Positions 1 through 49,410 of a DNA stretch of 49,410 nucleotides are shown piece by piece. The DNA is taken from the IMG/VR virus record IMGVR_UViG_3300044629_001167, positions 1 to 49,410 of that record; one strand, written 5' to 3'. Origin of the DNA: a virus. A model generated the notes under the pieces. That model ran no database searches, was not told where the DNA came from, and worked only from the letters and a program-made list of their open reading frames with translations. The translations under genes and the position numbers were made by a program. How positions within the stretch are numbered: position 1 is the stretch's first letter; each line of letters opens with the position of its first letter.

Positions 1-53
1 GCTGCTTGCAATCTTTCTCTACGAGGATCATTTCTGAATTCTTTTGCTGCCAT
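1..53 (-). CDS. 5' end of an unknown minus-strand gene (partial)
   Basis: An ATG on the minus strand at 53-51 opens a reading frame that stays open to the left edge; the visible N-terminus reads MAAKEFRNDPRRERLQAA. A good Shine-Dalgarno (AGGAG on the minus strand, about 60-64) sits at suitable spacing, and a minus-strand TATAAATA-type late promoter motif lies just upstream at 75-82. Only 17-18 codons are visible, so no function can be given. It is divergent from the HExxH gene at 130. Confidence 0.55.
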   Translation of the reverse strand, partial: MAAKEFRNDPRRERLQA

Positions 54-74
54 GGGTTGACTCCTGTTTAATTT

Positions 75-96
75 GTATTTATAATACCATAAATAC
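75..96. promoter_or_regulatory. Divergent pair of T4-type late promoter motifs
   Basis: GTATTTAT (75-82) and ATAAATAC (89-96) form a perfect inverted repeat, so an ATAAATA late-type -10 box faces each way: minus strand towards the partial gene at 53, plus strand towards the gene at 130. T4 late promoters are essentially a TATAAATA box recognised by the phage sigma factor gp55. The motif is seen; the function is inferred from position and from similar boxes elsewhere in the window. Confidence 0.5.
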
Positions 97-129
97 AGTG
101 TACAATCCTAATTCCGAAAGGACGAAAGC

Positions 130-537
130 ATGAGAAAAAAAGCAAAACTCATACTTCGTGATGTGCGGAAACAGGTTGGCGAATATGGAGTGAAACTAGT
201 TATCGATCGCAAACCAAAGTGCTGGATAGAGTATGAACTCTGCGACGGGTATTTCAAGGCTCCATCTAAAACACGAAAAGGAATTCTTGTTATTGCCACA
301 GGCAAGAAAAGGCATGTGGAATACATGTGGGATCTCGCACATGAAATGGCTCATTTTCGGCAGTGGCTTCGCAAGGATGAACTCTGGAGAAGATACAACA
401 ACAACGAGTCTCTATATTATCAGTTGGAAAAGAAAACTGAAAAAGAAGCAGAAAGAATATTCGAGAGTTGGGGATTCCGTTCCTCTGAAAGATTGAGAAA
501 AAGATCACAAAAATATCTCAAGACTCTCGAAGAATAA
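130..537 (+). CDS. HExxH-containing protein, putative zinc metallopeptidase (SprT-like size)
   Basis: 135 aa. The motif HEMAH at residues 71-75 (inside DLAHEMAHFRQW) matches the HExxH zinc site of metallopeptidases, with a later Glu-rich helix (EKEAERIFESWGF) that could supply the third ligand. Length and layout resemble small phage SprT-like or putative metallopeptidase proteins, but no C-terminal zinc ribbon is present. The protein is Lys/Arg-rich. The start is supported by AAAGGA eight bases upstream of the ATG, and a late-type ATAAATA box lies at 89-95. First gene of a short + strand run with the next two genes. The substrate is unknown; call based on the motif only. Confidence 0.6.
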   Translation: MRKKAKLILRDVRKQVGEYGVKLVIDRKPKCWIEYELCDGYFKAPSKTRKGILVIATGKKRHVEYMWDLAHEMAHFRQWLRKDELWRRYNNNESLYYQLEKKTEKEAERIFESWGFRSSERLRKRSQKYLKTLEE

Positions 538-540
538 ATA
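533..540 (+). promoter_or_regulatory. Possible late promoter box AATAAATA
   Basis: AATAAATA overlaps the stop codon of the HExxH gene and lies 19 bases before the next ATG. It resembles the late -10 box but could be chance in AT-rich DNA, since TAAATA arises easily at a TAA stop. Confidence 0.25.
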
Positions 541-559
541 AAGAAAAAAGGAAACACAA

Positions 560-850
560 ATGGAAGCATATACAAGAGCAACTGAGTTATCGGGTGGTGT
601 TACATACGGAATTGCGGGATTAGTCCCCGGTTGGACAGGTTCCCCATACTTTGTAACCGCAACATTACCCCCTCAGACTGCGATCATGCCAGAAAATAAC
701 AACATCACTGCAAATATGGTTTTCATTAACGATAGAAATCTCATAACCGGAGTTTCATTACTTGCCGGGAACATATATCCATATAAACTTGCTCTTTTCA
801 GATCCACCACGACTGCTGCTGGTGCATCTGGTGCAATAGCATTACTGTGA
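560..850 (+). CDS. Small hydrophobic/Gly-rich protein of unknown function
   Basis: 96 aa, not recognised. The composition is rich in Ala, Gly, Thr and Ile, with few charges and no clear signal peptide or transmembrane helix; the pattern (VTATLPPQT, NMVFINDRNLITGVSLL) looks like beta-strands, as in small virion decoration or tail proteins, but this is inference. AAAAAGG precedes the ATG at good spacing. Its stop overlaps the GTG start of the next gene (GTGA), suggesting translational coupling. Confidence 0.55.
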   Translation: MEAYTRATELSGGVTYGIAGLVPGWTGSPYFVTATLPPQTAIMPENNNITANMVFINDRNLITGVSLLAGNIYPYKLALFRSTTTAAGASGAIALL

Positions 851-1068
851 AAAAGCCGAATTTTGAACAAGATATAAGAAAATGGTTGCGTCCAAACATG
901 GACATGGCAAAAGCACCGCCTGAAATAATGGCGGTTCTTTATGGAATTTACAAATCCACCTTGGCAAAAAAGAAAGCAGGGGGTGTCTTGCGACACCCCC
1001 TGCCTAAAACAGGGGAGCATAATAAAAAGGCGGGGTTTCGTAAACCCGGCGGCTCAAACCCTGTATGA
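847..1068 (+). CDS. Small basic protein of unknown function, C-terminus encoded by terminator hairpins
   Basis: 73 aa, starting at a GTG that overlaps the previous stop (GTGA). The first 45 residues (MKKPNFEQDIRKWLRPN, then PPEIMAVLYGIYKSTLAKKK) look like normal coding sequence. The last 30 are read across two GC-rich hairpins at 976-1003 and 1030-1050 that appear to be terminators for the opposite strand, and the end overlaps the convergent gene by 15 bases. The C-terminal part may therefore be low-constraint tail. Function unknown. Confidence 0.45.
   Translation: MKKPNFEQDIRKWLRPNMDMAKAPPEIMAVLYGIYKSTLAKKKAGGVLRHPLPKTGEHNKKAGFRKPGGSNPV
966..1003 (-). terminator. Strong rho-independent terminator for the minus-strand Cob-like operon
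   Basis: A perfect 12-bp stem (976-987 with 992-1003, TTGC loop on the + strand) is followed on the minus strand by TTTCTTTTTT. There is no U-run on the + side, so it points to termination of the minus-strand genes coming from 2349. Confidence 0.75.
1021..1050 (-). terminator. Second (tandem) minus-strand terminator
   Basis: AAACCC/GGGTTT stem with a 3-base loop (1033-1038 with 1042-1047), extended by two more pairs after a mismatch, followed on the minus strand by CCTTTTTATT. It lies immediately after the stop codon of the minus-strand 77-aa gene, ahead of the stronger hairpin at 976-1003. Confidence 0.55.
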
Positions 1069-1287
1069 GCCAATCTCTTTCTTGAAGTTCTCTACAAACT
1101 GAACTTCATCATCTGAAAACATACTTGACGGATAATACATCATTAATGCAGTAATAACTCTTGCTGATGTGGTAATTGCGTCCTCTCTTTCCCGAATATT
1201 TAAATCTGACCTGTTAACCATGTCCCTCAGTTTTCTTAGGCTGAGGATCATGTCCGACACCAGAAAAGAATGACGAATTTTATTCAA
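1054..1287 (-). CDS. Small helical protein of unknown function in the Cob-like operon
   Basis: 77 aa, reading MNKIRHSFLVSDMILSLRK at the N-terminus, predicted mostly helical with alternating hydrophobic and charged residues. The start is a TTG that overlaps the stop of the acidic 41-aa gene (TTGA), so translation is probably coupled; an internal ATG (codon 13) is an alternative. Last gene of the three-gene minus-strand operon that begins with the AAA+ ATPase; terminators follow directly. Function not recognised. The context suggests an accessory to the ATPase/VWA pair, but nothing in the sequence proves it. Confidence 0.55.
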   Translation of the reverse strand: MNKIRHSFLVSDMILSLRKLRDMVNRSDLNIREREDAITTSARVITALMMYYPSSMFSDDEVQFVENFKKEIGSYRV

Positions 1288-1409
1288 TCAGCACCTTCGG
1301 GCTCGTCCTTATTATCCCAATCGATATGCTCATCATCGTCATATGGCATATCTTCAAAAGTATCCTCATCTCCACCTTCGTCTACTTGATCTTCGTCCCA
1401 ATTAGCCAT
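1284..1409 (-). CDS. 41-aa extremely acidic protein in the Cob-like operon
   Basis: A 41-codon frame (MANWDEDQVDEGG at the start, GAD at the end) in which 20 of 41 residues are Asp or Glu and only one is Lys. Its ATG overlaps the end of the ATPase gene by 8 bases, and GGAGAAC lies at good spacing upstream inside the ATPase gene. Its stop overlaps the TTG of the 77-aa gene. The tight fit between two genes and the ribosome binding site argue that it is real. Such acidity is seen in DNA-mimic proteins and in regulators that bind basic surfaces; no family recognised. Confidence 0.6.
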   Translation of the reverse strand: MANWDEDQVDEGGDEDTFEDMPYDDDEHIDWDNKDEPEGAD

Positions 1410-2349
1410 TGTTGTTCTCCTTGTTTTGGTTTGCGATATCCTCAGCGACGGTAGAAGACTTCTTCACCATCGTGTCATCAAACTTAGTATATAGAGTGAA
1501 AAGAGCCTCGCTAGTATCCTTGTCAAAGCGGGACAGGCACAGGCGGATGGCAGTCTCCTTGTCGTTGAAGACAGCGTGAGCCTTGCAGATGTCCACCAGA
1601 CGGCGGGTGCTGATTACCTCGTCGTTGGCTCCCTTCTCGAAGCCCTCTCGCGTAGCAGCCCCCCAAGTGACGAGGTTGTCGATGAAGTTCTCATCGGTCA
1701 ACCTTCGACCATACTGAGCCTTGCCTTCGAGGTTACGCATGGCGGTCATGAGAATCTTCTTCTCGATAGCCTTCGTCGCATACTCCTGCTCAAAGCAGAA
1801 CGAGATACGGTCAAGAAGAGCCTCGCTCTGCACATTCGTGCCGATGAAGCGACCGTCATCAGAGCCCTTGCCCTTGGTGTTCGCGGTCAGGAAGATGCAG
1901 AAACCCTGTGCAGGACGGACCATGCGATTCGCCTTCTTGAGGAAGACCCCCTTACCTTCAAGAACAGGCTGGAGACACATGATCTTGGACGAGCCCAGAT
2001 CGAACTCGTCAAGAAGAAGGACAGCACCACGCTCCATAGCCTGGATCACGGGTCCGTCCTGCCACACGGTTTCACCATTCAGGAGTCGGAACCCACCGAA
2101 GAGATCATCTTCGTCCGTGTCCGTGGTGATGTTCACACGGAACAGTTCACGCTTGGTTTTGGCACACACCTGCTCGATCATCGTGGTCTTGCCGTTGCCG
2201 GAGAGACCAGTCACAAGAGTAGGAGTGAAGAGCCCAGACTCAAGCACAGACTGAACCGCCTTGAAGTGTCCCCACGGGACATAGTTGGGATCGACATCAG
2301 GAATGGACTTGTTAGTACGATTGATGTTGTTGTCGTTGTTGTTGCTCAT
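1402..2349 (-). CDS. cobS: CobS-like / MoxR-type AAA+ ATPase
   Basis: 315 aa from the preferred ATG at 2349; a GTG two codons upstream at 2355 abuts the -10 box and is less likely. Walker A GLSGNGKT is at about residues 48-55, Walker B LLLDEFD at about 111-117, and sensor-1-like LTANTKGKG at about 153. The segment FGGFRLLNGETVWQDGP followed by QPVLEGKGVFL is typical of the CobS-like ATPases common in T4-like cyanophages. In bacteria CobS pairs with CobT in aerobic cobaltochelatase; in phages the role is unproven and may be chaperone-like, as in MoxR/VWA pairs. A CobT-like gene lies divergently next door. Codon use is clearly more GC-rich than the flanking genes. No Shine-Dalgarno is visible; a -10 box ends six bases before the ATG. 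Confidence 0.85.
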   Translation of the reverse strand: MSNNNDNNINRTNKSIPDVDPNYVPWGHFKAVQSVLESGLFTPTLVTGLSGNGKTTMIEQVCAKTKRELFRVNITTDTDEDDLFGGFRLLNGETVWQDGPVIQAMERGAVLLLDEFDLGSSKIMCLQPVLEGKGVFLKKANRMVRPAQGFCIFLTANTKGKGSDDGRFIGTNVQSEALLDRISFCFEQEYATKAIEKKILMTAMRNLEGKAQYGRRLTDENFIDNLVTWGAATREGFEKGANDEVISTRRLVDICKAHAVFNDKETAIRLCLSRFDKDTSEALFTLYTKFDDTMVKKSSTVAEDIANQNKENNNG

Positions 2350-2355
2350 GCCCAC

Positions 2356-2383
2356 ATTCTACCACACCCACCACGGGTTGCAA
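2356..2383 (-). promoter_or_regulatory. Sigma70-type promoter of the cobS-like operon, predicted leaderless
   Basis: On the minus strand: TTGCAA (2383-2378), a 16-base spacer, then TAGAAT (2361-2356), then six bases to the ATG at 2349. Transcription would start at or within a base or two of the start codon. The geometry is identical to the divergent promoter at 2429-2456. Confidence 0.65.
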
Positions 2384-2428
2384 CCCCCTTGGAAAGATTG
2401 TTGAAAAGATTCTTTCTTTCCACAGGGC

Positions 2429-2456
2429 TTGACATCCTACCTACCCATGGTACAAT
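2429..2456 (+). promoter_or_regulatory. Sigma70-type promoter of the cobT-like gene, predicted leaderless
   Basis: Consensus TTGACA (2429-2434), a 16-base spacer, then TACAAT (2451-2456), then six bases (GGTGTC) to the ATG at 2463. No Shine-Dalgarno fits between, so the mRNA is expected to be leaderless. It looks like a host-sigma promoter, unlike the TAAATA-type boxes of the structural genes. Confidence 0.7.
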
Positions 2457-2462
2457 GGTGTC

Positions 2463-4766
2463 ATGAGCAACATCAACAAGAACTCGAAGAGCATCTTCGC
2501 CCGCATGCTTGCGACCGAAGATCTGAATGTCGTTCACTCGCAGGGTGCTAACACCGCTGCGTTTGATCTCCAATCCCGCACTCTTATTCTTCCCGTGTGG
2601 AAGGACATGCCAGACTCGCTGTACGATATGCTTATCGCACATGAGGTTGGGCATGCTTTGTTCACCCCCGGTGGCAAGGAGTGGAGCAAGATCGCCAAGG
2701 AAATCTGCCCTGAGAATCCCACTGTTGGACAGGTCTACCTCAACATCGTTGAGGACGCTCGCATTGAGCGTATGATTCAGAAGAAGTATCCCGGCTCCAA
2801 GCGTGACTTCTGGTTTGGTTATCAGGATCTGCTTGAGCGTGATCTTTTTGATATCGGCGACAAGGATCCGTCTGAGTTTTCTTTTGCCGATCGGCTGAAT
2901 CTTCACTTCAAGTTGGGTTCGCAGATTGATATCGGTGAGTTCTCTGATGAAGAGCAAGTTATTATTGACCGTATCATGATTGCCGAAACTTGGCAGGAAG
3001 TCGTGAGCATTGCCAAGGAACTTTACGCCATCACTGCTCGCGAGTTTGAGAAGCAGATGGAGTCAGAGGCTATTGAATTTTCTGCAGATGTTGAAGAAGA
3101 GCAGAGCGGTGATTCTGATTCTACTTCCTCTAATGATCAGGGTCAGGTTGTCTCTGCTCCTACCAAGGAAGAGAACAAGGCGAATGAGGAGAACCAGAAT
3201 AATGCCGGGTCTGGTGATGGTATCACGATTGTTCAGGGTACTGGCGACATCACCGTGAATGTGGTTCAGCCTTCCACCACTCCGTCGAATGGTAAGGAGG
3301 GCGGACCCATGAATCAACCTCCTGTCACTCAGGTTGCCATGGAGAACAATCTCAAGCAGTTCGTCAACAGTTCCCCTGAAAAGAAGGGATACAACAAGCC
3401 TGTTGTCATGAGCGAACCGGATCTTGATTATGTCATCGTTCCTCAGAACAAGATTCTTGACAGTCTCATTCGTTTCCGTGAAGAGGCTATTGGTGACTCA
3501 ACCCATGTTCGTGACATGTATCAAAATGCTTATGGAAAGGTCAAGGATTCTGTTATCGAATTCCAAAAGTCTGCCAAGTCTTCTGTCGATCTTCTTTGCA
3601 AGCAGTTTGAGATGAAGAAAGCTGCAGATCTTCATAAGCGTACTTCTCAGCGTACCACTGGTGTCCTGAACATGGATAAACTCCATGCGTATAAGGTCAC
3701 GGATAACCTATTCCTTCAGCGTAATGTCACGAAGAACGGAAAGAATCACGGTCTTTTGATGTTTGTTGACTGGTCTGGTTCGATGGGTCCGACGATGGGT
3801 GATACTCTTCGTCAGATGATGGTGCTGATGATGTTCTGCCGTCGTTGTGAGATTCCATATGACATCTATGCTTTCTCCTCGTCAAATCCGTACTACTACG
3901 GGAATACCGGTATGACTGATATGAGGTGGGCTAACACCGACGAATTCATGGATGAGGTGTGGCATCTTCAACAGCGAGATCATTTCATCAACATCAACCG
4001 CAGCATGTTTTCTCTGTTCCATCTCTTCTCTTCGACTAACGACAAGAACAGTGAGATGGAAATGCTTGTCCAGTGCTTCGGTTATGTTGCTGGTTATGAA
4101 CGGGATTCAAATCAGGTGTTGAAGACGAACTTCGCTAACTTCATTCCGTCTTGGTTCCAGTTGAATTCGACTCCTCTCAACGAAACTCTTCTGTCTGCTC
4201 CGCAGATCTTCAAGATGTTTGTCGAAAAGCACAAGCGTGACATCAACCATATCGTTCTTCTCACCGATGGAGAGGCTTCTGGTTGGGTGATTCCGAATGG
4301 TCCGTATCTTCTCGATCCCAAGACTAGGGGTCGTTATGATACGACTTATGACCAGACCAGTAAGGGATTGTATTTGCACCAGAGGGAAACTCAGGCTCTT
4401 GTGAATTGGGTGCGTGATCGTACTGGTGCGAATATTGTGTGCATTGAATTGACCAATCAGGCAGGCTTTGCTCACAATGTGTTCTGGAGTAACGATGACA
4501 ATGGCAACAAGGATTTGAATCTGAACAAGGAAGCACAGTCTCAATGGAACAAGGAGTCCTACTGCGAGGCTTCCCAGACTAATCATGCCTATGATTCGTT
4601 CTTCATTGTCAAGGCAAAGAACGCGGTCATGGTGGACGATTTTGAGGATATTGACACCACTAACATGACTCCAAGTAAGATCAAGAACCAATTCATCAAG
4701 TACCAGAAGAAGAAGTACATGAGTCGGTACATGATCAACCGATTTGTCGAAATGATCGCTGCTTAA
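2463..4766 (+). CDS. CobT-like protein: HExxH domain plus C-terminal VWA (MIDAS) domain
   Basis: 767 aa. N-terminal HEVGH at residues 60-64, with NIVEDARIE at 94-102 downstream, fits a zinc-binding HExxH...E arrangement. A low-complexity acidic/Ser/Asn linker (about 190-290) follows. The VWA domain begins near residue 430 with the MIDAS motif DWSGS at 436-440 and has a later LLTDGEA strand (about 600). VWA proteins paired with a MoxR/CobS ATPase form metal-insertion or remodelling complexes; a phage role in metal handling or protein maturation is inference. Codons resemble those of cobS and of the major capsid gene rather than the AT-rich neighbours. A strong terminator follows at 4770-4795, so it is a single-gene transcript. 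It starts MSNINKN, much like the ATPase's MSNNNDN. Confidence 0.8.
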   Translation: MSNINKNSKSIFARMLATEDLNVVHSQGANTAAFDLQSRTLILPVWKDMPDSLYDMLIAHEVGHALFTPGGKEWSKIAKEICPENPTVGQVYLNIVEDARIERMIQKKYPGSKRDFWFGYQDLLERDLFDIGDKDPSEFSFADRLNLHFKLGSQIDIGEFSDEEQVIIDRIMIAETWQEVVSIAKELYAITAREFEKQMESEAIEFSADVEEEQSGDSDSTSSNDQGQVVSAPTKEENKANEENQNNAGSGDGITIVQGTGDITVNVVQPSTTPSNGKEGGPMNQPPVTQVAMENNLKQFVNSSPEKKGYNKPVVMSEPDLDYVIVPQNKILDSLIRFREEAIGDSTHVRDMYQNAYGKVKDSVIEFQKSAKSSVDLLCKQFEMKKAADLHKRTSQRTTGVLNMDKLHAYKVTDNLFLQRNVTKNGKNHGLLMFVDWSGSMGPTMGDTLRQMMVLMMFCRRCEIPYDIYAFSSSNPYYYGNTGMTDMRWANTDEFMDEVWHLQQRDHFININRSMFSLFHLFSSTNDKNSEMEMLVQCFGYVAGYERDSNQVLKTNFANFIPSWFQLNSTPLNETLLSAPQIFKMFVEKHKRDINHIVLLTDGEASGWVIPNGPYLLDPKTRGRYDTTYDQTSKGLYLHQRETQALVNWVRDRTGANIVCIELTNQAGFAHNVFWSNDDNGNKDLNLNKEAQSQWNKESYCEASQTNHAYDSFFIVKAKNAVMVDDFEDIDTTNMTPSKIKNQFIKYQKKKYMSRYMINRFVEMIAA

Positions 4767-4769
4767 ATC

Positions 4770-4795
4770 AAACCCCCCTTTTAGGGGGGTTTTAT
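4770..4795 (+). terminator. Rho-independent terminator after the cobT-like gene
   Basis: AACCCCCC (4771-4778) pairs with GGGGGGTT (4784-4791) around a TTTTA loop and is followed by TTTATA. It begins three bases after the stop codon. Confidence 0.8.
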
Positions 4796-4800
4796 ACATA

Positions 4801-4820
4801 GTTGTACATCGGAGTACAAC
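4801..4820 (+). promoter_or_regulatory. Inverted repeat over the ribosome binding site of the next gene
   Basis: GTTGTAC (4801-4807) and GTACAAC (4814-4820) are perfect inverted repeats separated by ATCGGA; the likely Shine-Dalgarno GGAG (4811-4814) lies in the loop and stem edge, one base before the ATG context at 4822. It may be an mRNA hairpin that tunes translation, or a DNA operator; the sequence cannot tell them apart. Confidence 0.4.
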
Positions 4821-4821
4821 C

Positions 4822-5934
4822 ATGGACGCATCAGAAAGAATAATATTAATAAACAAAACATTAAATAATTTAAAAATTAATGAGGGTTGGTATGATACCC
4901 TAATAGATAAAACTTCTAGACTTTTTGGTGTTGGTGATGCCGAGGCATATTCTGCACAAAAAGGATTAGGACAGGGAATGTCACCCGGTATGTGGAGAAA
5001 CATGACCGATGCACAAAAAGATGAATGGTCAAAAAAGGGAACCATTAGTTTTGCTTCAGGCCAAAAAACAGGAACCGATGTCACTAAGACTGGCGAAGAA
5101 TTGTCGGGTATGGAAAAGAAATTACAAAGAGCAGAAACAGGAACTAAATTATCTGCCGAAGTTTTAGGAACTATGGCTGGTGCTGGTGTTTTGTCAAAAG
5201 CTGGACAAGCAATTCGTGCCGCAAGAGCAGGAGAAGCAGCAACTAGAATAGGAAGAGTTGCAGCACAGGGAGCACAAGGAGTTGGAAGATTTGCTGCAAG
5301 TCAAACTGGTGCAATGGCAAATCCAATTCCTGCCATGGGAAGAGGAATAATGGCAGCAGGGCGAGCAGCAGCAAGAAATCCTTTAAAAACTGCGGCTGCA
5401 GTAGGTCTTTCTACAGGATTAGCATCTAATCTCAGCCCTACTGTATATCAAGGTTTAGACAAAGTTCAAAATTATGCTGATGTGGCAGGTCTTGTTCCTA
5501 AAATAAAAGGGTTTCGTGTCGGAACACCAATTGATATTGCAAGTGGCATGGCGGATGTCGGCCAAAGTGCCGTTCAATTTGCCAAAGGAAATTATCCTGA
5601 AGCAAAAAGACAAGGAATAGATGCACTGCAACGACTCACTTCCGCAGGATTTCAAAGTAATACACTGGGTAATTTAATTCCATCAGCCGTTGCAAGAGGT
5701 GCTGCGGATGTTGCAGCACAAACAGGAATTCGTTTTGCAGCAAATACATTGACAGAGCCCACACAAATAGATATGACAACTCCCACAAGTCCTTATTATA
5801 ATCCAGAAAAAGCAAAAGAAAAAGAAAGAATTGAAAGCCGACCTTCGTCTGCGGAAGCGGTTAGAGATATTCGAAGTGGGAAAACACAGTCATTAACTGA
5901 TGTTCTAAAATCAAAATATGGTAATACAAAATAA
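4822..5934 (+). CDS. Ala/Gly-rich protein with capsid-targeting-like leader, putative internal head protein
   Basis: 370 aa, no family recognised. The N-terminus (MDASERIILINKTLNNL, then KINE|G) is a short amphipathic helix ending in I-N-E at residues 19-21, matching the (L/I)-x-E cleavage rule of the T4 prohead protease. The same leader pattern occurs in the next gene (MDSVQRIEKINKAINNLNE). The middle (about 100-230) is Ala/Gly/Arg-rich with hydrophobic stretches (GTMAGAGVLSKAGQAIRAAR) and could bind membrane or DNA; the C-terminus is Lys/Ser-rich. AT-rich codons contrast with the gene before. The internal-head role is inferred from the leader only. Confidence 0.6.
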   Translation: MDASERIILINKTLNNLKINEGWYDTLIDKTSRLFGVGDAEAYSAQKGLGQGMSPGMWRNMTDAQKDEWSKKGTISFASGQKTGTDVTKTGEELSGMEKKLQRAETGTKLSAEVLGTMAGAGVLSKAGQAIRAARAGEAATRIGRVAAQGAQGVGRFAASQTGAMANPIPAMGRGIMAAGRAAARNPLKTAAAVGLSTGLASNLSPTVYQGLDKVQNYADVAGLVPKIKGFRVGTPIDIASGMADVGQSAVQFAKGNYPEAKRQGIDALQRLTSAGFQSNTLGNLIPSAVARGAADVAAQTGIRFAANTLTEPTQIDMTTPTSPYYNPEKAKEKERIESRPSSAEAVRDIRSGKTQSLTDVLKSKYGNTK

Positions 5935-5951
5935 TTAAATTGGAGGGGATA

Positions 5952-6317
5952 ATGGATAGCGTACAAAGAATAGAAAAAATAAATAAAGCTATTAATAATT
6001 TAAATGAAGCTAAAATTATTGGTGATCTTCTTGCGTATGGTATTTCCAAATTAGGCAGAACGGCTAGATATGGATATGCCAAGGGAAAAAGATTGGCAAG
6101 AAATAATCCAACAGCAACCAGATTTGGAAGAGATGTTGCTGTCAATGTTGCTGCTTATAAAGCAATGAATTTTTTACAAGGTGGCAGAGAAAGTAGAATT
6201 GGTGCTGCAGGTGGCGGTGGAGGAGGAGCACCCAGTGAATATTCACAACAATATGGTAGCCATACAGACATGCCGGGTGCATCCCCAACATTAAATTTCC
6301 AACGAAGAATGGGTTAA
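5952..6317 (+). CDS. Small basic protein with capsid-targeting-like leader
   Basis: 121 aa from the ATG at 5952, chosen because GGAGGGG lies seven to thirteen bases upstream; an in-frame TTG at 5940 overlaps that Shine-Dalgarno and is unlikely. The leader RIEKINKAINNLNE|A parallels that of the preceding gene and ends in L-N-E19. After it comes a basic segment (SKLGRTARYGYAKGKRLARNN) and a Gly-rich tail (GAAGGGGGGAP). Function unknown; the basic body would suit DNA association in the head. Confidence is in the gene being real, not in its role. Confidence 0.6.
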   Translation: MDSVQRIEKINKAINNLNEAKIIGDLLAYGISKLGRTARYGYAKGKRLARNNPTATRFGRDVAVNVAAYKAMNFLQGGRESRIGAAGGGGGGAPSEYSQQYGSHTDMPGASPTLNFQRRMG

Positions 6318-6321
6318 TATT

Positions 6322-6621
6322 ATGCCGACGTATTCATTTAATTGTAAATCATGTGATAAAAATTGGGATACTTTTCTTACCATGGAAAATCGAGACAATC
6401 CTACAAAGGAAAAATGTCCTCATTGTTTAAAAAAATCAGTTGAAAGGTGCTGGATGGGTGGAAGTATGTCGATCCAATCTGACACTACTCTGACACCAAA
6501 CAAAGCCACCGGTGGTCAGTGGAACGAATTAATGGCTAAAATGAAAAGTGGTTTGCCTAGAAGATATGCAAGGAAATTAGATACTGTTAATAACATGTCG
6601 GGTAGATCATGGAAAGGTTAA
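6322..6621 (+). CDS. FmdB-like zinc-ribbon protein
   Basis: 99 aa. It begins MPTYSFNCKSCDKNWD and continues to CPHC at residues 33-36, giving a CxxC...CxxC zinc ribbon like the FmdB/CxxC regulatory protein family, which characteristically starts MPxYxFxC. The C-terminal part (MAKMKSGLPRRYARKL) is basic. It starts five bases after the previous stop with no strong Shine-Dalgarno, so translation is probably coupled. The function of phage FmdB-like proteins is not established; a nucleic-acid-binding role is plausible. Confidence 0.65.
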   Translation: MPTYSFNCKSCDKNWDTFLTMENRDNPTKEKCPHCLKKSVERCWMGGSMSIQSDTTLTPNKATGGQWNELMAKMKSGLPRRYARKLDTVNNMSGRSWKG

Positions 6622-6629
6622 AATAAATA
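6622..6629 (+). promoter_or_regulatory. Possible late promoter box AATAAATA
   Basis: AATAAATA begins right after the previous stop, 20 bases before the next ATG, and is followed by a clear CAGGAG ribosome binding site. It resembles the late -10 box; AT-rich context lowers confidence. Confidence 0.3.
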
Positions 6630-6649
6630 TATAAATTCAGGAGATAAAA

Positions 6650-6976
6650 ATGAAAACTAACGAATTTAAAAACTTAATGGAATCCGCTCGTTCAGTAATG
6701 TCGCCAAAGGCTAAAGCCGTGGAAACAAAACCTCTAAATGAATCTGTTGAACTAAATGAGGAAGTTGTTCAAGTTAGTGATATTATAGGTTCAGTTCTGG
6801 AACAAGTTGAAAAAGAATTGAATGTTAAATTAACAGAAGAAGAAATTAGAGTTTCAACTCAATTTATTCTTGAATCATGTGCTCTTGAGAATGCAATTAA
6901 TGTTATTCAAAAAGAAGTTGGATTTGAGCTAAATGAAGATGAAATCAAGTATGTCTCAAACATTCTTCTTTCATAA
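6650..6976 (+). CDS. Small acidic helical protein with possible prohead-protease site
   Basis: 108 aa, unknown family. The N-terminus MKTNEFKNLME|SARS recalls T4 internal-protein leaders (which begin MKTYQEF) and contains L-M-E at 9-11. A short basic stretch follows, then an acidic helical body (VSDIIGSVLEQVEKELNVKL, then EEEIRVSTQFILESC) that looks like two similar halves: VLEQVEKELNVKLTEEEIRV and VIQKEVGFELNEDEIKYV. CAGGAG precedes the ATG at seven bases. A role as head cargo or core component is inferred from the leader and neighbours. Confidence 0.6.
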   Translation: MKTNEFKNLMESARSVMSPKAKAVETKPLNESVELNEEVVQVSDIIGSVLEQVEKELNVKLTEEEIRVSTQFILESCALENAINVIQKEVGFELNEDEIKYVSNILLS

Positions 6977-6978
6977 AA

Positions 6979-8058
6979 ATGGATAATTCGAGAGCATATA
7001 TTTTCAATCTGATCAAAGATCAGATACTTTTTGAGGCAAAGAAGAAACCTGCCGAAGGTTCTTTATTTCCAGAGACTCCCGCTCCTGCTAAACCAGCAGC
7101 AGCACCAAAGAGTACTCCCGCTCCTGCTAAACCAGCAGCACCAGCGAGTCCTCCACCTTCTCCAGAAACTATGGAATACAATCCGTCTGCCCCCGGCAGT
7201 TATGGATACAATCCATTTGCTACCAGAGAAATTCAAACTACATCTTCAATTGGTGATTCTCCTGTAAAAGAATTATCAAAGGAAATAGAGAGCGGTAGTA
7301 CAGATACCTCAAGAAAAGAAGAAATAAAAAGACATCTTGAAAAACTTAGAACAGGTGCAACTGAGGGTGGAACAGAAGAAGTACCAGAAAGACCAGCTGG
7401 ATCTCCCAAACCTCCAGAACAAAAAAGAAAAGGAACTGTTGGACCTATTTTAAAACAAGTTTCTGATTTTGTCAGAAGACTCAAAGATCCATCCAAATGG
7501 GAGGAAGCGAGTGCTGGATTTAAATCCTCATTAAGAGGAACCACTAAAACTATTAGTCAACAAATGGCTAAACTAAGAAGCCAAAGAGAAGATATTATGG
7601 ATTTGATGCATCCTGTCGCTGTAGGAAATAATGAAATAGCGAAAAAAATGCATGGTCTTGAAGATTTTGAAATGCCGGAGCATCTTAGGGCAAGTGATGC
7701 AAGTGAGGATGACCAAAGAAGAGCAATTGAACAACATGTTCTTCAAAATCCAGAGCATGCATATACAAGAATTACAAAACAAATCGATGACACTATTGAA
7801 AATTTAATGGTGAGAAAAAAAGAAGGTGGGACTAGACTTCGTTTGGCAAGAGCAGCCGGAAGTTTCCTTAGAGGTTATATGAGATCACCTCTGGAAAGAT
7901 CCGAGGCTGGAGAAGGAGTTTCACAATTAGCAGGTAGATATTTAAGAGCAAAAAGGGTATTTGGAAGAGGTGGGTATGGATACAGCGGTCTTGGAATTCC
8001 CGATTTGCCAGGCGTATCAAAACCAAGTGAAAGCGAAAGTGGCAGAAGAGTTGATTAA
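6979..8058 (+). CDS. Pro/Ala-rich protein with capsid-targeting-like leader
   Basis: 359 aa, unknown family. The leader MDNSRAYIFNLIKDQILFE|AKKK ends in L-F-E at 17-19, compatible with gp21 cleavage. Residues 20-60 are a Pro/Ala linker made by a 27-base direct repeat (7075-7101 and 7114-7140). The body is charged and helical (about 80-290), with a basic, Arg-rich C-terminal third (TRLRLARAAGSFLRGYMRS). No Shine-Dalgarno is evident; the start lies two bases past the previous stop, so coupling is likely. The stop overlaps the next start (TAATG). Likely virion or head-internal, by inference. Confidence 0.6.
   Translation: MDNSRAYIFNLIKDQILFEAKKKPAEGSLFPETPAPAKPAAAPKSTPAPAKPAAPASPPPSPETMEYNPSAPGSYGYNPFATREIQTTSSIGDSPVKELSKEIESGSTDTSRKEEIKRHLEKLRTGATEGGTEEVPERPAGSPKPPEQKRKGTVGPILKQVSDFVRRLKDPSKWEEASAGFKSSLRGTTKTISQQMAKLRSQREDIMDLMHPVAVGNNEIAKKMHGLEDFEMPEHLRASDASEDDQRRAIEQHVLQNPEHAYTRITKQIDDTIENLMVRKKEGGTRLRLARAAGSFLRGYMRSPLERSEAGEGVSQLAGRYLRAKRVFGRGGYGYSGLGIPDLPGVSKPSESESGRRVD
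7075..7140 (+). repeat. 27-base direct repeat encoding a Pro/Ala linker
   Basis: Two identical 27-base copies (7075-7101 and 7114-7140), each beginning ACTCCCGCTCCTGCTAAACC, are separated by 12 bases inside the 359-aa gene and encode TPAPAKPAA-type residues. Likely arose by slippage or duplication. Confidence 0.8.
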
Positions 8059-8735
8059 TGATAACAGGATATTCTGTTAATTTTTTAGATTCGTATAAAT
8101 CCTTCACAAAAGACAAAAAACAAGAGTTGTCCATATCTTTTCATGGAAGCTATAATTCCAGAGAATTTTTAAATGTTCTGGATTTAAATGAATCTTATAT
8201 TCGTAGAGTCGGAAATGTTTTAAACATGACTAAATTGGGTGGTATAAACATACCACTTAAAATATACGATCCTTCTGAGTTATATTCTAAAAATAACGAT
8301 AGAGATTCAATTTTACATGATTTTAATTTTACAAATCATATGATGATTGCCGAGAAAAAAGGGTTCATAGAAAAAAATAAAAATAAAATCAATTTAAAGA
8401 TAGAATTTTTTATTTCTTTAGATGATGCTTCGACAAATGAAATATTTTTTGGTTCTAAAAGTAAACCTGGTTTTTTGTTAGATATAGACTCTTCTTCTCT
8501 CCTAGAGGGAAAAACAACATTTAATAAAAGTTTTAGCATAATAGAAAATGCTAATAAGATGTTGATTAATGTTGACCATATATCAAATAATCAATCCCAA
8601 AGAAGATCAGCAAAAAACGATGTTGGGTATTATGTTTCATCAAATCCTGGAAATTACCTTTCACCTATAGGTCTAAGTGGAATAGATATATTGCTTACTC
8701 GTAGAAACGAGATTGATAATGTACCGGTGGTTTAA
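8058..8735 (+). CDS. Unknown protein, possibly structural
   Basis: 225 aa, not recognised. It is mixed alpha/beta, rich in Asn, Ser, Ile and Lys, with no signal peptide, transmembrane segment or metal motif seen. Strand-like segments (KQELSISFHGSYNSREF, INIPLKIYDPSEL, LKIEFFISLDD) resemble phage structural or tail proteins only in general terms. The start overlaps the upstream stop (TAATG) and its stop overlaps the downstream start (TAATG), so it is translated within the 6650-9791 gene run. No leader with (L/I)-x-E at the extreme N-terminus. Confidence 0.5.
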   Translation: MITGYSVNFLDSYKSFTKDKKQELSISFHGSYNSREFLNVLDLNESYIRRVGNVLNMTKLGGINIPLKIYDPSELYSKNNDRDSILHDFNFTNHMMIAEKKGFIEKNKNKINLKIEFFISLDDASTNEIFFGSKSKPGFLLDIDSSSLLEGKTTFNKSFSIIENANKMLINVDHISNNQSQRRSAKNDVGYYVSSNPGNYLSPIGLSGIDILLTRRNEIDNVPVV

Positions 8736-9397
8736 TGATACAAAAACAATTTATACATGAACTAATAGATCCCAGAGTAGAATTAATTTCCGAAGAATCA
8801 GAAGGGTCTAGATTCTACAAAACTCCAAGTGGAAATTATCCCAGCGTCACAACAGTGACTGGGTGGGAAAAACGAAAATTCTTTGCCGAATGGAGAAAAA
8901 ACAATCCAGAAGAGGCAAAAAGAACGGTCAATCGTGGAAATCGAATCCATAAATTAATCGAAAAGTATCTAAAAAACGAGATTTTGGATAAAAAAGAAAT
9001 CGATCCGTTTACTTTAGATTTATTCCTTCAGATACAACCACAGATCAATAAAATTGATAATATAAATGCAATGGAAACATCTCTCTATTCTGACAAATTG
9101 AAGTTAGCAGGTAGGGTAGACTGTATCGCCAAATATCAAGATAAGTTGTCCATAATCGACTTTAAAGGCAGCACAAAGCCCAAGAGAAAAGAAGATATTG
9201 ATAATTATTTTATGCAGGCAACAGCGTATTCCATAATGTGGAAAGAACTCACTGGTATTTCTATAAAAAATATCGTAATACTTATAACATGTGACGATGG
9301 GGCTGTTCAAGTATTCGAACAAAATCCCGTAAATTATGTCAAAAAATTGGTAAATGCAATTAAGTTATATGAAAGTGAAGCCCATGCGAAAGTTTGA
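8735..9397 (+). CDS. PD-(D/E)XK exonuclease (MGME1/RecB-nuclease-like)
   Basis: 220 aa. Motifs in order: PSVTTVTGW near residue 30, RGNRIHKLIEKYL near 68-80 (the His helix typical of this group), GRVD with D129, and IDFKGS with D142 and K144. Together these form the D...(D/E)xK catalytic core of RecB-like single-strand exonucleases such as MGME1, which are frequent in T4-like cyanophages. Likely acts in DNA replication, recombination or end processing. The TAATG overlap with the preceding gene shows coupling; it overlaps the next reading frame slightly, depending on that gene's start. Confidence 0.8.
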   Translation: MIQKQFIHELIDPRVELISEESEGSRFYKTPSGNYPSVTTVTGWEKRKFFAEWRKNNPEEAKRTVNRGNRIHKLIEKYLKNEILDKKEIDPFTLDLFLQIQPQINKIDNINAMETSLYSDKLKLAGRVDCIAKYQDKLSIIDFKGSTKPKRKEDIDNYFMQATAYSIMWKELTGISIKNIVILITCDDGAVQVFEQNPVNYVKKLVNAIKLYESEAHAKV

Positions 9398-9791
9398 TAT
9401 TAGAAATATAAACAGAGTGAACTCCTACGAATGGTCTCGATGCAATAACGAAAGTCGCTCAAATATGTGGAGAGAGATGGTTGTAAAATATTACGGTGGT
9501 AAATTTGAGCAGGTGGTGGCCAATAAAGCACTTTATTGGAAATGGGTAGAAGATAGCGAAAACCAACCAAGATGGATATTTATAGATCCTGAAGGAAATG
9601 AACACAGTGTTTCTAACTTCAAAAGATTTTGCCAAGAACATAATTTAGATGATTCTCGTATGTACGATACATATAACGGGAAGAGAAAGCACCATAAAAA
9701 ATGGACAGTAAAAAAATTATATGGTGTAAAATCTACCGCCACTTTCAGAAGAGATTTCGGTAGAAACGAACCTCCCCCTGCAAGATCATAA
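9384..9791 (+). CDS. NUMOD-like DNA-binding protein
   Basis: 135 aa from ATG 9384; ATGs at 9369 and 9354 are alternatives, and none has a strong Shine-Dalgarno. Residues about 60-105 (WIFIDPEGNEHSVSNFKRFC, then HNLDDSRMYDTYNGKRKHHKKW) match the NUMOD-type helix-turn-helix module that accompanies phage homing endonucleases and also occurs alone. No nuclease motif (GIY-YIG or HNH) is seen in the rest, so it may be a stand-alone DNA binder or the remnant of a homing endonuclease. The start overlaps the exonuclease gene; a terminator follows at 9819. Confidence 0.65.
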   Translation: MRKFDIRNINRVNSYEWSRCNNESRSNMWREMVVKYYGGKFEQVVANKALYWKWVEDSENQPRWIFIDPEGNEHSVSNFKRFCQEHNLDDSRMYDTYNGKRKHHKKWTVKKLYGVKSTATFRRDFGRNEPPPARS

Positions 9792-9818
9792 GAGTCAATT
9801 AAAACATAAATGACTCAA

Positions 9819-9850
9819 GCCGAGCCAAAAGGTTCGGCAATTGTTTTTTA
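9819..9850 (+). terminator. Rho-independent terminator
   Basis: GCCGAGCC (9819-9826) pairs with GGTTCGGC (9831-9838) around AAAA, with one G-U pair, and is followed by AATTGTTTTTTA. It ends the 4822-9791 gene run. GAGTCA (9792) and TGACTC (9811) upstream could form an additional stem. Confidence 0.75.
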
Positions 9851-9857
9851 CTAAATA
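9851..9857 (+). promoter_or_regulatory. Late promoter box CTAAATA, predicted leaderless start
   Basis: CTAAATA directly follows the terminator and ends six bases before the ATG at 9864. No Shine-Dalgarno fits in the gap. T4 late transcription starts about six bases after the box, so the mRNA would begin at the ATG or one base before it. Confidence 0.55.
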
Positions 9858-9863
9858 ATAAGT

Positions 9864-12839
9864 ATGAAAAACAATAACAATTGGTTCGATGAAAATGAAT
9901 TCTCAAATTACCTCAACGAAGGCGAGCTGACCCGCCGCGCTTTTATTGACAGCCAAAGACGCATTGCTAGGGCAAAAACAGTAGCAAGAAATGTGGTAGC
10001 AAGTACCCCAATGAAAAACATGAGGGATGCCCAAAAGAAGAAAAACTCAATTATTGGACGAACCATGAGGCAAATTGCCAGAAACTATGAGGTAGCCAAA
10101 AATATGGAACAAGATCGAAAATTATATACCATTGAAGAATTAGATGCTTTTGATTCAAACTTTGAACAATTTATAGCAGAAAAGAAAGAAAGTAGACCTC
10201 CTAGCAAAAGAGACACGGAAGTAAATCCAAAGCCCTCTGGAAACGAACAAGCAAGCGAAAGAAATCTAACCGGAAATCCAAAAAAGCAAGAACGCCTTAA
10301 AAGGGCTGCGAATAGAGAAAAGCAAAAACGAACCTCTGCTCCTGCAAAGGGAAAACCAAAGACAAGCGCAGTGATTAAAGGTGCAACCAAAAAGGATGCT
10401 GGTTCATTTATTGGGGTTGAAATCAAGTCTGGAAAAGAAAAGGGAAAGATCGAAATAATTCCCAGAAAAGAATTCAGAGAAGATCTGCATAAATTAATAG
10501 CGGGATCTAAACCTGATGATGAAAAGGGCAAAAAAGCCACGATGGGTGATTTGTCAAAATTAGTTGCAGAACCTAATTTTACAGTCACAGAATCTTCTAA
10601 ATTTTTGGGATTGACAAAAGCAAAAGCCAAACCAAAAGGTAAACCAAAAGGTAAACCAAAAGCTGAATCAAAAGATAAACCAAAAGAAACAGAAAATGCA
10701 GCTGAACAACAGCAACAAGACCAAGAATTATTGAGACTCAGACCCGAACCAACTGAAGATGCACCCCTAGTTGTACCACAATCTCCACCTAGCGGAAATG
10801 ATATCAGCTATTCTGCCAATGAATTAGCATCAATAATTTATCAGTTTGCTACTGCAGACAAAAGTAATAAAATTCTACAAAAGATGTATTCTCCCAAGAG
10901 AATGAAAGAATTGCAAGATCTTCTTGACTCATCTCCTCAATTGCTGAAAATAGGTGCAGCACAAAAACAAACATTAATTCAAGAAGCTATACAAAATAAT
11001 CCTGCTATTGCTAAAATAGCAGATAAAGTTGATCCATCCGAATATGAAAAACAATTTACATTGATACAAAGTGATAAAGTAAGACGTTGTATCAAAAACA
11101 GTCAAATATATCAAACAATGGGTGGAAGAGATAAAACACCCAAAGCTGATTTGATTCTTATTCCGACTTCAATGATTCCTAAGTTTGCCAGTAAGGTTGC
11201 TTCTGGAAAATGTAATTTTACCAAGGAAGAATTGGAATCTGTATATGAAGTGTCGCTGAAGCAAGGAAGCGAAGCACAATTAACTTCTCCACAAGAAAAA
11301 GAAACAGCTGCCATCATGAAAGCAGTTTCGCTTCAGTTGGATAAATTTGTTCGAAATAAAAAAATAACGCCATATGTAAACAATGTTCTTTTTTCTGGGA
11401 TGGGTGAAAATGGAAAATATAAAACACTAATCGATAGCATAATAGAAAAACTAAGAGATATCACAACTCAACGAGGAATATACCAACCAATATTCCAAGG
11501 AAAAATAAATTACTTAGATTTTGCTGATGATGCGAAAAAAGAACAATTAAAAGCCAATAATCCAATGGCATTTTCTAAATTGCAGCAAATTGAAGCTATT
11601 CACGATCAAATAGATCAAATGATGGAAGAAGTACTTAAAATTCCAATCATTAAGGCTTTGATTGCATATGAAGTACTTAGTGGAAAAAATAAATATCAAT
11701 CTGATAACACAAAAGCAGATTTTTCTCCTTTTGGTCGAGCAAAATCAGTTCTGTTTTCCGATTCCAAAGGAAATCCAACAGGAACTTTAATTCTTCCAGA
11801 AAATGCAGAAGAATTACTCGAAGGTTCAGATTCGAATGATGAAAATATCAGAAGATTCTACACAGCTACCAGACAATTAAAAATAAGAGCTTCATTCAAA
11901 CCAAGACGATTGAGAGATTCTACTCAAACAATGTTCTCATCTGCGTTTAGAGTATTTAAAGAATCAAATAATTTTGAAAATTTAATAGAAAGTTTTGATA
12001 AGTTATTTGAAGCTCAATTTGAACCATATGATCGAGAAGTAGTAACTACTTCGTCACAAGTCGTTCCTGATGAAGAAATGCCCACAAATGCGGACGAAAT
12101 CCCGGATCCTAATTTTGTTCCTTTTGGTGGTATGAGTGTTGATGATTATGCGAAGCAAGTGAATTATAACATTTTTGCAATATTAGAGGGAGCTGGGTTC
12201 ATCATCGATGAGTTTGAAATAGATCCATTTGATGCAGGAGAAATGGGTCTTATGTTATCTTCGATGAACAATACCAAGAAAACTATAATAAAGGTAAATG
12301 GTAGAGAATTCACCATCCCAGTTATAAATGGTATGGATATGATGGAATCCATGATGGATTCCTACAATGAAATAAATGATTATTACGCAGAAATGGTCAA
12401 AAATGGCATGAATTTGGAGGAAGCTCTTGTAGAAATGAAATCTGCAATGGCTGATGCCATTCTCCTAGAAAGAGACTATAAAAGGGAATATGCCATATAT
12501 CATTCTAAGCCAAAACATAGAAAAGAACGATCAAATCGAGTAATGGCTAGAAGAAAAGCCGAGAAAAGATATGGCAAAAAAGCCATAAGAGGCAAAGATA
12601 TTGACCATAAAGATGGAAATGCCCTTAATAATTCCGATTCTAATCTTAGAGTCAGATCAATACATAATAACAGGTCAGATAATGGGCATTCCAAGAAAAA
12701 ATTAAATGAAGGAAACTGGAAGGAACGACTGGACGGTTCATGGGAGTATACTAAATTTTTACTGGACAGAATTCCTGGCCAAAAGATAGATAAAGCACTA
12801 AAAAAAATATTATCTAAAAATAAAGGACAAAGCAGATGA
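9864..12839 (+). CDS. Large protein with capsid-targeting-like leader and C-terminal HNH nuclease motif
   Basis: 991 aa. The leader (MKNNNNWFDENEFSNYLNE|G) ends in L-N-E at 17-19, fitting prohead-protease cleavage. Residues 20-300 are Lys/Arg-rich and low-complexity, with a PKGK tandem repeat near 255. The middle (about 310-690) is helical; VRRCIKNSQIYQTMGGRDKT near 408 is a charged conserved-looking patch. At the C-terminus DIDHKDGN (D914, H915), N927 and N936 form an HNH motif of the phage HNH_3 type, preceded by MARRKAEKRYGKKAIRGK. Likely a virion protein with a nuclease-like domain; packaging in the head is inference. Overlaps the next gene by ATGA. Terminator and promoter just upstream make it the first gene of its transcript. 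Confidence 0.65.
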   Translation: MKNNNNWFDENEFSNYLNEGELTRRAFIDSQRRIARAKTVARNVVASTPMKNMRDAQKKKNSIIGRTMRQIARNYEVAKNMEQDRKLYTIEELDAFDSNFEQFIAEKKESRPPSKRDTEVNPKPSGNEQASERNLTGNPKKQERLKRAANREKQKRTSAPAKGKPKTSAVIKGATKKDAGSFIGVEIKSGKEKGKIEIIPRKEFREDLHKLIAGSKPDDEKGKKATMGDLSKLVAEPNFTVTESSKFLGLTKAKAKPKGKPKGKPKAESKDKPKETENAAEQQQQDQELLRLRPEPTEDAPLVVPQSPPSGNDISYSANELASIIYQFATADKSNKILQKMYSPKRMKELQDLLDSSPQLLKIGAAQKQTLIQEAIQNNPAIAKIADKVDPSEYEKQFTLIQSDKVRRCIKNSQIYQTMGGRDKTPKADLILIPTSMIPKFASKVASGKCNFTKEELESVYEVSLKQGSEAQLTSPQEKETAAIMKAVSLQLDKFVRNKKITPYVNNVLFSGMGENGKYKTLIDSIIEKLRDITTQRGIYQPIFQGKINYLDFADDAKKEQLKANNPMAFSKLQQIEAIHDQIDQMMEEVLKIPIIKALIAYEVLSGKNKYQSDNTKADFSPFGRAKSVLFSDSKGNPTGTLILPENAEELLEGSDSNDENIRRFYTATRQLKIRASFKPRRLRDSTQTMFSSAFRVFKESNNFENLIESFDKLFEAQFEPYDREVVTTSSQVVPDEEMPTNADEIPDPNFVPFGGMSVDDYAKQVNYNIFAILEGAGFIIDEFEIDPFDAGEMGLMLSSMNNTKKTIIKVNGREFTIPVINGMDMMESMMDSYNEINDYYAEMVKNGMNLEEALVEMKSAMADAILLERDYKREYAIYHSKPKHRKERSNRVMARRKAEKRYGKKAIRGKDIDHKDGNALNNSDSNLRVRSIHNNRSDNGHSKKKLNEGNWKERLDGSWEYTKFLLDRIPGQKIDKALKKILSKNKGQSR
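10626..10686 (+). repeat. Short tandem repeats encoding Pro-Lys-Gly-Lys
   Basis: CCAAAAGGTAAA-type 12-base units repeat within the HNH gene and decay into GCTGAATCA and GATAAACC variants. They give a basic PKGKPKGKPKAE tail-like segment. Confidence 0.6.
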
Positions 12840-13192
12840 AAAAAGAAGATAAAAAAGAGAAAAAGTGTGGATTTTGCGAAATGAGAAAAAAAATGAAAAT
12901 GAAAGAATCTTTCGCAAGAAAGGGCACTATTGAAAATTACCTAAAAGAGCTGTCTTTTGGTGAAAATAAACCGTTTAAAATTAATTTCAATGAAGGAATT
13001 TCAGTTGATTTCAAAAAAGCATCTCTAAATGAAGAAGAAAAGAAAAAACTCAGCCCGGCTAAAATGAAATTAAAGAAGAAGTTTTCATCTTCAATGAAAA
13101 AAAAGGAAAAAGGGTTTGAAAAACTTTATGGTAAAGAAAGAGCAGCCGAAGTTCGATCACGAACTGCCATAAAAATGGCAAAAAAGAAATAA
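12836..13192 (+). CDS. Small Lys-rich protein with a CxxC pair
   Basis: 118 aa, more than a third Lys plus Arg. CGFC lies near residue 12. The C-terminal half (SPAKMKLKKKFSSSMKKKEK, then YGKERAAEVRSRTAIKMAKKK) resembles basic nucleic-acid-binding tails of phage head-associated proteins. It overlaps the HNH gene by ATGA, with AAAGGA upstream, so the two are co-expressed; an immunity or partner role for the HNH domain cannot be excluded but is unsupported. Function unknown. Confidence 0.6.
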   Translation: MKKEDKKEKKCGFCEMRKKMKMKESFARKGTIENYLKELSFGENKPFKINFNEGISVDFKKASLNEEEKKKLSPAKMKLKKKFSSSMKKKEKGFEKLYGKERAAEVRSRTAIKMAKKK

Positions 13193-13212
13193 ATTAACCG
13201 GAGAAAACACTT

Positions 13213-13512
13213 ATGTTTCCAGTTTTAGCCGAAGCAACATCAATAAATTTTGTTGAAAATGTTGGAACACTAGTTACCATAATGGGTGTATTTTTGGGAG
13301 GAGTGGTTTCACTTATGGCTATGATTGGAAAAGTCAGATCCGACATTGAGTCTATCAGAATAGAGTTGCAAAAAGATAGACAATACATGGAATCACGAAT
13401 TACACAACTTGAACAACAAGTTCATAAAATAAGAAATCAGCTTACAAGCATCTTATTGACACTTGCAAAAAGTAAAATCCCTGTAGATTCTACCGATTTA
13501 GATGATAAATAA
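13213..13512 (+). CDS. Small membrane protein with coiled-coil tail
   Basis: 99 aa. One transmembrane helix spans about residues 15-40 (VGTLVTIMGVFLGGVVSLMAMIG); it is followed by a long charged coiled coil (VRSDIESIRIELQKD, then QYMESRITQLEQQVHKIRNQL). The architecture suits a holin accessory, antiholin or spanin-like inner-membrane component, and candidate holin and spanin genes lie 1.4-2.2 kb downstream. CCGGAGAA precedes the start. The family was not recognised; a lysis role is inferred from topology and location. Confidence 0.6.
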   Translation: MFPVLAEATSINFVENVGTLVTIMGVFLGGVVSLMAMIGKVRSDIESIRIELQKDRQYMESRITQLEQQVHKIRNQLTSILLTLAKSKIPVDSTDLDDK

Positions 13513-13525
13513 AATAGAGGTAAAA

Positions 13526-14038
13526 ATGAAAAAATTTCAAGATCTAAAAAAACATTTAAATGAATCCGAATACTCCGAGGGTGGGGGATTTAATGCTGCG
13601 TATGACGGAACTACCAGTCGATCGGCAGCAAGCGATTTCGGAATCTTCAGAGTCGAAAATCCCACTCAAAGAACTAAGCTACAAGCCTTTTTAAATGCTT
13701 TTTCTTCTAGAGATTATCTAGATCCTAGATCTGCAATTGCTCTTTTACGAGCTAAATTAAACCTTGCAGGATTGGATTTTGATTTCCATCCTGGTATACC
13801 TTTGATGGTCGATACTCCCATTCAATTTCCATTGACAAAATTTGGTGGAACATTCGGAACCAGTCCCACTCATGATTTATCAAAAGGATTTGAAAGAACT
13901 GATGGTATTTCTCAACTTAATGGAGGAAGGGGTTTGGCTTTGAATGTCATGGTAAATAACTCTGGTGATACTGGATTATTCAAATTTACTATAAGACTGG
14001 AAGAAACACAAAACAATAAAACTCCTAGCAAATTGTGA
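13526..14038 (+). CDS. Conserved-type T4-like phage protein, possibly head-associated
   Basis: 170 aa from the ATG at 13526, which has TAGAGG at good spacing; an in-frame ATG at 13502 overlaps the upstream gene and lacks a site. The N-terminus MKKFQDLKKHLNE|SE has L-N-E at 11-13, again compatible with prohead-protease cleavage. The body (FGIFRVENPTQRTKLQAFLN, LDPRSAIALLRAKLNLAGLD, and FGGTFGTSPTHDLSKGF) resembles a hypothetical protein recurrent in marine T4-like phages, as far as I recall. Function unknown. The stop overlaps the GTG start of the next gene (GTGA). Confidence 0.6.
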   Translation: MKKFQDLKKHLNESEYSEGGGFNAAYDGTTSRSAASDFGIFRVENPTQRTKLQAFLNAFSSRDYLDPRSAIALLRAKLNLAGLDFDFHPGIPLMVDTPIQFPLTKFGGTFGTSPTHDLSKGFERTDGISQLNGGRGLALNVMVNNSGDTGLFKFTIRLEETQNNKTPSKL

Positions 14039-14415
14039 GATACGATAAATTAAACGAAGATAATTTTCTTCTCTATGCAATAAAACATTATGAAAATCCA
14101 TCAAATCCTACCATGGAGGATTTCATGGAGGATATGGAAAGAATTAAGTACATAAAAAGACTTTTAAATAAGTTTGAAAAGAAAGATTCGTTAAAAGAGA
14201 GATTAATATTAAATCATATCATAGTTTTAAATAATGTATTGGGTGCTGAGGCGACATCTAGAATATTGTTTTATAAGTTAGAAGAGGAATACCATTCATG
14301 TCTAAAGTCTTTTCTGGAATACCTGCAGATTTTGCCGATGAAAATTCCAGAGGTAGACTTGACGAAGATACCAACGGACCATCGAGTGGATCAGTTGCTA
14401 AAAATAATAACTTAA
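14035..14415 (+). CDS. Conserved hypothetical protein of marine T4-like phages
   Basis: 126 aa from a GTG overlapping the previous stop. The pattern DNFLLYAIKHYENPSNPTME, then RIKYIKRLLNKF, LKERLILNHIIVLNNVLG and ATSRILFYKLEEEYHSCLKS is characteristic of a small helical protein widespread in marine T4-like phages with no assigned role. Its last 118 bases overlap the next gene in another frame, so this stretch is read twice. No transmembrane or metal motif. Confidence 0.7.
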   Translation: MRYDKLNEDNFLLYAIKHYENPSNPTMEDFMEDMERIKYIKRLLNKFEKKDSLKERLILNHIIVLNNVLGAEATSRILFYKLEEEYHSCLKSFLEYLQILPMKIPEVDLTKIPTDHRVDQLLKIIT

Positions 14416-14903
14416 ACGAATCCATTTCTGGTGTAGTTACCTCATTTACGGTTTACAAATTATTAACAGAGCTGATAAAACCAATAACTGCTCTTCGTGC
14501 ATATAAACTTAAAATAATAGATGAAAGATGCAATTATTTAAAAGATCCCGATTCTGTCAATTTGAGTCCATTTGATCGTATGGTTATTGGAATAAAAAGA
14601 TTGATTCTTTCAACCGGATCATCAAAACTTCGAGCAGATTATTCATATTTTCAGACTGCTGCAAAAGCAATGGCATTTGAGTGTGTAGAACTTGGTGGTG
14701 ATGAAAAATTGTTCCTTGAAGAAATATACAAATGTGTTGATGTTCTTCTTGAAGATGGAGAAGCAGCGGGAAATGCAATTGGGGGAGGATTTTTAAATCC
14801 TCAAGTTGGCGAAGCAAATCCTGCTTTAGCAGGATACTCACCCCCACTGGGATTAAAACGAAGAACTAAAAAGGAGTTAAGAGATGTCATTATTAAGTCC
14901 TGA
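14298..14903 (+). CDS. Unknown protein carrying a copy of the capsid-protein N-terminal arm
   Basis: 201 aa. The N-terminal 40 residues are low-complexity, with LNE|S near 41; the middle is helical (VYKLLTELIKPITALRAYKL, FDRMVIGIKRLIL). Residues 162-182 read FLNPQVG and ALAGYSP and match residues 61-81 of the major capsid protein at 18 of 21 positions. The tail (LKRRTKKELRD) then diverges. AGAGGAA precedes the ATG. It overlaps the previous gene by 118 bases and the holin-like gene by 20. This segment is the predicted start of the mature capsid protein, so the protein probably interacts with capsid or scaffold; the exact role is unknown. Not a simple DNA duplication, because codons differ at most shared residues. 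Confidence 0.65.
   Translation: MSKVFSGIPADFADENSRGRLDEDTNGPSSGSVAKNNNLNESISGVVTSFTVYKLLTELIKPITALRAYKLKIIDERCNYLKDPDSVNLSPFDRMVIGIKRLILSTGSSKLRADYSYFQTAAKAMAFECVELGGDEKLFLEEIYKCVDVLLEDGEAAGNAIGGGFLNPQVGEANPALAGYSPPLGLKRRTKKELRDVIIKS
14781..14843 (+). other. Segment mimicking the mature N-arm of the major capsid protein
   Basis: These 21 codons correspond to 44119-44181 of the capsid gene. Identities are GG, FLNPQVG, AN and ALAGYSP; the three differences are Gly/Ala, Glu/Ser and Pro/Asn. Most shared residues use different codons, so protein-level selection or old divergence, not recent copying, explains it. Confidence 0.8.
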
Positions 14904-15324
14904 TGTATTATCGCTTCTTTTTGGTGGATTTGCTGGTTTTCTTTTTAAATATCTTGCACAAAAGCAGCAGGATGAAAAAGACAGATTCATGTGGGCTATG
15001 CAAGCAAACAAGCAAACCCGCAAGAGTTATGATGAGGCAGCAAAAAGAGAAAACAACTCAGGTGGCAAAATGGTAAGGCGCACTATTGTTTTGACCATTC
15101 TGTTTGGAACAATCATTGCCCCGTTCATGCTTCCTTTCTTTGATATTCCAGTGGTCGTAGAAAGCGATATGCTCAATCCACAGGGATTCTTTGGAATCAT
15201 ACCAGAGACTACCAGCAAAACATTCACGCAAGTCTACGGCTATTTAATGACTCCTGAGAACAGGCAGATACTCGTCACAATAATAGGATTTTATTTCGGA
15301 ACCGCCGTTAGTGCAACCAAATAA
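14884..15324 (+). CDS. Holin-like membrane protein (three transmembrane segments)
   Basis: 146 aa. Transmembrane segments lie at about residues 7-24 (VLSLLFGGFAGFLFKYLA), 66-86 (TIVLTILFGTIIAPFMLPFF) and 127-143 (ILVTIIGFYFGTAVSA), with a charged cytoplasmic-type loop (QQDEKDRFMWAMQANKQTRK) between the first two. This resembles the GTA/3TM holin group. The lipoprotein-type spanin candidate follows ten bases later, supporting a lysis cassette. AAGGAG precedes the ATG at six bases. No endolysin is recognisable in the window, so the holin call is by topology and context. Confidence 0.6.
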   Translation: MSLLSPDVLSLLFGGFAGFLFKYLAQKQQDEKDRFMWAMQANKQTRKSYDEAAKRENNSGGKMVRRTIVLTILFGTIIAPFMLPFFDIPVVVESDMLNPQGFFGIIPETTSKTFTQVYGYLMTPENRQILVTIIGFYFGTAVSATK

Positions 15325-15333
15325 GGAGACAAC

Positions 15334-15858
15334 ATGAAAAAATTCTTAGCTTTATTTTTACTTTTAACAGCGTGTCACAGTGTACCAAAAGTCCAAAGCA
15401 CCAGACCAGCTGCTCCGATTGCAACTCATTCACAGGTGAATAATCAAATTACAGATGCCGTCACTGTGACCGAAAAGGTGGAAACCAAGAAAAATGATAC
15501 TGAAACAAAAACAGAAATCATAACAGAGAACAAAAAAGAAGTTTCATATGTGGAAGGTCCAAAAACGGTTACAGAAACAACTACAGAGACTAAAAAAGAA
15601 ACTGTTGCAGAAATAAAAGCAAATAACACTGTGCATAACACAAAGATTCCTGATCCACCTAGCACTTGGGCTAATAACAAGTTCTTCTGGGGGCAGATGT
15701 TTCTTCTCTTGGCTGTCCTTCTTTTCAGCGGTTGGATATTCTATCGCGAGTTTCTTCGTAAAGACCAAGACGAGGAAAGCGAAGAAGAGTCTGCTTTGAA
15801 AAAACCCACAGAAAAGAAAAAACCAAAGAAAAAACTCACATCGCGTTCAAAATCTTAA
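15334..15858 (+). CDS. Candidate unimolecular spanin (lipoprotein signal plus C-terminal membrane anchor)
   Basis: 174 aa. The N-terminus MKKFLALFLLLTAC is a lipoprotein signal with the lipobox LTAC (Cys14). A Thr/Glu/Lys-rich periplasmic stretch (about 40-100) follows with repeating TETKTE-type units. A transmembrane helix spans about 113-135 (FFWGQMFLLLAVLLFSGWIF), and the tail is highly charged and basic at its end (KKPTEKKKPKKKLTSRSK). An outer-membrane lipid anchor plus inner-membrane anchor is the u-spanin architecture that fuses the two membranes in the last lysis step. Preceded by AAGGAG and the holin-like gene. It implies a diderm host. It ends 23 bases inside the convergent resolvase gene. 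Confidence 0.65.
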   Translation: MKKFLALFLLLTACHSVPKVQSTRPAAPIATHSQVNNQITDAVTVTEKVETKKNDTETKTEIITENKKEVSYVEGPKTVTETTTETKKETVAEIKANNTVHNTKIPDPPSTWANNKFFWGQMFLLLAVLLFSGWIFYREFLRKDQDEESEEESALKKPTEKKKPKKKLTSRSKS

Positions 15859-16396
15859 GATATAAGTATTTACAAACATAATAAGAATCGACTATATCCC
15901 CGACAGGACTGATAACATCGCTCCTGTCGGGGGTAATTGTTTGTATTAGATTGATTTTCGTTTCCTTAAGGAATGCTTCATGCATTTCGTCTTTGGTTGC
16001 ATTACCTTTTCCGGTAGCCATTTTTTTGATTTGAGATGGAGGAGAAATTTCAAGTGGAATTTGGTTTTGATACAACTTATATTTCAAAACACCCGTATTT
16101 TCTGCGATGTTGAATATTTTTCCTTTTGCACCCATCGCATAACCCTCTATACAGGCTTGCTCGATTCCCTTTAGGTATTTCATACCCCATTCGGACAAAG
16201 AGTCATATCGCATAAAATCTCCTTCGTAATCTTCAAAGGATTCTCCTTTTATGTTCGACAGGTATGTTCTTATGTGTTTTTTTCTATCTGTTAGGTAGTA
16301 TATTTTACAACCGTAAAATGAAAAATTATTCATCTGTCCGTTGTAAATGCAGATAGATGGGCAAGTCATGCTATAATCAATACCACCAATAATCAT
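15836..16396 (-). CDS. RuvC-like Holliday junction resolvase (RNase H fold)
   Basis: 186 aa. GGIDYS with D7, ACIEGYAMG with E84 and the terminal pair D167/D170 (VGDIVDSYYV) supply the acidic residues of RuvC-type nucleases; PSQIKKMATGKGNATKDEM before the last strand matches the conserved K/G-rich region of this family. It would resolve branched DNA before packaging, which T4 does with the unrelated gp49. It is the only minus-strand gene in the middle of the window and is divergent from the gp8-like gene. No clear Shine-Dalgarno precedes the ATG at 16396. An 11-bp inverted repeat lies within its 3' part. Confidence 0.75.
   Translation of the reverse strand: MIIGGIDYSMTCPSICIYNGQMNNFSFYGCKIYYLTDRKKHIRTYLSNIKGESFEDYEGDFMRYDSLSEWGMKYLKGIEQACIEGYAMGAKGKIFNIAENTGVLKYKLYQNQIPLEISPPSQIKKMATGKGNATKDEMHEAFLKETKINLIQTITPDRSDVISPVGDIVDSYYVCKYLYLKILNAM
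15898..15932. repeat. Perfect 11-bp inverted repeat, possible terminator inside the resolvase gene
   Basis: CCCCGACAGGA (15898-15908) and TCCTGTCGGGG (15922-15932) flank a 13-base loop within codons for TPDRSDVISPVGD. On the + side GTAATTGTTTGTATT follows, so it could end the spanin transcript 40 bases past its stop; no U-run exists on the minus side. Confidence 0.5.
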
Positions 16397-16410
16397 ATAA
16401 GTATATATTG

Positions 16411-16418
16411 TATAAATA
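16411..16418 (+). promoter_or_regulatory. Consensus late promoter box TATAAATA
   Basis: An exact T4 late box 15 bases before the ATG of the gp8-like gene, in the divergent gap after the minus-strand resolvase. It is the only plausible promoter for the baseplate and adhesin run that starts here. Confidence 0.65.
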
Positions 16419-16433
16419 TTGGGTAGGTAAAAT

Positions 16434-18188
16434 ATGTCAACAACGCAATTTAATAAAGAATACCTAAATCACGCTAGACAAGAAGCTAAAAAATGGCATT
16501 TATTTTTGGGAGGAACCCCAGAAGTGGTTGCCGGAAGAACATCAGCATCCTTTGACTGGGGAAGAGATGTTAATGTGTTATATAAAGTCAGAGAGAGCGA
16601 TGTAAATTTTGTCACAAAAAGAATTGATTGGCAAAAAAGAATAACAACCTCTCCTTGGAATCCTACAAATAATGATGATAATAAATTAATATTTAATCCT
16701 TCCAATAATATAGCATATCTTTGCGTTACTGATAATACAGACAATAGATCTGATGCCGCAATAAGAGCGAAAAATTTTTCATATTATGTGCCATCACACT
16801 CTGTTGGACAGCAATCATATCCGGATGGTTACAGTTGGTATGCTTTATTTGCAGTGGACCCGGGAAACATAAATTTAGTTTCTGCTGATTATATTCCTGT
16901 TCCATCCATAGAGGATTATTCCGAGGATCCTTCTAATACATCACTGGAGCTTTCATACAGAAGTATATGTGGATCTACTTATAAGAGCACAAACGGAACC
17001 TGCTGCCTCTATAGCAGAACAAAATATGTTGACGGAGTTGGTGTCACCCAAGAAAAAGGTGAATTAATTCCAGTTAAATTTGTTTCAAAATGTTATCAAT
17101 GCTATGAAACTTCCAAAAAATTAAATTGTGATTTTTCTTTCTATTCGGGTGTGACTTCACCTGCAAATTATCCAACTTGTTCTCCATGTGACTGTGAAAA
17201 AGAAATAACCACTAAAATTGAAGATATAGGTAAAAATTTATTAGAATTAAATCCATCTGGCGCATACAAATTTTTATACGATTCATACGCAAACTGGCTA
17301 CCCACAAGACAGGGAATATTATCAGTCTTCATTAATTTGGAATCGTTGACCTCTGCCCAACGAACAATTCAGACAGAAAATCCACTTATAACCTTCGATA
17401 CAATCTCAGGATCGGGTGGGTTGGCTAGACTAAAAACTCAACCAGCATCTAATGGTCATTATGTGGTAGGTATAGAGTTGGTATCAGCAGGATCTGGATA
17501 TGGTCAAGGCGATGCGATACCGAAGATAACTGGTTATGAAACAAATATATTGAATAATTACATTGAAGTAAATGTTTCACCAGAAGATTTTCCTGAAAAT
17601 CCAATGGTAATGTTGAATAATCTAAAGACTTGTGTTAAAACCACAATCGATAATGAAATGATTCGAGATGTTTCTGGAAGCAATATAACCGAATTCTCAA
17701 AGTATGGTTTGATAAAAGATATCAAATCCATAGATGGTGATGTAGTAGTTTCTGAAAGTCTCAATAGAAATGAATATCAAATGCTCAGAGCCACGACAAA
17801 GTTTGAGCTGTTGACATCCGGAACTAATAATTCAGTTAAACAAAATCCATACCTTTCATTGACATCTGACACTTTAGTAAGATTTTCAGACGATGACAAT
17901 AAAAGAGCAAATAAAGCATATTTTAAATACAATCTAAACTCCAGTCTTCAAGTCACGGATGCAAATATGGAAGTTGTCACTAAAGATTATGATAATTTTA
18001 AAGTAGGTGATACACTGAAAGCTGGTGATGATTTTAATTATGTAATAAACACAATATATAAGCCGGGTGTTGTTTATGGTAGCGGAGTTCCTTTATTAAC
18101 GCAAGCAACAGCCATAAATTTCCCAAGCCAAGAATCAATTGATTACAAACCCAAAAAAGCAGTAACATTTACCATTCTGAAGAGTTAA
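16434..18188 (+). CDS. gp8-like baseplate wedge protein
   Basis: 584 aa, longer than T4 gp8 (334 aa). The N-terminal third has the gp8 layout: VLYKVRESDVNFVTKRIDW (about 48-66), IAYLCVTDNT (about 94), and PDGYSWYALFAVDPGNINLV (about 128) before YIPVPSI, which compare with T4 gp8 motifs such as VVPRRDW and GDGYVWEYLFEI. A small Cys-rich insert (CGSTYKSTNGTCCLYSRT, then CYQCYE and CSPCDCE) lies at about 178-255, resembling the Cys-rich modules of the downstream adhesins. The C-terminal part is beta-rich and extra to gp8. It heads the baseplate and tail locus. Divergence leaves room for another wedge identity. Confidence 0.65.
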   Translation: MSTTQFNKEYLNHARQEAKKWHLFLGGTPEVVAGRTSASFDWGRDVNVLYKVRESDVNFVTKRIDWQKRITTSPWNPTNNDDNKLIFNPSNNIAYLCVTDNTDNRSDAAIRAKNFSYYVPSHSVGQQSYPDGYSWYALFAVDPGNINLVSADYIPVPSIEDYSEDPSNTSLELSYRSICGSTYKSTNGTCCLYSRTKYVDGVGVTQEKGELIPVKFVSKCYQCYETSKKLNCDFSFYSGVTSPANYPTCSPCDCEKEITTKIEDIGKNLLELNPSGAYKFLYDSYANWLPTRQGILSVFINLESLTSAQRTIQTENPLITFDTISGSGGLARLKTQPASNGHYVVGIELVSAGSGYGQGDAIPKITGYETNILNNYIEVNVSPEDFPENPMVMLNNLKTCVKTTIDNEMIRDVSGSNITEFSKYGLIKDIKSIDGDVVVSESLNRNEYQMLRATTKFELLTSGTNNSVKQNPYLSLTSDTLVRFSDDDNKRANKAYFKYNLNSSLQVTDANMEVVTKDYDNFKVGDTLKAGDDFNYVINTIYKPGVVYGSGVPLLTQATAINFPSQESIDYKPKKAVTFTILKS

Positions 18189-18191
18189 AAA

Positions 18192-18932
18192 ATGCCAACA
18201 TATCCATATAATACATTTGATGTAAATTTACCCCTCTCTGTACTCCCATACAATAGTAGAGTAGAGTATTTTGAAATAACCGGCGATTCGGCGAAAAATT
18301 ATGGAATGGTTGGTTTCAGACCTGGATTTCCACTGCAAGCATCCGAATTAAATGAAATGCAAGACATATTTTTCTTAAATATGTCGATGACAACAACGAT
18401 GTATAATTTATGGATGACCGCAAATGATGGTCAAGGAACTGTTTATTCACCCGGTTGGTTAGGAACAACTCCTCTGTGGCCAGAAAAATTTGACTCAGAA
18501 GAAAAGGGTCCAACCACCAATCTAGTTGAATATCAAGCCGTAGCAGGAAGCCCAAACATTAAATTGGTTGCTAAAAAAGGATGGTATCTTGTTCATTCAA
18601 GAGGCAGTGGACTAAAGCACTGGGTTTATTTAAATGTAGACCTAACCAGCAGTGAAATAGAACCAACGACAAGCAATAAGTATGTCGGATTTGATGTGAC
18701 ATACCAGAGTGTTGGGGCATCTACTGACCCGGCACTGTATGACAATGCGTCCACAAACCTGGTTCCCGGTTCGCCCGCAGGAGCTAATAGAATTAAAATA
18801 AATATCGGTACATCATTGATTGTAACCAACATTTATAATGAGTCGATTAGTTTTTCTCCGATAGCAAAAATTAATAGCACATTTGTTGATACGATTCTAT
18901 ACATGAACAATAGACCAGTTCCATTAGCATAA
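18192..18932 (+). CDS. Baseplate or tail-fibre-attachment protein (DUF4815-like N-terminus)
   Basis: 246 aa. Residues about 40-65 (GMVGFRPGFPLQASELNEMQ) match the pattern, found in phage baseplate-associated proteins, of a PGFxLQAxELNxxQ stretch. The rest is predicted beta-rich (VYLNVDLTSSEIEP, INIGTSLIVTNIYNESISF). It begins four bases after the previous stop and ends 12 bases before the fibre gene, suggesting a baseplate-to-fibre connector. No enzyme motif. Role inferred. Confidence 0.6.
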   Translation: MPTYPYNTFDVNLPLSVLPYNSRVEYFEITGDSAKNYGMVGFRPGFPLQASELNEMQDIFFLNMSMTTTMYNLWMTANDGQGTVYSPGWLGTTPLWPEKFDSEEKGPTTNLVEYQAVAGSPNIKLVAKKGWYLVHSRGSGLKHWVYLNVDLTSSEIEPTTSNKYVGFDVTYQSVGASTDPALYDNASTNLVPGSPAGANRIKINIGTSLIVTNIYNESISFSPIAKINSTFVDTILYMNNRPVPLA

Positions 18933-18944
18933 TAAGGATAATAA

Positions 18945-21320
18945 ATGCCAGCCCCAGATTACATAACTCCACTAGGAACAACAGCATCTTTTTACGACTG
19001 GTTTTCCTCGTACAATACGAGTGCAGTAGGAAAGCTAAACAAAATGTACATCTATGATGCCAAAGCTGGAAGTGGCATTGGTATTACATTTAATCCTACA
19101 ACTGGTGGATTTACATTTTCGATTGGTAGCGAAATAACAACTGGAATAACTTTTAATGGTCTAGTTAGATTCAAGGGAAATGTTGAGCTTCTTTCTTCTG
19201 TACAAGTTCCTAATATTTCACAGGAATTTACAGGTAATTACACGACAATATCTGGATTTACAGTCGGTTCCGTTGTCAAAGTTACATCGACAGGTGGATT
19301 AACATTAGCAACATGCAACAGCAAAGAAGATGCCGAAGCCATAGGAATAGTGTTATCTGCAGGAACAAGTTCATCTGTAGTTGCCACCTTTGGTAAAATA
19401 TCTGGAACTACTTTGGTTTCAAACTTGGTTGCTGATGTAAGTGGAAACTTCTCTACTGGTTGTGTATATTTCCTCGGACAAAACTCAAAACCCGGAAAAC
19501 TTACAGTGACCGAACCGACATCTTCCGGTTTGGTATCAAAGCCCATGGTTATTGCTACTGGAGTTTATGAAGGAATACTGCTTCCATATAGAGGGCAATA
19601 TATTGATACAGCGGGTCTCTCTGGTGCTAGTGGGGGTGGATTCAACACAATTATTCTTCCAATAAAGACAAATGTAGGTGAAGTAGAAGCAGACTTCAAA
19701 CTAAGACCCGGATCAATTGTTGCTGTTTCTGCTACCAGCAAAACAGATTCATATCAAGCATTATCATCTAATTTATATTATTACAAAGCAACCTCAGCTA
19801 ATTCTCCATCAGATATTCTTGGTATCGTAACTAACTATGTTGGGTCTTATGCTGCTGGATCAACCGCATATATTTCACTTGAACCATCAGGTTCTGTAGT
19901 GGAATTTGACGATCTGGGCTGGAGCACAACTCTTAAAGATGCTGGGTTTATTTACATCAATTCCAGCGGAAATCCTACTGCAACACAGAGCGGAAATAGT
20001 TTTGTTGGCATAGCTACTCTTAATAATTTCTTGTTCTATCCACAAAAGCAAACTACAACTTCCGTTTTAATGCCAGCCACCACATCAAGTGGAGCCTCAC
20101 AGAATGTTCTAATAAACGGATCTCTTTCCGTCTGGCAAAGAAAGAACAGAGGAGATGTCACAGGAGTCACATGGACATCAGGTGGAAGTGGAGGTTATTT
20201 TGCGGACAGGTGGTGCGTATTAAATGACAACCCATCCGGTCAGACCTTTGCAATAGTCAGAAAGAATTTTGATGGATCGCAAACAGATGTTGCTGGATAT
20301 CCAAGCTACTATTTCAATATAACAGGAACCACTGCCGGTTCAAATAAAACATTCTTTATTGAGAATAGAACGGAAGACGCACGAACCAATGCAGGAAAAG
20401 AAATGATATTCTCCTTCTATGCAAAGAACCCATCAGGTGCTACTTCACAATATTTCTCTCCGTATGTCAAACAACTGAGATATAATTCTGATTCAGCAAG
20501 CATTACATACTCTGATGAAATTACAATAACTTCAACTTCTTGGCAAAGATATACATCATCATTCACTGTGCCTGTCCCAACAGGAAACACATATGATGAA
20601 GCAGGATATTTTGCAGTTGGTTTAAAATCCAATAATGCGAGCCTGAATACGGATTTTGCTCAATTCATGTTGGAGGAATCTGCAACAGAAAGCACCCCGA
20701 ATAAAGTTGATTTTTCTGCTGAATATGAAAAATGCGCTTATTATTATCAGAGAAGTTATGGACCACAGGATACAACCGGATCCGTAACCATTTTGTCTGG
20801 TCAAACTTTAACAAGCCCGGTGTTCATAGGTGCTTTGTCAAATTCTGTGGAGATAAGCATTACTGACTTATCAAATACAAATTATCATATAAGTCTACCC
20901 ATAAGAATGAAACCTTCATCTAATTTTGAATATTATTCAGCAAACACAATCCCGTCTACAAATTCATCATATTCAGGAATTAAATATTATTCTCCATATA
21001 ATGGATCTGAAAATGATGCATATAATATCACAGCCGGATTGAACATGTCTGCAACGCAAGGAACCGTTTCGAAAAATCTTGTGGAGATGTTCGGTGCATT
21101 TGGTCTTGACCCGAGCAACGCTTACAATCCACCTGCATCGTCTTATACAACCAGAACTTACTACGGTGGAACATTGTCTCCTCCATTAACAATAGCACCA
21201 ATTCCTAATGTAGACAAATCAGTAAGTACGATAGCCGCTAGATTGAATCAAGGCTATGCCTTGTTCGATAGAATTGCATTCCACTACGAAATAGATCTGG
21301 ACCTAAATCAAGGATTCTAA
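18945..21320 (+). CDS. Tail fibre protein with C-terminal jelly-roll-like domain
   Basis: 791 aa, rich in Thr, Ser, Gly and Asn. The N-terminal 380 residues are repetitive beta segments (GSVVKVTSTGGLTLA, AEAIGIVLSAGTSSSVV) in which a hydrophobic 'AExIGIV' unit recurs and also appears in the next gene (AEVIGVVESFSSS). From about residue 388, NVLINGSLSVWQR and YFADRWCVL open a carbohydrate-binding-like jelly roll that is common at tips of phage tail fibres, running through the SWQRYTSSFTVP strand. It would bind the host surface. AAGGAT precedes the start. No chaperone was recognised nearby. Confidence 0.75.
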   Translation: MPAPDYITPLGTTASFYDWFSSYNTSAVGKLNKMYIYDAKAGSGIGITFNPTTGGFTFSIGSEITTGITFNGLVRFKGNVELLSSVQVPNISQEFTGNYTTISGFTVGSVVKVTSTGGLTLATCNSKEDAEAIGIVLSAGTSSSVVATFGKISGTTLVSNLVADVSGNFSTGCVYFLGQNSKPGKLTVTEPTSSGLVSKPMVIATGVYEGILLPYRGQYIDTAGLSGASGGGFNTIILPIKTNVGEVEADFKLRPGSIVAVSATSKTDSYQALSSNLYYYKATSANSPSDILGIVTNYVGSYAAGSTAYISLEPSGSVVEFDDLGWSTTLKDAGFIYINSSGNPTATQSGNSFVGIATLNNFLFYPQKQTTTSVLMPATTSSGASQNVLINGSLSVWQRKNRGDVTGVTWTSGGSGGYFADRWCVLNDNPSGQTFAIVRKNFDGSQTDVAGYPSYYFNITGTTAGSNKTFFIENRTEDARTNAGKEMIFSFYAKNPSGATSQYFSPYVKQLRYNSDSASITYSDEITITSTSWQRYTSSFTVPVPTGNTYDEAGYFAVGLKSNNASLNTDFAQFMLEESATESTPNKVDFSAEYEKCAYYYQRSYGPQDTTGSVTILSGQTLTSPVFIGALSNSVEISITDLSNTNYHISLPIRMKPSSNFEYYSANTIPSTNSSYSGIKYYSPYNGSENDAYNITAGLNMSATQGTVSKNLVEMFGAFGLDPSNAYNPPASSYTTRTYYGGTLSPPLTIAPIPNVDKSVSTIAARLNQGYALFDRIAFHYEIDLDLNQGF

Positions 21321-21323
21321 CAT

Positions 21324-22481
21324 ATGTCTTGCTCATCAAGTTCAAATATAAGATCACAATTATTCTCGCAAACAGTGTATGTTCAATCGTCGGGAACCAG
21401 AATTGCGTTTTCAATTGATACTTCAAACACTGGCTATACAATTGGTTCGGGAATAACTGGAGGATCTGTTGTTAGATTTGATCCCGTGAATCAAAGTTAT
21501 CAATTATCGAATGCTAAACAAGCAGATGCAGCTGAAGTTATAGGTGTTGTCGAAAGCTTTTCTAGTTCGTCGGGAATAACTGCGTACACAATAGTTGCAA
21601 ATGGATTGATTAATTATCCAACCTTGTCTTCCATTCCTGATTATTACACATATGGGGGAGCGTGTTCGCCACAAACAAGTCTTTCTGGTGGTGATGGTGG
21701 TAAAGACATAATGTTCCTAAGTGATGGTTGCTCTGGTGCGGTTCAATACTTAGAACCAACAACACCCGGGTCAATAGTTAAACCAATAATGCAACGGTTA
21801 AACTTGACCGGATACAATGCCATAGTATTAAATTACATCGGTTATGAAGTTGGTAATCAAGCACAAGCCGAATTCCCCATTTCAGGTTTAGTCGGAAGTA
21901 TAACATATGTAATCCAAGGAAGTCCAGTACCATTCGGTTATTTTGACATAACCAATGAAGTACAAGGTGTATCAACTACTGAATATCCAGAGCTATATGC
22001 CATATTTGGTGTTGAATATGGAAAATATGTCGAGAAAGTTACCATAACAACTACACCCGGAAATTGGACAAATTATGTTGCTCAACAAACAGGAATAAAC
22101 ACAGGTACGATAGAATCTGTAGATATTCCAAATAAAATTCTTTACATAAAACGAAATGCTGGACAGCTACAAACAGATACTGGAGTCCCAATTTTATTGG
22201 GAACAAACTCTAATCAACTTACAATTTCCGTGACTCCAGTTGCCAGCACAAATGATGTTGTGAAATTTACCATTCCAGCATCTCCTGCTAGGACCACTAC
22301 ATTCACATCTTCAACTACTCAGGCAGTGAATGTTTCTATGACACCGTTGATGAAAGGAAAGAATGATCTTACTTTTGTTAGCGTGACTGATAATTTGAAA
22401 TTACAAGGGTTGAGTCTTGGAAGTTATAACAATGTAGAAACTACATTACAAGCATTATGTACTGATACTGGAGTTTGTTAA
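21324..22481 (+). CDS. Tail fibre / tail-collar-type protein
   Basis: 385 aa. The N-terminus shares beta repeats with the preceding fibre (AEVIGVVESFSSSSGITAY). About residue 198, PVPFGYFDITNEVQGVSTTE followed by YPELYAIFG matches the phage tail collar motif (P-G-W/Y...YPxLxxxFG) seen in fibre tips. It starts three bases after the previous stop with AAGGA upstream. Likely part of the same fibre or a short fibre. Ends in Cys (TGVC). Confidence 0.65.
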   Translation: MSCSSSSNIRSQLFSQTVYVQSSGTRIAFSIDTSNTGYTIGSGITGGSVVRFDPVNQSYQLSNAKQADAAEVIGVVESFSSSSGITAYTIVANGLINYPTLSSIPDYYTYGGACSPQTSLSGGDGGKDIMFLSDGCSGAVQYLEPTTPGSIVKPIMQRLNLTGYNAIVLNYIGYEVGNQAQAEFPISGLVGSITYVIQGSPVPFGYFDITNEVQGVSTTEYPELYAIFGVEYGKYVEKVTITTTPGNWTNYVAQQTGINTGTIESVDIPNKILYIKRNAGQLQTDTGVPILLGTNSNQLTISVTPVASTNDVVKFTIPASPARTTTFTSSTTQAVNVSMTPLMKGKNDLTFVSVTDNLKLQGLSLGSYNNVETTLQALCTDTGVC

Positions 22482-22493
22482 AAAGGATAAAAA

Positions 22494-25400
22494 ATGCCGG
22501 GATCTAGTTTTTTTAGAATAATTAGAAAACAAAATGTTTTTTCTATAACTGGTCCCACTGGTCCTACTGGAACAACTGGTCCCACTGGTCCTATTGGATA
22601 TGGTCCAACCGGTCCCACAGGACTTGGAATTTCAGGAATAAGTTTAGTTGGAGTCAGCCTAAGAACTCAATTTGATGATTTATCTTTTTATTCAACACAA
22701 AACGGATTATATGGACCAAAAGGCGATAGCGTAACACCAGTAAAGGTACAGGTTTCTGCTACTGGAGCGAGCATTGTATCCTCTCAGCCTTCGTCTAATG
22801 AGATTGTATTCCGTTCACTGAAAGGAAAAACATCATCAAGTCAAAGATCAGAGCTGAAAATAACAGATTTAGGAAATACTCTTTCTATAGAATATATTGC
22901 TAATACTAATGGATTGACTTTAGTAAATCTAGGAATTGATGCCCTCTCTAGTTTTGTCGGAACTACAGGTACTGGGCTATCTTTGACAAATATTCGAACC
23001 AGCAATTATACACCATCAAATGGAGCCGGTGTTTTGATGGTGCGAAATGTCATAGAAAAAGCAAGAGGATTGGGATTCACAGGTGCTACAAACAGTGTAT
23101 CTGGAATAACATGCAATTATTCTTATAATGATCTAATGGAAGACTATTTCCCATGCAAAACTGTAGTTATAGATCCTGCATGCGTAGCTAAAAATTCTAT
23201 TGATTATGGAACAACTAATAAAACATATGTTGTTGATATGGAAAATAACTTAGGTAAAGTTATAATTGGGAGACCCATATCACCGACAAATACATCAGCT
23301 TTCACCTTAGTTGTAAAGAATGGACAGAATTCAATAATTGGATATGAGAAAAGATTCCAATCTCCGTACAATCAAATATCATGGCCATTCGGAGTCGAAC
23401 CCTGCTTTGGTGGAACCGGAGAAACGGATGTTTATCATTTCTACAGTTTGTTTGACTCTTGGTTCGGTTCTGTAGTGTATTCCTCAAAATACGCGGGCAA
23501 AACTTTCGGTTGTGTCAGAAGCGACACTTTGAAATTTGGTGCTTGTTGTGAAAAATATTTTGTGGGTGGTACTTGTGGAATCACTTGTTCGATAAAATTA
23601 GAAGAACAGTGCAATGGAATAAATCAAATTTTCCGTGGTGTTGGAAGTACATGTGGAACAAATGCTTGCACCGCAACTGGACCGTGTTGTGTAAGAATAG
23701 GATGCAATACACCATTTGAAACTGTTGTTCAGTGCTTTGAAGGAATAACATTTGAAAATTGCTTATGTGGAACATTTAATACAGATTTGGGTGATTGTGT
23801 TCATCCGGCAACCCCCACTGAAAGTAGTGGTGTAGAATTCACATTTCATTATGGATACACCGCTTGCTTTGAAATAGATGATTGCAATTTGACAACTTGT
23901 CCGAGACTTGGTTCTTGCTGCATTGAAGGTACATGTATAGACAATGCAGGTGAAGGAATAAGTAGAGAAGATTGTGAAGCACAAAATGGACATTTCATAG
24001 AAGGAGAATTATGCGGTGCCGTAGGTAGCAATTATTGTACTCTAGGAAGATGCTGTAGAATAAATTATAATGACCTTAAGAGTTCAACATGTGAGATAAC
24101 AACAGAAGCAAATTGTTATACGACTGCATCGAATATTGGTGTGACATGGATGGCGGGTGGTAATTGTGAGGATAATAAATGTTTGTTTGTTGGTGCTTGC
24201 TGCACTGGCGGAGATTGCATATATCCGACATATGAATTAAATTCATCACTCTCTAGCTTATATTCTAACATAGTTGGACCATCCACGATAAATCCCATTT
24301 GTATCCGTGGACTTTGTGGGTCTTTCATGGGAGAAGTTTGTTGCAATGATGGATCATTTACTTGCGATGATCCTGCGACATATTCACAGACAGGAACCTG
24401 TGTTAGATTAACATGTCCAGATGGTTCACCAATTATTCAACAAACAACACTTGCCCAATGCATGAATTATGCAAATAGTAGATTCTACGCAAATTCCACA
24501 CCATCCACTACTGGACAGTGCTGTACAAGAATACTTATTGATGATTTTCCAATTGAAACATATTGCTATAATACTACCTTAAGTGATTGTATGTTAACAG
24601 GTGGATATAATGGTGGTGGTTGGAGATGCACAGTAAATGACACAGTTTATGATGCTGCATTCTATCCGTCTCAAACATGTTCACAGTCGGAGTGTTCATA
24701 TCCCGATGCTTCAACAACTCAGGACGCTTCTGTTGAAAGCATTTATGTCGGTGAATACACACCGAAAGGAACAAATCTTTTGGGTAAGAATTTTAAGATT
24801 TGTTGCCCAACAACATTCGATGATATGATGGTCGGAACTGAAGTATTAGCAAAATCATATGATTCTAAATTTGACTGGGCTGGATACGGTGTAACATTTG
24901 CTAAAAATTCAGATCCAATAGCAAATAATATAAAATTTAAAGTGTTTGTTTATTCCAAAGATTTATCATATACTGATGGCCAAGGAAACAATGTAGTTTC
25001 AGTTAAATGGGGACAATCAAATGGAAAACAAGCATGGGGTCCACATTATCAGTTAGAGAGTCAAATTTATGTTCTCCGTGATTTGAAAGCAACAACCGAT
25101 AGCACGACAACCGAATATTCGTGGTGGGATACTCTTGCCGAGGGGTATTGGTTATCCAAGAACTCTTCTGGAGTTACTTTGACTACAGAAGAAATGCTTA
25201 TGGATTATTCCTTTAATAAGCAAGCTGATTATTTCTACAAGAATTCAATAAGTGCTCTTACAGATCTTAATTACTCTTGTATATCAAATAATGGAGCATG
25301 GAGAAGAAATTGGGGATTGTATAACACAATGAGAATGATAGGTGCAGACAATGAATATACAATAAATTCTACACCCGAGTATGAATTAGATGGTTCTTGG

Positions 25401-25874
25401 ACTGCTCCTAGACTTGTTGCGGATCTGAATAGAACAATAGGTGTGAATAGCAATTCTTCATCTTGGTTTATACCAAGTATGGATGAAATGGCATTTATTT
25501 GTGAGAAATTGCCATCGATAAACAATTTGCTCGAAGAAGAAATGTCAGGAAAGTATTGGACATCTACTGGGGCATTTAATTATGATGTAGATAAAACAGA
25601 GGGTGTTTATACTTTAAGCGATCCTCCGACTTCGCCCAAGTGTGGTTCTGCTGCTTGGTCATTCGATATACAAAAAAATATCGGAGGAATGGAACAACAA
25701 GATTCGTTTACTATAAAGGTCAAAAAAGAAACTAGAAGTTCATTACTTAAAGTTAGACCAATAAGAATAGAAATAGAAGATACAACACAAATTCCTGCAC
25801 AAGGGACAGAATCATATAAATTATGGAGATTGAGCCCGCTAAAATGGTTACAGGATAATTATCCACTAACATGA
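22494..25874 (+). CDS. Collagen-like, Cys-rich adhesin with C-terminal DUF1566/Lcl-like domain
   Basis: 1126 aa. Residues about 20-42 are collagen-like GPTGPTGTTGPTG triplets after a short N-terminal anchor. A beta domain follows (about 45-345). From about 348 to 740 come Cys-rich units built on G-x-CC...C...C (GACCEKYFVGGTCG, GPCCVRIGC, GSCCIEGTC, GRCCRINY, GACCTGGDC, GQCCTRILI). The C-terminal 300 residues carry DUF1566/Lcl landmarks: WFIPSMDEMAFI, YWTSTGAF and LKVRPIRIE. This fold is used for ligand binding at cell surfaces. AAGGAT precedes the ATG. Likely a long side fibre or adhesin; the receptor is unknown. Confidence 0.7.
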   Translation: MPGSSFFRIIRKQNVFSITGPTGPTGTTGPTGPIGYGPTGPTGLGISGISLVGVSLRTQFDDLSFYSTQNGLYGPKGDSVTPVKVQVSATGASIVSSQPSSNEIVFRSLKGKTSSSQRSELKITDLGNTLSIEYIANTNGLTLVNLGIDALSSFVGTTGTGLSLTNIRTSNYTPSNGAGVLMVRNVIEKARGLGFTGATNSVSGITCNYSYNDLMEDYFPCKTVVIDPACVAKNSIDYGTTNKTYVVDMENNLGKVIIGRPISPTNTSAFTLVVKNGQNSIIGYEKRFQSPYNQISWPFGVEPCFGGTGETDVYHFYSLFDSWFGSVVYSSKYAGKTFGCVRSDTLKFGACCEKYFVGGTCGITCSIKLEEQCNGINQIFRGVGSTCGTNACTATGPCCVRIGCNTPFETVVQCFEGITFENCLCGTFNTDLGDCVHPATPTESSGVEFTFHYGYTACFEIDDCNLTTCPRLGSCCIEGTCIDNAGEGISREDCEAQNGHFIEGELCGAVGSNYCTLGRCCRINYNDLKSSTCEITTEANCYTTASNIGVTWMAGGNCEDNKCLFVGACCTGGDCIYPTYELNSSLSSLYSNIVGPSTINPICIRGLCGSFMGEVCCNDGSFTCDDPATYSQTGTCVRLTCPDGSPIIQQTTLAQCMNYANSRFYANSTPSTTGQCCTRILIDDFPIETYCYNTTLSDCMLTGGYNGGGWRCTVNDTVYDAAFYPSQTCSQSECSYPDASTTQDASVESIYVGEYTPKGTNLLGKNFKICCPTTFDDMMVGTEVLAKSYDSKFDWAGYGVTFAKNSDPIANNIKFKVFVYSKDLSYTDGQGNNVVSVKWGQSNGKQAWGPHYQLESQIYVLRDLKATTDSTTTEYSWWDTLAEGYWLSKNSSGVTLTTEEMLMDYSFNKQADYFYKNSISALTDLNYSCISNNGAWRRNWGLYNTMRMIGADNEYTINSTPEYELDGSWTAPRLVADLNRTIGVNSNSSSWFIPSMDEMAFICEKLPSINNLLEEEMSGKYWTSTGAFNYDVDKTEGVYTLSDPPTSPKCGSAAWSFDIQKNIGGMEQQDSFTIKVKKETRSSLLKVRPIRIEIEDTTQIPAQGTESYKLWRLSPLKWLQDNYPLT
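22549..22622 (+). repeat. Collagen-like Gly-x-Thr triplet repeat
   Basis: Repeated GGTCCCACTGGTCCTACTGG-type units encode (GPT)n triplets at the N-terminus of the 1126-aa adhesin. Similar tracts begin the genes at 25888 and 27320. Confidence 0.8.
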
Positions 25875-25887
25875 ACGAGAGGACAAG

Positions 25888-27297
25888 ATGACAGATGATT
25901 TAAATCTCAGTAGAATTCCAAGGATATCATCAGTAACAAATGATGCCCTTTCTATTGGACCTACTGGACCTACTGGACCCACCGGTCCAACAGGAGAATA
26001 TGCAACAGGTCCTGATGGTAACATCGGAAAATCTGTCTCGTTGGTGGAAGGAGCATCTAGAGATACTATACGAGTTTATTTCAATACTGTTCCCGAATCT
26101 TTCATTGAAATAAGAGATGTCGATGGTCCGACCGGAGATTCAATAGTAGGTGAATTCACAGTTGGGTTTACAGGTATAACAGATAATGCAGTTTTCCCTC
26201 TTCAATCTAATGGATTAACTTTATATTTCAAGAGTATAGATTTAAAGGGTTATATCACTGGTGAATATTATCAAGATCAATTGGTAATAAAAGAATCTGC
26301 AACTCCATTTGAGGGTTCTTATATTCCAGGATCCTTATTGTATATTGGATTAACTCTGGGATCTGATCAATTTTATAATCTAATATCTGCTGCAAATACA
26401 GAATATTTTGAAAATAATATCTCCGGCGTAACTTATTCTGGATTGGAATTTTTATTCTATGGATTTAGAGAGAGCGGATCAAATCTGAATTTTAATTACT
26501 CTACAAATTCAGCTAGAAATGATGTTGGTATGACTTTACAAACCAATGCATCATTTTATGGAATGACTTTTTCAACTGCAGGATTTTGTTTTTCGAATGC
26601 CGTATCTTACTTAAAATATGGCATAAGCTTTCAGGGTGTATCATCGACTGTTGGATTTACACTGGGAACAATATCATTTCCTCAACATGGTGTATATAAC
26701 AGGGTAATAGGCAGCACCACATACCAACCCTTAAATGAAAAAATAGGATCTTGCTGTTATTGCACTATAGATGGCGATAGGTTCTGCACTGATTATACGA
26801 ATAAAACTTATTGTGAATTCATATTGAATGGAAATTGGAATGCTATCCCATGCTACCAAAGATATAATACAAGTGATTGTTATCCGGGTGGGGCATGTTG
26901 TGTGAATAATAGATGTCTTTCTTGTTCGAAAGACAAATGTTTGTCGATGGGTGGTTTGTTCTTAGTAGGAGAAAATTGTTCATCTATCGAATGTCCTGAT
27001 AGATGCAATATTACAGTCGGTTGTTGCTGCGTTAATGGTCAATCATATTCCCTCACCGAAGAACTCTGTGCAGAAATAGAAAATTCAAGATTTTTTGCTG
27101 AGTCATGTTCTCAAATTGATTGCTGTAAGGTTGGTTACTTAGGGGCTTGTTGTATAAACAAGATTTGCTATGATTATTTCAGTGCGATGGAATGTGCTGC
27201 TACAGGTGGCATTTTCCAAGGAACAAACAGTGAATGTATTAGTCAATTTATAAACTGCTGTACCGACCCAACATTACCCACCAATACCCCATCCTAA
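25888..27297 (+). CDS. Collagen-like, Cys-rich adhesin
   Basis: 469 aa. N-terminal anchor NLSRIPRISSVTNDALS, then (GPT)4 at about 23-36. A beta domain runs to about 290. The C-terminal 170 residues hold four Cys-rich units: GSCCYCTIDGDRFC, GGACCVNNRCLSC, GCCCVNGQSYS and GACCINKICYDYFS, each with a downstream C...GG-x-F-x(3-6)-C element (CLSMGGLFLVGENC, CAATGGIFQGTNSEC). The same repeat occurs in the flanking genes, so these are paralogous fibre modules. Many Cys suggests disulfide stabilisation outside the cell. A GAGAGGA site precedes the start. No DUF1566 domain here. Confidence 0.7.
   Translation: MTDDLNLSRIPRISSVTNDALSIGPTGPTGPTGPTGEYATGPDGNIGKSVSLVEGASRDTIRVYFNTVPESFIEIRDVDGPTGDSIVGEFTVGFTGITDNAVFPLQSNGLTLYFKSIDLKGYITGEYYQDQLVIKESATPFEGSYIPGSLLYIGLTLGSDQFYNLISAANTEYFENNISGVTYSGLEFLFYGFRESGSNLNFNYSTNSARNDVGMTLQTNASFYGMTFSTAGFCFSNAVSYLKYGISFQGVSSTVGFTLGTISFPQHGVYNRVIGSTTYQPLNEKIGSCCYCTIDGDRFCTDYTNKTYCEFILNGNWNAIPCYQRYNTSDCYPGGACCVNNRCLSCSKDKCLSMGGLFLVGENCSSIECPDRCNITVGCCCVNGQSYSLTEELCAEIENSRFFAESCSQIDCCKVGYLGACCINKICYDYFSAMECAATGGIFQGTNSECISQFINCCTDPTLPTNTPS
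25953..25996 (+). repeat. Collagen-like triplet repeat
   Basis: ATTGGACCTACTGGACC-type units encode IGPTGPTGPTGPTG. Codons vary between copies, as in the other two collagen tracts. Confidence 0.75.
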
Positions 27298-27300
27298 ATA
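27294..27300 (+). promoter_or_regulatory. Possible late promoter box CTAAATA
   Basis: CTAAATA overlaps the stop of the 469-aa adhesin and is 19 bases before the next ATG; ATAAGGAA between them is a normal ribosome binding site. Candidate internal late promoter. Confidence 0.35.
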
Positions 27301-27319
27301 AGAAATATAAGGAATTAAA

Positions 27320-30175
27320 ATGGGCAGCAGTGCAATAAGAAGACTAATAACCGAATCAGTAACTGGTCCTACCGGTCCTATTGGGAATGAAGGACCGAAA
27401 GGTCCTACTGGAACAGGAACAGGAAAAACAGGAATAACCGGTGCTACCGGTCTGTATATAACAACAATTAAGTATGATTCTTCTGGAAATCCTATCCTCG
27501 TAAGAAGTGATAATACAGAATATACAATATACGGACTAACCGGACCCACTGGTGTGACAGGAAATCTTATCGGTGTTACTCTTGGAAACAAATATCATAT
27601 TTTAAAATCGGTTGTTGGTGGTACTCTGAATATTCGTGGATTGAGTTTTGCAGGAGTTTTGTCATCAGCTATCGTAAATGGAACTATTGTTGTTACCCCC
27701 ACCGATCAAACCTCAGATGTAAATGTAGAAGCCGGATCACTAACATCAAAACTTGCATATGCAAAAAATTCATTAACAATAGCATCCTCTAGAATTGATG
27801 CGGTAAATGACAATGTTTCTTTTGCTAATTTTTCTGGTATAAGTCATACATCAACTTTCTTGGATTCTAATTTTACTGTTGCGCAAATACCGGCTATTCC
27901 GCAAGAAAATCTTGCAGGTTATACTTCATCCTATTCTCAGCTGTCTCCTTACATAACAGGGGTGGATATACAAAGAGGAATATATCTCGATGTGACAAAA
28001 GCATCTGTATTTACCATAAACACCCCGATTGGTATTGCTGGATTTTCACTTGGAAGTGCTTTGTATCAAACTGGTGATGTAATATCATTGACCTTATTTG
28101 TTTTTGGAAGTGAGATCTGGTCTTTCCCTGCCAATGTTTATTTTGAGGATGACGCAGATTCCACTTACTTTGGATGTGGTATGAATATAATGAATATAAC
28201 ATCCAATGATAAAGGTGCGTCTTGGTTTGCCACAATCACAGACAGAGGTTACGGTGTCACTGGTTGTGATGATTATGATATGTTAGGATCTTGTTGCTAT
28301 AATGACGATGAAGGAAATTTTGAATGTGATGATTATAGAACAAAAGGCTTCTGCAATAGAGTAAATGGAACTTTTAGACCAGCGACCACATGTGCAGAAT
28401 CATGTGGAATAACATTAAATTCTTTTTGTTGTTCAGAAGGAAGATGTGTTTCAGATATAAGCGAAGATGAATGTGAATTATTCGGTGGTAAATTTTATGT
28501 CTCCGATACTCTTTCTTGTGATATCGCACAGGGAGGAAATAATCTTCAAAGACTCTGTTACGATAAGTGCCAAGATCCTGTAGTTTGTTGCAGAAATGGT
28601 GTGTGTCTTGGTGAAATGACCAAGCCAATTTGCGAAGAAATTTATGGGGGAAGAGCAGTAGAAGGAACTTGTGATACAGTAGATTGCTGTAGAGAAATAC
28701 CATTCTATGGTGCATGCTGCAAGACCGATTCTTGTAGAGAAACCTTCATTTATGACTGTAAGATAGAAAATGATGAAGTGTTCATGGGTCATGGAACACA
28801 ATGTGTAAATGAAAATACATGCTGTCAAGCAAGCCAACCATTTGAAGGTATTTGTTGCTATTGGTATGGTGGTTGTATAGGAACCGATAGATTAACTTGT
28901 GAATCAAGTGGTGGCTCATTCCATGAAGGACAAACAGATTGTGAAATATGTCAATGGTGCCTTGAAGGTGATCCGAGATGTGGGGTAAGACCACCTTGTC
29001 CGAGTGGTTCAGATAATCCAGTTCCACCGTGCTATAATACATGCCCGGATGGTTCACCAATACAAGAGGGATGGCCACCGTGTCCCGGACCTGCTAGTTA
29101 TACATGCGTTAGACCTTATTTGTCAGTAGAACAAATATGTGTACAATGTCCATCTGGTTCTGCTTGTCCCTACGCATCATGTCCAGAAGAGTGTGGGACA
29201 GAACCTATTGTGACTCCGCCTCCAGTCGGACCACCTATGACAACAATACCTCCCGGTGGAGGATTTGGTGGTGGAGGACCGGATGATCCAGATGGTGGAG
29301 GAGGACCCCCCGGAGGAGGAGAAACAGGTTCAACCGGATGCCCAACTACTTGTGCTGGATGCATTTGTCCTAAATTCCCAATAAATGGCTGGATGTTTGA
29401 TGGAGAACCAACTCCTATTATAGATCCCCAAACAGGACAAACGCAGTGCTGGTGCATGATAACCAGAAGAGATCCTAATGTAGTTGAAATTCAGGGAGAT
29501 AGCATCTGTCCAATCGATCCTGATTTAGATTGGAAATCTTTGGATTCACAAGAATCGGGTGAACCCCCGCGTATGATAAGAGCGTGTTGTTACGGATTAG
29601 AAGGACAAGGACCCCTTAGCGGTGCTGTTCAATGTAATCCCAAAGGGTGTTATTGTAACGCCGCGAGAAGAGAGCAATTAGGATTACCAAATGAATGGGA
29701 TGGGATGGCTTGTTGTGATAAACCACCATGTGATGGAGATTCAGCTAATCCATGTACAAAATGTATTCCAATATTAAGATCAAAAGCAGATAATTCAGGA
29801 TCTCCCAGCTCTCCTGCAGGATGCATTTATACTTTATTGTGCAAACCCAAATCGCAAGTCCCTGGACTAACCAACGAAGAAAAAATATCACAAGGAATAT
29901 GTCCTTGTGCAACAACTGGTAGTGGGTGTGTTTGTGTTAGCCAATCATCTGCATGTGGAGAACCAGAAACCATAATTGGTATAGATTGTGATTGGGGTCC
30001 TTCTGGAATATATTCTTGTGATTACAACGAATTCGATTGGCAACAATCATCACTTGTCCCTGATTTTTCATGGCTAATAGATCCAAATACCGGTATATGT
30101 AATCTGTATTGGTGTGGAAGTTATCCTAGCCCCTGCTTTGATTCAACATATCTACCATGTAACGGAGAATCCTAA
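27320..30175 (+). CDS. Collagen-like, Cys-rich and Pro/Gly-rich adhesin
   Basis: 951 aa. N-terminal anchor SSAIRRLITESV, then collagen-like GPTGPIGNEGPKGPTGTG (about 15-45) and another GPTG near 75. A beta domain runs to about 310. Cys-rich units fill about 315-550 (GSCCYNDDEGNFEC, SFCCSEGRCVSD, VVCCRNGVCLGE, GACCKTDSCRE, GICCYWYGGC), then a Pro/Gly hinge (about 640-680, GGGFGGGGPDDPDGGGG), then another Cys-rich, Trp-containing domain to the end. The stop overlaps the next start (TAATG). Likely a fibre subunit translated together with the 799-aa protein. Confidence 0.7.
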   Translation: MGSSAIRRLITESVTGPTGPIGNEGPKGPTGTGTGKTGITGATGLYITTIKYDSSGNPILVRSDNTEYTIYGLTGPTGVTGNLIGVTLGNKYHILKSVVGGTLNIRGLSFAGVLSSAIVNGTIVVTPTDQTSDVNVEAGSLTSKLAYAKNSLTIASSRIDAVNDNVSFANFSGISHTSTFLDSNFTVAQIPAIPQENLAGYTSSYSQLSPYITGVDIQRGIYLDVTKASVFTINTPIGIAGFSLGSALYQTGDVISLTLFVFGSEIWSFPANVYFEDDADSTYFGCGMNIMNITSNDKGASWFATITDRGYGVTGCDDYDMLGSCCYNDDEGNFECDDYRTKGFCNRVNGTFRPATTCAESCGITLNSFCCSEGRCVSDISEDECELFGGKFYVSDTLSCDIAQGGNNLQRLCYDKCQDPVVCCRNGVCLGEMTKPICEEIYGGRAVEGTCDTVDCCREIPFYGACCKTDSCRETFIYDCKIENDEVFMGHGTQCVNENTCCQASQPFEGICCYWYGGCIGTDRLTCESSGGSFHEGQTDCEICQWCLEGDPRCGVRPPCPSGSDNPVPPCYNTCPDGSPIQEGWPPCPGPASYTCVRPYLSVEQICVQCPSGSACPYASCPEECGTEPIVTPPPVGPPMTTIPPGGGFGGGGPDDPDGGGGPPGGGETGSTGCPTTCAGCICPKFPINGWMFDGEPTPIIDPQTGQTQCWCMITRRDPNVVEIQGDSICPIDPDLDWKSLDSQESGEPPRMIRACCYGLEGQGPLSGAVQCNPKGCYCNAARREQLGLPNEWDGMACCDKPPCDGDSANPCTKCIPILRSKADNSGSPSSPAGCIYTLLCKPKSQVPGLTNEEKISQGICPCATTGSGCVCVSQSSACGEPETIIGIDCDWGPSGIYSCDYNEFDWQQSSLVPDFSWLIDPNTGICNLYWCGSYPSPCFDSTYLPCNGES
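27361..27450 (+). repeat. Collagen-like triplet repeat
   Basis: ACTGGTCCTACCGGTCCTAT and following units encode interrupted G-x-y triplets (GPTGPIGNEGPKGPTG, GKTGITGATG) near the start of the 951-aa adhesin. Confidence 0.7.
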
Positions 30176-32574
30176 TGACAGTTCATAATAGATCCAGAAT
30201 ATCGACAGCAATAGATTATTCTGATTATTTTACAATAAACACTGGTATATTAGGATGCTGTTGCAAACTGGATGATGTTACTATAACGATAACTGGTCCG
30301 TATCAAACGACATTTGCTGAATGCAATGCTGTAAATGGATTTTATTTTTATCCCGGTGAAAATCTAACTTGTCAAGATGCAGAGTGTCCTTTGGCTGGGC
30401 AAACTGGATGTTGCTGTGCATGCAAAAATTTAACACCTGAACAAAGAGCTGCAGTAGATGCGGACATACTTGGATCTACTTTTGGAATGGTTGATGGGGT
30501 TGGAAAATGTGATTGTGAAGATTCTGGTGGAAAATGGACCAGAGGACCCTGTGATAGAACAAGACCAGTAGAATATTGCAGAAAACCAAACGGAGTAGAT
30601 GTCCGTTTACCAAAAGCCTGTTGTGGTGTAACCTTTACTGAACTAGTAAACTCAGAAGGTGTTGTTCAAATTGTTCCGACTGCTTTCTGCGAGGATGTTT
30701 GTACTTCCAAAGAATGTTCCGATAATTCAATATTAGGCTATGTCGCCACATATTACAACAATGGAAGAAGATGTTTCTTTGCAAATAATGCCGGAGCACC
30801 TGTATCAAGTTATGATTGTAGACTAATTCCCGGTGGTGGAAATGATCTTGATCCTGTTCCACCTTATGTGAATTCGATTTATCCTGTCTGCAATAACTCC
30901 AATTTTATGTGCTGGGGAAATAACTGCGGACAATTTGTGAATTTGATTGACAATGGATTCTATACCTCCCCTACAATAAATGATTATAATGTCACCCAAT
31001 CTTCGGGTGGTGTATCAAAATTATCCGATTTCAATGATATTGACGAGGATAAAAATGTAATAGGAACTGGTTTATTTACACCATTCACCCGCAATTATGC
31101 TCAAATAAAAGCCAAGTATGGAAGAGCAGCATTTATAACCTTGGACAATAAGGTTATATTTACCGGGACCCCATTGATTGGTGTTCAAAATGGAATTGAA
31201 TATTCGCCAGAAAATTATACAACTTCTCCTTTCTACAAATACGATCGTGTAGAAATAGGAAAGAATTTTGCCATTTTGAGAAAGCCTTCCAATATAGGAA
31301 CAAAGGCAGATTTCATTGGCTACCTCACCCCGGGAAATACCCTAACGGTAGAAGAATTGACTCCGAGTGGTGTTCAAAGCGTACATGCTCTTGAAGAAGC
31401 TGCATGTGTGACTCGTTTAAATTTCTTGACATACAATGTAGAACTATTGTGTAAGGGTTATCCTTTCAATACAGAATATTTGAATAAAGTGGATGGGGGA
31501 GAGTTTGTATCTGCGGGCGTGACTTATCACTACACAATAGACCCAGAAAGCGTTAGTTGTCATGGCTTCCACTGCACTTACCAAAGATATAAATTGGATG
31601 AAAATAGAGTTTTGGTATCAAGAGAATGGGTACGACAGGGAGAATACAAACGAACAAAAGATCAATACGGAAATAATCTAGAGGTTCCTGCTGGAAGAGT
31701 TTCGACATTCTTTAATAAAGATAGGTTCCTAGATGGTATGGTAATAGCCGGTCATAATTTTGATTGTTTCATGGAAGGAATAACTGTTGATGCATCTAGC
31801 GACGATGGATATCTGAAATTATCATGCTATGGAATGTGGGATCCTGATGATACCAATAAACAAATTTCAGAAATAGTTGATCATCAGTTTGGAATTAAAG
31901 CCAGACTGCCCGAAAGAGGTGGATTAGGTGCTGATTGTGATTATCAAAAATGTTTTGCAACGGTGCCAATTCAATCTTACTGTGTGAACGATAATGAATT
32001 AGGAAATTGTTGTATTCAAGGTCCTCCATGTGATTGTGTTCAAAATGTGAACAGATCGACTTGTCAGAATTTAAATGGATTCTTTAGTACATCATATTCA
32101 TGTGCAGATTGTCTAGAGGATTGTGAAGCATCCAATGGAGGCAATGGAGAAGGAAATGGTGGGAACGGAGGAGGAGACTCTTGCATTTCAGATGATACAA
32201 CAGATAGAGGGGCGTGCTGCAGAGTATTTACTTGTGCAAATAATGAAAAGAAATATGAATGTGTCTGCAGAAAGAAAAGCTTATGCCAAGCGTTAGGTGG
32301 AGAGTTTCATAAAGATTTTTATGTTAATGAAGTTCCTTGTGGTCCAAATAATGTTCAAGGTAATTGTTGCTTTAGAGGAGCAGCACCCGGTAAACCACCT
32401 TTTGCTACTCAATGCATAGAAAATTGGACAAATCAAGAATGTTTCACTTGTATAAGAGTAGACGAAAGCGATCAATGTATTGAATACAGTGATGGAGGAT
32501 TTAACGGTACTTCGTATGGTTATAACAATAGATGGTCCCAAACAATGGGATGTTCTACCGTATGCACTTGCTAA
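30175..32574 (+). CDS. Cys-rich adhesin with RCC1-like central region
   Basis: 799 aa. No collagen tract; the N-terminal anchor NRSRISTAIDYSDYFTIN is followed by Cys-rich units (LGCCCKLDDV, GCCCACKNL, KACCGVTF). The centre contains MCWGNNCGQFVNL (about 242), VEIGKNFAIL (about 361) and MVIAGHNFDCFM (about 522) with LSCYG, spaced like degenerate RCC1 blades ('CWGxNxxGQ', 'VxxGxxH'). C-terminal Cys-rich units (GNCCIQGPPCDC, GACCRVFTC, GNCCFRGA) follow a Gly/Asn hinge near 660. Coupled by TAATG to the previous gene. Likely a fibre or adhesin subunit; the RCC1 reading is tentative. Confidence 0.65.
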   Translation: MTVHNRSRISTAIDYSDYFTINTGILGCCCKLDDVTITITGPYQTTFAECNAVNGFYFYPGENLTCQDAECPLAGQTGCCCACKNLTPEQRAAVDADILGSTFGMVDGVGKCDCEDSGGKWTRGPCDRTRPVEYCRKPNGVDVRLPKACCGVTFTELVNSEGVVQIVPTAFCEDVCTSKECSDNSILGYVATYYNNGRRCFFANNAGAPVSSYDCRLIPGGGNDLDPVPPYVNSIYPVCNNSNFMCWGNNCGQFVNLIDNGFYTSPTINDYNVTQSSGGVSKLSDFNDIDEDKNVIGTGLFTPFTRNYAQIKAKYGRAAFITLDNKVIFTGTPLIGVQNGIEYSPENYTTSPFYKYDRVEIGKNFAILRKPSNIGTKADFIGYLTPGNTLTVEELTPSGVQSVHALEEAACVTRLNFLTYNVELLCKGYPFNTEYLNKVDGGEFVSAGVTYHYTIDPESVSCHGFHCTYQRYKLDENRVLVSREWVRQGEYKRTKDQYGNNLEVPAGRVSTFFNKDRFLDGMVIAGHNFDCFMEGITVDASSDDGYLKLSCYGMWDPDDTNKQISEIVDHQFGIKARLPERGGLGADCDYQKCFATVPIQSYCVNDNELGNCCIQGPPCDCVQNVNRSTCQNLNGFFSTSYSCADCLEDCEASNGGNGEGNGGNGGGDSCISDDTTDRGACCRVFTCANNEKKYECVCRKKSLCQALGGEFHKDFYVNEVPCGPNNVQGNCCFRGAAPGKPPFATQCIENWTNQECFTCIRVDESDQCIEYSDGGFNGTSYGYNNRWSQTMGCSTVCTC

Positions 32575-32577
32575 ATA
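32571..32577 (+). promoter_or_regulatory. Late promoter box CTAAATA, predicted leaderless start
   Basis: CTAAATA overlaps the stop codon of the 799-aa gene and ends six bases before the ATG at 32584; the gap AAATAA holds no Shine-Dalgarno. Same spacing as at 9851 and 45461. Confidence 0.5.
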
Positions 32578-32583
32578 AAATAA

Positions 32584-33204
32584 ATGACAATATACTCTAA
32601 AAATACTGGTAGAAGTTTACCAAAAACACTAACAATGTTTCAGGGTGGATTGTTTATTGGAGCATTCTACCCCGGTCCTCCAATAACAAATACCAGTAGT
32701 GACTTATATGGAAATAAAAACACTGGTGCTCCGCGTTTATATAAAACATTTTCGGATGGCGAAGGAACAAAGAGTGGTTCATGGGGTATTATAATAAGTC
32801 CAGTTGATTATATTCCATCATCATACGCAAATTTTTATAATAAAAATGAACAATTTTTAAAACAATCATCATATGATGGATTGTATAATGTTGATACTCA
32901 ACTAAAATTTTACTTTAATATGAGAAGAAATTTTAAGTATGGTGGATACACGGACTGGTATATTCCGAGTGTAGATGAGCTTGCATTTATTTCAAATAAC
33001 TTACCTATAGGTTATTATATTTCAAGAGACTTCAATGCTTTTCAATCGAATGTTTATAGAAGTTCAACAATATCTTTACAAACTACAGTGCCATTTTTCT
33101 TTGCACAGTCATTTTCGAAAGATACATATGGTACTGTCGTGAATGTCAACGGAGAATCGGGTGACACTGGAATACGACCTATCAGAAGAATTGAAATATT
33201 ATAA
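32584..33204 (+). CDS. DUF1566/Lcl-like domain protein
   Basis: 206 aa. It consists almost entirely of the domain that ends the 1126-aa adhesin: WYIPSVDELAFISNNLP (about 122-138), a YRSSTIS strand and the ending GDTGIRPIRRIEIL. These are landmarks of DUF1566/Lcl lectin-like domains. An N-terminal segment MTIYSKNTGRSLPKTLTMF may attach to a partner. A stand-alone tip or trimeric adhesin head is plausible. No Shine-Dalgarno; a CTAAATA box ends six bases upstream. Confidence 0.65.
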   Translation: MTIYSKNTGRSLPKTLTMFQGGLFIGAFYPGPPITNTSSDLYGNKNTGAPRLYKTFSDGEGTKSGSWGIIISPVDYIPSSYANFYNKNEQFLKQSSYDGLYNVDTQLKFYFNMRRNFKYGGYTDWYIPSVDELAFISNNLPIGYYISRDFNAFQSNVYRSSTISLQTTVPFFFAQSFSKDTYGTVVNVNGESGDTGIRPIRRIEIL

Positions 33205-33213
33205 GGGGAAATT

Positions 33214-33798
33214 ATGGCTGATGAAGTGAAAAAACAAGGTTGTGGTTGCGGTAAAAAGAAAGAACAAACTGAACCAGCAAAAGAACAATTCAGGTCTGTT
33301 GTGAGCGAACAAAAGGGAACCACGGAAATAAAAAAAAACTTGACAATGGTTCAGAATTTCGCTTCAGCAATAGCTTCAAGAGGAATAACCAATAAAAAAA
33401 TAGCTCCCACCGAAAAAAGACTGCGTGTTTTGAGTTGTTTCGGAAATAGACACACAGGTGGACAACTTCCTCCCTGTGAGCATCTGAAGAATAGTTCGAC
33501 TGAAGGAAAATATTTCTGTGGTGGTTGTGGTTGCGGCGATAAACCAATGACTTGGTTGTTGGCAGAGGGAGATAGCTATTCTAAGCTAGATTATCCAAAA
33601 CTACACTGTCCCCTGAAAATGCCAGGATTCACAAATTATGAGAAATCGTCTCCAGACGAGGCTTTGCCTCCAATAACAAGACGATTTTACATTGAAAACA
33701 TGCCAATGGCTGAGGTAGAGAAGGTTTCTGTGACATCCCCGGAAGTTGCAGTAAATACAAATCAAGAAAATAAAAATCCTGAAGAACAAAAACAATAA
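33214..33798 (+). CDS. Cys-motif (zinc-ribbon-like) conserved phage protein
   Basis: 194 aa. N-terminal CGCGKKK and, at about 70-130, C...HTGGQLPPCEHL...YFCGGCGCGDKPM...KLHCPLKMPGF. The C...C...CGCG...CPL order matches a small Cys-rich protein recurrent in T4-like and other phages and should bind zinc. N- and C-terminal arms are charged and low-complexity. AAGGGG precedes the ATG. It sits between adhesins and the neck genes. Function unknown. Confidence 0.6.
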   Translation: MADEVKKQGCGCGKKKEQTEPAKEQFRSVVSEQKGTTEIKKNLTMVQNFASAIASRGITNKKIAPTEKRLRVLSCFGNRHTGGQLPPCEHLKNSSTEGKYFCGGCGCGDKPMTWLLAEGDSYSKLDYPKLHCPLKMPGFTNYEKSSPDEALPPITRRFYIENMPMAEVEKVSVTSPEVAVNTNQENKNPEEQKQ

Positions 33799-33801
33799 AT
33801 A
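33794..33801 (+). promoter_or_regulatory. Possible late promoter box AATAAATA
   Basis: AATAAATA spans the stop of the Cys-motif gene and lies 13 bases before the gp13 start. It may start the head-and-neck transcript; low information in AT-rich sequence. Confidence 0.35.
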
Positions 33802-33814
33802 ATTCCGGTGAACT

Positions 33815-34624
33815 ATGCCGGATATAAAATCAAGACAAGAATTAATCGAGTACGCTTTCCGAAAACTGGGTAAACCCGTTATCGACATAAATGTCGATTG
33901 GGAACAAGCCGAGGATCGTCTAGACGAGGCTCTGCAGCTCTTTGCTGAGAGGCACTTCGATGGAGTGATCGTTGGCTATCTCCCCTATACGGTCACTGAG
34001 GAGGACAATGCGAGGAGGTATATCAATACCGATAGCATAGGTCCTTTAAGTGGCATAACAGGGGATAGCCCATCGGGGAAGGATATCGTAAGTGTTGTAC
34101 GAATATTCCCATATGACCCATTGAGCATGTCAAACAGCATGTTTAATATCAAATACCAATGGGCATTGACTGATTATTTCCAGATAAACCGTGGTTTATA
34201 CGGTGTACAAGATTTACCAATTGCAAATTATGATTTAGCCATGCGTTATATTACACTGATGAATCAATACTTTTCTCCCGAGAAAAGCATCACATTTACA
34301 AAAACTATGAACAGAATTTATATAAACAGTGACTGGAGCACTGATATGAAAGCTGGTCAAAATTTGATGTTTGAAGCATACTTTGCACTTGATCCTGAAA
34401 AATTCCCAGAAATATACAACGATAGAATGCTGAAAAAATATTTTGTTCAGTTAATAAAAAGACAATGGGGACAAAATCTTTCCAAGTTTGAAAATGTCCA
34501 ATTGCCCGGCGGTGGAACTCTCAGGGGTGAAAAGATATATCTGGAAGCACAGGGAGAAATAGATCGAATTGAAGCAGAAATATTAACTGCATATGAAGGA
34601 CCCCCGTTCTTCCAGATGGGATAA
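33815..34624 (+). CDS. 13: Neck protein gp13
   Basis: 269 aa (T4 gp13 is about 309). SRQELIEYAFRKLGKPVIDI followed by VDWEQAEDRLDEALQLFAE at the N-terminus and RQWGQNLSKFENVQLPGGGT near the C-terminus are hallmark regions of T4-type gp13, and the protein ends in an EIDRIEAEI helix. gp13 with gp14 forms the neck that closes the filled head and attaches the tail. Immediately followed by gp14, as in T4. CCGGTGAA upstream may serve as the ribosome site. Confidence 0.88.
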   Translation: MPDIKSRQELIEYAFRKLGKPVIDINVDWEQAEDRLDEALQLFAERHFDGVIVGYLPYTVTEEDNARRYINTDSIGPLSGITGDSPSGKDIVSVVRIFPYDPLSMSNSMFNIKYQWALTDYFQINRGLYGVQDLPIANYDLAMRYITLMNQYFSPEKSITFTKTMNRIYINSDWSTDMKAGQNLMFEAYFALDPEKFPEIYNDRMLKKYFVQLIKRQWGQNLSKFENVQLPGGGTLRGEKIYLEAQGEIDRIEAEILTAYEGPPFFQMG

Positions 34625-34626
34625 TC

Positions 34627-35559
34627 ATGGCAACCAATCCATTCTTCAATCAAAAATTTCCTGCAGAACAGAATCTAATAGAAGATCTTACAGTAGAAAC
34701 TATTAGAATGATGGGGCAAGATATGATTTATGTCCCCCGGGAAATGATCAGTGAAGATAAAATTTTTGGCGAAGCTGGTAAATATAAATTTAAAGATGCA
34801 TTTCCAATTGAAATGTATATTGAATCGGTAAATGGATTTGAAGGCCAAGAAGATATTATGTCTAAATTTGGAATTCAAGTCAAAGATAAAGTTACTTTGG
34901 TTGTAGCCAGAAAAAGATTCGAAAAAGAAGTATCAGAAAAAAGAACAGATATAAAAAGACCAAGAGAAGGAGATTTAATTTATTTCCCCCTCAGTAACGG
35001 TCTATTTGAAATAAATTTTACAGAGCATGAAAATCCATTTTATGTTCTTGGTAAATTATATGTTTACAAGTTGACATGTGAACTGTTTACTTATGACCAT
35101 TCAATTATGGATACTGGTGTAACCGAAATAGATGCTCTTGAAGATGAAAGTCACAGAAAGACTGTGGAAATGATTCTTACTGGTATTACTGGAATATCGG
35201 CAGTGTCGTTCTACGAAGGGGAAACTGCTGGTCAATACAATATAGTTCCGGGACAAACCGGTGTGGTTGGAAATACACTAATTGCACAAGGAACAGTGGT
35301 CAATTACGATGCATCCTCGAAGAGATTGTCCATAACTACTGATGATACATTCATAACCTCACAAACAACGATAATCAAGGGAATGGATTCAAATGCAAGA
35401 TGGTACTTGTTTGGCTTGACTGCATCAAACACCCTAATTCCCAAGAATGCAGTAACAGAAGAAAATTATGGTGATAATGATATTACATCACTGAAAGCGA
35501 AAAAGGATGATATTATTAGCTATTGCGAAACTGATCCTTTTTCTGAAGGGAAATTTTAG
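34627..35559 (+). CDS. 14: Neck protein gp14
   Basis: 310 aa. NPFFNQKFPAEQNLIEDLTV, ETIRMMGQDMIYVPREM and DKIFGEAGKYKFKDAFPIEM match T4-type gp14 neck proteins; T4 gp14 is 256 aa, and the extra length is in a beta-rich insertion (about 190-280: GETAGQYNIVPGQTGVVG). It acts with gp13 at the head-tail junction. Starts three bases after gp13. The terminator protein gp15, which follows gp14 in T4, is not present here: only seven bases separate gp14 from gp16. Confidence 0.88.
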   Translation: MATNPFFNQKFPAEQNLIEDLTVETIRMMGQDMIYVPREMISEDKIFGEAGKYKFKDAFPIEMYIESVNGFEGQEDIMSKFGIQVKDKVTLVVARKRFEKEVSEKRTDIKRPREGDLIYFPLSNGLFEINFTEHENPFYVLGKLYVYKLTCELFTYDHSIMDTGVTEIDALEDESHRKTVEMILTGITGISAVSFYEGETAGQYNIVPGQTGVVGNTLIAQGTVVNYDASSKRLSITTDDTFITSQTTIIKGMDSNARWYLFGLTASNTLIPKNAVTEENYGDNDITSLKAKKDDIISYCETDPFSEGKF

Positions 35560-35566
35560 GTGAAAC

Positions 35567-36004
35567 ATGACATTCGAAAAAATAAGTGAGTCCTTGGGTA
35601 TTCCATTCGTATCTGAGAAAAAAGAAGAAACAAATATAACTAAAATAGAAATTGACCAATCTAAGCAATTAGAAGTAGATTTTCAACAAGTCCGAAAAAA
35701 TTTAAAAACTTTAGTATCCACGGGCGAAGATGCAATTCAAGGAATATTGAAAGTTGCTCAAGAGGGGGATTCTCCGAGAGCATATGAAGTTGCTGCCGCG
35801 ATGATAAAAACCGTATCCGAAGTCAATAAAGACATAATTGAAATGCATCATAAAATGAAACAAATTGAAAAACCAAATGTGATAGAAAAAAATACAACCA
35901 ACAATTCAATATATGTTGGCTCTACTTCTGATCTACAGGATTTGATAAACACAACAAGAAGTAGAAAAAAAGTCTTAAAGGATGATTCTACAGAAAATGG
36001 CTAA
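35567..36004 (+). CDS. 16: Terminase small subunit gp16
   Basis: 145 aa (T4 gp16 is 164). Helical, acidic-to-basic, with VDFQQVRKNLKTLVSTGEDA and YEVAAAMIKTVSEVNKDIIE (about 85-105) forming the central helices seen in T4-type small terminases. It regulates packaging by the large subunit, whose gene overlaps its end. TTAGGTG precedes the ATG. Identification relies on pattern and its position between gp14 and gp17. Confidence 0.8.
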   Translation: MTFEKISESLGIPFVSEKKEETNITKIEIDQSKQLEVDFQQVRKNLKTLVSTGEDAIQGILKVAQEGDSPRAYEVAAAMIKTVSEVNKDIIEMHHKMKQIEKPNVIEKNTTNNSIYVGSTSDLQDLINTTRSRKKVLKDDSTENG

Positions 36005-37664
36005 AAGATCTCTACATGGCTATCGTGATAATGTTAATCTAAAACCACACGGAGTAAAAATTGATTTTACTCCAGAACAAGTTGAAGAATATGTTAAATG
36101 TGGTTCTGATCCGATGTACTTTGCGAAAAAGTATATTAAGGCAGTGTCATTGAATGAGGGATTGATTCCATATCATCCATATCCATATCAAGAAAAAATT
36201 ATTAAAACAATACACGAAAATAGATTCGTGATATGCAAACTCCCTCGCCAGAGTGGAAAAACTTTGACCATGTGTGCTTATTTGCTTTGGGTAGTGTTAT
36301 TTAATCAAGACATGAATGTTGCGGTACTGGCAAATAAAAAAACTATAGCATATGAAATTTTAGATAGAATTAAAAATGCATATCAATATGTTCCAAAATG
36401 GCTCCAGCAAGGAGTCATGGAATGGAATAAGGGATCTATTGTTTTGGAAAATGGATCGAGGATAATATCATCCGCAACAAGCTCCTCCGCAGTGCGTGGT
36501 CTATCGGTAAATATCATATATTTGGACGAATTTGCCCACATTCCAAATAACATAGCGGAAGACTTTTTTTCCAGCGTGTATCCCACCATTTCAGCAGGAA
36601 AAGATACAAAAGTATTGATAACCAGCACCCCAAAAGGATTAAACAAATTTTATAGCCTCTGGAAAGGTGCGACCCGCAAACCCGGAGAAGAAGGGAAAAA
36701 TGAATTTATTCCCATCGAAGTTTCTTGGAGAGATGTACCAAAATATCCAGGTGGTCCTCTCCGAGACAATGTATGGATGAAGGAAACGATTGCAAATACT
36801 AGTGAAGAGCAGTTTAATCAAGAATATAATACAGAGTTCTTAGGATCTACAAATACGCTCATATCGACATCAAAATTAAGCCAATTGACATGGGACACCC
36901 CTATAAAGAAAACAAAAGATGGGTTATGGATTTATGAACAGCCCAAACCCGGTCATATTTACTCAATGACAGTCGATGTCGCTAGAGGATTGGGTAAAGA
37001 TTATAGCACCTTTATTGTTTTTGACTCTTCTGTTTCCCCTTACAAAATAGTCGCTAAGTTTAGAAATAATATAATTCCTCCCTTGGTTTATCCAAATATA
37101 ATAGAATCCGTTGCCAGACTGTACAACGATGCGTGGATATTAGTAGAAACAAATGACATCGGTGGTCAGGTTGTAGATATTTTACATCATGAGTTAGAAT
37201 ATGAAAATATTGTAACTACTGTGTCCAAGGGTAGAAAAGGACAGGTTGTTAGCGGAGGATTTGGTCGCGGAAACAAATTAATGGGAATTAAAACTACCCA
37301 GTCTATTAAAAAGACTGGATGCTCCATTCTCAAAAACCTAGTTGAGCACGAAAGACTTATAATAAATGACATACATATTATTGAAGAATTGATGACATTC
37401 GTAGCCCATGCCGAAGTGCAATGGAAAGCAGAGGATGGACATACGGATGACTTGGTGATGTGCCTAATATTCTTTGCTTGGTTGTGTCGCCAGTCATATT
37501 TTAAAGATATGACCGCAATAGACATACGAAAAGGAATGTTTGATGAGGAATTACAAGAACTTGAAAACGATTTGACCCCCTTTGGATTCATTTCTTCTCA
37601 TAATAATGGGGAGGAAGATACTATTTTGGATGACGATGGTATATGGAAATCTGCAAAAAAGTAA
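35997..37664 (+). CDS. 17: Terminase large subunit gp17 (packaging ATPase/nuclease)
   Basis: 555 aa from ATG 35997; ATG 35982 (five codons longer) abuts an AAGG sequence and is the alternative. Walker A LPRQSGKT (K88, T89), Walker B NIIYLDEFAH (D177, E178) and the coupling TSTPKG motif (about 208) form the ATPase. The nuclease domain begins at TVDVARGLGKDYS (D327) and includes HTDDLVMCLIFFAW near 482. It drives ATP-powered DNA translocation into the prohead and cuts concatemers. Overlaps gp16 by eight bases. Length is a little under T4 gp17 (610). Confidence 0.93.
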   Translation: MAKRSLHGYRDNVNLKPHGVKIDFTPEQVEEYVKCGSDPMYFAKKYIKAVSLNEGLIPYHPYPYQEKIIKTIHENRFVICKLPRQSGKTLTMCAYLLWVVLFNQDMNVAVLANKKTIAYEILDRIKNAYQYVPKWLQQGVMEWNKGSIVLENGSRIISSATSSSAVRGLSVNIIYLDEFAHIPNNIAEDFFSSVYPTISAGKDTKVLITSTPKGLNKFYSLWKGATRKPGEEGKNEFIPIEVSWRDVPKYPGGPLRDNVWMKETIANTSEEQFNQEYNTEFLGSTNTLISTSKLSQLTWDTPIKKTKDGLWIYEQPKPGHIYSMTVDVARGLGKDYSTFIVFDSSVSPYKIVAKFRNNIIPPLVYPNIIESVARLYNDAWILVETNDIGGQVVDILHHELEYENIVTTVSKGRKGQVVSGGFGRGNKLMGIKTTQSIKKTGCSILKNLVEHERLIINDIHIIEELMTFVAHAEVQWKAEDGHTDDLVMCLIFFAWLCRQSYFKDMTAIDIRKGMFDEELQELENDLTPFGFISSHNNGEEDTILDDDGIWKSAKK

Positions 37665-37669
37665 AAAAA

Positions 37670-37676
37670 CTAAATA
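37670..37676 (+). promoter_or_regulatory. Late promoter box CTAAATA upstream of the sheath gene
   Basis: CTAAATA lies six bases past the terminase stop and 26 before the sheath ATG; GAAGGAG in between is a strong ribosome site. Consistent with high late expression of sheath and tube. Confidence 0.5.
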
Positions 37677-37702
37677 TTCAAGAATAAATCGAAGGAGATA
37701 AA

Positions 37703-39016
37703 ATGGCAGCACCAAATGTTACAATTAAAATTGCCGACGAGAGTTTTATAGCCTCTGGATCTGAAAATATTTCAAATACCGTAGGCGCAGCATTTTCTCA
37801 ATTAAGTAATAATTTACTAATTTTATTGGGAACAACCGCAGAAATAAATGCTGGTTATATGTCAATTGATTCTTTACCTATCTGGGTTAACAAATACAAC
37901 ACTGTATTTGGTGCATATGCAGGTAAAACTGCCAGTGGAGCAGCAGATAGCCCCTTCAAGGGAATTCCTGCTGGACTAACTGGCGTTACCCTTTCGGATG
38001 TAAAGAGTGCATATGCCAGTGCCAGTACAATTCTAGCTGATGGTAAAATTTTTAATGGAATAACTGGATCTGCTGCCACTCAATGGTGGAGTGTTGCCAA
38101 CTTCTTACAGTACGGTGGTTTACTGTTCTTGGGTGGAAGTTACGGTACAACATATACCGCATTGGCAAATCCTTTGATGGAAAAAACAACTTTTAATGAT
38201 ATTGATGTTGTTTTTGCTCTAGATTCAACCGCTGCACAAGCAACTGCCGTAGAAGCAATTGTTGCTGCTAGAGAATATGATTGCATCGGTGTGGTAGGAG
38301 CAAGTGGTTCCTTGTCCGGTTATGCTGGTATTTGCGGAGATATTGCTGGAATTAGCATGCAAGTTGCCACCAATATTTACACAAGAGCATCTGGTTTGGG
38401 TAAGTATGGTGTTTGTGTGTATGGCGATAAGATCCATTTGGGACTCGATCTTAATGAAGATCAAACAGTAAGAACTCCTATCGTTCCTGATGTTGCTGGA
38501 TGTATCTGCAGAACAGATAGAGATTATGCTCCTTGGTGGTCTCCTGCTGGATTTGCCAGAGGTAGAATACTTAATCTTATCAGATTGGCTGATCAACCTA
38601 GCGTAGCAAATCAAAATATTCTCTATGATAATAAGATCAATTATGCACTTACAATCCCGGGAGAAGGCACTTTCCTTATGGGTGACAAGACCATGGAAAC
38701 TAGCACTTCCTCATTCTCAAGAATAAATGTAAGCAGATTGTTCGTATATCTCGTAAATACAATTGGTCCTCTCGCAAAGAGATTCCTATTTGAATTCAAT
38801 GATGACACAACCAGAACTCTTTTCAGAACTTCTGTTGACGGAATACTGAGAACCATTCAATCACAAAGAGGTATAACAGAATACCAAATCATTTGTGACG
38901 AAACCAACAATCCTGCGTCTGTTGTTGATGCCAACGAATTCGTAGCCGATATCTTAGTGAAACCGGCAAAGAGCATTAATTACATCACAATCAGATTCAC
39001 AAATCAAAACACCTAA
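37703..39016 (+). CDS. 18: Tail sheath protein gp18
   Basis: 437 aa, clearly shorter than T4 gp18 (659). The C-terminal region (TRTLFRTSVDGILRTIQSQR, then FVADILVKPAKSINYITIRF) is the conserved sheath core whose arm weaves neighbouring subunits together; YAPWWSPAGFARGRI is also typical (about 273). The missing length lies in the surface domains. It contracts to drive the tail tube into the cell. GAAGGAG precedes the start; followed by gp19 as in T4. Confidence 0.88.
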   Translation: MAAPNVTIKIADESFIASGSENISNTVGAAFSQLSNNLLILLGTTAEINAGYMSIDSLPIWVNKYNTVFGAYAGKTASGAADSPFKGIPAGLTGVTLSDVKSAYASASTILADGKIFNGITGSAATQWWSVANFLQYGGLLFLGGSYGTTYTALANPLMEKTTFNDIDVVFALDSTAAQATAVEAIVAAREYDCIGVVGASGSLSGYAGICGDIAGISMQVATNIYTRASGLGKYGVCVYGDKIHLGLDLNEDQTVRTPIVPDVAGCICRTDRDYAPWWSPAGFARGRILNLIRLADQPSVANQNILYDNKINYALTIPGEGTFLMGDKTMETSTSSFSRINVSRLFVYLVNTIGPLAKRFLFEFNDDTTRTLFRTSVDGILRTIQSQRGITEYQIICDETNNPASVVDANEFVADILVKPAKSINYITIRFTNQNT

Positions 39017-39034
39017 ACTTTCAAGGGGTAAAAA

Positions 39035-39670
39035 ATGGCTAATCAGCATTCAATATCAGAATTTATAGACGGTTTTAATGGTGGATTAAGACCTAATAGA
39101 TTTTACATCTCAATAGGACCGGTTGCTGGTGTCAATCCTCCTCAAGTTAATGCAGGAGATCCAGCTAGTCAAGTTGCACAAGGTAATTTTCAAGCTTTAA
39201 ATCCGATAACAGCAGCATCAAATCGTCTCGCTGGTAATGCAGGGGCTTGGATATACCATGTTCGTTCTGCATCTTTACCCGCTTCTACACTCACTACCAT
39301 TCCTGTTCCATACAGAGGTAGAGTTTTTAAAATGCCGGGAGTAAGAACTTACGGTACATGGGAAATGTCTGTTCTCGATGACAAAAAGCATGGAGGATAC
39401 AAATTCTTCAGCGAATGGTCAAATAAAATCAATGGCCATTTAGATAACAGCACTTCTGGACAAGCTCTAGATATGACCGATTTGATGACAGACATAACCG
39501 TTTTCCAATTAGGATTGAACGGAAATGATGTTGTTAAGACCTCGGTACTCAAAAGAGCATGGTGCTCAAATGTTGGTCAAATATCGTTCGACATGGAAAA
39601 TAACGAAAATATAATAACTTTCTCGGTACAGATAGAATTCAGTGAGATGGATTACGCTTATAACGGATAA
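39035..39670 (+). CDS. 19: Tail tube protein gp19
   Basis: 211 aa (T4 gp19 is 163). SISEFIDGFNGGLRPNRFYI at the N-terminus, HVRSASLPASTLTTIPVPYR and GRVFKMPGVRTYGTWEMSVL (about 70-110) are typical tube residues, and DNEN-like MENNENIITFSVQIEFSEMD ends the protein. Extra residues lie in the N-terminal loop (about 30-65). It forms the inner tube through which DNA passes. Strong AAGGGG site. Follows the sheath. Confidence 0.88.
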   Translation: MANQHSISEFIDGFNGGLRPNRFYISIGPVAGVNPPQVNAGDPASQVAQGNFQALNPITAASNRLAGNAGAWIYHVRSASLPASTLTTIPVPYRGRVFKMPGVRTYGTWEMSVLDDKKHGGYKFFSEWSNKINGHLDNSTSGQALDMTDLMTDITVFQLGLNGNDVVKTSVLKRAWCSNVGQISFDMENNENIITFSVQIEFSEMDYAYNG

Positions 39671-39689
39671 TTAAATCCAAAGGAATTTT

Positions 39690-41273
39690 ATGGCTATTTT
39701 AGATATATTGGGATTTAATATTGGGAGAAAAAGACCAGACGGAACATCTGAACTTTCACCCCCACAACCTCAAGTAATACCCCCTGATAAGGTAGATGGT
39801 GCGTATTTAATAGAAACCGGAGGAGTCCAAGGATCTTTAGTGGACTTCTCCGGTTCTGTTCGTGATGAAAACCAACTCATACAGCAATATAGATCAATGG
39901 CAATATATTCTGAAGTGGATAAGGCTATTGATGATATCGTAAATGATGCCATAGTTCCTGGTTTAGATAAAAAACCGGTTAAAGTAAATTTAGATAATGT
40001 CCAGTTATCGGATGTTATTAAGAATAAAATTTACTCTGAATTTAATGGCATATTAAGCATGTTGGATTTTAATAATAAAGGTTATGATATATTTCGCAAA
40101 TGGTACATCGACAGTAAAATATATTATTATATTCAAATAGATCCAACAAATCCACAAGCTGGTATCCTCGATCTTTTACCTATAGATCCAATAAAGATTA
40201 AAAAGGTAAGAAAAATAGAGAAGGAAAGAAAAAGAATAGATCCAAATGTAAATGTAGTTGTTCCTGTCATGAAAAAGATGGAGGAATACTATGTTTACAT
40301 CGATACCGATCGTGATGCTCTTATTCCTACAGCTCCGACAGGAATCAAATTCTCTGTCGATACCATTTGTTATGTTCACTCTGGTATTGTAGATTCAGCC
40401 ACAAAAAGAGTGGTAGGATACCTTCAAAAGGCTATTAGACCGCTAAACATGTTAAGACAACTGGAAGATTCGGTTGTTATTTACAGAATAGCAAGAGCCC
40501 CTGAAAGAAGAATATTTTATGTGGATGTTGGTAATTTGCCAAAAGCAAAAGCTGAGCAATATGTTCGTGATATTATGAACAGGTATCGTAATAAGATAAT
40601 TTACGATCCATCAACCGGACAAATACGAGATGATCGTAATTTCCAATCGATGCTTGAAGATTTCTGGATGCCCCGTAGAGAAGGTGCAAGAGGAACTGAA
40701 GTAGACACACTTAGCTCAGGCTCTAACTTGGGTGAAATGACCGATGTCGAATACTTCCAAAAGAAGCTATGGCAGGCTTTAAATGTTCCTCTTACTCGAA
40801 TGTTACCCGAAACCGGGTTCAATATGGGAAGAGCAACAGAGATAACCCGTGATGAAGTAAAATTTTATAAATTTATAGATAGACTTAGAAATAGATTTTC
40901 TATATTATTTTTAAATCTTTTGCGAACACAATTGTTATTGAAGGGAATCATAAGTGAAGACGATTGGCAGACAATCAATCAAGACATCGCTTTCACTTAC
41001 AATAGAGATTCATATTTTGATGAATTGAAAGAGACAGAAATTTTGAAGGACAGAATGGATATTCTTGCTACTGTAGATCCATTTGTTGGAAGATACTTCT
41101 CAGAAGAATATATCAGAAAATATCTTCTCAAACAAGACGATCAAGACATCATCCGAATGAATATAGAAATGAATAATGAAGCGCAACTGAAGCAGCAAAT
41201 GATGATGCAACAACAAATCGCACAACAACAAATGGGCATGGGTCAACAGGAACAGCAAGGGGAACAGAAGTAA
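39690..41273 (+). CDS. 20: Portal vertex protein gp20
   Basis: 527 aa (T4 gp20 is 524). FSGSVRDENQLIQQYRSMAI, EVDKAIDDIVNDAIV and the long helical region KAEQYVRDIMNRYRNKIIYD are hallmarks of the T4 portal, as is MLEDFWMPRREGARGTEVDT (about 325) and FNMGRATEITRDEVKFYKFI. The dodecameric portal nucleates the prohead and is the DNA channel. A Gln/Met-rich tail (QMMMQQQIAQQQMG) ends it. Coupled by TAATG to the next gene. Confidence 0.93.
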   Translation: MAILDILGFNIGRKRPDGTSELSPPQPQVIPPDKVDGAYLIETGGVQGSLVDFSGSVRDENQLIQQYRSMAIYSEVDKAIDDIVNDAIVPGLDKKPVKVNLDNVQLSDVIKNKIYSEFNGILSMLDFNNKGYDIFRKWYIDSKIYYYIQIDPTNPQAGILDLLPIDPIKIKKVRKIEKERKRIDPNVNVVVPVMKKMEEYYVYIDTDRDALIPTAPTGIKFSVDTICYVHSGIVDSATKRVVGYLQKAIRPLNMLRQLEDSVVIYRIARAPERRIFYVDVGNLPKAKAEQYVRDIMNRYRNKIIYDPSTGQIRDDRNFQSMLEDFWMPRREGARGTEVDTLSSGSNLGEMTDVEYFQKKLWQALNVPLTRMLPETGFNMGRATEITRDEVKFYKFIDRLRNRFSILFLNLLRTQLLLKGIISEDDWQTINQDIAFTYNRDSYFDELKETEILKDRMDILATVDPFVGRYFSEEYIRKYLLKQDDQDIIRMNIEMNNEAQLKQQMMMQQQIAQQQMGMGQQEQQGEQK

Positions 41274-41728
41274 TGGAACTGGCTTTAAATAAAATAATCG
41301 AAAGCATAACCACAAGTCCTAAACAGATTTTTTGTACTAATTTGAAAGAAAATTTAGTAAAAAGAATGAAAGAAAAGGTAGCAGAAAAATATAAAACTGC
41401 TATTAGGGAATATGCCAATTCCGAGATTGTTTCTTTACCAGAAGAACCAATTAATCCTAAAAAAATCACTGAAGCAAAACAAGCAGACACAGGAATAATC
41501 GGCAGTCTAAAAGAATCCTATTTTAATGAAAAAACAATTATTCATAGATTCAGAGACGGAAATACCGTTGCAATTACATGTGAAGATGCCAATTATTTAA
41601 TTAAAATGCATGATAATCTAAATATAATTAATCAAGAAAAAATGAGAAAACTGATGTCTGAATCTTTTACCGAATACAATAAAATTTTAAAATTTTCAAA
41701 AAAACACACTGAAAGGAATGTCGGATGA
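41273..41728 (+). CDS. Putative prohead core protein (gp67/68 position)
   Basis: 151 aa. MELALNKIIESIT at the start contains I-I-E|S at 8-10, consistent with gp21 processing. The body is Lys/Glu-rich and helical (LVKRMKEKVAEKYKTAIREY). It lies between portal and protease where T4 has the small core proteins gp67 and gp68, which are cleaved during head maturation. Sequence alone does not prove homology. The start overlaps gp20 by one base and the stop overlaps the next ATG (ATGA). Confidence 0.6.
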   Translation: MELALNKIIESITTSPKQIFCTNLKENLVKRMKEKVAEKYKTAIREYANSEIVSLPEEPINPKKITEAKQADTGIIGSLKESYFNEKTIIHRFRDGNTVAITCEDANYLIKMHDNLNIINQEKMRKLMSESFTEYNKILKFSKKHTERNVG

Positions 41729-42255
41729 GCACCCCAAATATAATAAAATTAGTCGCTGAAGAGAATCATATTAAATTTCGTTCTCTTGTAAACGATATGC
41801 TGTACTCAAAACTCTCAGAAAGCATCTCAGATAAAACTACTAATATCTTAGCATCTATTTTTGATGCTGAATTGGTAGAGGAAAAAGATGATAATAAAAA
41901 ACCAGATGCCGATGGTGATGGTGTACCAGACTGGGCAGATAAAAAACCCGGCAAAGATGACAATGAAGATGATGACGATGATAAAGACGAAGACGAAGAT
42001 GATGACGATGACAAGAAACCAATAAAAGAAGCTAAAAAATACAAAAAAGATGAGGATGAAGACGAGGACGAGGAGGAAGATGAAGAGGAAGATGAAGACG
42101 AGGAAGAAGATAAAGATGAAGATGAAGAGTCTGAACAAAATGTCCACATAGACATTGTAAAAGGTAAACACGAAAGCGATCCCGGCGATGAAAAACCAAT
42201 GGGAAAGAAAAAAGGTAAGAAGAAACTAGTATTCAAGAAGAAAGGCAAAAGATGA
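41725..42255 (+). CDS. Acidic putative prohead core protein with Ca-binding-like motif
   Basis: 176 aa. A helical N-terminus (NHIKFRSLVNDMLYSKLSES, about 15-34) is followed by a long Asp/Glu tract (about 75-145) and a Lys-rich C-terminus (MGKKKGKKKLVFKKKGKR). DADGDGVPDWADKKPG (about 61) matches the DxDxDGxxD calcium-binding loop of thrombospondin type-3-like repeats. T4 gp67 (PIP) is a small acidic core protein at the same map position, so this is a likely functional counterpart. It overlaps both neighbours by ATGA. Function inferred from context and composition. Confidence 0.65.
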   Translation: MSTPNIIKLVAEENHIKFRSLVNDMLYSKLSESISDKTTNILASIFDAELVEEKDDNKKPDADGDGVPDWADKKPGKDDNEDDDDDKDEDEDDDDDKKPIKEAKKYKKDEDEDEDEEEDEEEDEDEEEDKDEDEESEQNVHIDIVKGKHESDPGDEKPMGKKKGKKKLVFKKKGKR

Positions 42256-42911
42256 AATTAATAACAGAAATGGTAGAGGATGTTGCTTGCATTACCGAAG
42301 CTACTGATTCTGGTAAAAAGAAGTATTTCATCGAAGGAACATTCATGCAAGCAAATACCGTTAACAGAAACGGTAGAGTCTATCCTTCAACAATTCTTGA
42401 AAACGAAATTTCTAGATACAATAAAAACTATGTCTCTCAGAGCAGAGCTTTGGGTGAGTTAAACCATCCATCAGGACCAACCGTAAATCTAGATAAATGT
42501 TCCCATTTAATAACAAAACTAGTTTCTGAAGGTAATAATATTACAGGAAAAGCTAGTTTGCTTGAAACTCCCTGTGGAATAATTGCACAAAGACTTGTAG
42601 ATGCAGGGGTTAAACTCGGAGTGTCGTCAAGAGGAATGGGTAGCTTAAAGGAAGCCAATGGTTACAAAGAAGTTCAAAAAGACTTTACTCTTTCTGCAAT
42701 TGATATTGTTGCCGATCCCTCTGCTCCAAATGCATTCGTAAACGGAATCATGGAAGGTGTGGAATGGGTATGGGACAATGGTATTCTGAAGCAAGAAGTA
42801 ATCGAAAACTACAAAAAAACCGTAAAGAAAACTCCATCTAGATTGATGGAAAAAACAGCAATTAACTTATTTGAAGATTTTATGACCAAATTATCTTCAG
42901 GTAGAAAGTAA
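42252..42911 (+). CDS. 21: Prohead maturation protease gp21
   Basis: 219 aa (T4 gp21 is 212). FIEGTFMQANTVNRNGRVYP, then ALGELNHP with the catalytic His72, and GVSSRGMGS with the catalytic Ser125/126, followed by LSAIDIVADPSAPNAFVNGI, define the herpesvirus-like serine protease of T4-type phages. It cleaves scaffold, core, capsid and internal proteins after (L/I)-x-E, then degrades itself. Its own N-terminus MKLITE|M carries such a site. Overlaps the acidic core gene by ATGA. Confidence 0.92.
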   Translation: MKLITEMVEDVACITEATDSGKKKYFIEGTFMQANTVNRNGRVYPSTILENEISRYNKNYVSQSRALGELNHPSGPTVNLDKCSHLITKLVSEGNNITGKASLLETPCGIIAQRLVDAGVKLGVSSRGMGSLKEANGYKEVQKDFTLSAIDIVADPSAPNAFVNGIMEGVEWVWDNGILKQEVIENYKKTVKKTPSRLMEKTAINLFEDFMTKLSSGRK

Positions 42912-42917
42912 AAAATT

Positions 42918-42925
42918 TATAAATA
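42918..42925 (+). promoter_or_regulatory. Consensus late promoter box TATAAATA for the scaffold-capsid pair
   Basis: An exact late consensus box six bases after the protease stop and 26 before the scaffold ATG, with a TAGAGGT ribosome site between. No terminator separates scaffold and capsid genes, so both are probably expressed from here. Confidence 0.65.
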
Positions 42926-42951
42926 AAAATTGACCAAATAGAGGTATAAAA

Positions 42952-43917
42952 ATGGATAAACAAATAAACCCGATGGGAGACGCTTACACTTACACCAAAG
43001 ACGCAACCGGCAAAGGTATTGTAATGCCGGGAGTCATGGGAGGAAATGCTGCTGGAAACATGCAATCACTTTCTCCTAATTCTAGACCCGCACCAACTGC
43101 TGTTGTAAATGCAGGTAAAAAGAAGGGAGAAGAAATGCCAGAAGAACAAGCTCAAAAAGCAGGGAATGCTCCTGCTTATGCATCTGAATCTTTTGATTTC
43201 GACGCTATCTTCGATGGAGAAGATTTAAGCGAAGAATTTAAGCAAAAGATGAAAGTTGTCTTTGAAGCTGCCGTCAATGAGAAAGTTGCTATTGTTTCGG
43301 AACAACTCACTCAAGAAGCAAACAAAATTCTTGAAGAAGAAGTCTCTGCAATAAGCTCTCAACTCACCGAAAAACTCGATGACTACCTGAACTATGTCGT
43401 TGAGGAATGGATGAATGAGAATAAACTTTCTCTCGAAGAAGGCATCAAGGTTGACATTGCCGAATCATTCCTCACCGGACTCAAAGAACTTTTCGAATCA
43501 CATTACATCGAAATGCCAGAAGGCAAGACCGATGTTTTCGACAAGCTCCAAGACAGAACCGAAGAACTTGAAGAGCAAGTCAATACTTCAATCAATGAAA
43601 ACATTGAACTGAAGAAACAACTTCTCGAATATCAATGTGGTATGGCTTTCCTCGAAAATACCGATGGATTGACTGATGTTCAAATTGAAAAACTCGCTTC
43701 GCTCGCCGAAGGTCTTGAGTATTCAAATGTCGAACAATATGTCGATAAATTGAATATCCTAAAGGAAACCTATATCAAGCAAATGAACAATTCATCAAAG
43801 ACCAAACAACTAGTAGAATCACTAGAAGAAACAACCAACAAGGTTATCGAAACCCCGAATGATACAATGAGCATTTATCTTTCGGCTATCGAAAGACAAT
43901 CAAAGAAAAAAGTCTAA
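42952..43917 (+). CDS. 22: Prohead core scaffold protein gp22
   Basis: 321 aa (T4 gp22 is 269). The N-terminal 70 residues are Gly/Pro/Ala-rich, then the body is an acidic coiled-coil-like helix (EEFKQKMKVVFEAAVNEKVA, EELEEQVNTSINENIELKKQ), typical of gp22, which forms the core and is cut up by gp21. Multiple (L/I)-x-E sites are present. Codons shift towards C-ending forms in the second half. Lies directly before the capsid gene, as in T4. Confidence 0.85.
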   Translation: MDKQINPMGDAYTYTKDATGKGIVMPGVMGGNAAGNMQSLSPNSRPAPTAVVNAGKKKGEEMPEEQAQKAGNAPAYASESFDFDAIFDGEDLSEEFKQKMKVVFEAAVNEKVAIVSEQLTQEANKILEEEVSAISSQLTEKLDDYLNYVVEEWMNENKLSLEEGIKVDIAESFLTGLKELFESHYIEMPEGKTDVFDKLQDRTEELEEQVNTSINENIELKKQLLEYQCGMAFLENTDGLTDVQIEKLASLAEGLEYSNVEQYVDKLNILKETYIKQMNNSSKTKQLVESLEETTNKVIETPNDTMSIYLSAIERQSKKKV

Positions 43918-43938
43918 CAATTCAATAAGGAGAAACAA

Positions 43939-45405
43939 ATGGACTTTCAAGGAACTACCCCTTACGATACATTAGTAGAAAAATGGGCTCCAGTGCTCGA
44001 TGCTGAAGCACTGCCCTCAATCGGTGATTATCACCGCAAGCGTTGCACTGCTGTCCTTCTTGAGAACCAAGAAAAAGCACTGCGTGAACAATTCCTCACC
44101 GAATACGGCAACGAAATGGGTGGAGCATTCCTCAACCCACAAGTTGGCTCTGCAAACAACGCTCTCGCTGGCTATAGCCCTGTGCTTATCAGCCTCGTTC
44201 GTCGTGCAATGCCCAACCTGATTGCTTATGATATTGCTGGCGTGCAGCCAATGACTGCTCCGACCGGTCTTATCTTTGCAATGCGTTCTCGTTACGGCAC
44301 ACAATCAGATTACACCAGCGGCAATGCTTTTGATGCCGATGGTATCGCTACCAATCGTAGCAAGAATGAAGCTCTCTTCCAAGAACCATGGGCTGCATTC
44401 TCAGGCCAAGGAAACACCCTTACCGGTGCTGCAACACTTGCAAACGAAAACAAGGATCCCTTCTGGTGGAGAGGTCTCTGTGGTGCAGGTGGAACCTTTG
44501 GTGGTTACACTGCTGCTACCGGCGTTACCCTCTTCGAAGCATTCCGTGGTATGCTCACCAAAGATGCAGAACAACTTGGTAACTCTGGAAAGAACTTCCA
44601 AGAAATGTCATTCAGCATCGAGCGTCTTGCAGTTGAAGCTCGTAGCCGTGCTCTCAAGGCTGAATACACCACCGAACTCGCTCAAGACCTCAAGGCTGTT
44701 CATGGTCTCGATGCCGAAACCGAACTCGCCAACATCCTTTCACAAGAAATTCTCCACGAAATCAATCGTGAAGTTCTTGCTACCGTTTATCGTAACGCCA
44801 AGAAAGGTTGCGTCCAAGGAGATCTTAAGTCAGACGGTGCATACGACCTAATCTTCGACTCAGACGGTCGTTGGTCAGCAGAACGCTTCCGTGGTCTCAT
44901 GTTCCAAATCGAACGCGAAGCCAATGTCATTGCCAAGGAAACTCGCCGTGGCAAGGGTAACTTCGTAATCTGCTCAAGCGATGTTGCTTCAGCACTCGCC
45001 ATGGGTGGATACCTCAACATCTCACCGGCACTCAATGTCAACCTTGAAGTTGACGATACCGGTAATGTGTTCGCTGGTGTTCTTAACGGCAAGTTCCGCG
45101 TCTACATCGATCCCTATGCACCAACCGGCGTTAACTTCGCTGTTGTTGGATACAAAGGACAAATCGCATACGACGCAGGCTTGTTCTACTGCCCCTATGT
45201 CCCGCTACAAATGTTCCGTTCAGTCGGACAAGATACCTTCCAACCGAAGATTGGCTTCAAGACCCGCTACGGCATGGTCGCCAACCCCTTCGCTGAAGAT
45301 GTCAACCTCCGCGTTCCATCAGGAAACGGAAAGAATCAATACTACCGTATCTTCGAAGTCAAGAACCTCCACGGTCAAGGCTTGACCGCTGGTTTCAGCT
45401 TCTGA
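43939..45405 (+). CDS. 23: Major capsid protein gp23
   Basis: 488 aa (T4 gp23 is 521). LVEKWAPVLDAEALPSIGD at the N-terminus, FLTEYGNE|MGG at 52-62 as the probable gp21 cleavage zone (aligns with the LTEAE|IGG site of T4), and LVRRAMPNLIAYDIAGVQPM at about 86-105, near-identical to T4, plus VNLRVPSGNGKNQYYRIFEV near the C-terminus. It forms the hexamers of the head. Codon use is strongly biased to C-ending codons, unlike most neighbours, as expected for the most highly made protein. AAGGAG precedes the ATG; a strong terminator follows. Confidence 0.95.
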   Translation: MDFQGTTPYDTLVEKWAPVLDAEALPSIGDYHRKRCTAVLLENQEKALREQFLTEYGNEMGGAFLNPQVGSANNALAGYSPVLISLVRRAMPNLIAYDIAGVQPMTAPTGLIFAMRSRYGTQSDYTSGNAFDADGIATNRSKNEALFQEPWAAFSGQGNTLTGAATLANENKDPFWWRGLCGAGGTFGGYTAATGVTLFEAFRGMLTKDAEQLGNSGKNFQEMSFSIERLAVEARSRALKAEYTTELAQDLKAVHGLDAETELANILSQEILHEINREVLATVYRNAKKGCVQGDLKSDGAYDLIFDSDGRWSAERFRGLMFQIEREANVIAKETRRGKGNFVICSSDVASALAMGGYLNISPALNVNLEVDDTGNVFAGVLNGKFRVYIDPYAPTGVNFAVVGYKGQIAYDAGLFYCPYVPLQMFRSVGQDTFQPKIGFKTRYGMVANPFAEDVNLRVPSGNGKNQYYRIFEVKNLHGQGLTAGFSF

Positions 45406-45427
45406 TAAGTAGTTTATCCAAAACAGA

Positions 45428-45459
45428 AACCGGGAGCAGAAATGCTCCCGGTTTTTTTT
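45428..45459 (+). terminator. Strong rho-independent terminator after the major capsid gene
   Basis: An 11-bp perfect stem (45428-45438 with 45443-45453), GAAA tetraloop and a run of eight T. A late promoter box begins immediately after the T-run. Confidence 0.9.
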
Positions 45460-45460
45460 C

Positions 45461-45467
45461 ATAAATA
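45461..45467 (+). promoter_or_regulatory. Late promoter box ATAAATA, predicted leaderless start
   Basis: CATAAATAC follows the capsid terminator; ATAAATA ends six bases before the ATG at 45474. The gap CAGTAT has no Shine-Dalgarno. It restarts transcription for the tube-like protein, uvsY and uvsW. Confidence 0.6.
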
Positions 45468-45473
45468 CAGTAT

Positions 45474-45998
45474 ATGGCATTAACAGATTGTAACACAAAT
45501 ACCGTATTAACAGATAAGCCAGAAAATGTTAATTATTTGGCTAATAATTTCTTTCAATTTCATATTGACAGAATACCAAATTTTACTTATTTTATACAAT
45601 CTGCTAACTTACCAATGTTGTCTACACGGTCTATAAATCAACCCAGCACTTTAGGTACATTTCCTAAAATACCAGCAACAAATTTTATTTTTGATGACTT
45701 GCAAATAACATTTTTGGTGGATAGCCAAATGAAGTCTTGGACAGAACTATACAATTGGATGAAAAGTATAGGTAATTTAAAAGATACCACATCTCAAATA
45801 GATCATCATCAAAAATTCTCAGATGCAACTTTATTAATAACAAACAGTGCGTATAAACCAATACTAAAAGTAACATATTACTATATTTTTCCAAATACAC
45901 TTGGATCTATTAATTTTTCAGTGACATCACAAACTACAGAGTCTGTTGTTTGTTCGGCAAATTTTTCGTATTCTTATTTTGAAATAGAAGAATTATAA
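45474..45998 (+). CDS. Tail-tube-like structural protein
   Basis: 174 aa. FFQFHIDRIPNFTYFIQSAN, then LPMLSTRSINQPSTLGTFPK and FIFDDLQITFLVDSQMKSWT are typical of a tail-tube-fold protein related to gp19 and found near gp23 in marine T4-like phages. Its position between gp23 and uvsY is where some T4-like cyanophages carry gp3 (tail completion; T4 gp3 is 176 aa), so a tail-end role is possible, but the sequence looks more tube-like. No Shine-Dalgarno; predicted leaderless. Confidence 0.6.
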   Translation: MALTDCNTNTVLTDKPENVNYLANNFFQFHIDRIPNFTYFIQSANLPMLSTRSINQPSTLGTFPKIPATNFIFDDLQITFLVDSQMKSWTELYNWMKSIGNLKDTTSQIDHHQKFSDATLLITNSAYKPILKVTYYYIFPNTLGSINFSVTSQTTESVVCSANFSYSYFEIEEL

Positions 45999-46009
45999 GG
46001 ATTTACATA

Positions 46010-46438
46010 ATGGAACTTGATTTTAAGACTATAGAAGTCGATCTTAAGATCGATGAAGCGGATTTGGCATCGGAATCTCTGAGAACACCACAATTACATA
46101 ACAAGTACCTTCTCTTGTTAATGCGTCTTAAAAACAAAAAAGACAAAATAGAAAATGAATATAAAGTTTTAGAAAAAAACAAATGGTTGTATTACACGGG
46201 AAAACTGTCAGAAGAACAGCAGAAAGAACTCGGGTGGGAACCATTTGATTTAAATATACTAAGAACGGATGTGGACAGAATATTATATGCTGATTCTCAA
46301 TTGATTGACCTGCAAAACAAATTAAATGAGATTGTGCGTATAGTAAATTATATTGAGGATGTAATTAAGATAATATCTAATCGTCAATGGTCCATTCGTT
46401 CGGCAATTGATTGGATGAAATTTACAAATGGCCAGTGA
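46010..46438 (+). CDS. uvsY: UvsY recombination mediator
   Basis: 142 aa (T4 UvsY is 137). Helical and charged: LHNKYLLLLMRLKNKKDKIE, NKWLYYTGKLSEEQQKELG, RTDVDRILYADSQLIDLQNK and SNRQWSIRSAIDWMKF follow the order of UvsY, including the conserved 'YYxGk' and 'D..l...D..l' elements. UvsY loads UvsX recombinase onto ssDNA coated with gp32. Next to uvsW, which starts 11 bases before its end. AAGGAT precedes the start. Confidence 0.82.
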   Translation: MELDFKTIEVDLKIDEADLASESLRTPQLHNKYLLLLMRLKNKKDKIENEYKVLEKNKWLYYTGKLSEEQQKELGWEPFDLNILRTDVDRILYADSQLIDLQNKLNEIVRIVNYIEDVIKIISNRQWSIRSAIDWMKFTNGQ

Positions 46439-47960
46439 GTCTATAAAAATAACAGATATAGACTCTGTTTATATTCGATTGGAAACCGAAAAAAGTGTAG
46501 CAAAAGAACTAAGCCAATATTTTACTTTCGATGTTCCCAACCATAAATATATGCCCGCCTACAGAAACAAATTCTGGGACGGTAAAATAAGGTTATTTGG
46601 CCTTCATAATCATTTAATATATCGTGGTCTTTTGGACTATGTAAAAAAATTTGCAAATGATCGAAACTATGAGATATTGGGATTCGAAGAAAAAACATCA
46701 ACGATAGACAGGGAAATACTATGCCAATTTATAGACAACCACATAGATCCAAGACTCTCAGAAAAATCCGTAAAATTGCACCCGTATCAAATAGACGCAA
46801 TAAAACACGCACTGGAGCAGAAGAGGTGCCTATTATTATCTCCGACAGGTTCTGGAAAGAGCATGATCATATACGGGCTGCTGAGATATTATCTGAAAGT
46901 TATACCACCAGAAAAGAAGATTTTGATCATAGTTCCAACTACAGGTCTAGTCAACCAAATGATATCGGATTTCTCAGAATATTCTGGAGGAACACCATGG
47001 AAAGCATCTCTGCATTGTCATGGTATACATTCCGGAAGAAGCAAAGAAACTGCAAAAAGAGTGGTGATAACAACATGGCAAAGCGTTTTTCGAGAACCAA
47101 AAGAGTGGTTCGATTCCTTTTCAGTCGTATTTGGGGATGAATGCCATCAATACAAGAGCAATTCGCTTGTAAAAATAATGACTAAATTGCAAAATTGTCC
47201 TTACAGAATAGGGACAACAGGAACTTTGGATGGTTTGAATGTGCACAGACTTATAATCGAGGGTTTGTTTGGTAAAACATACAAAGTTATAACGACAAAA
47301 AATTTAATAGACAATAAAATATTATCTAAATTAGACATAGAGTGTTTATTGATAAAACATTCAGATCGGGACAAAAACAAGTTAAAAAGAAAAACATATC
47401 AGGAAGAAATAGAGTGGATTGTCACACACCCTGATAGAAATAAATTTATAACAGATCTTGGAGAAACTTTAAAAGGAAATACTCTTGTCCTTTTTAATTA
47501 TGTGGAAAAACAAGGAAAACCTTTAATTGAGTTGTTAAAAAATTCTAAAAAAGAAATACACTTTATACATGGTAAAACGGAAACTCAATTAAGAGAAGAA
47601 ATACGCCGTGTTGTAGACTCAAGCAACAATTCCATATTGGTTGCAAGTTATGGGACAACCAGCACTGGAATTAATATAAAAAACATTCATAATATCATAT
47701 TTGCTTCTCCGTCGAAATCGTGTATTCGAGTTCTTCAGTCTATAGGAAGAGGGCTGAGAAAAAGTGAAACAAAGCAAGATGTTACAATCTATGATATTGC
47801 AGATGATTTAATTTACAAGAAATACAAGAACCATACCTTTAGGCATCTAGAAGAGAGAATGAGAATATATAAGAAGGAGAGTTTCAACTTCAAAATAACT
47901 TCAGTGTCTCTAGAAAGGAATCAAGATGGGGGAACAATACCACTTGTTGAAAATGAATAA
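46428..47960 (+). CDS. uvsW: UvsW ATP-dependent helicase (superfamily 2)
   Basis: 510 aa (T4 UvsW is 502). A small N-terminal domain (about 1-110) ends at LHPYQIDAI (Q-like motif); motif I SPTGSGKS has K144, motif II DECH is at 237-240, motif III GTTGTLDG is at about 263-270 and motif VI QSIGRGLRKSETK is near 440. UvsW unwinds R-loops and branched DNA and helps switch T4 from origin- to recombination-dependent replication. Overlaps uvsY by 11 bases and the following gene by 35. Confidence 0.92.
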   Translation: MASESIKITDIDSVYIRLETEKSVAKELSQYFTFDVPNHKYMPAYRNKFWDGKIRLFGLHNHLIYRGLLDYVKKFANDRNYEILGFEEKTSTIDREILCQFIDNHIDPRLSEKSVKLHPYQIDAIKHALEQKRCLLLSPTGSGKSMIIYGLLRYYLKVIPPEKKILIIVPTTGLVNQMISDFSEYSGGTPWKASLHCHGIHSGRSKETAKRVVITTWQSVFREPKEWFDSFSVVFGDECHQYKSNSLVKIMTKLQNCPYRIGTTGTLDGLNVHRLIIEGLFGKTYKVITTKNLIDNKILSKLDIECLLIKHSDRDKNKLKRKTYQEEIEWIVTHPDRNKFITDLGETLKGNTLVLFNYVEKQGKPLIELLKNSKKEIHFIHGKTETQLREEIRRVVDSSNNSILVASYGTTSTGINIKNIHNIIFASPSKSCIRVLQSIGRGLRKSETKQDVTIYDIADDLIYKKYKNHTFRHLEERMRIYKKESFNFKITSVSLERNQDGGTIPLVENE

Positions 47961-48717
47961 TGGAGAAGAAGTTATTACCAAAATTGTGGATTCTGATGGG
48001 GAAACCATAGTAGTTGAAAGACCAATGGTGTTCAAGTCATTTTTGACCCAGGATAATTACACTGCAAGACCAAAAGAAGTCGTAATAATAAAAAACTGGA
48101 GTGCATTTTCAGAAGAAAAATATTTTTCTATACCAAAATCATCAGTCTTGATGACCACTACTCCATGTGATCATGCAATAAAAATGTATGAAATGGAAAA
48201 AGAAAGACAAGATAGCGAACAAACCATCATTAAAATGAAAAAAGACATCGAAACTGAACTCGATAAAATAATGGGAGATTCAGATGGCGATAATTATGCT
48301 AATATGACTGATGCTGAAGTGGAGGAGGATTTTAAAAAGATGATGGAGTATCTTTCTGAAAACACTCAAAAATTAAAAGATGTTGTGGAAAATAATCAAC
48401 CTGAGAATAATAAACCCGAAAATAAAAAACAAAATAATGATGATATGGTTTTCATGAACATGATGTTTCCCCCTGAAGTCATTATTGATCTTGTGGAATC
48501 AGGCGCGATTGATCCTGAATTATTTGGTGAGATGTATCTCGAAATAAAGTCAAAAATGAAACAATCACCAAAAAGAAAAGCAAAGAAGAAACCAACCAAC
48601 AAAAAACCGAATGAAAAAATTACTGATGAGTATACCGGTGACGAAATAGAAAGAAAAAACTTTGGTAATTTATGGTCGGATTGGAGTGATGATCCCTCAT
48701 CTAAGGATTATCAATAA
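47926..48717 (+). CDS. LSm-like N-terminal domain protein with charged tail
   Basis: 263 aa. Residues 1-100 (HLLKMNNGEEVITKIVDSDG, VERPMVFKSF, VVIIKNWSAFS) have the small beta-barrel pattern of LSm-like domains found in hypothetical proteins of marine T4-like phages, which might bind RNA or protein. The tail is low-complexity, Asn/Lys/Glu-rich, with a MFMN-type segment MVFMNMMFPPEVIIDLVESG (about 176-195). AAAGGA precedes the ATG inside uvsW. Function unknown. Confidence 0.55.
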   Translation: MGEQYHLLKMNNGEEVITKIVDSDGETIVVERPMVFKSFLTQDNYTARPKEVVIIKNWSAFSEEKYFSIPKSSVLMTTTPCDHAIKMYEMEKERQDSEQTIIKMKKDIETELDKIMGDSDGDNYANMTDAEVEEDFKKMMEYLSENTQKLKDVVENNQPENNKPENKKQNNDDMVFMNMMFPPEVIIDLVESGAIDPELFGEMYLEIKSKMKQSPKRKAKKKPTNKKPNEKITDEYTGDEIERKNFGNLWSDWSDDPSSKDYQ

Positions 48718-48719
48718 CA

Positions 48720-49367
48720 ATGAAATCATTCTTTCAATATATTACAGAAGATGACATTATTCTTTCAAAAGCAAAGACAAGAAGTCAAGCTATTCCTGCT
48801 TATGTTCGTTATGAAGGACCTGTTGATCCTGAAAGATTAAAAACAAAATATGATCATGTAAAAACATTCCGACATGGTGGAAAACAATATAAGCTTCTCT
48901 CTACAAGAGAAGAAGACATAGGTGATAAAGTTTTTCGTTTAGCACATGTAGGAAACGACGAATCTCTTACTGATGTTGGAACTATCGGTGTTATGCTTAG
49001 TCCCAAAAAAGAACTAGCACATGATAGAATTCAAACTCAATTAAACAGAAAACCTAAAGCAATAAGTTTAGAACCCACTCTTCACCCAGAGCATGCTGGT
49101 TCGGGTTTAATGTCTAAAATTTATAGAACGATAGCACAACACCACGGTGTTGATATTATATCAGATAATACACAAACAAGAGGTTCACAAAAAGTTTGGA
49201 ATGAATTGGCTAATACTGGAAGGGTTCGTGCTGTGCATGTAAAAGGTGCATTCGAGCCATTCAGTTATGACGCATCAAACGAAGACCATGTAGACAAGAT
49301 CTACGGTGATGCCGATCGAACGGCATACGGTGGCGAAAACGCTCTTCTTCATTATACTCATGATTAA
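48720..49367 (+). CDS. GNAT-like acetyltransferase with capsid-targeting-like leader
   Basis: 215 aa. The leader MKSFFQYITE|DDII resembles T4 internal-protein targeting peptides (which begin MKTYQEFIAE) and has I-T-E at 8-10, so gp21 cleavage is plausible. The C-terminal half (HPEHAGSGLMSKIYRTIAQH, then GVDIISDNTQTRGSQKVWNE) resembles the acetyl-CoA loop and last helix of the GNAT fold, though the classical R/Q-x-x-G-x-G/A signature is imperfect. If packaged, it could modify host proteins at infection; inferred. Starts three bases after the LSm-like gene. Confidence 0.55.
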   Translation: MKSFFQYITEDDIILSKAKTRSQAIPAYVRYEGPVDPERLKTKYDHVKTFRHGGKQYKLLSTREEDIGDKVFRLAHVGNDESLTDVGTIGVMLSPKKELAHDRIQTQLNRKPKAISLEPTLHPEHAGSGLMSKIYRTIAQHHGVDIISDNTQTRGSQKVWNELANTGRVRAVHVKGAFEPFSYDASNEDHVDKIYGDADRTAYGGENALLHYTHD

Positions 49368-49410
49368 CAAAGTTATTTAAGTGTCCAGAATCCTATTTTC
49401 CCTTGAATCA

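Follow-up and report, generated by a model that had tools for sequence, protein, structure and literature searches.

Why should a protein that is not a capsid protein carry, close to its C-terminus, a near-copy of the segment with which the mature major capsid protein of the same phage begins? The question is raised by P0001, a 201-aa protein encoded at positions 14298–14903 (plus strand) of the window, i.e., the whole 49,410-nt stretch of viral DNA that was analysed (IMG/VR virus record IMGVR_UViG_3300044629_001167).

The copied segment and the family of its carrier

The major capsid protein, gp23, is encoded at 43939–45405 (plus strand; PF07068, 1.3e-137; phrog_138), and the copied sequence is its mature N-terminus, residues 56–81 (44104–44181, plus strand), as delimited by alignment to T4 gp23. 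Residues 158–182 of P0001, GNAIGGGFLNPQVGEANPALAGYSP (14769–14843, plus strand), are identical at 20 of 25 positions to residues 57–81 of the phage's own gp23, GNEMGGAFLNPQVGSANNALAGYSP. The 18 of 21 identities reported in a preliminary description of this DNA for residues 162–182 and 61–81 were found again on recounting, and lie within this longer match. A search of the whole window with P0001 returned the protein itself and gp23 (44104–44208; E value 2.7e-9) and nothing else. When the gp23 arm was compared by Smith-Waterman alignment with the 482 window frames of at least 40 codons, gp23 scored 139, the P0001 frame 106, and the next frame 35. No Pfam family, PF07068 included, was matched in a search with P0001, and the gp23 arm is the sole part shared. 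The flanks had been described as unrelated, which holds for the N-terminal domain but not on the C-terminal side, where a faint echo, SPxLxLxRR, is found in both proteins. Beyond the copy, the body of gp23 is replaced in P0001 by a basic tail (14844–14900, plus strand), with 7 K/R and 2 D/E among the last 20 residues. Of the 20 shared residues, 6 are encoded by the same codon and 14 by a different one, with 48 of 75 nucleotides identical; the similarity thus either goes back far or has been maintained at the protein level. These codon differences, along with conservation across phage families, favor an old divergence, so that the earlier exclusion of recent copying can be upheld. Judged from these comparisons, there is strong support for mimicry of the capsid arm by a protein that is not itself a capsid protein.

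The copied stretch corresponds to the N-fist of T4 gp23, residues 66–91; T4 gp23 is cleaved after E65. Based on comparison with T4 gp23 and about 70 related gp23 sequences, the gp23 of the window is most likely cut at FLTE55/Y56. The site suggested in the preliminary description, GNE/MGG, lies four residues further downstream. The N-fist has been defined in structural work (PMC7136217, PMC9958956). The N-terminal region of gp23 is disordered in the prohead and lies on the outer surface after expansion, when the N-fist contacts four subunits in two capsomers (PMC9958956). In the structure of the portal vertex, the N-fist is disordered in the five portal-facing gp23 subunits (PMC7136217).

The family of P0001 can be assigned independently of the copy, because residues 43–118, which lie outside it, match phrog_2086 (E value 8.4e-9) and phrog_18642 (E value 3.8e-8). 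These profile matches identify P0001 as distantly homologous to T4 gp61.1. The long form of this T4 protein is represented by phrog_2086, which RB43 gp61.1 and the Mosigvirus homologue match at 2e-67 and 9e-73, respectively, and the short form by phrog_1823; the 54-aa T4 gp61.1 itself matches the C-terminal third of phrog_2086. Members from phages phiM12, DLP_6, RHph_I9, OLIVR5 and Melnitz are also matched by phrog_2086/18642. A scan of viral contigs with P0001 directly found no relative, while a search with the Mosigvirus homologue returned 1,432 phage records. In the records of gp61.1 homologues that were seen, the product is named hypothetical or, in several, major capsid protein, a label we attribute to the copy of the gp23 N-terminus.

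The gene for P0001 is overlapped at its 5' end by a DUF7207 gene (14035–14415, plus strand; PF23837/phrog_407). In Sinorhizobium phage phiM12, too, the homologue is preceded by a DUF7207 gene, as are the corresponding genes of Melnitz-3, P-HM2, and Syn19. Among the window genes, which are partly annotated, no primase was identified beside P0001; its position next to DUF7207 is that found in phiM12 and the cyanophages. In the Straboviridae, the gp61.1 gene lies beside helicase 41 or primase 61, a position that is not common to all members. DUF7207 (phrog_407) often adjoins the mimic gene in phages other than the Straboviridae, and might be a partner of its product.

Copies in other phages and their own gp23

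The search for further proteins that pair such a segment with the gp23 of the same genome, proposed in the preliminary description, yielded many gp61.1 homologues as well as other genes at the same locus. In the Straboviridae, the gp61.1 tails approximate GDSGGxxxNIAxGTTSGAVxNKGP, as compared with GGDHGYxxxNIAAGQTSGAVTQIGP in gp23. The homologue in phiM12 has AVPSTNTGNI where its own gp23 has AAPTTNTGNI, and that of Agrobacterium phage OLIVR5 has MPTTSTAGIATY where its own gp23 has TPTTQTGGIAKW. In Methylophilales phage Melnitz-3, the gene with the gp61.1 domain is devoid of the copy, which is found in the product of the next gene, Melnitz_30 (DAPANASGSAV, against AAPTNSTGSAV in gp23). A search of P-HM2 with its own gp23 arm identified PHM2_171, in which ITNVGPINTQTTGKGAIMGFDPILG corresponds to PTNVGPINTQTTSAGAVDGFDPILI of gp23 with 72% identity over 29 aa (E value 2.3e-9). 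The product of the same locus in Syn19, Syn19_180, contains TAGTGGFSGSAPATGPNAGFDPI, its own gp23 TLQTTGYTGASTATGPVAGFDPV; more than 80 metagenomic homologues of Syn19_180 were found, several of which could be paired with their gp23. Weaker matches to the phage's own gp23 were obtained for DLP_6, RHph_I9 and Caulobacter phage Cr30. For G045 and Atu_ph04 the own match is not significant, and among the 12 arms their own takes rank 7 and 6, respectively. No protein with a gp61.1 domain was found in the two cyanophages searched, S-PM2 and P-HM2, and a second copy of the gp23 arm was not detectable in S-PM2. Searches with phrog_3286, considered as a possible short form, gave no match in two cyanophages or in the marine contigs tried.

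For a statistical evaluation, all carriers were scored against all gp23 arms, and the sum over the true pairs was compared with that of random pairings. Among 12 lineages, which are not independent draws and some of whose carriers were found through the locus, none of 4,000,000 random pairings reached the sum of the true pairs. With nine lineages, the sum was reached by 7 of 362,880 pairings. Melnitz-3, whose carrier gene had been chosen after looking, was left out of one test (7 of 40,320), and omission of the window and T4 gave 7 of 5,040 (p=0.0014). Because related lineages share arm types, the test is conservative. The N-terminal domains alone gave p=0.13 for own pairing. Within the Straboviridae, the preference for the own arm is slight (897 of 200,000 shuffles, uncorrected for relatedness). 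These results show, at the level of sequence, that, across lineages, the carrier copies follow the gp23 of the phage concerned. The capsid mimicry first noted for P0001 is therefore borne out and proves far more general, extending to T4 gp61.1 and to several unrelated arm types that follow their own gp23.

Several other tails were encountered in the course of this survey. A marine subgroup of gp61.1 homologues (L187, L202, L208, L210, L213, and L215–L222) has a different tail, approximately PxNxxGGGxIAGIGVGxxGEPxVxKK, of which the first residues alone resemble gp23. In L118, the protein with the gp61.1 domain (2862–3431) ends without a copy, and the ORF that starts at 3435 contains VEEEMTTTTSVGTVSDPLDIPPKKKKRK, a predicted copy of the gp23 start of that phage. 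A 70-aa ORF near 2698 of L119, located after DUF7207, contains EEVPVNSISGGGVPSLTDPTDAYALQ and a basic tail and is likewise predicted to hold a copy of the gp23 arm; gp23 is absent from that contig. For the tails of L118, L119 and the marine type (AGIGVGxxGEP), no pairing with a gp23 and no match elsewhere was obtained. Finally, a 140-aa ORF of Aeromonas phage AsFcp_4 (L033; record positions 1469–1588) contains a gp23-like fragment, LILKAMPSLIALELTGVQPMSAPN, that corresponds to the gp23 segment just past the arm, and is another small protein with a piece of gp23.

Proposed targeting, cleavage and docking of the copy

T4 gp61.1 consists of MKTFKEFIKE, followed by DMVAGDSGGNPENISIGTTSGAVVNKGPEQIP and a lysine-rich end. 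Its first seven residues are identical to the start of the T4 ORF beginning MKTFKEFTSTTT, which we take to be IPI, and its first ten share 7 of 10 positions with the MKTYQEFIAE of T4 internal-protein ORFs of 100 and 193 aa. Sequences of the MKTYQEFIAE type are capsid targeting sequences that are removed by gp21 (PMC9026906). By its sequence, then, T4 gp61.1 is a capsid targeting sequence joined to a copy of the fist and a lysine tail. The gp61.1 of Klebsiella phage Roth01 starts with MKTYKEFVTE, and in that of kaaroe the targeting sequence is weak. A targeting sequence of this type is absent from the N-terminus of P0001, and none is recognisable in the cyanophage members. In Caulobacter phage Cr30, a gene beside the mimic gene encodes AGS80945 (L184, 2389–2709), whose first residues, MKTFKQFFNE, resemble a capsid targeting sequence and which has, downstream of them, a YHGTS ADP-ribosyltransferase-like motif (PF00644, E value 0.0018, below the cut-off); it is a candidate packaged ADP-ribosyltransferase.

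The place of the targeting sequence is taken in P0001 by an N-terminal helical domain, residues 38–156 (14409–14765, plus strand), which is homologous to the long gp61.1 proteins and which we propose to be a head-targeting or propeptide part. The AlphaFold2 model, built from 17 aligned sequences, has helices at residues 38–60, 91–105, 111–131 and 136–156, with a mean pLDDT of 63 and core blocks at 84–92. Residues 153–189, including the copy, are modelled as unstructured (pLDDT below 50), as would be expected for a segment that folds on a partner. A Foldseek search with P0001 gave no informative fold match; the best viral matches, with E values of about 1e-3, comprised some larger proteins and one from a Rhizobium phage that is similar in size to gp61.1. 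A PDB search by sequence with P0001 returned nothing useful and one for gp61.1 found no chain of this protein, the best match of T4 gp61.1 being gp23 itself (E value 0.0067).

A site for the prohead protease, LLE152/D153, is predicted just before the copy in P0001 (14745–14756, plus strand). It is of the [LIVMF]xE type, and E152 is invariant in the two closest relatives. The protease gp21 is encoded at 42252–42911 (plus strand; phrog_207 head maturation protease, 1.1e-78) and is expected to cut both P0001 and gp23. Among 27 tabulated members, 25 have an [LIVMF]xE site no more than 13 residues before the copy, usually 1–5 residues before it. The cyanophage carriers PHM2_171 and Syn19_180 have no upstream site, and their copy directly follows the initial Met. 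Whether through a site just upstream or through an N-terminal copy, each finished product would therefore begin with an N-fist, followed by a basic tail. From these features we infer that proteins of the gp61.1 type are packaged and cleaved by gp21. The preliminary description had considered P0001 as a possible decoration; because T4-type members have a capsid targeting sequence, a protein targeted to the interior and processed by the protease is more likely than one added late from outside.

We regard it as an even call that gp61.1-type proteins act in head morphogenesis by supplying a free N-fist to pockets that have no gp23 donor. The N-terminal part (the helical domain in P0001, the 10-residue capsid targeting sequence in T4) would bring the protein into the prohead, where gp21 would cut P0001 at LLE/D as it cuts gp23 at LTE/Y. 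The freed N-fist, with its lysine/arginine tail, would then fill donor-less N-fist pockets between capsomers. Docking where a capsid N-arm normally binds, as was suggested at the outset, remains the best explanation, although hypothetical. Equally hypothetical is its location around the portal vertex, which would be the only donor-less place common to all these phages, because phages without gp24 also carry the copy. Pockets near the pentamers would be donor-less only where gp24 is present, but several carriers have a single PF07068 gene. Since the N-fists of the mature capsid are on the outside, a peptide delivered internally would need to migrate as that of gp23 does. In its fullest form the proposal is tentative: the T4 gene 61.1 product and its relatives would be a head component, a stand-alone N-fist substitute that co-evolves with gp23, is released by the prohead protease, and finishes or caps the lattice at pockets that symmetry leaves unfilled, with the portal vertex as the most likely place. 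Counted against the mechanism are members in which the match to the own arm is weak or missing (G045, Atu_ph04) and the marine subgroup with the other tail. In addition, gp61.1 is not reported in any virion proteome found. The Syn19 carrier gene is annotated as hypothetical and another gene nearby as virion structural, a hint, from annotation only, that the carrier was not detected in cyanophage virions.

This apparent non-detection would suit a transient assembly regulator, the peptide of which would bind to gp23 within the prohead, or to fist pockets just forming there, delay or trigger expansion, and leave with the propeptides. The targeting sequence of T4-type members and the protease-type site are in keeping with such a role, as are the gp23 N-termini, which lack order in the prohead and reach the outside when it expands (PMC9958956), but ordered fist contacts have been described only after expansion, and we consider this rather unlikely. 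It is improbable that the copies serve as soluble decoys occupying the gp23 sensors of host systems such as CmdTAC. While gp23 does trigger CmdTAC (PMC11618068) and T4 61.1 adjoins adfA (61.2), tifA (61.4) and dmd in a possible anti-TA island (PMC9391042), an island of this kind is missing from other lineages, and neither a capsid targeting sequence nor a protease site upstream of the copy would be required by a decoy. Copies of the trigger might just as well switch the sensor on, and a PADLOC search with the window protein gave no match. No more probable is a partner of the scaffold or of the gp31/GroEL folding pathway, with the copy as a handle for a factor that handles gp23 N-termini: gp23 requires gp31 (PMC11618068) and the prohead core binds proteins with targeting sequences (PMC5694885), yet the part copied is the mature N-terminus and not the propeptide. 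Titration of gp21 by a substrate decoy is very improbable, for although the site and the residues downstream are like those of gp23 in most members, the cyanophage copy is N-terminal with no upstream site, which indicates that it is the product, rather than the substrate, that has been copied. Inert duplication, gene conversion or chance similarity, which the short, compositionally simple segment and some weak members might suggest, is largely refuted by retention of the copy in widely diverged phage families, with tracking of the own arm, by the different synonymous codons, and by the different gene that carries the copy in Melnitz-3 and the cyanophages.

Comparison with known systems

T4 is among the best-studied viruses, and its conserved gene 61.1, which has no known function, copies the capsomer-locking part of gp23. 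Should docking of the peptide in fist pockets be borne out, this would be a head component of a new kind, and the sealing of the shell around the twelve-fold portal could be tested by deletion of a single gene. In the open-access literature (subscription journals being outside the scope of the search) no account was found of gp61.1 function or of gp23 mimicry, in line with the earlier statement that the latter had not been described.

With T4 gp61.1, P0001 shares the N-terminal domain (present in the long forms), the protease-type site, the copy of the gp23 N-terminus and the basic tail. T4 gp61.1 differs in having only 54 aa and a targeting sequence in place of the domain of P0001, the copy of which follows its own gp23 and not that of T4. 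The T4 internal proteins IPI-III and Alt have in common with T4-type gp61.1, and with this type only, the capsid targeting sequence and the expected processing by gp21. Their mature forms are not gp23-like, however, and P0001 has a domain and no targeting sequence. The copy in P0001 has the sequence of the gp23 N-fist but is not accompanied by the HK97-fold body of gp23 and gp24; gp24 is a full-length paralogue, and that of T4 is without the fist. The cyanophage T4-GC 426 and 538 proteins (Syn19_180; PHM2_171, phrog_4187) are encoded at the same locus, by DUF7207 and near the gp61 primase. In them, too, the N-terminus of the own gp23 is copied and a basic stretch comes next, although the copy is N-terminal and the remainder of both proteins is unrelated to gp61.1.
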